Shown piece after piece: positions 1 through 38,033 of a stretch of DNA of 38,033 nucleotides; position 1 is the stretch's first letter; each line of letters begins with the position of its first letter. The stretch is from Chloroflexota bacterium (GTDB lineage Bacteria > Chloroflexota > Anaerolineae > Anaerolineales > Villigracilaceae). Location of the stretch: assembly GCA_016208355.1 (NCBI GenBank), contig JACQYE010000064.1, positions 1 through 38,033 on the forward strand. Direction: 5' to 3'. A program made the translations under genes and the position numbers. The notes below the pieces were generated by a model. It was not told where the DNA came from, made no database searches, and saw nothing but the letters and a program-made list of their open reading frames with translations.

Positions 1-339
1 CTGTTTCATCGCGGCCAGGATGTCTGAACTGCTCTCCGCCTGGAAAGGCGCCAGGCTCATGCCGCAATTCCCGGCGATGACGGTGGTCACCCCCTGCATC
101 AGCAGGCTCTCTGCCTGGGGGTATTTCATCAAGGTCACATCCGCGTGCGAGTGGGGATCGATGAACCCGGGGCAGGTCACCATCCGGCTGCCGCCGATCA
201 CCCGGCCGGCTGGACCCTCGACCACGCCGACAGCGGCGATCTTCTCGCCGCGCACCCCGATGCTGCCCCGGTACCCCGGGTGCCCGGTCCCATCTACAAT
301 GTGAGTGTTCTCGATCAGCAAGTCATACGGCTCGGTCAT
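1..339 (-). CDS. N-acyl-D-amino-acid deacylase (amidohydrolase), 5' part only
   Basis: This is the first 113 residues of an amidohydrolase-superfamily enzyme; the gene runs off the left edge. It begins MTEPYDLLIENTHIVDGTG, the usual small beta-domain start. It carries the metal-binding PGFIDPHSHAD motif (His-x-His) at about residues 57-67 and then QGVTTVIAGNCG, which is characteristic of D-aminoacylases (N-acyl-D-amino-acid deacylase, amidohydrolase family 3). Such enzymes remove the acyl group from N-acyl-D-amino acids at a zinc site. It is last in a minus-strand run after two peptide-type permeases, a solute-binding protein and an aminotransferase, with only 30 bp to the permease stop, so co-transcription is likely. 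The exact substrate cannot be told from this fragment; a related D-hydantoinase-like role is less likely. Confidence 0.85.
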   Translation of the reverse strand, partial: MTEPYDLLIENTHIVDGTGHPGYRGSIGVRGEKIAAVGVVEGPAGRVIGGSRMVTCPGFIDPHSHADVTLMKYPQAESLLMQGVTTVIAGNCGMSLAPFQAESSSDILAAMKQ

Positions 340-369
340 GTAGTTACTCCTATATGCTACATCTGGTCA

Positions 370-1287
370 TCAGCTCTTCTGGCTGGTCGTGTCGCGCGGG
401 TCGAGCACGTCCCGCAGGGCATTGCCGAACAGGTTGATCCCCAGGGTGACGACAAAGATGGTCAATCCGGGCGCCAGCACCACCCACGGGGCGGTCACCA
501 TGAAATCGCGGGCGTTGACCAGCATTGCGCCCCACTCGGGCATGGGCGGCTGGGCGCCCAGGCCCACAAAGCTCAGCGCGGCCGCGGCCAGCACGGCGGT
601 GGGCATGGTGAGTGAAATGTAGACAATGATCGGCGAGAGGATGTTCGGCAGGACGGTGCGGAACATGATCCGGGTGTTGCCCCCGCCGAGGGCGCGTTCA
701 GCGGTGACGAAATCCTGTTCCTTGACCACCAGGATGGCGGAGCGCGCCAGCCTGGCAAAGGAGGGGATGCCCGCCACCCCGATGGCGATCATGGCGTTCT
801 CCAGGCTCGGCCCGATGATCGCCACGATGGCCAGGATGAGCAGGATGTAGGGGAAGCCCAGCATGACGTCCATCAGGCGCATGACCAGCATGTCCGCCGC
901 GCCCCCGAAATAGGCGGACGGCAGTCCCAGCAGGAGGCCGCCCGCCGCCCCGATCACGGTGGTGATCAACATGATCTGGAGGGCGTAACGCGCCCCGAAG
1001 ATGATGCGGCTGAACAGGTCGCGCCCCTGCTCGTCGGTGCCGAAGATATGCTGGAGGGAAGGCGGCTGCAGCCGCTGTTCCACATGGATGTCGAATGGGT
1101 CGTAGGGGATCACCAGGGGGCCGAAAAGCGCCATGAAGATCAAGGTCAGGAAGATGACCCCGCCGATCTGGGCGGAGCGTTTGCGCAGCAGGTGGCGCAG
1201 GATGCGCCTGGTCTGGGAGGCCGCCGGCCGGGTTTGCGGCTCAAGCTGTGGCAGGGTGTTTGCCTGGCTCGTTTTGGTTTTCATCAC
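370..1287 (-). CDS. ABC transporter permease, DppC/OppC type
   Basis: A 305-residue inner-membrane permease of the dipeptide/oligopeptide ABC class. After a polar N-terminus of about 38 residues there is a first membrane segment (GGVIFLTLIFMALFGPLV), then the family motif HIFGTDEQGRDLFSRIIFGAR near residues 80-100, which marks DppC/OppC proteins. Further hydrophobic segments follow, and then the EAA loop (QDFVTAERALGGGNTRIMF) that docks on the ATPase. Its start lies 4 bp after the stop of the partner permease. No ATP-binding subunit is visible; it may lie beyond the left edge or be supplied from elsewhere. Family assignment is firm, the transported solute is inferred. Confidence 0.93.
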   Translation of the reverse strand: MMKTKTSQANTLPQLEPQTRPAASQTRRILRHLLRKRSAQIGGVIFLTLIFMALFGPLVIPYDPFDIHVEQRLQPPSLQHIFGTDEQGRDLFSRIIFGARYALQIMLITTVIGAAGGLLLGLPSAYFGGAADMLVMRLMDVMLGFPYILLILAIVAIIGPSLENAMIAIGVAGIPSFARLARSAILVVKEQDFVTAERALGGGNTRIMFRTVLPNILSPIIVYISLTMPTAVLAAAALSFVGLGAQPPMPEWGAMLVNARDFMVTAPWVVLAPGLTIFVVTLGINLFGNALRDVLDPRDTTSQKS

Positions 1288-1291
1288 GGGC

Positions 1292-2227
1292 TCACCCGGC
1301 CAGCCTGACCCGCGGGTCGATGACCTGGTAGAGGATGTCCACCACCAGGTTGGCCAACACGTAGGTTGCCGCGCTGATCAGGATGATACCCTGCGTGATG
1401 GTGAAATCGCGCCAGATGATGGCCTTGACCGCCAGTTCGCCAATGCCATGCCAGGCGAAGACGTTCTCGATGATGAAGGCGCCGCCCAGCAGCCCGCCGA
1501 TCTGCAGGCCGATGATGGTGATGACGGGCAGCAGGGCGTTCTTGAGAGCGTGCTTGAACACCACCAGCCTCTCGTTCAATCCCTTGGCGCGCGCCGTGCG
1601 GATGTATTCCAGGTCCAGCACTTCCAGCATGCTCGAACGGGTGATGCGCGCCAGGCTGGCCGAAAGGATCAAGCCCAAGTTCAGGGACGGCAGCAGCAGG
1701 TGCTTCCAGCTGCCGTCTCCGATGACCGGCAGCCAGCGCAGTTCGACACAGAAGAACAGGATCAGCAGGATGCCAAGGAAGAAAGCCGGCATGGACAGTC
1801 CAAACAGGCTGACCGTCATGGCCGTCACATCGAAGAAGGTGTCCTTGTAATAGGCCGAGATGATGCCCGTGCCGACCCCCAGGATCACCCCGATCGCCAG
1901 GCTGGCAAAGGCCAGTTTGAGCGTATTGAGATAGCGGTAGCCGATCAGGTCAATGACCGGCTCCCGTGTCCTCACCGAGACTCCCAAGTCCCCGCGCAGG
2001 ATGTCGGTTACATAGTAAAAGAACTGCACGAGCGCAGGCTGGTCCAGGTGGAACTCCGCCCGGATGATGGCCTCCGCCTCGGCCGAGGTCTCCTCCGTGA
2101 GCTGGCCGCTGTACAGCATGCTGACCGCGTCGGTCGGGATGGCCGCCTTGATCAGGAAGGTGACCAGCAGGATCCCGATGCAGACCGGGAGCAGGTAGAG
2201 CAGGCGGCGGAGGATATAGGAAATCAT
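1292..2227 (-). CDS. ABC transporter permease, DppB/OppB type
   Basis: A 311-residue permease partner. The N-terminus MISYILRRLLYLLPVCIG is the standard DppB/OppB first helix. A periplasmic loop with FHLDQPALVQFFYYVTDILRGDLGVS follows, then five more hydrophobic segments, and the EAA loop EYIRTARAKGLNERLVVFKH near residues 205-225. Length is normal for the family. The gene lies 34 bp downstream of the solute-binding protein gene and 4 bp upstream of the second permease gene, a standard binding protein-B-C order. Together the two permeases form the membrane channel for small peptides or related amide compounds; the adjacent deacylase hints at N-acyl amino acids. Confidence 0.93.
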   Translation of the reverse strand: MISYILRRLLYLLPVCIGILLVTFLIKAAIPTDAVSMLYSGQLTEETSAEAEAIIRAEFHLDQPALVQFFYYVTDILRGDLGVSVRTREPVIDLIGYRYLNTLKLAFASLAIGVILGVGTGIISAYYKDTFFDVTAMTVSLFGLSMPAFFLGILLILFFCVELRWLPVIGDGSWKHLLLPSLNLGLILSASLARITRSSMLEVLDLEYIRTARAKGLNERLVVFKHALKNALLPVITIIGLQIGGLLGGAFIIENVFAWHGIGELAVKAIIWRDFTITQGIILISAATYVLANLVVDILYQVIDPRVRLAG

Positions 2228-2261
2228 ACCGGGTCAGTCGGGCGCGGGGCGGGAGGTCGTT

Positions 2262-3860
2262 CTACTTTTCGATCCAGAGATCTCCCGCGATCAGGTAACC
2301 AAAATAATCGGTGTGAAAGTCGCGCACGTCCGCGCTGAGAGCATACATCGTCCAGTCGGCCTGGATCGGGACGATCAGCATGCGCCCGAGCAGCAGGGTC
2401 TGCGCCTGGCGGGCAAGGTCGAGCCTCTGCTCGAAGTCCATGGTGGTCTCGATCGCGTCCAGGACGGCATCCAGCTCGGCATCTTCGGGAATGTGGCCGC
2501 GGTGGCCAGGCGAGCGGAACAGGACGGTCATGACATCCATGTCTCCCCAGGTCCAGCGCATCAGGTCCATGTCCAAGCCGTCGCGCTTCAGGCTGGGGTA
2601 AAAGGCTCCCCAGTCGCTGAGTTTGATCTCGATCTCGATGCCGACGTCGAGGAAGTTTTGCTGGATCACCTCGAGCGTGCGGGGGACGTATGTGTAGCCG
2701 GTGTAGGACCACATTTCGAAACTGGCGATCTCGCCATCCTTTTCGCGGATGCCGTCGCCGTCCGTATCGACCCAGCCCAGGTCATCCAGGAGTTGGCGCG
2801 CCATGTCGGGGTTGTACGGGGTGCCGTACTCCAGGCCGATGGCCTCGTCATACCCGATCAGGCCGGGGGCGAGAGGATTATAAATCGCGGTCGAATAGCC
2901 GCCCCGCGAGGCCAGGACGATGGCATCCCGGTCCACGGCGTACCCCAGCGCGGTGCGGAACTGGGGATCATCAAAGGGGGGCTTTTCGCAGTTGAACTCG
3001 ATGAACTGGAGCGAGGTACTGTTCTCGTGGAAATAGATATTGAAATCCGGCTTCCCTTCCACCTGGGGCAGGGTATCGGCGTTCAGGACCGAGGCATCCA
3101 GTTCGCCCGTCTGCAGGGCAGCCATGGCGGTGCCGTCCTCCGGGATGACCAGGAAGACGATCTGCGCCAGCAGGGCGGGACCGGGGTTGGAGGCGTCCCC
3201 CCGCACCTGAACATAATTGGGATTGCGCACGAAGTTCAGCCGGGAGCCGGGGATCCATTCATTGAGCATGAACGGGCCCGTGCCGACCGGGTGGCGGCCG
3301 TATTCCTCCCCCCACTGTTCCACGGCGGCCGGCGAATTGAAACCCGAGTAGGCATAGTTGAGCACATTCCAGAGACCGGCAAAGGGTTCCTCGAAGACCA
3401 GTTTGACGGTGTAATCGTCCAGCACGACAGCCTCCTGCAGCGAGCCGAAGTAGGCCTTGGCCGGGGAGGCGTTCGCGCGGTCCAGGATGCGGTCGAAGTG
3501 AAATTTGACCGCTTGGGCGTTGAAGTCGTTGCCATCGGTGAACTTGATCCCCTGGCGCAGGAAGAAGGTCACTTCGCGCTGGTCGTCGCTGACCGCCCAA
3601 GACTCGGCTAGCCAGCCGTGGATGACATTCTCCTGGTCAATATAGATCAGTCTTTCCAGGAAGGTCAGGGCCATGACGGCTTCAGCGGCTCCGGAGGTGG
3701 TGCGCACATTGTCGAGCGTCTCCGGATCCTCGGCGATCCGCAGGGAAAAGGTATCTCCCTCCGGGACTTCCAGGCCGAGATTGATCGGTTCGGCCGGCTG
3801 GCAGGCGGCCAGGCCGGTCACGAGCAGAATGGCAGCGAGAAATAAGGAATAGGCTTTCAT
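2262..3860 (-). CDS. ABC transporter solute-binding lipoprotein (SBP_bac_5 family)
   Basis: A 532-residue extracytoplasmic solute-binding protein of family 5 (peptide/nickel/opine type). It has a lipoprotein signal with the lipobox LAAC and the lipidated Cys at residue 20. Family features include the ESWAVSDDQREVTFFLRQGIKF segment (about 85-106), the PVGTGPFMLNEW motif (about 190-201) and a C-terminal lobe with repeated leaving-and-returning strands. A predicted solvent-exposed loop DTDGDGIREKDGEI resembles the calcium-loop-like insert common in family-5 proteins. An AGGAGAACACC ribosome-binding site precedes the ATG. It delivers the solute to the two permeases encoded just downstream. Confidence 0.93.
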   Translation of the reverse strand: MKAYSLFLAAILLVTGLAACQPAEPINLGLEVPEGDTFSLRIAEDPETLDNVRTTSGAAEAVMALTFLERLIYIDQENVIHGWLAESWAVSDDQREVTFFLRQGIKFTDGNDFNAQAVKFHFDRILDRANASPAKAYFGSLQEAVVLDDYTVKLVFEEPFAGLWNVLNYAYSGFNSPAAVEQWGEEYGRHPVGTGPFMLNEWIPGSRLNFVRNPNYVQVRGDASNPGPALLAQIVFLVIPEDGTAMAALQTGELDASVLNADTLPQVEGKPDFNIYFHENSTSLQFIEFNCEKPPFDDPQFRTALGYAVDRDAIVLASRGGYSTAIYNPLAPGLIGYDEAIGLEYGTPYNPDMARQLLDDLGWVDTDGDGIREKDGEIASFEMWSYTGYTYVPRTLEVIQQNFLDVGIEIEIKLSDWGAFYPSLKRDGLDMDLMRWTWGDMDVMTVLFRSPGHRGHIPEDAELDAVLDAIETTMDFEQRLDLARQAQTLLLGRMLIVPIQADWTMYALSADVRDFHTDYFGYLIAGDLWIEK

Positions 3861-3889
3861 GGTGTTCTCCTTTCCTGAGGGGAAAATGG

Positions 3890-5257
3890 TCAGAACAATT
3901 TATCTTTCAGCATCTGCTTGAGGACGGTCTCTGAGATCTCCAAGACCCGGCCGACATGGCCCTGGTTGTGGGCAGTGGATATGAACAGCGGGTGGGCGCT
4001 GGCCATGATGCCGTGGGCGCGCAGCCCGAGGTGGAACAGGCCCGCGGCCTGCTTGTTAGCCTTCAGCGCATCGCGCTTGTTTTTGATCGGGGAGGTCGTG
4101 AAGTGGAACTGGAAAATGGACGCCACGCGGGTGGCCAAGAGCGGAACGCCCAGGCGTTCGCCCAGTGCGGTCATCCCGCTGCACAGCGATTCGGCCAGGC
4201 TGTTGATCTGCGGATAGGCTGTGCCCTTTTCCAGCTCCTCCAGGACGGCCAGACCGGCGACCATCGAAACCGGATTGCCGGAGAAACAGCCGGACTGGAA
4301 GATCTGCTCGGAGAGATCCCACAGGCCGACCTTGGGGGTGACCACGCGGTCCATGATCTCGCGTTTGCCTCCGAATCCGCCGATGGCAAAACCGCCGCCC
4401 AGGATCTTCCCCAGGCAGACCAGGTCAGGGACGATTTTGAAGTATTCCGCCGCGCCGCCCAGGGCGAGGCGGAAATTGGTCACCACCTCGTCAAAGATCA
4501 GCGGAATGCCGGTCTCGGTCGTGACCGCGCTCAGGGCTTTGAGGAATTCGATCTCGGCCGGCACCACCCCGAGCCCGAAGGCCGAGACTGGCTCGACGAT
4601 CACCCCGCCCAGCTCGTCGGCGTGCTTCCGGATCTGTTCGCCAGCTATCTCGGGGTCGTTATAGGGCAGGATGATGACATTTTCCTTGACGTTCTCGGGG
4701 ATGCCGGCGCTGTCGATGTGCGCAATCGGTGAATTGGGTTCCCCCTCCACGGCCAAGGTGCTGACCAGGACGGTGTCATGCTGGCCATGGAAGTTGCCCT
4801 CGAACTTGACGATCTTGGAGCGCTTGCGGTAGGCGCGGGCAGCCCGGATCGCCATCAGGGTGGATTCGGATCCGCTGTTCAGGAAGCGCACCATTTCAAC
4901 CGAGGGCATCACCTGGCAGACCTTCTCGGCCAGTTTGACCTCCGCCTCCGCCGGCAGGTAATAATGCACCCCGATGTCGAGCTGCTGGTGGACCGCGCGC
5001 AAGACCCGCTCAGGCGAATGCCCCAGGATGTGAACGCCTGCCCCCATCAACAGGTCGATGTACTTGTTCCTGTCGACGTCGATCATCTCCGCCCCCTGAC
5101 CGCCAATCATGTAGATCGGGTAAGGCGGGAGATACTTGCCGTTGGCGGCCACACCGCCCGGCAGGTATTTGCCTGCCGTATTGGATAACTTCAACGACCC
5201 GGCTGTGCGAGACCGGTATAGCTCCTCTAAGGCGTTGAGCTCAGGTGACATGTCCAA
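3890..5257 (-). CDS. Class III PLP aminotransferase, glutamate-1-semialdehyde aminomutase-like
   Basis: A 455-residue fold-type I PLP enzyme of class III. Visible motifs are NSGSESTLMAIRAARAY (127-143), the PLP-ring aspartate in IFDEV (Asp256), and the Schiff-base lysine in LGKILGGG (Lys284). The overall layout matches the glutamate-1-semialdehyde 2,1-aminomutase group, but no other haem genes are near. Its setting with a D-aminoacylase, a peptide importer and a PucR regulator suggests a catabolic aminotransferase. Some GSAM-like enzymes, such as D-phenylglycine aminotransferase, act on D-amino acids, which would fit here, but this is inference. It is the first gene after the regulator, with a GGGAGG ribosome-binding site before the ATG, and probably heads the importer operon. 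Confidence 0.85.
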   Translation of the reverse strand: MDMSPELNALEELYRSRTAGSLKLSNTAGKYLPGGVAANGKYLPPYPIYMIGGQGAEMIDVDRNKYIDLLMGAGVHILGHSPERVLRAVHQQLDIGVHYYLPAEAEVKLAEKVCQVMPSVEMVRFLNSGSESTLMAIRAARAYRKRSKIVKFEGNFHGQHDTVLVSTLAVEGEPNSPIAHIDSAGIPENVKENVIILPYNDPEIAGEQIRKHADELGGVIVEPVSAFGLGVVPAEIEFLKALSAVTTETGIPLIFDEVVTNFRLALGGAAEYFKIVPDLVCLGKILGGGFAIGGFGGKREIMDRVVTPKVGLWDLSEQIFQSGCFSGNPVSMVAGLAVLEELEKGTAYPQINSLAESLCSGMTALGERLGVPLLATRVASIFQFHFTTSPIKNKRDALKANKQAAGLFHLGLRAHGIMASAHPLFISTAHNQGHVGRVLEISETVLKQMLKDKLF

Positions 5258-5283
5258 CCTCCCGGTAATGGATGTATAGAATC

Positions 5284-5312
5284 AGTATAGCCCGGATAGG
5301 TGTCCGGGGAAA
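5284..5312 (-). promoter_or_regulatory. Candidate weak promoter of the aminotransferase operon
   Basis: On the minus strand a TATACT -10 hexamer lies at 5289-5284. At 17 bp upstream the -35 position reads TTTCCC, a poor match, so an activator would be expected. The spacer contains a short inverted repeat (CCCGGA at 5291-5296 and TCCGGG at 5303-5308). The weak -35 and the palindrome further upstream fit activation by the neighbouring PucR-type protein, but no binding has been shown. Confidence 0.4.
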
Positions 5313-5344
5313 CGTTCACTTGCCTTGAACTTTCAGCCTGCGCG

Positions 5345-5360
5345 ATGTGCAAATGCACAT
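5345..5360. promoter_or_regulatory. Palindrome upstream of the aminotransferase, possible PucR operator
   Basis: ATGTGCA and TGCACAT form perfect 7-bp arms around a 2-bp centre. The site lies between the regulator's stop codon and the aminotransferase promoter, about 33 bp upstream of the -35 position. That placement suits an activator site. It does not match the PucR box described in Bacillus, so the link is positional only. Confidence 0.4.
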
Positions 5361-5368
5361 TGTGTCGG

Positions 5369-7009
5369 CTACTGGGGTTGATCGATGTGCCGTACCTTGA
5401 AGGCCAGATTCAAGTTGAGGACAGCGAGCGGATCCTGGAAGTCGATCCCCCACAGGTCCGTAATTTTTGAAAGACGCTGGTATAGGGTGTTACGGTGGAT
5501 AAAGAGCGCCTGGGCGGCCTGGTTGGCGCTGGACAGATGGTCCAGGTAGGTTTCGAGCGTGGGCAGGTACTGGGTGTTCTTCTCCCGATCGTACTGCTCG
5601 ATCGTATCCAGGAGAGCCGTGTAGCGGTTGTGGTTGCGGGTTTTCTGTGAGCGGATGAGCAGATCCCCCAGGAAACCCAGGTCATCGTGAGCCCAGACCC
5701 GCCGAGTCCCCTGCTCGAGGGCCGCGGCCGCGGTCAGGGTGTCCTCGGCCTGCTGGTAGTGCCTGCGCAGCGCCTCCACCTCCCGCGCCGCGGCGCTGAT
5801 CCCGACCGTGATCTGGAAACCTCGGTCCTCCGCAAAGGCCGCCAACCGTTCGGCCGCCGCCCGGAGTTTCTCCATGTCCGTTATTCCCAAGACGACCGCC
5901 AGGCGCTGCCCGCGTTCGATCGCGGTCGTCCAAAGACCCTCCTGGCGCATGTGCTCCTCCACCAGGGCGGTCAGCCGGCGGCGGGACTGGCGGTCCAGGT
6001 TGCCCGCATCGAGCGCCAGGATCGCGTACCCGTTCCGCAGGCCGGCCTGCCAGGCGGCTTCCGGCAGGCCCTCCCCCAGGAAAGAAGAGTCGGGATTGAG
6101 CGAACCTTCGAAGAGCTGGGTTTTGAGGCGCTGCTCGGTTTCGTAGATGGCCTCCTGGCGGCTGAGGATCAGGGCCGCCACGACCGCCCCGCGTTCGATC
6201 ACCAGATACTCCAGCCCGGTCAGCGGCTGGTTGCTGGCGATGATCCAGATGTAGCCGAAGAGTTGCGAGCCGACCAGGATGGGCGAAACAATCCTTTCCA
6301 GTGTAAATCCGATCCCGGGGTTGGGGGGGAGATGGTAGGGCCTCGGGTACCTGCGCAGGTGCTCGAAGACTCCCTGGGTGCGCAGGTATTCCACCACCTC
6401 GTCCGGCGTCCGGCCCAACTGGATGCTGCGGGCGCGCACTTCGTCGGTCGGTTCCAGGGTGGTATGGGCCATCAGGCGCAGGGACTCATCCTCGATGGTC
6501 ACCGAGCAGTGCAGGATCTCCGCCAGCTGGCGGGTTAATTCCGCCAGGTCGCCTCCCTCCAGGACGATGCGGGTCAGCGTCTGGTGGATGTGGTCGGCCT
6601 GTTCGGCCAGGGCATACTGCTCCCTCAGGATATACTCATGGATGGCGTGCGTGACCTCGGCAAAATCGACCTCCCAGGGCAGGGCGATGAGCGGGAAGCC
6701 GGCCGCATCGGCCGCGGCGGTCATCTCGGGCGGGATCTCGAGCATGTAACGCCCGACGTTGACCATCATCCCGGCCAGGCGTTTCTCGTTCAGGGAGCGG
6801 ACCAGCCCGGCCTGCTCCTCCGGGTGGAGCATGAGGGCAAAAGCAGTCGTAAGCAGCAGGTGTCCATCCTGCACCCAGGGGACAACATCCGGATGATCGA
6901 TGATATGCGTCCAGCGGATCGTGCGGTCGAGACCCGTGGAGCCGGCCACCACCCGGGCTTTGGAAAGGACCGGGAGCTCTCGCAGTGCTTGTGCAACTGT
7001 CAATGTCAT
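5369..7009 (-). CDS. PucR-family transcriptional regulator
   Basis: A 546-residue regulator in the PucR layout. The N-terminal PucR domain begins TLTVAQALRELPVLSKARVVAG. A central GGDEF-like region follows (about 300-420), and the C-terminal helix-turn-helix lies near residues 500-530, with the hallmark AAQALFIHRNTLYQRLSKI segment. I place the start at the ATG at 7009, where the domain starts. A longer frame reaches a TTG at 7093 but adds low-complexity sequence. No good ribosome-binding site precedes 7009. Family members usually activate purine or amino-acid catabolic genes in response to a ligand. It lies directly upstream of the aminotransferase and importer genes, its likely targets. Confidence 0.88.
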   Translation of the reverse strand: MTLTVAQALRELPVLSKARVVAGSTGLDRTIRWTHIIDHPDVVPWVQDGHLLLTTAFALMLHPEEQAGLVRSLNEKRLAGMMVNVGRYMLEIPPEMTAAADAAGFPLIALPWEVDFAEVTHAIHEYILREQYALAEQADHIHQTLTRIVLEGGDLAELTRQLAEILHCSVTIEDESLRLMAHTTLEPTDEVRARSIQLGRTPDEVVEYLRTQGVFEHLRRYPRPYHLPPNPGIGFTLERIVSPILVGSQLFGYIWIIASNQPLTGLEYLVIERGAVVAALILSRQEAIYETEQRLKTQLFEGSLNPDSSFLGEGLPEAAWQAGLRNGYAILALDAGNLDRQSRRRLTALVEEHMRQEGLWTTAIERGQRLAVVLGITDMEKLRAAAERLAAFAEDRGFQITVGISAAAREVEALRRHYQQAEDTLTAAAALEQGTRRVWAHDDLGFLGDLLIRSQKTRNHNRYTALLDTIEQYDREKNTQYLPTLETYLDHLSSANQAAQALFIHRNTLYQRLSKITDLWGIDFQDPLAVLNLNLAFKVRHIDQPQ

Positions 7010-7111
7010 AGGAGGGTGATTTCCATGCCCGGGGCCGGGATTTTGCTCCCCGGGTGAATTACTATAACCCAAACCGGAAAGGGAATCAAGCAAATTCTAA
7101 TCGATCAAGGA

Positions 7112-8398
7112 TTACCGGGAGTATGTGACATTCCGGCAGATGATCCGTACCGCCTCCCCTACGCCATCCTCTGAACTGATTTTCTCTCTCAGGGTTGTTG
7201 CACGTTGGCGCATTGCCTGGTCAGTGACGGCTTGCGTGATAGCATTTGCCAGGCGTTCTGCGGTCAGTCGGGAGCGTGGGATCGGGACTGGACCAATCCC
7301 CAATACTTCTACCCGATAGGCCCATAACCGCTGGTCTGCGCCGATAGGTATTAGGATGGATGGAATACCCGCCCGGATCCCGGCAGCGGTCGTGCCTGCC
7401 CCGCCGTGGTGAACGACAGCCGCTGTACGCGGCAGCAACCAATCGTGAGGAATCGAATCGACAAAATACACCGGGTGTGGTGATGACCGCTGTGCCATCC
7501 CACAGCCCAATACCCCCTGGCCGGTCAATATTATCCCGCGCTGCCCCGCCATAGCCAACGCCTGAATGACCATATCGGTTACCTGCCCAGGATTTTGGCT
7601 GGGCATACTGCCAAAACCGACATATACCGGCGGTGTTCCCGCATCCAAGAAGGCTTGTAGGGCAGGTTGCGGCCTAAAACCCGGTGTATCGAGATACCAG
7701 TAGCCAGTGACATGGATGTTTTCTCCCCACTCGGGTGGACAGGGAAGCACATACTTGCTGAAACCTGCCAGTATTGGAGCAGGCTTCCTGCCTGGTTGCT
7801 CCGATTTTCTCCCCGGCAGTTCAAGAATGTTTCTTCGACAACGTTCGATAATTGGATGAAGCCATAACGAGACAGCCCAGTTCACAGGCTTATAGCTGAA
7901 CCAGTTGATCGCACCCTTGAGTTGTCCGGCAAGGCCACTGCTTTGTGTTCCCAAGTTGGGTGACCAGGGTCCAAAGAAGGACGGAAATGCACGTGTCGGC
8001 CAGCCGGGAAAGACGCTGGTTTCAATATGGGGGATTTGCAGCTTTTCCGCCACCGCGTCGACGACCATAGCCGTCGCTGCATTGCTAATCAACAGGTCAC
8101 TGCCCTGGCATACTTGCCAGAAATCCGTGGATATCATGGCATACATTTTCTGAAACAGTTTCATCAATTCAAAGAAGGTTGTGCCAGAAAATACCTTTTT
8201 CCCTGCACGCGGATTCAGCAACTCTTGTATGTTCACATTCAAGGGGGCAAAATTCAATCCACACGCCCCCACCAATGACCGGAATTCTTCGAAGGCCACC
8301 AACTGCACCTCGAAGCCCGCCCTTTTCAGACCCACCCCCAACGCCAGTGCAGGCTGGACATCTCCCCGCGTACCGACGATCAGAAGATTGATTCGCAT
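7112..8398 (-). CDS. GT1/MGT-family glycosyltransferase, sterol-glucosyltransferase-like
   Basis: A 428-residue GT-B fold glycosyltransferase. The N-terminus MRINLLIVGTRGDVQPALALGVGL is the acceptor-domain signature of the sterol 3-beta-glucosyltransferase/YjiC group. The donor domain has VYVGFGSMPSQNP (about 260-272) and the nucleotide-sugar motif VHHGGAGTTAAGIRAGIPSI (about 337-356). It likely transfers a sugar from a UDP- or TDP-sugar to a lipid or small hydrophobic acceptor in the cytoplasm. A GGGAGG ribosome-binding site precedes the ATG. The gene is lower in GC and uses more A/T-ending codons than its neighbours, and it is flanked by AT-rich DNA on the upstream side, which suggests acquisition by transfer. 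The acceptor is unknown. Confidence 0.85.
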   Translation of the reverse strand: MRINLLIVGTRGDVQPALALGVGLKRAGFEVQLVAFEEFRSLVGACGLNFAPLNVNIQELLNPRAGKKVFSGTTFFELMKLFQKMYAMISTDFWQVCQGSDLLISNAATAMVVDAVAEKLQIPHIETSVFPGWPTRAFPSFFGPWSPNLGTQSSGLAGQLKGAINWFSYKPVNWAVSLWLHPIIERCRRNILELPGRKSEQPGRKPAPILAGFSKYVLPCPPEWGENIHVTGYWYLDTPGFRPQPALQAFLDAGTPPVYVGFGSMPSQNPGQVTDMVIQALAMAGQRGIILTGQGVLGCGMAQRSSPHPVYFVDSIPHDWLLPRTAAVVHHGGAGTTAAGIRAGIPSILIPIGADQRLWAYRVEVLGIGPVPIPRSRLTAERLANAITQAVTDQAMRQRATTLREKISSEDGVGEAVRIICRNVTYSR

Positions 8399-8682
8399 AC
8401 TATCCTCCCTATTATGAACATCCGATGATTGGACTTGGCTGAAACACTAAACCAATGATTGCATCATAAAAAATCATAACAGCACGAGAAAATTATACAC
8501 CTAATATTTCAGGCCTTCCACAAAGCCTACGTAGATACCCGGCCACAAAGGTCGTATCGGGATTGGGTAAAATATCTTTACTTGGATGAGTTGAGCCATA
8601 TCCTACCGGCGCACTCGGCATTGACTTGATTGTGGTATGCCACCTTCCCTCTTCCTTCAGAGTTGGGCGAAAAAACAGGCGT
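8399..8682. other. AT-rich intergenic region upstream of the glycosyltransferase
   Basis: No gene is seen here. ATGATTG occurs twice, at about 8424 and 8455, near the glycosyltransferase start. A TATAAT-like -10 can be read on the minus strand at 8497-8492, but no convincing -35 accompanies it. The region is more AT-rich than the rest of the window. Confidence 0.4.
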
Positions 8683-10059
8683 TCAGAGCTGCAGGCGTGG
8701 GGTCAGGCGCTGTGATGGTGTTCCCATTTCCGTGAGCCACTGGATAAAGTCCGCATGGAGCTTTTTCACCACCTCGTTGTTTTCACCCGCCATATTCACC
8801 CCATGCCCTGGATCTGTTTTTGCACGATACAGTTCAACTGGTTCACCGGCCGCTGAATAGAACAGATCCCATTCTTCGGTGATGACCGTGCTCGGGGAAA
8901 GTTCGATCACCTTCCGGGGTTGGTCGTCCACGACCTTCTGATAGTCTCCAACCGTCTCCAGCGGGGACGAGGTGACCACGAAATCGTGGATCCTGTCGGT
9001 TTTGCCGTTGATCAAGGGGAGCAGCGATCTGGACTGCACCGTGGGCGGTATCGGCGCGCCGGCGAGCTCAAGGATGGTCGGTGTAAGATCCGGGAGGCTG
9101 GCCAATCCATTAATTCTGCCTTGCCCCCCTCCTGGAATGTGGACCAGGAGCGGGATATGGCTCAGCTCCCGGTGCAGCGGGGAGCGGTAGGAGAACTGGT
9201 CCCCCACCTTGTACCCCTTGGTGAACCCTTCCTCGAAGCGGAGGTTCCCTGGCCAGCGGAATCTTTTCTTGCCAAACATGTCGTGTTCACCAAAATAAAA
9301 CCCGTGATCCGACGTGAACATCACCGCCGTATTCTCCAGCAGCCCAAGGGTCTCCAGCCGCTCAAGAAATAAACCGAACCAGTGATCGATCATCGTGATC
9401 TCCCCACAGTAGCAGGCGCGGGCAATCTCAAGATCCCTTTCGGTGTACCCGTCTTCCTTCCAATACCAGTAGTTGGGGGTGATGATCTCCCCGTCATATT
9501 CGGGGAAATAGGGTTTGATATAGTGTTCCGGCGGATCCCAGGGTTCGTGCGGATCCCAGGTGTCTATGTAGAGGAAGAAACGCTCGTCATGATGACGATC
9601 CAGCCAATCGATGGCGGTTTTGAACGTGCGCGGCGCAAAGTAGTCCTCTTCGCTCTTCCTCAGGCTGGCCACATCTGTGTGTTCCGGCCCCGAGCGCTGG
9701 CCGCGGATCCAGAAAAAATCCTGGAAGCCCCGATCATATCCATAGCCGTTGCGGATTAGGAAGGGGGTATCGGCAATCGCGGTGGTGAGCATGCCGGCCG
9801 CGCTCAACCGGTCTGCCAGGGTGATCTCTTTTTGGGGGAGCGGCGCCCAATCCAGGTAGGTGAAGGTGTACCGGCCGGTCATGATGTCGGCGCGCGCCGG
9901 AACGGTTGGAAACGAAGCCGCGTGGAAGTTATCGAATATATAGGAGCGCCCGGCAAAGGCCGACAGATTGGGCGCATGGATGCGAGTATTCCCGTAGCAG
10001 GGCAGGTGGTCCCTGCGAAACGTATCCGAGACGATCAGGACGATATTTAATTCGCTCAT
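8683..10059 (-). CDS. Sulfatase-fold hydrolase (alkaline phosphatase superfamily) with Thr at the nucleophile site
   Basis: A 458-residue protein of the sulfatase/alkaline phosphatase superfamily. It starts SELNIVLIVSDTFRRDHLPCYG with the first metal-binding Asp. The expected Cys/Ser-x-Pro-x-Arg signature reads FPTVPARADIMTGRY, so Thr (about residue 52) stands where formylglycine would form. Metal-site motifs TWDPHEPW and TSDHGFYFGEHDMFGK are intact. Thr is the nucleophile in phosphodiesterase/NPP and LtaS branches of the superfamily, so a phospho- or phosphono-ester may be the substrate rather than a sulfate ester (inference). No signal peptide is seen, so it should be cytoplasmic. The ATG at 10059 is 5 bp after the oxidoreductase stop; a TTG at 10068 is an alternative. 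Confidence 0.85.
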   Translation of the reverse strand: MSELNIVLIVSDTFRRDHLPCYGNTRIHAPNLSAFAGRSYIFDNFHAASFPTVPARADIMTGRYTFTYLDWAPLPQKEITLADRLSAAGMLTTAIADTPFLIRNGYGYDRGFQDFFWIRGQRSGPEHTDVASLRKSEEDYFAPRTFKTAIDWLDRHHDERFFLYIDTWDPHEPWDPPEHYIKPYFPEYDGEIITPNYWYWKEDGYTERDLEIARACYCGEITMIDHWFGLFLERLETLGLLENTAVMFTSDHGFYFGEHDMFGKKRFRWPGNLRFEEGFTKGYKVGDQFSYRSPLHRELSHIPLLVHIPGGGQGRINGLASLPDLTPTILELAGAPIPPTVQSRSLLPLINGKTDRIHDFVVTSSPLETVGDYQKVVDDQPRKVIELSPSTVITEEWDLFYSAAGEPVELYRAKTDPGHGVNMAGENNEVVKKLHADFIQWLTEMGTPSQRLTPRLQL

Positions 10060-10064
10060 CGGTG

Positions 10065-11312
10065 TCAACCTGCCTCAAAGGAATTCTGAATGCGGTCGGC
10101 GCACTGCCAGCCCGAAGCCAGGGCCGAACCGGCACTGCCCATGATCAGGTAGTCCCCGCAGAAATAAAACGGGTTTTCCTGCGGATCCTCCTTGAAACGC
10201 TTGAGCGCTTCCAGATATCCGGGCCGGAAGGTCGGCACCTTGCGCGGCCAGCGGTAGACCAGGGTATCCTTGACGCGCCCTTGGATTGCCGGTTCAAAGC
10301 GGATCGCCTCCGCAAGCACGAGGCGGGTAAATTCCGCCTCTGTCATCGCCGGATCATAGACCCCTGCCTTCAGGGCCCCCATTCCCAGGATGCGCCCATC
10401 GGGTTTGCGCTGCCAGCCAACCACGGCGACCTGCCACGGCTCGTTTTTTGGGAAAAATGCGCCGCCCTGGTCCAGCGCGGGATCGTCTCCTTCCAGGAGC
10501 ATGAACAATTTCGCCGAGGAGGTGTAATGCACCTGCGAGAAGAACGCTGTCCAAGCCGGGTGTGGATTATCGAATAAAGGCAGGACGGAGTCCCCGGGGA
10601 CGGTCAGGACAACACAATCGGCGTCCAGGGTGCGCTCCTCCCCGTTCGAACGGAACTGAACTCGTGCTCCCCTGCCCCCTTCTTGAACTTCGAGCCGTGA
10701 GACGCGGGCGTTGGTTTCCACCTGGAGCTGGCTGGCCAGTAGGTCCGTGAAATAACCCAACCCATCCTTGAAAGAATAGGTCCTCGTCGAAAGGTAATTG
10801 ACGTAGGAAAGGAGCAGCATTTTTCCAGAATAATCATCCGGGCGGTAGGAGCACATCACATCCATGGTGGGCTGCACCCAGTAGTCGAACATCTCTTTGT
10901 GGACCTTGCGGCGGAAAAATTCCTCCATCGTCTCCGCGTCGCTGCCCGAAACCAATTCTGGATGGTACGGATCGGATTTCCGGTACTTCCACAGGTGTGG
11001 CAGCAATCTGGCCAAGCTCATCCTTGCCCCGAGGGAAACAGTCGGCCAGCGCAGGTAGGATGGCAACGCCATGAAATTGACCTTATGGCGCGACTCGCCG
11101 CGCACGATCGCGACCTGGAAGTCGTCCCGGCTCGACAGGAACGAGGCGCCCGGGTCCAGTTGAAAACCCTGCCAGTGGATGGTGATCATGCGCCCTCCCA
11201 CCTTCTGGGAGCCTTCCAGGACGCGGACCTGGTGTCCGGCGCGCTGCAGGCGATAGGCGGCTGTCAGGCCGGCGATCCCGGCCCCTACGACGATGATTTT
11301 TCGGCTGCTCAT
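10065..11312 (-). CDS. FAD-dependent oxidoreductase, protoporphyrinogen oxidase/amine oxidase-like
   Basis: A 415-residue flavoprotein with an N-terminal Rossmann dinucleotide fold (VVGAGIAGLTAAYRLQRAG, about 7-25) followed by the GG-doublet region VGGRM. The C-terminal FAD motif FCGDYLIMGSAGSALASGW (about 382-400) matches protoporphyrinogen oxidase, phytoene desaturase and amine oxidase relatives. A middle stretch with a hydrophobic substrate domain fits this class. No haem or carotenoid genes lie nearby, so the substrate is unknown. It is transcribed leftward with the sulfatase-like gene directly behind it, and divergently from the MFS gene across a palindromic intergenic region, suggesting shared control by the GntR regulator. 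Confidence 0.88.
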   Translation of the reverse strand: MSSRKIIVVGAGIAGLTAAYRLQRAGHQVRVLEGSQKVGGRMITIHWQGFQLDPGASFLSSRDDFQVAIVRGESRHKVNFMALPSYLRWPTVSLGARMSLARLLPHLWKYRKSDPYHPELVSGSDAETMEEFFRRKVHKEMFDYWVQPTMDVMCSYRPDDYSGKMLLLSYVNYLSTRTYSFKDGLGYFTDLLASQLQVETNARVSRLEVQEGGRGARVQFRSNGEERTLDADCVVLTVPGDSVLPLFDNPHPAWTAFFSQVHYTSSAKLFMLLEGDDPALDQGGAFFPKNEPWQVAVVGWQRKPDGRILGMGALKAGVYDPAMTEAEFTRLVLAEAIRFEPAIQGRVKDTLVYRWPRKVPTFRPGYLEALKRFKEDPQENPFYFCGDYLIMGSAGSALASGWQCADRIQNSFEAG

Positions 11313-11343
11313 GGAATAGAATCCTTGTTGATTGAAGGTCTAA

Positions 11344-11373
11344 AACATTATAACATGTATATGTTATAATGTT
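11344..11373. promoter_or_regulatory. 30-bp palindromic operator between divergent operons
   Basis: Arms AACATTATAACAT and ATGTTATAATGTT are perfect complements around a TGTATATG-like centre with a single mismatched pair. The site contains a TATAAT on each strand (11365-11370 plus, 11352-11347 minus), so a bound protein would cover potential -10 elements of both divergent units. The oxidoreductase gene starts at 11312 and the MFS gene at 11414. The GntR/HutC regulator encoded two genes downstream is the obvious candidate binder. The sequence is seen directly; the regulator assignment is inferred. Confidence 0.75.
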
Positions 11374-11413
11374 ATTATATCATCCGGTCTACTCTACATC
11401 AGGAGGCTCAGCA

Positions 11414-12754
11414 ATGGCAGAACAAATGATTGGATCGGCCCAGGCGACTCCCAAGGTCAAGGGACGCTGGCGCACCGTGTTCGCCCTGTCGTCCGGCTTC
11501 TTTGTGGACAACCTGGAGAATTTCACCCTGGAAACGCTCTGGCCGTACATGTATGCCGCCATGGGCTGGACAATCGGCCAGCTGGGCCCGATCACGGGGA
11601 TCGTGCGTGCAGAAAGGGTCCTGACCACACCCATCTGGGGCTTCCTGGCCGATAAATACCCGCGCAAGGTGCTCCTGGTGCTGATGACGGGCCTCTGGGG
11701 CCTGTGGACGGCCGCCATCGGTTTCGTGGATTCCTATTCAGAATTATTATGGATCCGGATCATCTCCTCGATCGGCCTGACCGCCTTCTGGCCCATCGCC
11801 TTTTCGCTCCTGGGAGACCTGTTCTCCAGCAAGGAACGCGGGAAGGCTTCCAGCGTCATGTCGGTCATCGGCTACACCGGCAACCTGCTCTCCTACATCA
11901 TCCTCCCCGTTCTGGCGGGCACGGGAAGCGAAGGCTGGAGGGTGGGCTTTGTGGTCATGGGGCTGGCCAGTGTCGCCAGCGGCTTGTTGATGCTGGCGGT
12001 GAAGGAGCCACCCCGCGGCTCTGCCGAGGCCGAAATCTCGGATCTTGTCACCTCCCAGCGCGGCCCCAAGCTGAAATTTGAGTTCTCCCAACTGCCTCAG
12101 CTGGGAAAGAACCGCACCTGGCTATTGCTCCTTTTCCACTACTTCGCCTTCGCGATCGGCGGTTCGATCCTGTTCGCCTTTTCCTTTACCTGGTTGAACA
12201 CGCTTTCCTACAGCCAGGCGGTCATCCTGGGTGTCACGCCGATCCTGTTCGTGGGGTCCCTAGTGGCGTATGCGGCCTCCGGGTTCATCTCGGATAAGCT
12301 TGAAGACCACTGGCAAAAATCCGGTCGATTCTGGCTGGGTTTGGCTTCCCTGTTGTTCGTTGTGGTCGGTTTTACCGGCTTCATTCTCCTCGGGCAGACC
12401 TCCATCCTGGCCCTGTATGTCTTTGGTTTCTTGACCGGCCTGGGGATGGGCAGCATCGAGACAGGGGTGCGGGTTCCCCTTTCCCAAAATGTCCTGCCCC
12501 CTGAACTGCGCGCCACCGGGCGGGGCTTGCTGGATATGGTGGTGGCCGGATCGGGTGCCCTGGCGTTGATCGTCTTCGGCCTGGTCCTGGACCAACCCGG
12601 GCAATCGTTCACCCTGCTCATGCTGGTTGTGCCAGTGGCGATCTTCCTCAGCACCTTGTTTTGGGCGCCCATCCTGCGGACGTATCCCCGGGACCGCGTC
12701 GCCCTGCACGAACGGCTGAACGAGCAGAGGCAGGACATCCTCAAGGCCAAATAA
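11414..12754 (+). CDS. MFS transporter
   Basis: A 446-residue major facilitator with about 12 hydrophobic segments. The first is RTVFALSSGFFVDNLENFTL, and motif A is present between helices 2 and 3 as GFLADKYPRKVLL (about 75-87). An amphipathic charged central loop (AVKEPPRGSAEAEISDLV) divides the two six-helix halves. The start at ATG 11414 follows AGGAGG by 7 bp, and I prefer it to an upstream in-frame start at 11369 inside the operator. It lies in the inner membrane and probably imports the compound handled by the downstream deaminase and phosphorylase, or by the divergent hydrolase. The substrate cannot be read from sequence. Confidence 0.9.
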   Translation: MAEQMIGSAQATPKVKGRWRTVFALSSGFFVDNLENFTLETLWPYMYAAMGWTIGQLGPITGIVRAERVLTTPIWGFLADKYPRKVLLVLMTGLWGLWTAAIGFVDSYSELLWIRIISSIGLTAFWPIAFSLLGDLFSSKERGKASSVMSVIGYTGNLLSYIILPVLAGTGSEGWRVGFVVMGLASVASGLLMLAVKEPPRGSAEAEISDLVTSQRGPKLKFEFSQLPQLGKNRTWLLLLFHYFAFAIGGSILFAFSFTWLNTLSYSQAVILGVTPILFVGSLVAYAASGFISDKLEDHWQKSGRFWLGLASLLFVVVGFTGFILLGQTSILALYVFGFLTGLGMGSIETGVRVPLSQNVLPPELRATGRGLLDMVVAGSGALALIVFGLVLDQPGQSFTLLMLVVPVAIFLSTLFWAPILRTYPRDRVALHERLNEQRQDILKAK

Positions 12755-12761
12755 ATAGACA

Positions 12762-12802
12762 GGGAGGCGGATGGGGCGGTTCGCTTCACCCATCCGCCTC
12801 CC
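12762..12802 (+). repeat. 14-bp perfect inverted repeat between MFS and gntR genes
   Basis: GGGAGGCGGATGGG (12762-12775) and its exact complement CCCATCCGCCTCCC (12789-12802) enclose a 13-nt loop. There is no T-run after the stem, so it is a poor intrinsic terminator. It lies 7 bp after the MFS stop and 12 bp before the regulator start, where it could limit read-through, protect the upstream mRNA, or set a different translation level for the regulator. Confidence 0.75.
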
Positions 12803-12814
12803 CCCTGGAAAACC

Positions 12815-13561
12815 ATGGAAAAAGAAATTATTATTTTTGATTCTTTCACCCCCTTGTATGAACAGGTTCGCCTGCGGTTAATGGAGCGGATCACCGCAGG
12901 GGAATGGGACGATGGATCGCCCCTGCCTTCGGAAAATGAGTTGTCCGAACACTATGGGGTGAGCAGGATCACCATTCGGCGGGCAATCTCCGAAATCGTT
13001 CGGGGAGATTTTGTCTATCGGAAGCAGGGAAAAGGAACGTTCGTCAAACCCAGGGATGCTTATTACCTGCTGGGCGGGGCGCAGGATTTCCCGAAGAACG
13101 CCCAAGCGCTGGGGAAAAAAGCCAGAAGTGAAGTCATCGGGTTTGATTGGATACCTGCGGACGAGACCCTGGCGGCACGCTTGGGTCTGCCGACCGGGGA
13201 AAGAGTGCTCTTCATCAAGATGATCAGGTATCTCGACGACGAAGTGGTTGGCTGGCAGACAATCCATGTCGCCCCCGAGATCGGTGAGCTGGTGGATGTG
13301 GAGACGCTAGAAGCGAGGCAGACCCTCAATCCATTACTGCGCGTGAAAGGCAGGCAGGTCGCCGAGGTGTTAGCCGTCCAGGGAGCAAGACTGGCTGAGG
13401 AACGGGATATTGCCTTGTTGGGGTGCTCCCCAAACACTCCTGTGCTTTATTCGATCTACACTGAGTACGGGATGGAGGGAAAATGTTACTCTTACGCAGA
13501 AGTAGCCTTCCGGGCGGACAAGTTCAAGTGGGTGTTTAGAGTCGTGGGCCCTCAGGCATGA
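12815..13561 (+). CDS. GntR-family transcriptional regulator (HutC subfamily, UTRA domain)
   Basis: A 248-residue one-component regulator. The N-terminal winged helix is typical GntR: PLYEQVRLRLMERITAGEW, then LPSENELSEHYGVSRITIRRAI (about 36-57) and QGKGTFV (about 72-78). The C-terminal UTRA ligand-binding domain spans about 95-240 (LGLPTGERVLFIKMIRYLDDE and related strands). It likely represses its own operon and the divergent one through the palindrome at 11344-11373, released by a pathway metabolite; this is inferred from position. A strong hairpin separates it from the MFS gene, and its ribosome-binding site (TGGAAAACC) is weak, which suggests low expression. Confidence 0.92.
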   Translation: MEKEIIIFDSFTPLYEQVRLRLMERITAGEWDDGSPLPSENELSEHYGVSRITIRRAISEIVRGDFVYRKQGKGTFVKPRDAYYLLGGAQDFPKNAQALGKKARSEVIGFDWIPADETLAARLGLPTGERVLFIKMIRYLDDEVVGWQTIHVAPEIGELVDVETLEARQTLNPLLRVKGRQVAEVLAVQGARLAEERDIALLGCSPNTPVLYSIYTEYGMEGKCYSYAEVAFRADKFKWVFRVVGPQA

Positions 13562-13579
13562 TGGAGGATAAAGACCAGT

Positions 13580-15022
13580 ATGGCAGAGTTGATCGTCACC
13601 CACGGGACCATCCTGACAATGGACGGGTCCGATTCGATCCTCGCAGACGGGGCGCTGGTGATCGAAAACGGCCGGATCAGCGCCATTGGCGATACAAAGA
13701 AAGTTGCGCAACACGATCCCGGTGCTGAAGTAATTGACGCCACTGGCATGCTGGTCATGCCGGGACTGGTGAACACGCACACCCATTTAGGCGCCACCAT
13801 CCTGCGTGGCATTTCGGACGACGTGGACGGGATCGAATGGATGCCATTGAACTGGTCCGTGACCCGGCACACCACCCAGGAGGACCTGTATCTGGCGGCC
13901 TTGCTCGGGATCGCCGAAATGATCGCCAGCGGGACTACCTGCTTCAGCGACAGCTACCAGGATATCGAGCAAACCGCCAGGGCGGTGGCGGAAACCGGCA
14001 TCCGGGCCGAACTGGCATCTGGCCTGACCGAACGAAACGGGAGGAAAGACGCCCAGCGGCTGATGGAGCAGGCCAGATCATTTGTCGCGGAGTGGAACGG
14101 GAAGGCCGGGGGACGCATCCATGCCCGGTTCGGACCGCACGCCCTCTATACCTGTTCTACAGACTATATCCTGCAGGCGCGCCAGGCAGCGGACGATCTG
14201 CACGTGGGCATGCACATGCACCTGGCGGAATCCCCCCTGGAAATGAAAACGGTGAAGAAAAAGGCCGGGGAGACCTCCGTCCAGCACCTGCACGCACTGG
14301 GTGTGCTGAAGCCGGACTTTCTCATCGCCCATGCTCTTACCATCAACGAGCAGGATATCCGCCTCATCGCCGAAGACGGTTCCGGAATTGCCCACTGCCC
14401 GCAAAGCCTGGGAAAACTGGGAGCCTATCCATTTCCTGCTGTGGACACCTGGATTCGAGCTGGCATCCATGTCGGGATTGGAACGGACGGTGTAGCCAGC
14501 AACAACAACCTGGACCTCTTCGAGGAATTACGCTTCGCCTCCCTGACCCGCAAGCTCTTCGCCCGCGACGGCAGGGTGCTGCCCGCCGGGGAAGTACTGC
14601 GCATGGCCACGGTCACGGGAGCGAAAGCGCTCGGGCTGGGGAACGAGATCGGCTCCCTGGAAGCGGGGAAAAAAGCCGACATTATTCTGATCGATGTTCG
14701 CAAGCCGCATCTAGCCCCGTTCCACAATATTCCGGGACTGCTGGTGTATAGCGCGCTCGGTTCGGACGTGGATACCGTCATTGTCGATGGAAAGGTGCTG
14801 CTGCGGAACAGGCAGTTCACGACATTGGACATTGCCGACATCATGGAACGCGTTCAGGCCGCCTTCCAGGCATTGCTCAAGCGCGCCGGGTGGAATCTCA
14901 ACCTCGCCGAACCCACCCAAAGCATGGCAACGGTGTTAAAGCTCAAAGCCACCCAGCAATCCTTGAAGATCTTTCAGGCGCTGATGGAAAACAGACAATC
15001 CAAGGAGGAGTCTGGCGTGTAA
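13580..15022 (+). CDS. Amidohydrolase, 5'-methylthioadenosine/S-adenosylhomocysteine deaminase-like
   Basis: A 480-residue metal-dependent deaminase of the MTA/SAH deaminase (MtaD) and TRZ/ATZ group. Metal ligands appear in GLVNTHTHLGATILRG (about 62-77), HMHLAES (about 213-219), IAHALTINEQD (about 249-259) and GTDGVASNNNLDLFEELR (about 299-316), in the expected order. The likely reaction is removal of the adenine amino group from 5'-methylthioadenosine, S-adenosylhomocysteine or a related adenosine, giving the inosine form. The last roughly 45 residues form an extra helical tail. It lies 18 bp after the GntR gene with GGAGG upstream. The phosphorylase downstream supports a nucleoside role. 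Guanine or triazine substrates remain possible. Confidence 0.85.
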   Translation: MAELIVTHGTILTMDGSDSILADGALVIENGRISAIGDTKKVAQHDPGAEVIDATGMLVMPGLVNTHTHLGATILRGISDDVDGIEWMPLNWSVTRHTTQEDLYLAALLGIAEMIASGTTCFSDSYQDIEQTARAVAETGIRAELASGLTERNGRKDAQRLMEQARSFVAEWNGKAGGRIHARFGPHALYTCSTDYILQARQAADDLHVGMHMHLAESPLEMKTVKKKAGETSVQHLHALGVLKPDFLIAHALTINEQDIRLIAEDGSGIAHCPQSLGKLGAYPFPAVDTWIRAGIHVGIGTDGVASNNNLDLFEELRFASLTRKLFARDGRVLPAGEVLRMATVTGAKALGLGNEIGSLEAGKKADIILIDVRKPHLAPFHNIPGLLVYSALGSDVDTVIVDGKVLLRNRQFTTLDIADIMERVQAAFQALLKRAGWNLNLAEPTQSMATVLKLKATQQSLKIFQALMENRQSKEESGV

Positions 15023-15171
15023 AGGCCCTCCCCTCACCGTAGAAGGATATGGTTTTCGAACGAATTGGTAAAGGAGATTGAAAAATGGCTGGTTCCAGGT
15101 GTTAGATCTTAGGAGAGACAACGCCTTTCCTCGCCAATCCCCCTTAACGTAATGAAAACCGGGAGCTTCCC
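15023..15171 (+). other. Intergenic spacer before the phosphorylase, with a six-codon reading frame
   Basis: No promoter or terminator is clear. An AAGGAG at about 15069 stands 7 bp upstream of an ATG that opens a six-codon frame (MAGSRC). The spacing is good, but such short frames arise by chance; it could be a leader peptide or a decayed gene. Confidence 0.25.
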
Positions 15172-15960
15172 ATGAGAATTGCAATCATCGGTGGTACCAA
15201 TTTCAACGAGATCCCAGAATTAATGTTTTCCTCGTCGCTCGTTGACACGCGCTTTGGGCAGGTCCAGGTGTTCCTAGGAGAGGGGAAAGCGGAGGAACTG
15301 GTATTCCTGCCCAGGCACGGTCCAGGCCACCACGTTCCCCCCCATCGGATCAATTACCGGGCCAACATGCTGGCCCTGAAAAAACTGGGCGTGAAAAGGG
15401 CCCTGGCTACCTTTGCTGTTGGCTCTCTGAGCGATGACTACCCGCCCGGATCGGTCACGGTCTTGGACCAGTTCCTCGATTTCACCTCCGGGCGGGAGGC
15501 GACTTTTTTCGACGGGGGCGAAAGCGGCCTGGTGCATACCGAGGTAAGCGACCCCTTCTGCCAGGCGCTGCGGGCCCGGATAATTCAACTGGCAGCCAGT
15601 CACGAAATCCCCGCCCTTCCAGGAGGAACCTATGTTGGCGTAAACGGCCCCCGCTTTGAGACCGCCGCCGAAGTGCGCATGTACGCCCAGCTGGGCGGCC
15701 ACGTCGTCGGGATGACCGGTGTACCGGAAATCTCCCTGGCGCGTGAGTTGGGGATCCACTACGCGGCGGTTGCCCTTTCGATCAATTGGGGAGCCGGGTT
15801 GAAAGGGGCCGTGAAGATTGACAATGAGAGCCTGAACAGACTCCGCCCTTCCTTGACCTCCCTGTTCCTTGAGGTGCTGGGGGCACAAGAGTTGGAGCCG
15901 TGTATGTGTGAGCGCAGCGCACTCACACTCCACCCACCCTCGGAAGAAACCGGAGTCTGA
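15172..15960 (+). CDS. MTAP/MTIP-family nucleoside phosphorylase, probably 6-oxopurine type
   Basis: A 262-residue purine nucleoside phosphorylase-2 family member related to S-methyl-5'-thioadenosine phosphorylase. Motifs are AIIGGTNF (4-11), LPRHGPGHHVPPHRINYRAN (about 44-63) for phosphate and sugar binding, and VGVNGPRFETAAEVRMY (about 154-170). In MTA phosphorylases the base-recognition loop reads T-D-Y-D; here it reads ALSINWGAG, as in the methylthioinosine phosphorylase type (VVNPAAG), so a 6-oxopurine such as methylthioinosine or inosine is the likely substrate. The deaminase just upstream would make that substrate from the adenosine form. The products would be hypoxanthine and a ribose-1-phosphate. 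Specificity is inferred; the family is firm. Confidence 0.88.
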   Translation: MRIAIIGGTNFNEIPELMFSSSLVDTRFGQVQVFLGEGKAEELVFLPRHGPGHHVPPHRINYRANMLALKKLGVKRALATFAVGSLSDDYPPGSVTVLDQFLDFTSGREATFFDGGESGLVHTEVSDPFCQALRARIIQLAASHEIPALPGGTYVGVNGPRFETAAEVRMYAQLGGHVVGMTGVPEISLARELGIHYAAVALSINWGAGLKGAVKIDNESLNRLRPSLTSLFLEVLGAQELEPCMCERSALTLHPPSEETGV

Positions 15961-16033
15961 AGGATAATCGGGGAAATAAAATGTGCCTCATTTCCGGGCA
16001 AGCCGGGGTTGATCCCGCTAATACTCTCTGTGA

Positions 16034-16144
16034 CTAGTTCCAACTCTTAAAGGTGGGGGCTCCCCGGACGTAACCAGGGGCTTGTGGTCCCGCTTCTGCT
16101 TCTTTCAGGATATTGACGATCTGTGTCTCGGAATTTAACAACAT
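16034..16144 (-). pseudogene. Remnant of an IS3-family transposase OrfA
   Basis: A 36-codon frame starts MLLNSETQIVNILKEAEAG and ends APTFKSWN before a TAG. The QIVNILKEAEAG stretch is the start of the IS3/IS911 OrfA helix-turn-helix (typically QIIAILKEAEAG), and TFKSW recalls the TFYRWK block, with about four residues missing between them. Nothing of the rest of OrfA or of OrfB is left. This is a decayed insertion between the phosphorylase gene and tRNA-Leu. An AAGGAG stands 8 nt upstream of the ATG inside an adjacent hairpin. Confidence 0.6.
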
Positions 16145-16172
16145 TCGGCACACTCCTTTTTGTGTGCCGAAT
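16143..16172. repeat. Perfect 11-bp inverted repeat next to the IS remnant and tRNA
   Basis: ATTCGGCACAC (16143-16153) and GTGTGCCGAAT (16162-16172) enclose an 8-nt loop. On the minus strand it lies 52 nt after tRNA-Leu and could end that transcript, though the run of T is weak. It also overlaps the ribosome-binding site and ATG of the transposase remnant, so it may be a leftover of the element's own translational control. Confidence 0.7.
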
Positions 16173-16224
16173 ACCCATATATACGGGGCTTTTCGCCATA
16201 TTTTCCCCATTTAGGCCATATCTG

Positions 16225-16308
<84 letters not shown>

Positions 16309-16318
16309 ATCGGCGCTA

Positions 16319-16969
16319 TTATACAACCTTTTTCCGCCAACTCGCGTAGTATGAAGCAAAATGGACCCAGAACGGGGACAGTCGTCCTTCCACTCTGGCC
16401 TCCCGGATGACTTTCCGCAACCCGTCCGGACCTGTGAACTGCGGCGTGACCAAGCGGCCCGCCCCGATCTCGAAGGCGGCATGTGCGTCCGAACCAGCCG
16501 TCCCGGCCAGGTTGTGGAGGCGGGAGAATTCCTGCGCTTTCAGGTTATCCCCGCGAAACAGGCAGCGAGCGTTGAACACCTCGATGGCGTCCACCAGCGG
16601 AGCGATTTCGAGCATCTCGTCCATTCTCCAGGCTCCGCCGCGCCACGAGTCGAACGGGTGCGACACGCTGATAAACGCGCCCTGGTCGCGCAGGCGGCGG
16701 ATGGTCTCCTGCGGGGAGAGTCCGCGCGGGATTTCCTCGGTTACGAAGGAAGCCAGGATCTCGCCGCGTGCCGTCATGATTTCCTCGCCGACAATGACCA
16801 GTTCCGGGTCCAGGGCGTGCGCGGCGAGCGCACCGGCGATGGTGTTGTGGTCGGTGACAACCACTCGGTCCAGCCCGCGGCGGCGGGCGGCGCGGATGAG
16901 ATCCGCCGGGGAAGTGAGACAGTCTTTGGAGGCAGAGGTATGGGAGTGGAAATCAATGGAAAAAGACAT
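16319..16969 (-). CDS. PHP-domain metal-dependent phosphoesterase
   Basis: A 216-residue stand-alone PHP protein. Metal-site motifs run in the family order: DFHSHTSASKD (6-16), VVVTDHNTIAG (about 37-47), GEEI (about 61-64), SVSHPFD (about 101-107), EVFNAR (about 129-134) and GSDAHAAFEIG (about 158-168). Such proteins hydrolyse phosphoesters, for example nucleoside 3',5'-bisphosphates or histidinol phosphate, at a trinuclear metal site in the cytoplasm. The substrate is not evident. The start lies 33 bp after the stop of the S24-domain gene, so it may share that operon's transcript, which would then run into tRNA-Leu. No good ribosome-binding site is seen. Confidence 0.88.
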   Translation of the reverse strand: MSFSIDFHSHTSASKDCLTSPADLIRAARRRGLDRVVVTDHNTIAGALAAHALDPELVIVGEEIMTARGEILASFVTEEIPRGLSPQETIRRLRDQGAFISVSHPFDSWRGGAWRMDEMLEIAPLVDAIEVFNARCLFRGDNLKAQEFSRLHNLAGTAGSDAHAAFEIGAGRLVTPQFTGPDGLRKVIREARVEGRLSPFWVHFASYYASWRKKVV

Positions 16970-17002
16970 TGACGATGTGACCTATCTTTTAGCAGGCCTT
17001 TT

Positions 17003-18127
17003 CTAGATAGGTTTCAAGACAGCAACTACCACCCCCCGGACATAAAATCCCTCGTTGATTTTCTTGAACACAAACGGTTTATGAACAGGATTGCTGCTAT
17101 TCGGTTTCAGCGTAATCGTATCCTTCTCTTTGAAATACCGCTTCAACGTTGCCTTATTATCCACGCCGACGATCTCTGCCAGAACGATATCCCCATTTTC
17201 GGGTACATCTGCTCTGCGCAGCATCACGAAATCCTGTTCGGTGATATTTTCCAGGTTCATGCTATCGCCCTTGACCTTTACCACAGCGATTTTTTCGAGC
17301 GGCAGATTGATTAGTCTGCGCCCGCGCGTGCTATGAATACTGTAGGGTCGCCCATTAATGGATAAACGGTCAAGTTCGACTGTCCCAATCGGAAAAGGGT
17401 CGTTTCCACTCGGTCCGAAGTCTCCAGCCGGTATCTCTTCAGATACGGTGAAAAGTTGGAGGATATCAGCAGTGTGCGTTGCGTCGGACTCAACCGATAT
17501 GGAAGTATCGGAGATATGCAAGAGCCCGGGGGCTAAGGGCAGGGGGGTCTCGGACGTTTGCTCGGGTTGGGGAGCAAAGGCGCTTTCCGTTGTTCCGGTT
17601 GCTTGAACCATATCAATATACTTGCCGATCTCTTCCAGGGCTTCGATCAAACTTTGCTCCAACAGACGGTAAGTGTTTTCGTACCAGGTTCGCTGCTCAC
17701 GAGGAGTGGAGGGCTGCCTGGCCAACCGGTCAAAATCGGAGAGGCTATTGCGCCAGAAAATCACTGCCTGCTGACGGGCTGGCATGGAGCGCCACTGGAC
17801 AGCCCCCAACAGCCATTGAATCACAGCCCTTCGGTGCAAATCGGACCAAGCGCGTGACACGGCATCCGATAGGATTGCCCCGGCTTCGTCGAGATTACCC
17901 AACCGACCTGCGGCCTCTGCGCATTCCAGCAAGACCTCCGTCACCTCGGCGTCATCCCGCAGTTTGCAGGCATGATCCCTTAGTTGCTGGAGAAGACCTG
18001 CCGCTTCAGTGAGATGGCCAGCCTGGAGGGACGTTTTCAAATGGCCGATCAGACTGCTTGAAGAAGATCGAAGGTGGCTCGCTCCATACTTATTCAACCA
18101 CGAATATACTTCTTCAAAAGCAATCAT
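17003..18127 (-). CDS. S24 (LexA/UmuD-type) peptidase-domain protein without a DNA-binding domain
   Basis: A 374-residue protein. Residues 1-175 are helical and Leu/Ala-rich, with a TPR-like look (AAGLLQQLRDHACKLRDDAEVTEVLLECAEAAGRLGNLDEAGAIL region), and show no helix-turn-helix. A Ser/Thr/Pro linker (176-225) follows. The C-terminal domain (about 230-374) is an S24 fold: KGDSMNLENITEQDFVML with candidate nucleophile Ser289, DIVLAEIVGVDNKATLKRYF with Lys329, and LKPNSSNPVHKPFVF. An Ala-Gly pair at 234-235 could be a self-cleavage site, though it lies 55 residues before Ser289, against about 35 in LexA. It overlaps the SPFH-like gene upstream by 4 bp. It may process, or signal through, the SPFH complex; the function is unknown. 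Confidence 0.82.
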   Translation of the reverse strand: MIAFEEVYSWLNKYGASHLRSSSSSLIGHLKTSLQAGHLTEAAGLLQQLRDHACKLRDDAEVTEVLLECAEAAGRLGNLDEAGAILSDAVSRAWSDLHRRAVIQWLLGAVQWRSMPARQQAVIFWRNSLSDFDRLARQPSTPREQRTWYENTYRLLEQSLIEALEEIGKYIDMVQATGTTESAFAPQPEQTSETPLPLAPGLLHISDTSISVESDATHTADILQLFTVSEEIPAGDFGPSGNDPFPIGTVELDRLSINGRPYSIHSTRGRRLINLPLEKIAVVKVKGDSMNLENITEQDFVMLRRADVPENGDIVLAEIVGVDNKATLKRYFKEKDTITLKPNSSNPVHKPFVFKKINEGFYVRGVVVAVLKPI

Positions 18128-19353
18128 CGTGCGTCCTTTTTTCCTTCGCCCGGAGCAGGCAGAGGTTTCGCTTCTTTAGAGAGCCCCTCGCCCATTGCTT
18201 CAATAAGCTGGGCGGTGCGCACCAGGATCATGTCGCGCAGACCCTGGCGGCTGCCACCGCGCAGATCAGCATCCGAGAGGGCATGGATGATGCTGATCAA
18301 AATCTCAGCCTGGGCCTCGGCGCGCCCAATCTCCTGGTAGGCGAGGTGCTGGGCTTCGCCATAGGAGCGATTCAAGCGGGCGTCGCCCAACCATTTGGCT
18401 TGCCATGTGTTCAGTCGCTGTTTTTCCACTTGCTTGTTGGGAATCTCGAAACTGCCAATATCAATGGACAGCAATTCCGTGCCGCGGCGGCGGAGCTTGC
18501 CCGCAATTTCCGGGGAAAAGGCCTGGCGCTTTATATCGCCGCGCGGGTCGGCGCCCGTCTCCTGGGGGGCGGTGAGGTGATCAAGGGTGTTGTGGTTGAT
18601 ATAGGTGGAGATGACCTTGCGGATATCGGAGGCAACGCCGGAACTCCAATCGCCCAGCCCGTCTTCGGAGACTGTGCGGTTATAGAGCGTGTCGTAGATG
18701 GCGTCTTCAGCGTAGGGATAAGGATTTTTGCGCCGGGCAGCCACGCGGTCCGCGAGCAGGCGGAAGCGGAAACGCGTGCGCCCGATGCGGACATCAAAGC
18801 CGTCACGCGTCATGGCAGAAATCCCTTCCATTTCCCCATACTGGTCTTCTAGGGCAATCGGCTGGACGCGCTCAAAGCGAGGGACAAAGTGGCTGCCGTC
18901 GGAGTAAATGGCGGTGGGGGCGGTCTGGCCCTCGAAGAGAACCGCATTCCCCGGCTGGACATAGACATTTCCGGGGCCGCCGATGACATCCAGCATATTC
19001 ACATCGTCCTTCTTGAGGCTCTTTGTCTTGCCGCCAGAGATACTCAATTTGGGGTAGAAGAGGCCGAAAAACGAGGCAAAGAGATAACGGAAGGCGTAGC
19101 GGAGTTTTTCCAGTTCGTAGATATCCTGGATGTAGCGCATCCCGGCCAGAAAAACCAACAAACAGGCAAAGAACGGCGCGATCAGGTAACGACCGAGACC
19201 GGGCAAGAAAAATGAAGCCAGGAAGAATGCGAGACATAATCCGCTCAAAAAGATTAAACGGAACACGCCCCATTTGCGATCCCCCGAGAAGAAATTTCCT
19301 TTCCCGGCTGACGGGTTTCCCTGCGAAGACTTGGCTTGCGCGCTATTCGCCAT
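18124..19353 (-). CDS. SPFH/band 7-like membrane protein, second paralogue
   Basis: A 409-residue protein. After a polar N-terminus, two hydrophobic segments (about 30-52 and 53-73) anchor it in the membrane. An SPFH-like beta domain follows: GPGNVYVQPGNAVLFEGQ (about 126-143) and GISAMTRDGFDVRIGRTRFRF (about 177-197), like the band 7 'T-x-D-x-V-x-V' strand. The C-terminal part is helical with TWQAKWLGDARL and an Ala/Glu-rich GRAEAQAEILISIIHAL stretch, matching the tail of the protein encoded upstream (TWRSRWQ and AQAQREIIYNLSQ). The two therefore look like diverged duplicates that could form a heteromer, as HflK and HflC do. Start is 5 bp after the upstream stop. Membership in SPFH is my judgement from motifs. 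Confidence 0.7.
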   Translation of the reverse strand: MANSAQAKSSQGNPSAGKGNFFSGDRKWGVFRLIFLSGLCLAFFLASFFLPGLGRYLIAPFFACLLVFLAGMRYIQDIYELEKLRYAFRYLFASFFGLFYPKLSISGGKTKSLKKDDVNMLDVIGGPGNVYVQPGNAVLFEGQTAPTAIYSDGSHFVPRFERVQPIALEDQYGEMEGISAMTRDGFDVRIGRTRFRFRLLADRVAARRKNPYPYAEDAIYDTLYNRTVSEDGLGDWSSGVASDIRKVISTYINHNTLDHLTAPQETGADPRGDIKRQAFSPEIAGKLRRRGTELLSIDIGSFEIPNKQVEKQRLNTWQAKWLGDARLNRSYGEAQHLAYQEIGRAEAQAEILISIIHALSDADLRGGSRQGLRDMILVRTAQLIEAMGEGLSKEAKPLPAPGEGKKDAR

Positions 19354-19358
19354 ATCGG

Positions 19359-21053
19359 TTATCTCGGCTCGTCGGGTGGCAACTTGTCATTGGGGGCAGA
19401 AATCCAGCCTGAGGACTGCCCGGAGCGGTCCTGCGGAAAGAGGATGTTCTGAAAGCTCTTGAGCATATCCACAGTATCGCGAGGGAGAAGCCGGTTGGTG
19501 GCAGGATTGGCAGCGGCGGATTCCAGCGCCTGAAATATGCGAATGGCCATAGCGTCCTGGGTAAAACCGGGCAGTTTGAAGATCTGGGAAAGGTTATAGA
19601 TGATCTCGCGCTGGGCCTGGGCGCGGGAATGATTCAATTGACGCATGATCTCGAGATCATAACCGGCATTGGTGATCTCCGTCTCCTTTTGCCAACGGGA
19701 ACGCCAGGTATCAAAGCGTTGCTCGGGAATGGTGACATCAATGGGCTTGAAATCGGAGAAACCAACCTCGATGACCTTGATCCCGCGATCCCGAATCGGC
19801 TTTGGGTTGTGCAGTTCCATGACATCCCAGAAAACAAACTCATCGGGATTGAAGATGTCGTCTTCCTGCGGAATCCTGCCGTCCTTGCGCTGAACGAACT
19901 GGAAGGATAAAACACCCAGTGATTTCATCTTTCGTTTGAATTCTGGTTTGAAGGTGTCATAGAGGTAACAACCTGGCTCGGGACTATCCAGGGAATATAA
20001 ATCATCATAGGAAATCCGGGATAATTCATCCAAGAGGAGTGAGACTGCCACCTGGGCGGGGAGGTCGGTCCATTTTTCCAGTTTGCCATCCCGGGTATTG
20101 CGCGGCTGGGATATGACCGCTGAAATAATTCGGTCCTCATCGAAAGTATAAGGAGGGCGATTGCTGGAAGGTATTTCGGCTGCAAGCGTGGAGGTGCGAT
20201 TGGGCTTTTGATCTCTAATACTCTTGTGAATCTCGGCAACATCCGTTTCATCAATCTTGTCGAAGATGGATATTTTTCTTGTATCCCGGTCAACCGACAT
20301 GATCCGCAAGTCATGGTCCTTGGTGTCGAACACCGTAATCACCTCGGAGGGCTGGCCGAGAGTAAAGATGGCATTCACATTGGTTTCCAATTCAATGCCA
20401 TCGCTGGTAAAGCCGCGGACGCCCTTGATCATGCGGAATTGCTTGCGCAGATCGACCGCGCCGCGAATCCGTTCTCCTGAGCGAAGGAAACCGATACCCG
20501 GACCCAAAGCCCGGATCGGCGAAGGTTGGTCGTCGGGTGGAACAAGTTTTTTAGGCAATTTGATGATCGGCGGGAGCGACCTGCTCTCCGAAACGACCGC
20601 ACTGGCCATATCAACAAACGCCAAGGAGGCAAACTTGGCTTTGACCCCATCGTCCTCAAGGCCTTCATCCTTGCGGGTGATCAATTCCCCATTTTTGACA
20701 AACACTGCCGGCCTGTGCAATCCAAAAACATAGTCCGTCAAACGCTGATACACCTGTTTTCTTTCCTGGGGATCCTTCGATGGTAGAACGAAGAGAGAAA
20801 TCCATTTCAGGAGGATAAAAAAACAAAACACAAAGATGATCAGGTTTGCCAGCAACACCAACAGAGCCTGGGGAGTTTCTGGCGGGAGGGCAGCAACAGG
20901 CTTGAACAAAAGCAATTGGAATATTGCTCGAATCAGCTGTAAGAGGATGGAGAACTCGGACCAAAATGCAATAATGAAAATCAATAGAAATATTGCTCCG
21001 ATCAAACGCGGCCAAAAAACTGGTCGTTCATAAAAGCGTTTACCATCATCCAT
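19359..21053 (-). CDS. SPFH/band 7-like membrane protein, first paralogue
   Basis: A 564-residue protein that heads the operon. The N-terminus has hydrophobic stretches at about 16-52 and 62-90. An SPFH core follows: GPGIGFLRSGERIRGAVDLRKQFR (184-207) and GFTSDGIELETNVNAIFTLG (214-233), as in band 7 proteins. Long inserts follow, then a tail with DTWRSRWQKE, a helical AQAQREIIYNLSQ segment and NRLLPRDTVDMLKSFQ. It is longer than HflK, HflC or stomatins, with about 100 residues between the membrane part and the SPFH core. A near-consensus promoter lies about 60 bp upstream. The role is unknown; SPFH proteins usually build membrane-attached cages or scaffolds that control proteases or channels. 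Confidence 0.72.
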   Translation of the reverse strand: MDDGKRFYERPVFWPRLIGAIFLLIFIIAFWSEFSILLQLIRAIFQLLLFKPVAALPPETPQALLVLLANLIIFVFCFFILLKWISLFVLPSKDPQERKQVYQRLTDYVFGLHRPAVFVKNGELITRKDEGLEDDGVKAKFASLAFVDMASAVVSESRSLPPIIKLPKKLVPPDDQPSPIRALGPGIGFLRSGERIRGAVDLRKQFRMIKGVRGFTSDGIELETNVNAIFTLGQPSEVITVFDTKDHDLRIMSVDRDTRKISIFDKIDETDVAEIHKSIRDQKPNRTSTLAAEIPSSNRPPYTFDEDRIISAVISQPRNTRDGKLEKWTDLPAQVAVSLLLDELSRISYDDLYSLDSPEPGCYLYDTFKPEFKRKMKSLGVLSFQFVQRKDGRIPQEDDIFNPDEFVFWDVMELHNPKPIRDRGIKVIEVGFSDFKPIDVTIPEQRFDTWRSRWQKETEITNAGYDLEIMRQLNHSRAQAQREIIYNLSQIFKLPGFTQDAMAIRIFQALESAAANPATNRLLPRDTVDMLKSFQNILFPQDRSGQSSGWISAPNDKLPPDEPR

Positions 21054-21111
21054 GTTGGGTATCAGTCTGCTTGCTCGATTCGGATATTTCCATTATTTTA
21101 CGGGTAAAAAG

Positions 21112-21141
21112 AGTATATACTTACTCATTCCTGATTGTCAA
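21112..21141 (-). promoter_or_regulatory. Sigma-70-type promoter of the SPFH/S24 operon
   Basis: On the minus strand TTGACA (21141-21136), a full -35 consensus, is followed after 18 bp by TATACT (21117-21112). Transcription would start near 21105, giving a leader of about 50 nt before the ATG at 21053. The strong hexamers suggest constitutive or repressor-controlled expression. Confidence 0.7.
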
Positions 21142-21180
21142 GCCGTGTTTCTTGTGCCATTACAGCGCTTTCATACAGAC

Positions 21181-21200
21181 TTGAAAAAAGATTTTTTCAA
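21181..21200. promoter_or_regulatory. Inverted repeat just upstream of psuG
   Basis: TTGAAAAAA and TTTTTTCAA form perfect 9-bp arms with a 2-bp centre, ending 9 bp before the psuG ATG. It may be an operator in the psuG promoter region or a hairpin at the mRNA start. No ribosome-binding site is seen between it and the ATG. Confidence 0.45.
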
Positions 21201-21209
21201 TATAACAAA

Positions 21210-22145
21210 ATGACCAACCCTATATCTCTTCCCCATAATACTACATTCGCGATCAACCGGGCGCTGCGTCCATCTTTACCCCTCGTCGCCCTCGAATCGA
21301 CTGTCATCACCCACGGACTGCCGCGCCCACAAAACCTGGCACTCGCCCGCGACATGGAACGCGTCGTCCGTGAGAACGGCGCGACGCCCGCCACCATCGC
21401 CGTTCTGGACGGGAAGATCCGCATCGGGCTGACGGACGCGGAACTGGAGCGCCTCGCCAGCCTGGATAATGTCCGCAAGATCAGCCGCCGGGACTTCGCT
21501 ACAGCCATCGTCAGGAAAGAAAGCGGAGGGACCACCGTCGCAGGGACGATGTTCGCCGCGCACCAGGCCGGGATCAAAGTCTTCGCCACGGGCGGCATCG
21601 GCGGCGTCCACGAGGTGGTGACGCTCGACATCTCCACCGATGTGCAGGCGCTGGCCGACACGCCGATGATCGTCGTCTGCGCCGGGGCAAAGGCTATTCT
21701 GGATCTGCCTGCTACTCTTGAATACCTCGAAACGATGGCTGTCCCGGTCATCGGCTACCAGACGGACGAATTCCCAGCGTTCTACTCTCGGCAGAGCGGG
21801 CTCCCCGTCAGCGCCCGGCTGGACTCGCCCGAAGAGGTTGTCCGGTTTGCCAAAGCCCATTGGGAACTGGGGATGAAATCCGCCCTGCTGGTCTGCCAGC
21901 CGCTTTCACCGGAAGAAGAAATCCCCCGCGAAAAAATAGATGGCGCAATTGCCCGGGCGCGCCGCGAGGCGCATGAACAGGGCGTCCACGGCCAGCCGTT
22001 GACCCCCTTCCTGCTCGCCCGCCTGGCCGAACTGACCGGCGGGGAGTCCATGCGCGCCAATCTGGCACTTTTATTGAACAATGCAAAGTTAGCCGCGCAA
22101 ATTGCCTGTGCCTTAACCACAACAGATCAGCAAAAAGCGATTTGA
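21210..22145 (+). CDS. psuG: Pseudouridine-5'-phosphate glycosidase
   Basis: A 311-residue enzyme that splits pseudouridine 5'-phosphate into uracil and ribose 5-phosphate. It matches the family throughout: VALESTVITHGLPRPQN with catalytic Glu29, ATIAVLDGKIRIGL, GTTVAGTMFAAHQAGIKVFATGGIGGVH (107-134), VVCAGAKAILDLPATLEYLET with catalytic Lys161, and VIGYQTDEFPAFYSR. The start at 21210 fits the family; a longer frame from 21135 would cross the opposite-strand promoter. No pseudouridine kinase (PsuK) gene lies beside it. It is divergent from the SPFH operon and ends in a good terminator. Confidence 0.95.
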   Translation: MTNPISLPHNTTFAINRALRPSLPLVALESTVITHGLPRPQNLALARDMERVVRENGATPATIAVLDGKIRIGLTDAELERLASLDNVRKISRRDFATAIVRKESGGTTVAGTMFAAHQAGIKVFATGGIGGVHEVVTLDISTDVQALADTPMIVVCAGAKAILDLPATLEYLETMAVPVIGYQTDEFPAFYSRQSGLPVSARLDSPEEVVRFAKAHWELGMKSALLVCQPLSPEEEIPREKIDGAIARARREAHEQGVHGQPLTPFLLARLAELTGGESMRANLALLLNNAKLAAQIACALTTTDQQKAI

Positions 22146-22166
22146 TGAGTGTTCTCTTTGGGAATC

Positions 22167-22200
22167 AAAACGAGTCATCAGCGACTCGCTTTTGTTTTTT
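22167..22200 (+). terminator. Intrinsic terminator of psuG
   Basis: CGAGTC (22171-22176) and GACTCG (22183-22188) form a stem with a 6-nt loop, extended by flanking A and T runs, and CTTTTGTTTTTT follows. It lies 25 bp after the psuG stop, between convergent genes. Confidence 0.75.
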
Positions 22201-22213
22201 GCATCTTGTTTTT

Positions 22214-23095
22214 TTATTCCGCCGGTGTCTGCGTCGGCCAGCGCGTATCCGTCGGCCTCGGCGTGGACGATGGGAACAGCGTCCGGGTCCGGGTCGGGGA
22301 GACGCTCGGCGAGGGGGTAAAGGTGGGGGTGGGCGGATCACCCGTCACGCGGAATTCGCCCAGCACCTTCCATTCCATCCCGACAAACATGATCACCTGG
22401 TATGTCCCCGGCAGCCATTCCTCGGCAGGCGGATTCCATGCAGAGTAGGCATATCCCCCCGTGCCTCCCTGCCAGGGTTCGGTCTCGTAATAGACCAGGT
22501 CGCCGTCGCGGTACCACAGCGCCGTCCACTGTGCGCCGTCATTCATCCCGTCATAAGAAAAAATGGCAAAGATGCGCACAATCGGATTCTGAAAGACCGT
22601 CTGCGGGTCCACTGGCAGGAAATTGGAAATCGTACGCGAGAACTGGATCGGGCTGAAAATCGCCGCCGGGTTGGGCGTCACCGTGCTGGAAAACTGGATG
22701 GCGATCACGTCCGGCATAAAGGGCGTCGGCGTGACGGTGGGCGTGTCGCTGATGGCAGGGGTCGGCGTGATGCTTGGTATCTCGGAAATGGTCGGGGTCA
22801 GGCTGATGGTGGGTGTCAGGGAGACCGTCTGCGTCGGCGAGGGAGTCGGGCTGGGTGGGAAGTAGGTGTACGCAATTGGCTCGGCAAAACGCCCGATCAG
22901 GAAAGCCAGGCCTGCCAGCACCGGGGCAAAGGCAAGCGTCCACCAGCCGCCGGCCACCTGCTTGCGCCGCAGGCGGTAATAGGTCACCTTGCGCCCCGTG
23001 CGGATGCGCCGGATGCCCAGCCAAATGCTCGCCAGCCCCCCCAGAGCCGCCAGGACGACCGACATCACCACGGCATCGTGAATATCCAGGTTCAT
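22214..23095 (-). CDS. Membrane-anchored protein with Thr/Pro-rich linkers, function unknown
   Basis: A 293-residue protein. Two hydrophobic segments lie near the N-terminus (VVMSVVLAALGGLASIWLGI and WWTLAFAPVLAGLAFLIGRF), then a low-complexity Thr/Pro/Ser region of about 45 residues (SLTPTISLTPTISEIPS type). A folded domain of about 110 residues follows (IFAIFSYDGMNDGAQWTALWYRDGDLVYYE ... GTYQVIMFVGMEWKVLGEFRV), and the protein ends in a second Thr/Pro tail. The middle domain has the look of a beta-sandwich of extracellular proteins. The linkers suggest surface exposure. I start it at the ATG at 23095 where the first helix begins. The function is not recognised. Confidence 0.75.
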   Translation of the reverse strand: MNLDIHDAVVMSVVLAALGGLASIWLGIRRIRTGRKVTYYRLRRKQVAGGWWTLAFAPVLAGLAFLIGRFAEPIAYTYFPPSPTPSPTQTVSLTPTISLTPTISEIPSITPTPAISDTPTVTPTPFMPDVIAIQFSSTVTPNPAAIFSPIQFSRTISNFLPVDPQTVFQNPIVRIFAIFSYDGMNDGAQWTALWYRDGDLVYYETEPWQGGTGGYAYSAWNPPAEEWLPGTYQVIMFVGMEWKVLGEFRVTGDPPTPTFTPSPSVSPTRTRTLFPSSTPRPTDTRWPTQTPAE

Positions 23096-23181
23096 CAGGC
23101 CGATTATACCTGTTTGTGTTCTGACCGGTTCACGCACAGCCGGAGAGGGAGTGGATAATCTTGTGGGCCAGCCGGTATTTT

Positions 23182-23276
23182 TTCACCACAGAGCGCACAG
23201 TCCCCTTCGGGGATGATAAGAGCACGGAGATTTATCCTGGTTTTTGCTCTGTGAACTCTGCGGTCTCTGCGGTGAA
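23182..23276. repeat. CACAGAG-type imperfect palindromic intergenic element
   Basis: The left end reads TTCACCACAGAGCGCACAG and the right end is the near-complement CTCTGCGGTCTCTGCGGTGAA. Inside is a CCCC-TTCG-GGGG hairpin with a stable tetraloop. Elements of this CACAGAG/CTCTGTG form are scattered between genes of many bacterial genomes. No gene is visible in the surrounding 23096-23422 gap, apart from the ffh promoter. Confidence 0.65.
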
Positions 23277-23356
23277 GTTCTTTATAGCCCATTAAAATAG
23301 CCACTCCCGCCGGAGAGAGTATTGGCCAAGGAATAAACCAGCCATCAAGTCTGCAC

Positions 23357-23385
23357 TTGACCGTCGTCTGTTTCTATACTAAAAT
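23357..23385 (+). promoter_or_regulatory. Promoter of ffh
   Basis: TTGACC (23357-23362), a 17-bp spacer and TAAAAT (23380-23385) lie about 38 bp upstream of the ffh GTG start. Confidence 0.6.
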
Positions 23386-23422
23386 CTGGCGTCTTTGCTC
23401 TCCCTTACAATGAAGTAATCCC

Positions 23423-24745
23423 GTGTTCGAAACACTCACCGGACGTCTTAACCAACTCTTCGACCAACTGCGGCGGCGCGGCAAACTCACCGAAGCCGAC
23501 GTGGATGCCGCCATGCGCGAAGTCCGCCTGGCCTTGCTGGAAGCCGATGTGCATTACAGTGTGGTCAAGGATTTCATTGCACGGGTGCGCGCCCGGGCAG
23601 TCGGGGCAGAGGTCTCGAAAGCGCTCAACCCGGGACAGCAAGTCATCAAGATTGTCAACGATGAATTGATCGCCACGCTTGGCGAACCGGCTCCGCTCAA
23701 TTTGGCCGGGGAAAAACCGCGCATGTTGATGCTGGTAGGCTTGCAGGGGTCGGGCAAGACGACTGCCGCCGGGAAACTGGCAAACTTCCTGCGTTCGCGC
23801 GGCGAACGCGTTTTCCTCGTTGCTGGAGACCCGTACCGCCCGGCGGCCGCTGAGCAGTTGCGGACCCTGGGCCGGCAGCTCGATGTCCCGGTCTTTTTCG
23901 AGGCTGATGTCAAGCCGCCCGATTTGGCAAAGCGCGCTTTTGAAAAAGCCCGCAACGGAGGCTACACCGTCGTCATTGTGGACACGGCTGGCCGCTCCCA
24001 GTTGGACAACGCCCTGATGGATGAACTCCAGGCCATCGTCCGCGCGGTGCCTCCAGCGGAGACCTTGCTGGTTGTGGACGCGATGATCGGACAGGAAGCC
24101 CTGCACGTTGCTGAAGGCTTCCGCGACGCGGTCCCGTTGACCGGTCTCGTCATGACCAAGATGGACGGCGACTCGCGCGGCGGCGCGGCCATCTCCATCC
24201 GCTCGGTGACGGGCGTGCCGATCAAATTCATCGGCACCGGCGAGAAATTGGACGCGCTGGAAGCCTTCCAGCCCGAACGCCTGGCCTCCCGCATCCTCGG
24301 CATGGGCGACATGCTGGGGCTGATCGAAAAAGCAGAATCCGTCTTCGACGAGCAGCAAACCCGCAAACAGGCGGAACGTCTCTCGAAAGGCGAGTTCTCT
24401 CTCGAAGACTTGCTGGAGATGATGCGTTCCTCGAAGAAGATGGGCCCGATGAGCCAGATGATGGACATGCTCCCCGGCGATATGGGCCGGGCGGCGCGTA
24501 ACGTGGACCCCCAAGACATGGATCGCTCGATGAAACGCACCGAAGCCATTATTTGCTCGATGACCCCCCAGGAGCGCCGCAATCCCGATGTGCTGAACGC
24601 CAGCCGCCGCAGGCGCATTGCTGCCGGATGCGGGATGGAGGTCCAGGATGTGAACCGGCTGGTCAAGCAATTCCGCGAAATGCAGAAACTCTTCAAGACC
24701 CTGCAGAAGACCGGCGGGCGCGGGTTATCACGGATTTTTGGGTAG
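23423..24745 (+). CDS. ffh: Signal recognition particle protein Ffh
   Basis: A 440-residue SRP54 homologue that binds signal sequences and 4.5S RNA and delivers ribosomes to FtsY. The N domain spans 1-90, then the GTPase P-loop GLQGSGKTT (106-114), the DTAGR motif, TKMDGD and the GTGEKLDALEAF block. The M domain at the C-terminus has the Met-rich finger (MGPMSQMMDMLPGDMG) and the RNA-binding segment NASRRRRIAAGCGMEVQDVNRLVKQF; the usual Gly-Ser around this site appears as GCGM. The start is GTG at 23423 with no strong ribosome-binding site. It opens the ffh-rpsP-khpA-rimM run. Confidence 0.97.
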   Translation: MFETLTGRLNQLFDQLRRRGKLTEADVDAAMREVRLALLEADVHYSVVKDFIARVRARAVGAEVSKALNPGQQVIKIVNDELIATLGEPAPLNLAGEKPRMLMLVGLQGSGKTTAAGKLANFLRSRGERVFLVAGDPYRPAAAEQLRTLGRQLDVPVFFEADVKPPDLAKRAFEKARNGGYTVVIVDTAGRSQLDNALMDELQAIVRAVPPAETLLVVDAMIGQEALHVAEGFRDAVPLTGLVMTKMDGDSRGGAAISIRSVTGVPIKFIGTGEKLDALEAFQPERLASRILGMGDMLGLIEKAESVFDEQQTRKQAERLSKGEFSLEDLLEMMRSSKKMGPMSQMMDMLPGDMGRAARNVDPQDMDRSMKRTEAIICSMTPQERRNPDVLNASRRRRIAAGCGMEVQDVNRLVKQFREMQKLFKTLQKTGGRGLSRIFG

Positions 24746-24911
24746 GACAAAAACCCATAATCCTTCATCTTAAGGTAAAATGTAGTGGTTGGGTGTCAAC
24801 CCTTCATCAATAAGCAGGTTCCCAGCACCCCGGCGCGCACTCCTTTCTGCCCCTCCCGCCGCACGGAAGCAGGACCCAGTAAAAGACAAAAAACTGAAGG
24901 AGAACTTTCTG

Positions 24912-25253
24912 ATGGTTCGTATTCGTCTTCGCCGTATTGGACTTAAAGGGCAACCTTCCTACCGCCTCGTTGTAGCGGACAAGGAAAGCCCGCGTGATGG
25001 CCGTTTCCTGGAGATCGTCGGTTTCTATAACCCGCGCACCGAACCGGCTACACTGGATATCAAAGAAGACCGCATCTTCGAGTGGATGAACAAGGGCGCC
25101 CTGCCGACCGAGTCGGTGGCGCAGTTGTTCAGGACCGCCGGCACCGCCGAACGTTTCGAGCGTCTCAAAAAAGGCGAGACCCTTGAAACGCTGCTGGATG
25201 AGGCCGCAAAAGCCAAAGCCGCGCGCATTGTCAACCCCAAGACCAGCAAGTAA
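24912..25253 (+). CDS. rpsP: 30S ribosomal protein S16
   Basis: A 113-residue S16 starting MVRIRLRRIGLKGQPSYRLVVAD, with the GRFLEIVGFYNPRT block typical of the family. A C-terminal extension (LLDEAAKAKAARIVNPKTSK) makes it longer than the E. coli protein (82 residues). It binds 16S rRNA early in small-subunit assembly. AAGGAG lies 9 nt before the ATG. It is downstream of ffh with a 166-bp gap. Confidence 0.97.
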   Translation: MVRIRLRRIGLKGQPSYRLVVADKESPRDGRFLEIVGFYNPRTEPATLDIKEDRIFEWMNKGALPTESVAQLFRTAGTAERFERLKKGETLETLLDEAAKAKAARIVNPKTSK

Positions 25254-25314
25254 TCTTGTAATAACGGCTTCGATCGTTCTCGCGATGGAAGTCGTTATCG
25301 CAAATTGAGATGCC

Positions 25315-25548
25315 ATGAAAGCACTCACAGAATTCATTGCCAGGTCCCTGGTGGATCGTCCCGAAGAAGTAGTCGTGGATGAGATCCGTTACGGCAGCCG
25401 TGTGACCCTGGAACTGCACGTCGCCAAAGACGATATGGGCCGCGTCATCGGACGCGGCGGCCGCGTGGCGAATGCCATCCGCACCCTCCTGCGGGTGGCT
25501 GCCGAACGCGACGGCAGCCAGGTAACCCTGGACGTGGTAGAACCCTGA
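25315..25548 (+). CDS. khpA: KH-domain RNA-binding protein KhpA (YlqC)
   Basis: A 77-residue single KH domain, MKALTEFIARSLVDRPEEVVVDEI, with the GxxG loop in VIGRGGRVANAIRTLLRVAA (about 43-62). KhpA proteins bind RNA and affect cell division and small RNA function, often with KhpB (Jag). Its place between rpsP and rimM is conserved in many bacteria. The stop is 3 bp before the rimM start. Confidence 0.95.
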   Translation: MKALTEFIARSLVDRPEEVVVDEIRYGSRVTLELHVAKDDMGRVIGRGGRVANAIRTLLRVAAERDGSQVTLDVVEP

Positions 25549-25551
25549 CGC

Positions 25552-26118
25552 ATGTCCGGCAAAAAAGAACGACCGGCAGGCTCGCTGAAGACCGGCGAGC
25601 CTGCCTTCTTAGCAGCAGGGAAAGTCCGCCGCCCGCATGGGGTGCACGGCGATGTTTTCGTGGAACTCTACACCGATTTCCCGGAGCGCCTGCAACCAAA
25701 AAAAGATGTCTACCTGGGCGAAAAACATGAGCGGATTACCATTTGCAGCCAACGCCCGCACAAAGACGGCCTTCTACTGGGGTTTGATGGATTCGATACG
25801 CCGGAGGCGGTTGGCCGTTTCCGCAACCAGACCCTGTACGTGACCAGCGCGGATTCCCCGGAACTCCCTGAAGGCGAATATTATTTCCACGAACTGCTTG
25901 GCCTGAATGTATTCGACGAAAACGAGACCCGGCTCGGTACCCTGACCGAGATCATCGAGACCGGCGCTAACGACGTTTATGTGGTCGCCACACCTTCCGG
26001 GACCGAGATCCTGCTCCCGTCCATCCCGGACGTGGTCAAGGCTGTGGATTTGGAGGCGCGCAAGATGACCGTCCATCTCCTGCCGGGGTTGGTGGAAGAA
26101 ACAAATGACGAATCATGA
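25552..26118 (+). CDS. rimM: Ribosome maturation factor RimM
   Basis: A 188-residue 16S rRNA processing factor. The N-terminal RimM domain has FLAAGKVRRPHGVHGDVFVELYTDFPERL (about 19-47). The C-terminal PRC-barrel part has EGEYYFHELLGLNVFDENETRLGTLTEI and then LLPSIPDVVKAVDLEARKMTVHLLPGL. RimM works with S19 during 30S head assembly. The usual next genes, trmD and rplS, are not here; dprA follows with a TGA-ATG junction. Confidence 0.96.
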   Translation: MSGKKERPAGSLKTGEPAFLAAGKVRRPHGVHGDVFVELYTDFPERLQPKKDVYLGEKHERITICSQRPHKDGLLLGFDGFDTPEAVGRFRNQTLYVTSADSPELPEGEYYFHELLGLNVFDENETRLGTLTEIIETGANDVYVVATPSGTEILLPSIPDVVKAVDLEARKMTVHLLPGLVEETNDES

Positions 26119-27276
26119 ATGACGAGCGGCAACCGTAGAATGGACAAACGTTACTGGGTCGGTTTCAACCTGGTTAAAGGCATTGGGGCGGTGCGCCTGC
26201 AAGCCCTGATGAAACATTTTGGCGACCTCGAACTGGCCTGGCAATCGCCTGTGGACGCGTTGCAGGCTGCCGGTCTCAGCCCGAAACTGGCTGAACGCGT
26301 ATCCCAGGTGCGCTCCAGCGTAGACCTTGAAAAATACATGACGCACGTCGCCACCCAGGGAATTTCCATCCTGACCTGGGACGACGATCTCTACCCGCCG
26401 CGCCTGAAAGAGATTGACCAGCCGCCTCCGGTGCTGTACGTGCGCGGTACGTTGACCAAAGAAGATGCCTGGGCTGTCGCCGTTGTGGGGACGCGGCGCG
26501 TCAGCGCCTACGGGCGGCAGGTAACCGAAGACCTGGCCTCGTTTTTGGCCGCCAACGGCGTGACCGTCGTTTCCGGGTTGGCGCGCGGGGTGGACGCCAT
26601 CGCCCACCAGAGCGCTCTCAAAGCCGGAGGCCGGACGTTGGCCGTCCTTGGGTGCGGGGTGGACCGGGTGTACCCGCCCGAACACCAGCAACTGGCCGAG
26701 AAGATGATGTCCAGCGGGGCTATCGTCTCTGACTATGCCCCGGGGACACCGCCGGACGCCTCCAATTTCCCGCCGCGCAACCGCATCATCTCCGGGCTTT
26801 CGATGGCGACAGTCGTGGTCGAGGCGGGCGATACCAGCGGCGCGCTCATCACTGCCCAGTTTGCCGTTGACCAGGGACGCGAGGTTTTTGCCGTGCCGGG
26901 CAACATCCTGGCCCCGCAGTCGAAAGGCACCAACCGCCTGATTGCGCAAGGGGCGCGCCCGATGCTCTCAGGACGCGACCTGCTCGACATCCTCAACCTG
27001 ACGCGCGTCACCGAACAGCGCCAGGTGCGCAAGGTTTTACCCGCTGACGAAGTGGAAGCCAGCCTGCTCAACGTACTCACCCACGAGCCGCTCCATGTGG
27101 ATGAGATCCGCAGCCAGACCGGTCTCCCCATCGAGCGCGTCTCAGCCACGCTGACGATGATGGAACTTAAAGGGCTGGTGCGGCAGACAGGCGGGATGAA
27201 CTTTGTGGCAGTGCACGAGGAGCAGGCGGAATATCAAACCGGAAGTCTGCCGGAAGAAGCAAATCGTGATAAGTGA
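26119..27276 (+). CDS. dprA: DNA processing protein DprA
   Basis: A 385-residue DprA/Smf. An N-terminal helix-hairpin-helix region (GIGAVRLQALMKHFGDLELAW) precedes the Rossmann-like core: GTRRVSAYGRQVTEDLA, VVSGLARGVDAIAHQSAL, LGCGVDRVYPPEHQQL, PRNRIISGLS and GALITAQFAVDQGREVFAVPGN. A C-terminal winged helix (HVDEIRSQTGLPIERVSATLTMMELKGLV, about 315-343) is present. DprA protects incoming single-stranded DNA and loads RecA in natural transformation. The ATG at 26119 overlaps the rimM end; an in-frame ATG at 26140 is equally plausible. No other competence genes are in the window. Confidence 0.96.
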   Translation: MTSGNRRMDKRYWVGFNLVKGIGAVRLQALMKHFGDLELAWQSPVDALQAAGLSPKLAERVSQVRSSVDLEKYMTHVATQGISILTWDDDLYPPRLKEIDQPPPVLYVRGTLTKEDAWAVAVVGTRRVSAYGRQVTEDLASFLAANGVTVVSGLARGVDAIAHQSALKAGGRTLAVLGCGVDRVYPPEHQQLAEKMMSSGAIVSDYAPGTPPDASNFPPRNRIISGLSMATVVVEAGDTSGALITAQFAVDQGREVFAVPGNILAPQSKGTNRLIAQGARPMLSGRDLLDILNLTRVTEQRQVRKVLPADEVEASLLNVLTHEPLHVDEIRSQTGLPIERVSATLTMMELKGLVRQTGGMNFVAVHEEQAEYQTGSLPEEANRDK

Positions 27277-27283
27277 TGCAACC

Positions 27284-28369
27284 ATGAAGCATACGTATGC
27301 AGTCATCATGGCCGGGGGCGGCGGGACGCGCCTGTGGCCAATCTCTAGGAAGAAACACCCCAAACACATCCTCCCCTTGCTGGGTGAGAATACCCTCTTC
27401 CAATCTACGCTGGCGCGGTTGGATGGGCTGGTTTCGGCTGAGCGCATCCTGGTGGTCACAACCGCTGACCAGGCAGAACAACTGAAAGCGCAGGCCCCGC
27501 ATATCCCGGCGGGGAACTTCCTGCTCGAACCCCAACCGCGCGGCACCGCCTCGGTGGTTGGCCTGGCAGCGGCAGTGCTGGCACAGCGCGACCCGCAGGC
27601 AGTGATGCTCGTCCTGCCCTCCGACCATTTCATTCGTAACCGTGACCTGTTCCACCTTGTGATGCGCGTGGCGGTGCAAGTAGCCTGCAAGGGCTTTCTG
27701 GTTACACTTGGTATTAAACCCACTTTCCCCTCGACCGGCTACGGTTACATCCAGCAGGGGAATTCCCTTGAAGATAAGTTCGACTATCCGGTCTATCGCG
27801 TTTTGCGGTTTACCGAGAAGCCGGATGAGGCGAAGGCTCGCCAGATGCTTGCCGGGGGTGACCATTCCTGGAACTCCGGGATGTTCGTCTGGCGCGCTGA
27901 CCGCATCCTGGCCGAGATTTCCCGCCTCTTGCCGGACCTCGCGGCTGCCCTCGAAAAAATCGTGGCGGCGTGGGGCGCCCCGGAGCAGGAGGCAGTGTTC
28001 GGGTCCGCGTGGCTGAACCTGCAAACAGTTACGATTGACTACGGAGTAATGGAACGCGCCGGGAACGTCGCCGTCCTCCCGGCAGGTGGGCTGGAGTGGA
28101 GCGACGTCGGGTCATGGGACTCGTTGTTCGACGTGCTTTTAGCGGACGACGGTGGGAATGTGGTGGTCAACAGTGAGTTCATCCCGCTCGAGACGCATGA
28201 TACGCTGGTGTACTCCTCGAAGAAGAAATTAATCGTCACGATTGGTGTGGACGATTTGATTGTGATTGATTCCGGCGATGCGCTGCTGGTCTGCCACCGC
28301 GACCAGGCGCAGCAGGTGCGCCAGGCGATTGAAATTTTGAAGAAAAAGAAAAAAGAGAGTTATCTCTAG
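27284..28369 (+). CDS. manC: Mannose-1-phosphate guanylyltransferase
   Basis: A 361-residue nucleotidyltransferase that makes GDP-mannose from mannose 1-phosphate and GTP. It has the pyrophosphorylase signature MAGGGGTRLWPISRKKHPKH (9-28), LLEPQPRGTA (about 79-88), LVLPSDHFI, GYIQQG, FTEKPD and NSGMFVW with the DYGVME and WSDVGSWDSL blocks. Fused isomerase sequence is absent, so it is the single-function form. It begins 7 bp after dprA and is followed by topA 10 bp on. It supplies precursors for surface glycans or mannosylated compounds. Confidence 0.92.
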   Translation: MKHTYAVIMAGGGGTRLWPISRKKHPKHILPLLGENTLFQSTLARLDGLVSAERILVVTTADQAEQLKAQAPHIPAGNFLLEPQPRGTASVVGLAAAVLAQRDPQAVMLVLPSDHFIRNRDLFHLVMRVAVQVACKGFLVTLGIKPTFPSTGYGYIQQGNSLEDKFDYPVYRVLRFTEKPDEAKARQMLAGGDHSWNSGMFVWRADRILAEISRLLPDLAAALEKIVAAWGAPEQEAVFGSAWLNLQTVTIDYGVMERAGNVAVLPAGGLEWSDVGSWDSLFDVLLADDGGNVVVNSEFIPLETHDTLVYSSKKKLIVTIGVDDLIVIDSGDALLVCHRDQAQQVRQAIEILKKKKKESYL

Positions 28370-28379
28370 GAGGTGTCGC

Positions 28380-30491
28380 ATGGAAGCCTATTGCATGAAG
28401 TGCAGGACCAAACGTGAGATCATAGACCCTCAGGCAGCGTTCAATGCGGCCGGGTCGCCGGTGACGCGCGGGACGTGCGGTGTCTGTGGCACGAAACTTT
28501 TCCGCATCGGCAAGACGGAGGCGCACGAAGGCATGGTCAAGCCCGAGAAATACGCCAACCGCTCCGGGAAACTTGTGATAGTTGAGTCCCCGGCCAAAGC
28601 CAAGACGGTGGGACGTTTTCTCGGCAAGGGTTACACCGTGCGGGCATCGGTGGGACACATCCGCGACCTGCTGCGTTCGCAACTTTCGGTGGACGTGGAG
28701 AATAACTTCAAGCCCAAGTACCGCGTCCCGAACGAGAAGAAGGCGGTGGTCAAGGAACTCAAGCAACTGGCAAAAGAGAACGCCGAGATCTACCTGGCGA
28801 CCGACCCCGACCGCGAAGGCGAAGCGATTTCCTGGCACCTGATGGAAGCCGCGGCGATTGACCCGAAACTGGCAAAGCGCGTCGTCTTCCATGAAATTAC
28901 CGAACACGCCATCAATGAGGCTTTCTCGAACCCGCGTGAGATTAACATGGATTTGGTCAACGCCCAACAGGCGCGGCGCGTGCTCGACCGTCTTGTTGGC
29001 TACAGCATCAGCCCGATCCTGTGGGAAAAAGTGCGCAGCCGCCTATCAGCGGGGCGCGTCCAGTCGGTGGCGCTGCGCATGATCGTGGAACGCGAAGCTG
29101 AAATTGACGCCTTCGTTCCAGTGGAATACTGGTCCATCGGCGCGGAGTTCAAGCCTGAAGCAGAGAAGAAAGCCACATTCGTTGCAAAACTGGCAAAGAT
29201 TGACGAAAAAGACCCGGAACTGGGCAACGAAGCGTTGGTTACGCCGCTCCTGATAGACATGGAAAAAGCGCCCTATGTGGTGACAAAGGTCAAGCGCGGC
29301 GAACGCCGCCGCCGGCCATCGGCCCCGTTCACCACATCCACGCTCCAGCAGGAGGCCTCCCGCAAATTGGGTTTCACCGCCAAGCGGACGATGGGTTTGG
29401 CGCAGGGTCTTTACGAAGGCCAGGATGTGGGCGAGGGCGGCACGACCGGCCTGATTACCTACATGCGAACCGACTCGACCAATATTGCGGAAGTGGCTGT
29501 GAACGAAGTCCGCGGCTACATCGCCCAGCGTTACGGCAGCGATTTCCTGCCTGAAAAGCCGCTCGAATACAAGACCAAAGCCAAAGGTGCGCAGGAGGCC
29601 CACGAGGCTGTCCGGCCCACCTCCTCCCTGCGCGACCCGGAGAAGGTCAAACCGTTCCTCGAACCGGCCATGTTCAAACTCTACCAGTTGATCTGGCAGC
29701 GTTTCGTGGCCTGCCAGATGGAAGCCGCAGTGTACGACACGCTCTCGGTCGAAGTGACCGGCAGCGGGTCTGACCATGCTTACCTGTTCCGCGCCTCCGG
29801 CTCGGCGGTCAAATTCCCCGGCTACCTGATTGTCTACGAGGAAGCCAAGAACGAGGATAAAAAATCCGAGGAAGAGGACGAGATGAATGTCCGCATCCCG
29901 GCCTCGGTGGTCGAAGGTCAGAAGCAGGAATTGGTGCGGCTCATCCCCGAACAACACTTCACCCAGCCGCCGCCGCGTTACTCGGAAGCCAGCCTGGTGC
30001 AGATTTTGGAAGAGTACGGCATCGGACGCCCGTCCACCTACGCGCCGACGATTTCGACCATCCAGCAGCGCGGCTACGTGGAACGCGTTGACCGCCGCCT
30101 CATCCCCACCGAGACCGGTATCCTGGTCAACGGCTTGATGATGCAGTATTTCCCGGAGATCGTGGATTACCAATTCACCGCCCGGATGGAGGAAGACCTG
30201 GACAAGGTGGCTGAGGGTCGCGCCAACTGGACGAAAGTCATGGGCACGTTCTACAAACCCTTCGCCGTGACGGTGGCGAAGGCCCAGGCCGAGATGCCCG
30301 TCACCAAGACCGGGCCGGAGCCGATTGGCCGCGCCTGCCCGGACTGTGGCAAGGAACTGGTCATCCGCTACGGGCGCTACGGAAAATTTATCGCCTGCTC
30401 CGGTTTCCCGGAGTGCCGCCACACCGAAGCCTTTTTATTGAAAATCGGCGTTACATGCCAGAAGGACGGCGGCGACGTGGTCTCTATCTAG
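28380..30491 (+). CDS. topA: DNA topoisomerase I with N-terminal zinc ribbon, truncated C-terminus
   Basis: A 703-residue type IA topoisomerase that relaxes negative supercoils. A zinc ribbon (C5-x2-C8 and C33-x2-C36, DUF5679-like) precedes the TOPRIM domain, which begins GKLVIVESPAKAKTVGRFLGKG (63-84) and has TDPDREGEA (141-149). The catalytic tyrosine is Tyr361 in GLITYMRTDSTN. One complete C-terminal finger is present (ACPDCGKELVIRYGRYGKFIACSGFPEC), but the second stops at VTCQKDGGDVV, right where other family members continue with the second Cys pair. The stop falls next to an overlapping small membrane-protein gene, so a deletion probably removed the 3' end. An AGGAGG lies 5 bp before the ATG. 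Confidence 0.95.
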   Translation: MEAYCMKCRTKREIIDPQAAFNAAGSPVTRGTCGVCGTKLFRIGKTEAHEGMVKPEKYANRSGKLVIVESPAKAKTVGRFLGKGYTVRASVGHIRDLLRSQLSVDVENNFKPKYRVPNEKKAVVKELKQLAKENAEIYLATDPDREGEAISWHLMEAAAIDPKLAKRVVFHEITEHAINEAFSNPREINMDLVNAQQARRVLDRLVGYSISPILWEKVRSRLSAGRVQSVALRMIVEREAEIDAFVPVEYWSIGAEFKPEAEKKATFVAKLAKIDEKDPELGNEALVTPLLIDMEKAPYVVTKVKRGERRRRPSAPFTTSTLQQEASRKLGFTAKRTMGLAQGLYEGQDVGEGGTTGLITYMRTDSTNIAEVAVNEVRGYIAQRYGSDFLPEKPLEYKTKAKGAQEAHEAVRPTSSLRDPEKVKPFLEPAMFKLYQLIWQRFVACQMEAAVYDTLSVEVTGSGSDHAYLFRASGSAVKFPGYLIVYEEAKNEDKKSEEEDEMNVRIPASVVEGQKQELVRLIPEQHFTQPPPRYSEASLVQILEEYGIGRPSTYAPTISTIQQRGYVERVDRRLIPTETGILVNGLMMQYFPEIVDYQFTARMEEDLDKVAEGRANWTKVMGTFYKPFAVTVAKAQAEMPVTKTGPEPIGRACPDCGKELVIRYGRYGKFIACSGFPECRHTEAFLLKIGVTCQKDGGDVVSI

Positions 30492-30643
30492 ACCCCGGTT
30501 CCGGAAGTTTCCTGCTCCAACTGCTGATCGCTAGTCTGGCTGGGATTGGCATTTTTATTGGTTCACAATGGGCAAAGATCAAGAGGTTGTTCAGCAAAAA
30601 GAAAGACCAAACAAATCCCGATGATGACGATGAAGAGGAATAG
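30455..30643 (+). CDS. Small single-TM protein, start inside topA
   Basis: A frame of about 62 residues in a different phase from topA. LYLDPGSGSFLLQLLIASLAGIGIFIGS is followed by WAKIKRLFSKKK and an acidic tail. The YLDPGSGS start and one hydrophobic helix match small membrane proteins common in bacteria, which normally begin close to that motif. Here the first residues (MPEGRRRRG) are read from topA sequence, so the true start was probably lost in the event that cut topA. Translation may depend on coupling to topA. Confidence 0.5.
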   Translation: MPEGRRRRGLYLDPGSGSFLLQLLIASLAGIGIFIGSQWAKIKRLFSKKKDQTNPDDDDEEE

Positions 30644-32033
30644 CCAACTCGGCGCGTCGTTTCGCGACCCAAGCGGATTTCTCTTCATCCGTGATGGCAT
30701 CCTGCACCGGCAGGTGAACCGGGTCTATGCCGAGGACTACGACCGGCTGATGGCCTCCGGCCTGTACGAAAAACTGGTCGAAGCCGGGCGGCTCATCCCT
30801 CACGTAGAATCGGACCCTTCGACAGGCTCAGGGCAAGCTGCCGAGCCTGCCACGCCGGACGCATATAAAATCCTGCGCCCGGAGCGCCTCCCGTTCATCT
30901 CCTACCCATACGAGTGGTCGTTCGGGCAGTTGAAAGACGCCGCCCTGGCTACCCTGTCCATCCAGAAGCGCGCCTTGAAATATGGCATGTCGCTCAAGGA
31001 TGCCAGCGCCTACAACATCCAATTCCATAAAGGCAAGGCCGCTCTGATTGACACGCTCTCTTTCGAGGCCTACCAGGAGGGCGAACCGTGGGTGGCCTAT
31101 CGTCAGTTCTGCCAGCATTTCCTGGCCCCACTGGCGCTGATGGCCTATTGCGACATCCGCCTGAGCCAGTTGCTGCGCGTTTACATTGACGGGATTCCCC
31201 TCGACCTCGCCAGCCGACTCCTGCCATCCCGCACCCGCTGGAATGTAGGACTGGCTTCGCACATCCATCTCCATGCCAGCGCCCAAAAGAAATATTCTGA
31301 AGCCTTCATCGCCGAAGCGCGGCATGGACGGACGATGAGCAAAGCAGCCCTGGCAGCATTGATCGAGAGCCTCCAGAATACCGTCCGCAAACTGGAGTGG
31401 AAGCCAGCCGGGACAGAGTGGGGTGAGTATTACAACGATACAAACTATTCAGACGCAGCTTTTGAACACAAGAAACAACTTGTGGCTGAATGGGCCGGGC
31501 GGGTGGATCCGCGTCTGGTCTGGGACCTGGGCGCGAATACCGGGGTTTTTGCGCGGCAGGCCGCAGGTCCGGATACGTACGCCGTGGCCTGGGACATTGA
31601 CCCGGCGGCCGTGGAGCAAAACTGGAGGCAAGTCCGCGCGGAAAAGCAGGAGAACCTCCTCCCTCTCGTCCTTGACCTGACCAACCCAAGTCCCGCCATT
31701 GGTTGGAACAACGGCGAGCGCGAGTCGTTCGGCCAGCGCGGCCCGGCAGACTTAATCCTGGCGCTGGCGCTCATCCATCACCTGGCAATTTCCAACAACC
31801 TGCCTTTCGAGCGCATTGCCGAAGCGATGGCCGGTTGGGGAAAGTGGCTGGTGATCGAGTTTGTACCAAAGTCCGATTCGCAAGTGCAAAAACTGCTCCG
31901 CAGCCGGAAAGATATTTTCGATGGGTACACGCGTGAGGCATTTGAGGCCACCTTCGGCAGGTATTTCGAAATCATCGAAAGCCATGCGGTGCGCGAGTCG
32001 GAACGCTGGATGTACTGTATGAAGTCTGTGTAA
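30630..32033 (+). CDS. Class I SAM-dependent methyltransferase with N-terminal extension (NoeA-like)
   Basis: About 467 residues if started at the ATG at 30630. The C-terminal half is a Rossmann methyltransferase: VWDLGANTGVFAR (DLGANTG at 299-305), AWDIDPAAVEQN, LDLTNPSP and LILALALIHHL. The N-terminal half contains RPERLPFISYPYEWSFGQLKDAAL and QFHKGKAALIDTLSFEAYQEGEPWVAYRQF, a conserved block seen in NoeA-like methyltransferases; this comparison is from memory. The substrate is unknown. A palindromic repeat sits in frame at residues about 62-70 (DPSTGSGQA). The start overlaps the small membrane-protein gene, and no good ribosome-binding site is seen. Confidence 0.8.
   Translation: MKRNSQLGASFRDPSGFLFIRDGILHRQVNRVYAEDYDRLMASGLYEKLVEAGRLIPHVESDPSTGSGQAAEPATPDAYKILRPERLPFISYPYEWSFGQLKDAALATLSIQKRALKYGMSLKDASAYNIQFHKGKAALIDTLSFEAYQEGEPWVAYRQFCQHFLAPLALMAYCDIRLSQLLRVYIDGIPLDLASRLLPSRTRWNVGLASHIHLHASAQKKYSEAFIAEARHGRTMSKAALAALIESLQNTVRKLEWKPAGTEWGEYYNDTNYSDAAFEHKKQLVAEWAGRVDPRLVWDLGANTGVFARQAAGPDTYAVAWDIDPAAVEQNWRQVRAEKQENLLPLVLDLTNPSPAIGWNNGERESFGQRGPADLILALALIHHLAISNNLPFERIAEAMAGWGKWLVIEFVPKSDSQVQKLLRSRKDIFDGYTREAFEATFGRYFEIIESHAVRESERWMYCMKSV
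30815..30833. repeat. CCCTTCGACAGGCTCAGGG repeat inside a coding region
   Basis: This 19-bp sequence is a widespread palindromic repeat of bacterial intergenic regions. Here it is inserted in frame and encodes part of DPSTGSGQA in a low-complexity part of the methyltransferase. Only one copy is in the window. Confidence 0.6.
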
Positions 32034-32090
32034 CGGCTGTCATATTGCTGTATAATCGGGTTATCGGTTAAAGCCAAGAAGGAGAGGTCT

Positions 32091-33095
32091 ATGAAAATTC
32101 TTGACATCTTTAAGAAACCTTTGATTGCTGCACTCTTGGCATTCATCGCAGGCCTGCTCATTGGTCTGGTGGTACTTGGCTGGGGACTCTGGCCGGTGCA
32201 ATGGAAGGACGCCGACCCATCCTATCTAAACGCGGATTACGCTGCCGACTATCTGCGCATGGCGGTTGATTCCTACCGCGTCTACCCGGATGATATGCTG
32301 GCCATCCAACGTTACCAGGCGTTGGGTTCACTTGGCCCGGCTGCCATGGATGCGATTGTCGCGGACCCGCGCACCGCGGACATGAACGCTATCTTGAATT
32401 TCAAGGACGTTGTCCAGGCGGGGGCGGTCATCACTCCGGTTCCAACCGACCAACCGGCGGGGGAACCCTCTTCTGCAATGAGCATCGCCATCATTGTCAT
32501 CATCCTGGTGCTTGTGGGCGTGGTTGGCTTCTTCCTGTTCAAATACCTCCTGCCGCTCTTCCGGCGTTTCTCCACCGACGGTTCAGCGGCGCGCCGGGCG
32601 CAGGACCTGACCAACCAGTCCCAGATGACCGATTACGAAGCCATGGGCGAGGAACCGCCGATTGCCCAGTTCATGACCACGTACGTCCTGGGGGATGACC
32701 TGTTCGACGACTCGTTCAGCATCGAAGCCCAATCGGGTGAATTTCTGGGAGAATGCGGCATCGGTATCTCCGAGACCATTGGGGTCGGCGACCCGAAGAA
32801 GGTAACAGCGTTTGAAGTCTGGCTGTTCGACAAGAATGACATCCAGACGGTCACAAAAGTTCTGATGAGCGCCCATGCCTTCAACGACCCGGCGACCTTC
32901 CAGCGCCTGGAAGCCAAAGGGGAACCGTTCCTGATCGAACCAGGCAAGCAGGTTGTCCTGGAGACCAAGGCCCTGCAACTTGTGGCTGTCGTCTCGGACA
33001 TGGAATACGCCGAAGGGCCGCTTCCGGATAAAAGTCATTTCGAACGCCTCACCCTGGAACTGGCTGTTTGGCCGAAAGTTGTGGCCCCAGAGTAA
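32091..33095 (+). CDS. Two-TM membrane protein of unknown function
   Basis: A 334-residue protein. Membrane segments lie at about 10-34 (PLIAALLAFIAGLLIGLVVLGWGL) and 130-153 (MSIAIIVIILVLVGVVGFFLF). Between them is a short extracytoplasmic domain with YLNADYAADYLRMAVDSYRVY and a Pro/Thr stretch. The C-terminal domain (about 195-330), probably cytoplasmic, has FEVWLFDKNDIQTVTKVLMS and DMEYAEGPLPDKSHFERLTLELAVW, with no family I can name. AAGGAG lies 8 bp before the ATG, a TATAAT lies at 32051-32056, and a bidirectional terminator follows. Confidence 0.8.
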   Translation: MKILDIFKKPLIAALLAFIAGLLIGLVVLGWGLWPVQWKDADPSYLNADYAADYLRMAVDSYRVYPDDMLAIQRYQALGSLGPAAMDAIVADPRTADMNAILNFKDVVQAGAVITPVPTDQPAGEPSSAMSIAIIVIILVLVGVVGFFLFKYLLPLFRRFSTDGSAARRAQDLTNQSQMTDYEAMGEEPPIAQFMTTYVLGDDLFDDSFSIEAQSGEFLGECGIGISETIGVGDPKKVTAFEVWLFDKNDIQTVTKVLMSAHAFNDPATFQRLEAKGEPFLIEPGKQVVLETKALQLVAVVSDMEYAEGPLPDKSHFERLTLELAVWPKVVAPE

Positions 33096-33104
33096 AAAGC
33101 AAAC

Positions 33105-33124
33105 GGGCGGCTTTGGAGCCGCCC
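33105..33124. terminator. Bidirectional terminator between convergent genes
   Basis: GGGCGGCT and AGCCGCCC form an 8-bp stem with a TTGG loop. TTTAATTTTC lies downstream on the plus strand and TTTGCTTTTT on the minus strand, so it can end both the membrane-protein gene and the greA operon. Confidence 0.75.
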
Positions 33125-33169
33125 GAAGTCTTTAATTTTCCGGTGACCTGGTCGCCGGATTTTTGATTC

Positions 33170-33637
33170 TCATTCGATCTTCAAAATCTTGAAATTGATC
33201 TTCCCCCCCGGCGTTTCAGCCTCCACCGTGTCACCGACCCGGCGGTCCATCAGGGCGCGCCCGATGGGGGATTCGTGTGAAATCTTCCCGTTGCGCGGGT
33301 CGGCTTCCTTGGCCCCGACCATGTGGAATACTTCCGGGTCGAAATCCTCTTCCTGCACGGTAACGCGCGTCCCAACTGCCACCACATCCTTCGGGGCATC
33401 CGTCTCTTCCACAACGACGGCGTTGCGCAGGAGATATTCGAGCTCCTGGATGCGCCCTTCGAGGAAGCCCTGGTCTTCCTTGGCTTTGTGGTAGTCGGCG
33501 TTCTCCGAGAGGTCGCCCATCTGAATGGCGTCGCGCAGACGCTTGGCCAGCGCGTCACGCTCCGCACCTGTCAATTGCTCCAGTTCGGCCTTGATCTTGG
33601 CCGCCCCTGCGGCAGTAATGTATTGTTTTTGAGGCAT
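33170..33637 (-). CDS. greA: Transcription elongation factor GreA
   Basis: A 155-residue GreA. The N-terminal coiled coil runs through KIKAELEQLTGAERDALAKRLRDAIQMGDLSENADYHKAKEDQGFLEGRI with the acidic tip Asp-Leu-Ser-Glu-Asn. The C-terminal globular domain ends in SHESPIGRALMDRRVGDTVEAETPGG. It stimulates RNA polymerase to cleave backtracked transcripts. It lies 13 bp after the dgt stop. Confidence 0.96.
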   Translation of the reverse strand: MPQKQYITAAGAAKIKAELEQLTGAERDALAKRLRDAIQMGDLSENADYHKAKEDQGFLEGRIQELEYLLRNAVVVEETDAPKDVVAVGTRVTVQEEDFDPEVFHMVGAKEADPRNGKISHESPIGRALMDRRVGDTVEAETPGGKINFKILKIE

Positions 33638-33650
33638 GTTTTTTCCGCCT

Positions 33651-34799
33651 TCACGGTTTCAAAAACGGGTCGTGCAAACGGGCATGCTCGTCAATGGCAT
33701 AACGGTCGGTCATCCCGGCGATGTGATCGCAGATGGTACGCTCCAGTCCCCGGGTTGGGATCCATTGCTGGACATGGTCGGGAAGGGTCAGCGGTTCGGC
33801 GCGGTAAGCATCAAAGAGGTCGGTAATGATGCTCTCAGCCTTGACCTGCATCCGCACCACCCGGTAATGGCGATAGAGATTGGTATAAAGGAAATCCTTC
33901 AACTCCCGGTTGCGCCGCTGCATATCCTCGCTATATCCGATGACGTTGTAAGCCAATTTCTGGATGTCCGCTGCTGACTTTGCCGCGCTTTCTTTCAACC
34001 GCTTGTCAGTGGCAGTCACCATGTCTGTCACCATCATGCCGACCAGATGCCGGATCATGCGGTGGCGTTCCATGTCTTGCAGGAGCGGGCCGCGCCAATT
34101 GTACGTGCTGACCATGATCTCCCACAACGCGATCCCGTCCAGCGTGTGGGGGGTAATCATCCCGGAGCGCAGGCCGTCGTCCAGGTCGTGGGTGGTGTAG
34201 GCCAATTCGTCAGCCACATTACAAATCTGAGTTTCCAGGTTGCCGCGTAGTTCGGGACTGTAGTCACGCGCGTCGGTAACATCGTATTCCGATTCGTGCT
34301 TGACCATGCCCTCGCGCACTTCCCAGGTCAGGTTCAAGCCGGGGAATTCTGGATAACGTTGCTCCAGTTCGGTCACGATGCGCAGGGATTGTTTATTGTG
34401 GTCGAACCCGCCGAAGTCGCTCATCAACTTTCGCAGGGTGTATTCCCCGGCATGGCCAAAAGGCGAGTGCCCCAGGTCGTGCGCCAGGCAGATCGCTTCC
34501 ACCAGGTCTTCGTTGGCGCCCAGGGCGCGGGCGATGGTGCGCCCGATTTGGGCCACTTCCAGCGTATGGGTCAGCCGTGTGCGAAAATAATCGCCTTCAA
34601 AATTGATAAAAACCTGCGTCTTGTACTCCAGCCTGCGGAAAGCGGTTGTATGCAGCACCCGGTCCCGGTCGCGCTGGAAGGCTGTGCGGTAATCAGGCTC
34701 ATTATCCAGGTAGGCGCGGCCTTTCGTGTCCTTGCTGCGCACTCCATATGGCGCAAGGCTGCGGTTTTCGATTTCTTCAAGTTCCTGGCGTGAAAACAT
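33651..34799 (-). CDS. dgt: Deoxyguanosinetriphosphate triphosphohydrolase-like protein
   Basis: A 382-residue HD-domain dNTPase. It starts RSLAPYGVRSKDTKGR and has FRRLEYKTQVFINFEGDYFRTRLTHTLEVAQIGRTIARAL, with the metal His, then the HD pair in EAICLAHDLGHSPFGHAGE (about 102-120). A further Asp in NVADELAYTTHDLDDGL completes the site. It hydrolyses dNTPs to deoxynucleoside and triphosphate; in type 2 members the preferred dNTP varies. I choose the ATG at 34799, which has GAGAG 6 nt upstream; 34805 is an alternative. It lies between ipk and greA. Confidence 0.94.
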   Translation of the reverse strand: MFSRQELEEIENRSLAPYGVRSKDTKGRAYLDNEPDYRTAFQRDRDRVLHTTAFRRLEYKTQVFINFEGDYFRTRLTHTLEVAQIGRTIARALGANEDLVEAICLAHDLGHSPFGHAGEYTLRKLMSDFGGFDHNKQSLRIVTELEQRYPEFPGLNLTWEVREGMVKHESEYDVTDARDYSPELRGNLETQICNVADELAYTTHDLDDGLRSGMITPHTLDGIALWEIMVSTYNWRGPLLQDMERHRMIRHLVGMMVTDMVTATDKRLKESAAKSAADIQKLAYNVIGYSEDMQRRNRELKDFLYTNLYRHYRVVRMQVKAESIITDLFDAYRAEPLTLPDHVQQWIPTRGLERTICDHIAGMTDRYAIDEHARLHDPFLKP

Positions 34800-34850
34800 G
34801 GTCATCTCTCTTTCAGTGGAACGTGAGTTTATCGCAGGAAGGACGCGCTG

Positions 34851-35642
34851 TCAACAATGCAGGCGCGTGCCCGGATTCTCCCCCGAGAGCGCCCGCCGGA
34901 CGTTGCCCGGCTCTTCACCGGAAAAGATCAGGACTTCCAGTCCGCTCACCTGCTCCACCAGCCCCAGCATTTGGGTGACTTTGGCCCGCATCCCACCCGT
35001 TACATCCGCCCCGGTGGCCGCGCCCAGACCGGGGGCCTGCCGCGGGAAATCCCCCGGCGTGATCTCCGGGAGGAGGCTTCCCCGCGCCGGGAATTCCTCC
35101 CACACCCCGGCCTCCAGCCCGGCAAGCAAAATGCGGCCAGGACGCAGTTCACGCGCCAGGCGCTCGAACAAGTCTTCGGTGGAAAGGATCGTCCCGCCGC
35201 GCACCTCGTCGAAGACCACATCCCCGTGGACAACAGGCAAGAGTCCACGCACCAACGCCCTCTGGAGCGGGGAAAGGTCCCAAGTGGATACCTTGCCGTC
35301 GTGGGCGGTGATATTGGCAAGGGGTGAGATGGTGACAGCCGGCAGGCTGGCGCGGCGCAGGGATTCGATGACGAGCCGGTTCAGGGCCGAGGCCTGGTAC
35401 CACACTTCAGCGAAGCCGCGCCAGGCTTCCGGTCCAGAGACGCCGCGATGGGTGTCGAACTGGCTGGCAGCCTGGTGTCCGAAGGAGCCCGAGCCGTGTC
35501 CGAGAACGAGTTGGAGGTCCGGCTCTCCCTGTATTGCAGAAGCAATCTGGCCGGCGAGTTCGTCCAGTTTATCGGGGCGGGGAGTGTAGGGACGGGTTTT
35601 GTCAGTGATGAGCGAGCCGCCGAGTTTGAGGAAGACAAGCAT
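34851..35642 (-). CDS. ipk: Isopentenyl phosphate kinase
   Basis: A 263-residue amino-acid-kinase-fold enzyme that phosphorylates isopentenyl phosphate to IPP in the alternative mevalonate pathway. It begins LVFLKLGGSLITDK with Lys6 and has LVLGHGSGSFGH, with the catalytic His56 expected in this family (His60 in the Methanocaldococcus enzyme). The lid and C-terminal part include GDVVFDEVRGGTILSTEDLF and GADVTGGMRAKV. This kinase is mainly archaeal but is known from Roseiflexus and other Chloroflexi. The ATG at 35642 fits the domain and a promoter that gives a leaderless message. Confidence 0.9.
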   Translation of the reverse strand: MLVFLKLGGSLITDKTRPYTPRPDKLDELAGQIASAIQGEPDLQLVLGHGSGSFGHQAASQFDTHRGVSGPEAWRGFAEVWYQASALNRLVIESLRRASLPAVTISPLANITAHDGKVSTWDLSPLQRALVRGLLPVVHGDVVFDEVRGGTILSTEDLFERLARELRPGRILLAGLEAGVWEEFPARGSLLPEITPGDFPRQAPGLGAATGADVTGGMRAKVTQMLGLVEQVSGLEVLIFSGEEPGNVRRALSGENPGTRLHC

Positions 35643-35648
35643 GGGAAA

Positions 35649-35677
35649 AATGTAGCACGTTCCTGGTCCGGCGTCAA
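35649..35677 (-). promoter_or_regulatory. Promoter of ipk, leaderless
   Basis: On the minus strand TTGACG (35677-35672), a 17-bp spacer and TACATT (35654-35649) lie right upstream of the ATG at 35642. A start 7 bp after the -10 would be the A of the ATG. No Shine-Dalgarno sequence is present; the stretch before the ATG is TTTTTCCC. Confidence 0.6.
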
Positions 35678-35742
35678 GCAGCGCGGGCAACTGTTCAGGG
35701 TTTTCTTAAAGTCGAGTTGAGCAGCGCGTCTCAAAGATTTTT

Positions 35743-35798
35743 GCCACGAATTGCACGAATTTCACGAATTTTTCGTGTCAATTCGTGGAATTCGTGGC
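35743..35798. repeat. CACGAATT-type palindromic intergenic element
   Basis: The left arm GCCACGAATTGCACGAATT and right arm AATTCGTGGAATTCGTGGC are near-complementary, with a third CACGAAT between. Elements of this sort are dispersed in many bacterial genomes. It sits between the divergent ipk and degV genes. Confidence 0.7.
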
Positions 35799-35916
35799 CG
35801 AATACCCAAGGCAAAGTGACGCCGCCGCGACTTTAACTGTTCAACGCACCGTAACGAATCTAAAAAAAGGGGTTTTAACTCTAGAAATCTTCCTATCATT
35901 TGCCAAAGGAGTTCCC

Positions 35917-36771
35917 ATGTCTAAAGTTGCAATCGTCACCGACAGCACCGCCTATCTTCCCGACGCCCTCGTGAAGGCCAATAACCTGACCATCACTCCC
36001 CAGGTCTTGATCTGGGGGGAAGAGACCTTCCAGGATGGCATAGACATCCTGCCCGACGAGTTCTACCGCAAACTCGAACACGCCAAGGTCATGCCCACCA
36101 CCTCCCAGGTTGCCATTGTGACCATGAAAGCCACTTTCGAAAAGTTGCTGGACGCCGGGTACGATGTGCTGGGGATTTTCATCTCTTCGAAATTTTCCGG
36201 CACGATGCAGTCAGCCATCCAGGCCAAGGAAATGCTGCCAAAGGCTGCCAACAACATCGCTTTTGTGGATTCATTATCCACCGCCATGGCCATGGGTTTC
36301 CAGGTGTTAGCCGTTGCCCGCGCCGCGCAGGCCGGGACGGGTCTCGCCGAGTGCCAGAAACTGGCCGAAGAATCCCGCAAGCATACCGGCGTTTACTTCG
36401 TGGTGGATACCCTCGAATTCCTGCACCGCGGCGGGCGCATCGGCGGCGCGCAGGCCCTGCTCGGTTCGGCGCTGAACATCAAGCCCGTTCTGACCCTGGT
36501 GGACGGGCGCATCGAGACAGCCGACAAAGTCCGCACCAAAAGCAAAGCCATTGACCGGATGATTGACCTGGTCGTCGAGAGCGTGGCAGGCCGGACCCCG
36601 GTGCGGTTGGCAACACTCCATGCCAACGCCGAAGCCGAGGCGCGCCATTTGCTGGATGCGGCTGCCGGGCGGCTCAACCCGGTGGAAAAAGTCCTTTCCA
36701 GCGTCAGTCCCGTCATCGGGACGCATACCGGCCCCGGCACGGTTGGGCTGGCTTTCATGGCCGGGATGTAA
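35917..36771 (+). CDS. DegV-family fatty-acid-binding protein
   Basis: A 284-residue DegV protein. It starts MSKVAIVTDSTAYLP and has the family's fatty-acid-binding blocks PTTSQVAIVTMKATFEKLL, IFISSKFSGTMQSA and FVDSLSTAMAMGF, then VVDTLEFLHRGGRIGGAQALLGSALNIKPVL in the second domain, and HTGPGTVGLAF near the end. Family members (FakB type) bind a fatty acid, which FakA phosphorylates; no FakA gene is in the window. AAAGGAG lies 6 nt before this ATG, so I reject longer in-frame starts in the palindromic element. Confidence 0.94.
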   Translation: MSKVAIVTDSTAYLPDALVKANNLTITPQVLIWGEETFQDGIDILPDEFYRKLEHAKVMPTTSQVAIVTMKATFEKLLDAGYDVLGIFISSKFSGTMQSAIQAKEMLPKAANNIAFVDSLSTAMAMGFQVLAVARAAQAGTGLAECQKLAEESRKHTGVYFVVDTLEFLHRGGRIGGAQALLGSALNIKPVLTLVDGRIETADKVRTKSKAIDRMIDLVVESVAGRTPVRLATLHANAEAEARHLLDAAAGRLNPVEKVLSSVSPVIGTHTGPGTVGLAFMAGM

Positions 36772-36791
36772 TCACCCGTCAACTCGAATCT

Positions 36792-36824
36792 CAGGGTTCA
36801 GCCTCCCGGCTGAACCCTGTTTTT
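36792..36824 (+). terminator. Intrinsic terminator of degV
   Basis: CAGGGTTCAGCC (36792-36803) pairs perfectly with GGCTGAACCCTG (36808-36819) around a 4-nt loop, followed by TTTTT. Confidence 0.88.
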
Positions 36825-36844
36825 GTCTGACAATTCAAACCACG

Positions 36845-36874
36845 TTGGCGCATTCACGTGAAATAAGGTATAAT
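36845..36874 (+). promoter_or_regulatory. Promoter of the S1-domain gene
   Basis: TTGGCG (36845-36850), an 18-bp spacer and a consensus TATAAT (36869-36874) lie 38 bp upstream of the ATG at 36913. Confidence 0.65.
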
Positions 36875-36912
36875 CCGCCTTCGGCTAAATTCAAAAAATC
36901 TGGAGTCACAGT

Positions 36913-37683
36913 ATGGAAACGACAAACGCGGCGCCGGAAAGTGCGCTGCAACCTAAAGCACGTCTGACAGGCAAAGTCATTAAAACCACCATCGCGGGGG
37001 CAATTCTCGACATAGGCCAGAAAGTTCCCGGTGTCGTACACATCTCACAACTCAGCAAGGATGCAGTCAACCGTGTCGAGGACGTTGTCCAGGTTGGACA
37101 AAGCGTGGATGTGTGGGTGCGCCGCGTGCGCGACGACCGCGTGGAACTGACCATGGTCCAGCCGCTTGGCCTGGAGTGGAAGGAAATCCAGCCGGATATG
37201 CTCGTCAAGGGCAAGGTCGTCCGCCTGGAATCGTACGGCGCTTTTGTGGAAATCGGCGCCGAACGCCCCGGGATGGTACACGTCAGCGAGATCTCGCACG
37301 ATTACGTCAAGAATCCGTCCGAGGTGCTGAAAGAGGGCGACGAAGTGGAAGCCAAGGTGCTGGACATTGACCGCCGCAAGCGGCAGATCCGCTTGAGCAT
37401 CAAGGCCGCCCTGCCCAAGCCCGAGGAAGCGCTGGCGGAAGTCAACAAAAGCGAAGGACGAAAAGGCAAGGAAAAGCGCAGCAGGAAAAAAGAAGAGCGG
37501 GTTGAAGAATACGAGCAGAAAGAACCCGAACTGACCGCTTTCCAGATCGCCTTCCAGAAAGCCCAGGAACGCGCCGACAAGAAGAGCGGCACATCCAGGG
37601 CCAGGAAGGGAAAAGCCGCCAAATCCCAGGAAAGCGAAGATATCTTCGACCGCACCCTGAAGAATCGCATCACCGATAAGTAA
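36913..37683 (+). CDS. RNA-binding protein with two S1 domains
   Basis: A 256-residue protein with two S1 (OB-fold) domains: about residues 16-80 (LTGKVIKTTIAGAILDIGQKVPGVVHISQL) and about 96-165 (VKGKVVRLESYGAFVEIGAERPGMVHVSEIS ... DIDRRKRQIRLSIKAA). A charged Lys/Glu tail of about 90 residues follows, probably disordered. It resembles short bacterial S1-like proteins that bind mRNA or ribosomes. Promoter and terminator frame it as a single-gene unit. Confidence 0.9.
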   Translation: METTNAAPESALQPKARLTGKVIKTTIAGAILDIGQKVPGVVHISQLSKDAVNRVEDVVQVGQSVDVWVRRVRDDRVELTMVQPLGLEWKEIQPDMLVKGKVVRLESYGAFVEIGAERPGMVHVSEISHDYVKNPSEVLKEGDEVEAKVLDIDRRKRQIRLSIKAALPKPEEALAEVNKSEGRKGKEKRSRKKEERVEEYEQKEPELTAFQIAFQKAQERADKKSGTSRARKGKAAKSQESEDIFDRTLKNRITDK

Positions 37684-37703
37684 ACTTCCATCAGAAAATC
37701 ACG

Positions 37704-37733
37704 AACCGCCCTCAATTTCGAGGGCGGTTTTTC
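37704..37733 (+). terminator. Intrinsic terminator of the S1-domain gene
   Basis: AACCGCCCTC (37704-37713) and GAGGGCGGTT (37720-37729) form a 10-bp stem with loop AATTTC, followed by a short T run. Confidence 0.88.
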
Positions 37734-37781
37734 ATGTAATATTCAAAATGGAGAGCATGATGGGGAAGGTCGGACACTTTC

Positions 37782-37810
37782 TTGTCCGGCGATGAGGGTT
37801 ATGGTATAGT
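37782..37810 (+). promoter_or_regulatory. Promoter of the E1-alpha gene with overlapping operator-like repeat
   Basis: TTGTCC (37782-37787), a 17-bp spacer and TATAGT (37805-37810). An inverted repeat CGGACA-CTTTCT-TGTCCG (37771-37788) overlaps the -35, where a repressor could bind. The transcript would start near 37817. Confidence 0.6.
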
Positions 37811-37835
37811 TTACTCATCTTTCTTTAATCCATCA

Positions 37836-37917
37836 CCGCCTAATCACCGAAATTAATTTAGGAATTAGGCGGACCGTCCAAAGTCTATTAGGCCGTCCGC
37901 CTAACCAGATGTTAGCC
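37836..37917 (+). other. Structured 5' leader with competing hairpins
   Basis: Segment 1 CCGCCTAAT (37836-37844) pairs with segment 2 ATTAGGCGG (37864-37872). Segment 2, as TTAGGCGGAC (37865-37874), also pairs with segment 3 GTCCGCCTAA (37895-37904). Segment 3 can instead pair with TTAGGC at 37888-37893, or with GTTAGCC at 37911-37917 (one mismatch). These pairings exclude one another. No T-run follows, so control would more likely act on translation or RNA stability than on termination. Confidence 0.5.
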
Positions 37918-37941
37918 GTCAACAATTATATGGAGGTCATT

Positions 37942-38033
37942 ATGCCGCCCGATTTATGGCAGCTTTATGTACTTATGTTGAAAAGCCGTTTGTTTGAAGA
38001 TGCCATTGTCCAGCTTTGGCATGATGGCTTGAT
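37942..38033 (+). CDS. TPP-dependent dehydrogenase E1 component alpha subunit, 5' end only
   Basis: The first 30 codons of a gene that continues past the right edge: MPPDLWQLYVLMLKSRLFED then AIVQLWHDGL. This L-x-x-L-Y-x-x-M-L-x-x-R-x-F-E-D start is typical of the alpha subunit of pyruvate, acetoin or branched-chain 2-oxoacid dehydrogenase E1. TGGAGG lies 6 nt before the ATG. Which 2-oxoacid it uses cannot be told from the fragment. Confidence 0.7.
   Translation, partial: MPPDLWQLYVLMLKSRLFEDAIVQLWHDGL

What the first reader, a model, noticed from the sequence alone, without database searches (positions are those of the whole stretch)
17003..21053. Three-gene operon: two paralogous SPFH-like membrane proteins plus a LexA/UmuD-type S24 protein
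The three genes are packed with a 5-bp gap and a 4-bp overlap behind a TTGACA-N18-TATACT promoter. The two membrane proteins share an SPFH-like core and tail motifs (TWRSRWQ and TWQAKWL, each followed by an Ala/Gln/Glu-rich helix), so they look like a heteromeric pair, as HflK/HflC are. Instead of FtsH they are joined to an S24 domain, which is normally found in SOS repressors and UmuD. I know of no described system with this make-up. A membrane-stress or phage-sensing complex in which the S24 protein is the switched component is one reading.
Basis: partly seen in the sequence, partly recalled or inferred. Interest (0 to 1): 0.8.

Follow-up and report, generated by a model that had tools for sequence, protein, structure and literature searches.

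The report
SPFH membrane pair with self-cleaving partner
In one class of environmental bacteria (Anaerolineae), two sister membrane-scaffold proteins are encoded with a soluble third protein that keeps the self-cutting machinery of the DNA-damage repressor LexA but has a protein-binding domain where LexA has its DNA-binding one, pointing to an undescribed membrane-linked molecular switch.

Summary
The operon is real. Its three genes have a 5-bp gap and a 4-bp overlap behind a promoter conserved in relatives. A and B are homologous SPFH/Band-7-like proteins, each with an N-terminal two-helix membrane hairpin. C is a TPR domain plus a LexA/UmuD-type S24 domain, with no DNA-binding domain.

The set is conserved: I found 21 copies of this class in Anaerolineales genomes, always in the order A-B-C. 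A tree of 108 SPFH proteins splits into mirrored first-gene and second-gene clades, so A and B are an ancient, co-inherited pair.

The Ala-Gly cleavage site, catalytic Ser and catalytic Lys are invariant in all 18 copies whose C carries an S24 domain. Self-cleavage is therefore likely, but not demonstrated. In 12 of the 21 copies a KAP-family NTPase gene precedes A, usually overlapping it by 4 bp; the window's genome has none.

The site, between psuG and a PHP gene, varies within the genus: it holds this module, a related one, or an Mrr restriction-enzyme cassette. No SOS box precedes the operon.

Most likely C is a self-cleaving adaptor switched on an SPFH scaffold, serving membrane or phage stress. 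The machinery is well supported; trigger and output are inferred.

The parts
21112..21141 (-). Promoter TTGACA-N18-TATACT with a conserved, operator-like spacer
19359..21053 (-). Gene A: SPFH-like membrane protein, first-gene type, 564 aa
20808..20996 (-). A: two N-terminal hydrophobic helices (residues 20-38 and 64-82), predicted hairpin
   Evidence: hydropathy
18124..19353 (-). Gene B: SPFH-like membrane protein, second-gene type, 409 aa
19129..19257 (-). B: two N-terminal hydrophobic helices (residues 33-51 and 57-75), predicted hairpin
   Evidence: hydropathy
18436..18960 (-). B: Band_7-like region, residues 132-306
17003..18127 (-). Gene C: soluble TPR-S24 protein, 374 aa
17597..18127 (-). 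C: TPR domain, about residues 1-177
   Evidence: AlphaFold2 mean pLDDT mostly 80-94 over residues 1-160; Z about 15 to KLC2 and LGN TPR domains
17423..17428 (-). C: predicted self-cleavage site Ala234-Gly235
   Evidence: invariant in 18 of 18 class I proteins
17024..17296 (-). C: LexA-like S24 domain, residues 278-368
17261..17263 (-). C: predicted catalytic Ser289
17141..17143 (-). C: predicted catalytic Lys329

Best explanation
A and B form an obligate heteromeric SPFH-like scaffold, held in the membrane by N-terminal hairpins with the SPFH body probably in the cytoplasm. C is a soluble adaptor whose TPR domain docks on the scaffold or on the KAP NTPase where present. Its LexA-like S24 domain cuts its own linker between Ala234 and Gly235 when the scaffold is perturbed. 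This separates the TPR part from the S24 part and changes the state of the complex irreversibly. The role is most likely a response to membrane damage or phage attack. Shown here: the conserved gene set, the A/B pairing, the domain make-up, conservation of the cleavage site and dyad, and the NTPase association. Inferred: heteromer assembly, topology, docking, cleavage itself, trigger and output.
For: A-B-C order kept in 21 copies. Mirrored first-gene and second-gene clades, SH-aLRT 99. TPR-S24 genes sit directly after an SPFH pair in all intact class I and III cases read; the one exception is a degenerate remnant. Ala-Gly, Ser and Lys invariant in 18 of 18 class I C proteins, and Ala-Gly the only columns at >= 90% identity between residues 172 and 280. 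Over 40 C-type proteins Ala-Gly occurs in 29 of 35 with the dyad and 0 of 5 without it. LexA-like proteins cut at such an Ala-Gly with a Ser-Lys dyad, and one is known to do so without RecA (PMC7101444). TPR fold. KAP NTPase directly upstream in 12 of 21 copies, mostly with a 4-bp overlap. Same chromosomal site occupied by alternative modules or an Mrr restriction gene within the genus.
Against: No experiment shows cleavage or A-B-C contact. Three class I copies have a C without the S24 domain, and some relatives in other families have a C-terminal region without the dyad, so cleavage is not essential in every lineage. Some class III proteins keep the dyad but not Ala-Gly. A, B and C match no defence model. 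The window's own genome lacks KAP.
Confidence: 0.45

Rival explanations
1. C is a trans-acting Ser-Lys protease that trims A or B (for example their Ala/Gln/Glu-rich tails), as NfeD-type proteases are known to do for stomatins, rather than a self-cleaving switch.
For: SPFH genes are commonly paired with NfeD protease genes (PMC2636767, found, and general knowledge); C has a Ser-Lys dyad next to SPFH genes.
Against: The invariant Ala-Gly lies inside C itself, at the place where LexA-like proteins cut themselves. The S24 domain is closest to self-cleaving LexA and UmuD. Class II SPFH pairs exist without C.
Confidence: 0.15
2. The S24 domain is mainly structural (a dimerisation or docking module); C is a scaffold adaptor and cleavage plays no role.
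For: C-type proteins without the dyad exist after SPFH pairs in other families, and three class I copies are TPR-only.
Against: Complete conservation of Ala-Gly, Ser and Lys in all 18 class I proteins with an S24 domain, at 25-33% identity outside the genus and in an otherwise variable linker.
Confidence: 0.15
3. C is an SOS effector: activated RecA triggers its cleavage on DNA damage and passes the signal to the membrane scaffold.
For: S24 domain close to LexA and UmuD; recA and lexA are present in the genome.
Against: No GAAC-N4-GTTC-like box upstream of the operon in the window or its close relatives, although the genome's own lexA promoter has one (GAACGTATGTTC). No link to a DNA polymerase or DNA-binding domain.
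Confidence: 0.12
4. The module is a housekeeping membrane-microdomain organiser with no stress or immune role.
For: Chromosomal site flanked by ordinary metabolic genes; the SPFH pair superfamily is spread over the class; no relatives of B in phages or plasmids.
Against: Class I is patchy within one genus, and the site is swapped for a different module or an Mrr restriction gene; NTPase partners vary.
Confidence: 0.13

Closest known systems
HflK/HflC with FtsH
   Same: Two homologous, adjacent SPFH-type membrane proteins with a proteolytic partner
   Different: Two-helix hairpin instead of one membrane helix (HflK/C topology from general knowledge); no profile match to HflK; S24 protein instead of FtsH; gene order and sizes differ
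Stomatin-NfeD operons
   Same: SPFH gene next to a gene for a Ser-Lys protease
   Different: Partner is a soluble TPR-S24 protein with no membrane helix and no NfeD domain; the likely cleavage site is in the partner itself
LexA / UmuD / CI-like self-cleaving S24 proteins
   Same: S24 fold by sequence, Ala-Gly site, Ser-Lys dyad
   Different: TPR domain in place of the DNA-binding domain; linked to membrane proteins; 54 residues between the Gly and the Ser, against about 35 in LexA and UmuD (the latter from general knowledge)
Qat and PifA anti-phage systems (KAP NTPases)
   Same: The KAP NTPase gene of related loci matches these models
   Different: QatA model score 68 against a cut-off of 600; A, B and C match no PADLOC model; no KAP gene in the window's genome
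B. subtilis YdjI-PspA (SPFH protein in the phage-shock response)
   Same: SPFH protein serving an envelope-stress complex (PMC8581546)
   Different: PspA and YdjG/H partners there; TPR-S24 and KAP here

Membership tests
SPFH / Band 7 superfamily | Band_7 domain above the Pfam cut-off | tested here: inconclusive
   Window B 22.2 bits and A 13.5 bits against 23.6; homologous B-type proteins of sister operons score 39.1 and 30.5; A and B homologous
HflK/HflC | Sequence similarity to HflK | tested here: not met
   hhalign probability 2.5%, short partial alignment; tested with a single HflK sequence only
HflK/HflC | FtsH partner | not tested
   No FtsH in the operon; physical partners not testable here
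Stomatin-NfeD | NfeD domain in the partner | tested here: not met
   C matches S24 and TPR families only; no membrane helix
Peptidase S24 (LexA-like) | S24 domain | tested here: met
   PF00717 57 bits against cut-off 23.3
Peptidase S24 (LexA-like) | Ser-Lys dyad and Ala-Gly cleavage site | tested here: met
   Invariant in 18 of 18 class I proteins
Peptidase S24 (LexA-like) | Self-cleavage | not testable with these tools
   Needs biochemistry
LexA repressor | Equivalog score and N-terminal DNA-binding domain | tested here: not met
   TIGR00498 56.8 bits against 110.95, C-terminal part only; the N-terminus is TPR; the genome has a separate LexA
UmuD | Model cut-off and polymerase partner | tested here: not met
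   40.7 bits against 110; neighbours in the operon are SPFH genes
Known anti-phage systems (PADLOC 2.0) | A, B or C matches a defence model | tested here: not met
   No match for A, B or C; only the KAP gene of relatives matches (PDC-S20, QatA, PifA)
KAP NTPase | PF07693 in the upstream gene of related loci | tested here: met
   E 3e-30 to 3e-35 in the four tested; absent from the window's genome
TPR | TPR-type helical repeats in the N-terminus of C | tested here: met
   Weak Pfam TPR hits; model matches TPR domains at Z about 15, rmsd 3.1, 145 residues

The most novel reading that the evidence does not exclude
A membrane-anchored immune or stress switch: an SPFH heteromer, often with a KAP NTPase, senses phage or membrane injury and triggers irreversible self-cleavage of a TPR-S24 protein, a use of the LexA mechanism outside DNA binding and DNA repair.
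Probability: 0.3. Interest if true: 0.9.

Novelty: categorically new. Interest (0 to 1): 0.7.

Why it matters
The self-cleaving S24 proteins I know of act in DNA binding or on DNA polymerase. A conserved TPR-S24 protein tied to an SPFH pair would show this switch moved to a membrane scaffold, and would give the poorly understood bacterial SPFH proteins a partner with a simple readout (cleaved or not). The 'categorically new' label applies to the assembly; each component belongs to a known protein superfamily, and the literature check covered open-access papers only.

Tried and rejected
SOS regulation through a LexA box: the genome's own lexA box was identified and none found near the operon. 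Mobile or phage origin: no relatives of B in phages or plasmids, only LexA-like S24 hits for C in plasmids, and one S24-domain relative in viral contigs. Sequence profiles of A and B against solved structures: no meaningful hit. AlphaFold2 on B with three sequences failed (pLDDT 37), so no fold search was made with it; the S24 half of C was not folded either. hhalign of the families to HflK and to a separate Band_7 protein gave no confident match. Viral scans with the divergent alignments could not run for lack of a conserved block. No paper in the library held SPFH+S24+LexA+operon or KAP NTPase+SPFH; the other literature searches gave nothing relevant. A weak fungal-domain hit in A (DUF1746) was judged an artefact of membrane helices.

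Full report
What is there. Three minus-strand genes at 21053..17003 are packed with a 5-bp gap and a 4-bp overlap. A (564 aa) and B (409 aa) each start with two hydrophobic helices; C (374 aa) has none. A and B are homologous: BLASTP E 6e-7 over the tail and hhalign E 2e-22 over 299 columns. Band_7 matches are weak for the window proteins (B 1.6e-4, A 0.075). They recur among homologues (10 of 19 B-family members at E <= 0.01, 12 of 20 A-family members at E <= 0.1) and pass the Pfam cut-off in sister B-type proteins. The SPFH assignment is therefore by homology and moderately strong. C carries a clear S24 domain, closest to LexA and UmuD among solved structures. Its N-terminal 170 residues fold as TPR repeats in an AlphaFold2 model, with Z about 15 and rmsd about 3 A to KLC2 and LGN TPR domains.

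Promoter. The TTGACA-N18-TATACT element is conserved almost base for base in two relatives from the genus, spacer included, while the surrounding DNA diverges. The spacer motif occurs once in each of four genomes of the genus, next to this operon, and the reversed control never. This suggests a dedicated operator. It is not a LexA box: the genome's own lexA promoter contains GAACGTATGTTC, and nothing like it precedes the operon in the window or its close relatives. Among 18 operon starts there was one single-mismatch hit, in a distant copy, which is fewer than the background rate predicts.

Conservation. In 152 genomes of the family, strong matches to A (class I, the window's type) occur in 18-19 genomes, and one more copy lies in another family of the order. 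Reading the contigs gives 21 class I copies, always A-B-C in order and on one strand; one copy is split between contigs and some are cut by contig ends. In three of them C is TPR-only, and genes for a coiled-coil protein and a double-AAA+ protein lie next to it on the opposite strand. In 12 of 21 a KAP-family NTPase gene (PF07693, E 3e-30 to 3e-35 in the four tested) lies directly upstream of A, usually overlapping it by 4 bp. The window's genome has no KAP gene; it is about 91% complete. Related but distinct operons exist: class II (A-B without C, beside psuG) and class III (A-B-C with TPR-S24). A tree of 108 SPFH proteins places first genes on one side and second genes on the other (SH-aLRT 99 each) with mirrored subclades. 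A and B have thus been inherited as a pair since before the classes split. Related pairs extend across the class Anaerolineae (110 of 346 genomes match the A-family profile), often with a TPR protein after them. In a phylum-wide sample all matches to B lie in this class.

The switch. An alignment of 40 C-type proteins shows Ala234-Gly235, Ser289 and Lys329 in 18 of 18 class I proteins with an S24 domain. Between residues 172 and 280, that Ala and Gly are the only columns with at least 90% identity. Over all classes the dyad is present in 35 proteins, of which 29 keep Ala-Gly; the 5 without a dyad have none (Fisher p 7e-4; kinship is not corrected for and the alignment of the dyad-less proteins is uncertain, so this is only supportive). 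LexA-like proteins cut between just such an Ala-Gly with a Ser-Lys dyad, and at least one does so without RecA (PMC7101444). I conclude that C of this class is probably self-cleaving. This is a prediction from sequence.

The site. The module lies between psuG (Indigoidine_A family, pseudouridine-5'-phosphate glycosidase) and a PHP-domain gene. Within the window's genus the same interval holds class I, class III, or, in two genomes, an Mrr-type restriction endonuclease with a response-regulator/Y1-transposase protein. Together with the KAP relatives in phage-exclusion systems (PADLOC PifA, QatA, PDC-S20) this makes a conflict or stress role plausible. Against it: A, B and C match no defence model, no relatives of B were found in phages or plasmids, and differential loss of several ancestral modules could also explain the variation.

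Mechanism. My preferred reading is a hairpin-anchored SPFH heteromer that carries a TPR-S24 adaptor, with self-cleavage of the adaptor as the output event. Charges flanking the hairpins mildly favour a cytoplasmic SPFH body in the window proteins, which would allow contact with soluble C. The trigger, contact surfaces and downstream effect are unknown. Rivals are a trans protease in the NfeD manner, a structural S24 module, an SOS effector, and a plain housekeeping scaffold.

Limits. Most genomes are draft assemblies without names; copy counts come from sequence hits and are lower bounds. Gene calls used the longest ORFs, so start codons and some overlaps are approximate. Literature cover is open-access only. 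No usable model of A or B was obtained.

Noticed in passing
L169 and L170 (between psuG and the PHP gene; genomes G373 and G368 of the same genus): The site of the SPFH module instead holds an Mrr-type restriction endonuclease and a protein joining a response-regulator receiver to an IS200-like (Y1) transposase domain.
   Followed up: partly
L033, L108, L110: Three class I copies with a TPR-only C have an adjacent convergent gene pair: a coiled-coil protein and a double-AAA+ protein with CbxX-type lid domains.
   Followed up: partly
L103:12169-13746: An ORC-CDC6-like ATPase gene follows A-B-C in a copy that lacks the KAP gene.
   Followed up: no
L131, L137, L139, L142, L145: TPR proteins after SPFH pairs in other Anaerolineae families whose C-terminal part looks like an S24 domain that has lost the Ser-Lys dyad.
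   Followed up: partly
22214-23137 (-): 307-aa protein with a hydrophobic N-terminus and a long Thr/Pro/Ser-rich low-complexity stretch; no Pfam family. A similar gene lies beyond psuG in L169.
   Followed up: no
L120:5033-5835: Degenerate, broken C gene with no SPFH genes beside it, apparently a remnant of a lost module.
   Followed up: no
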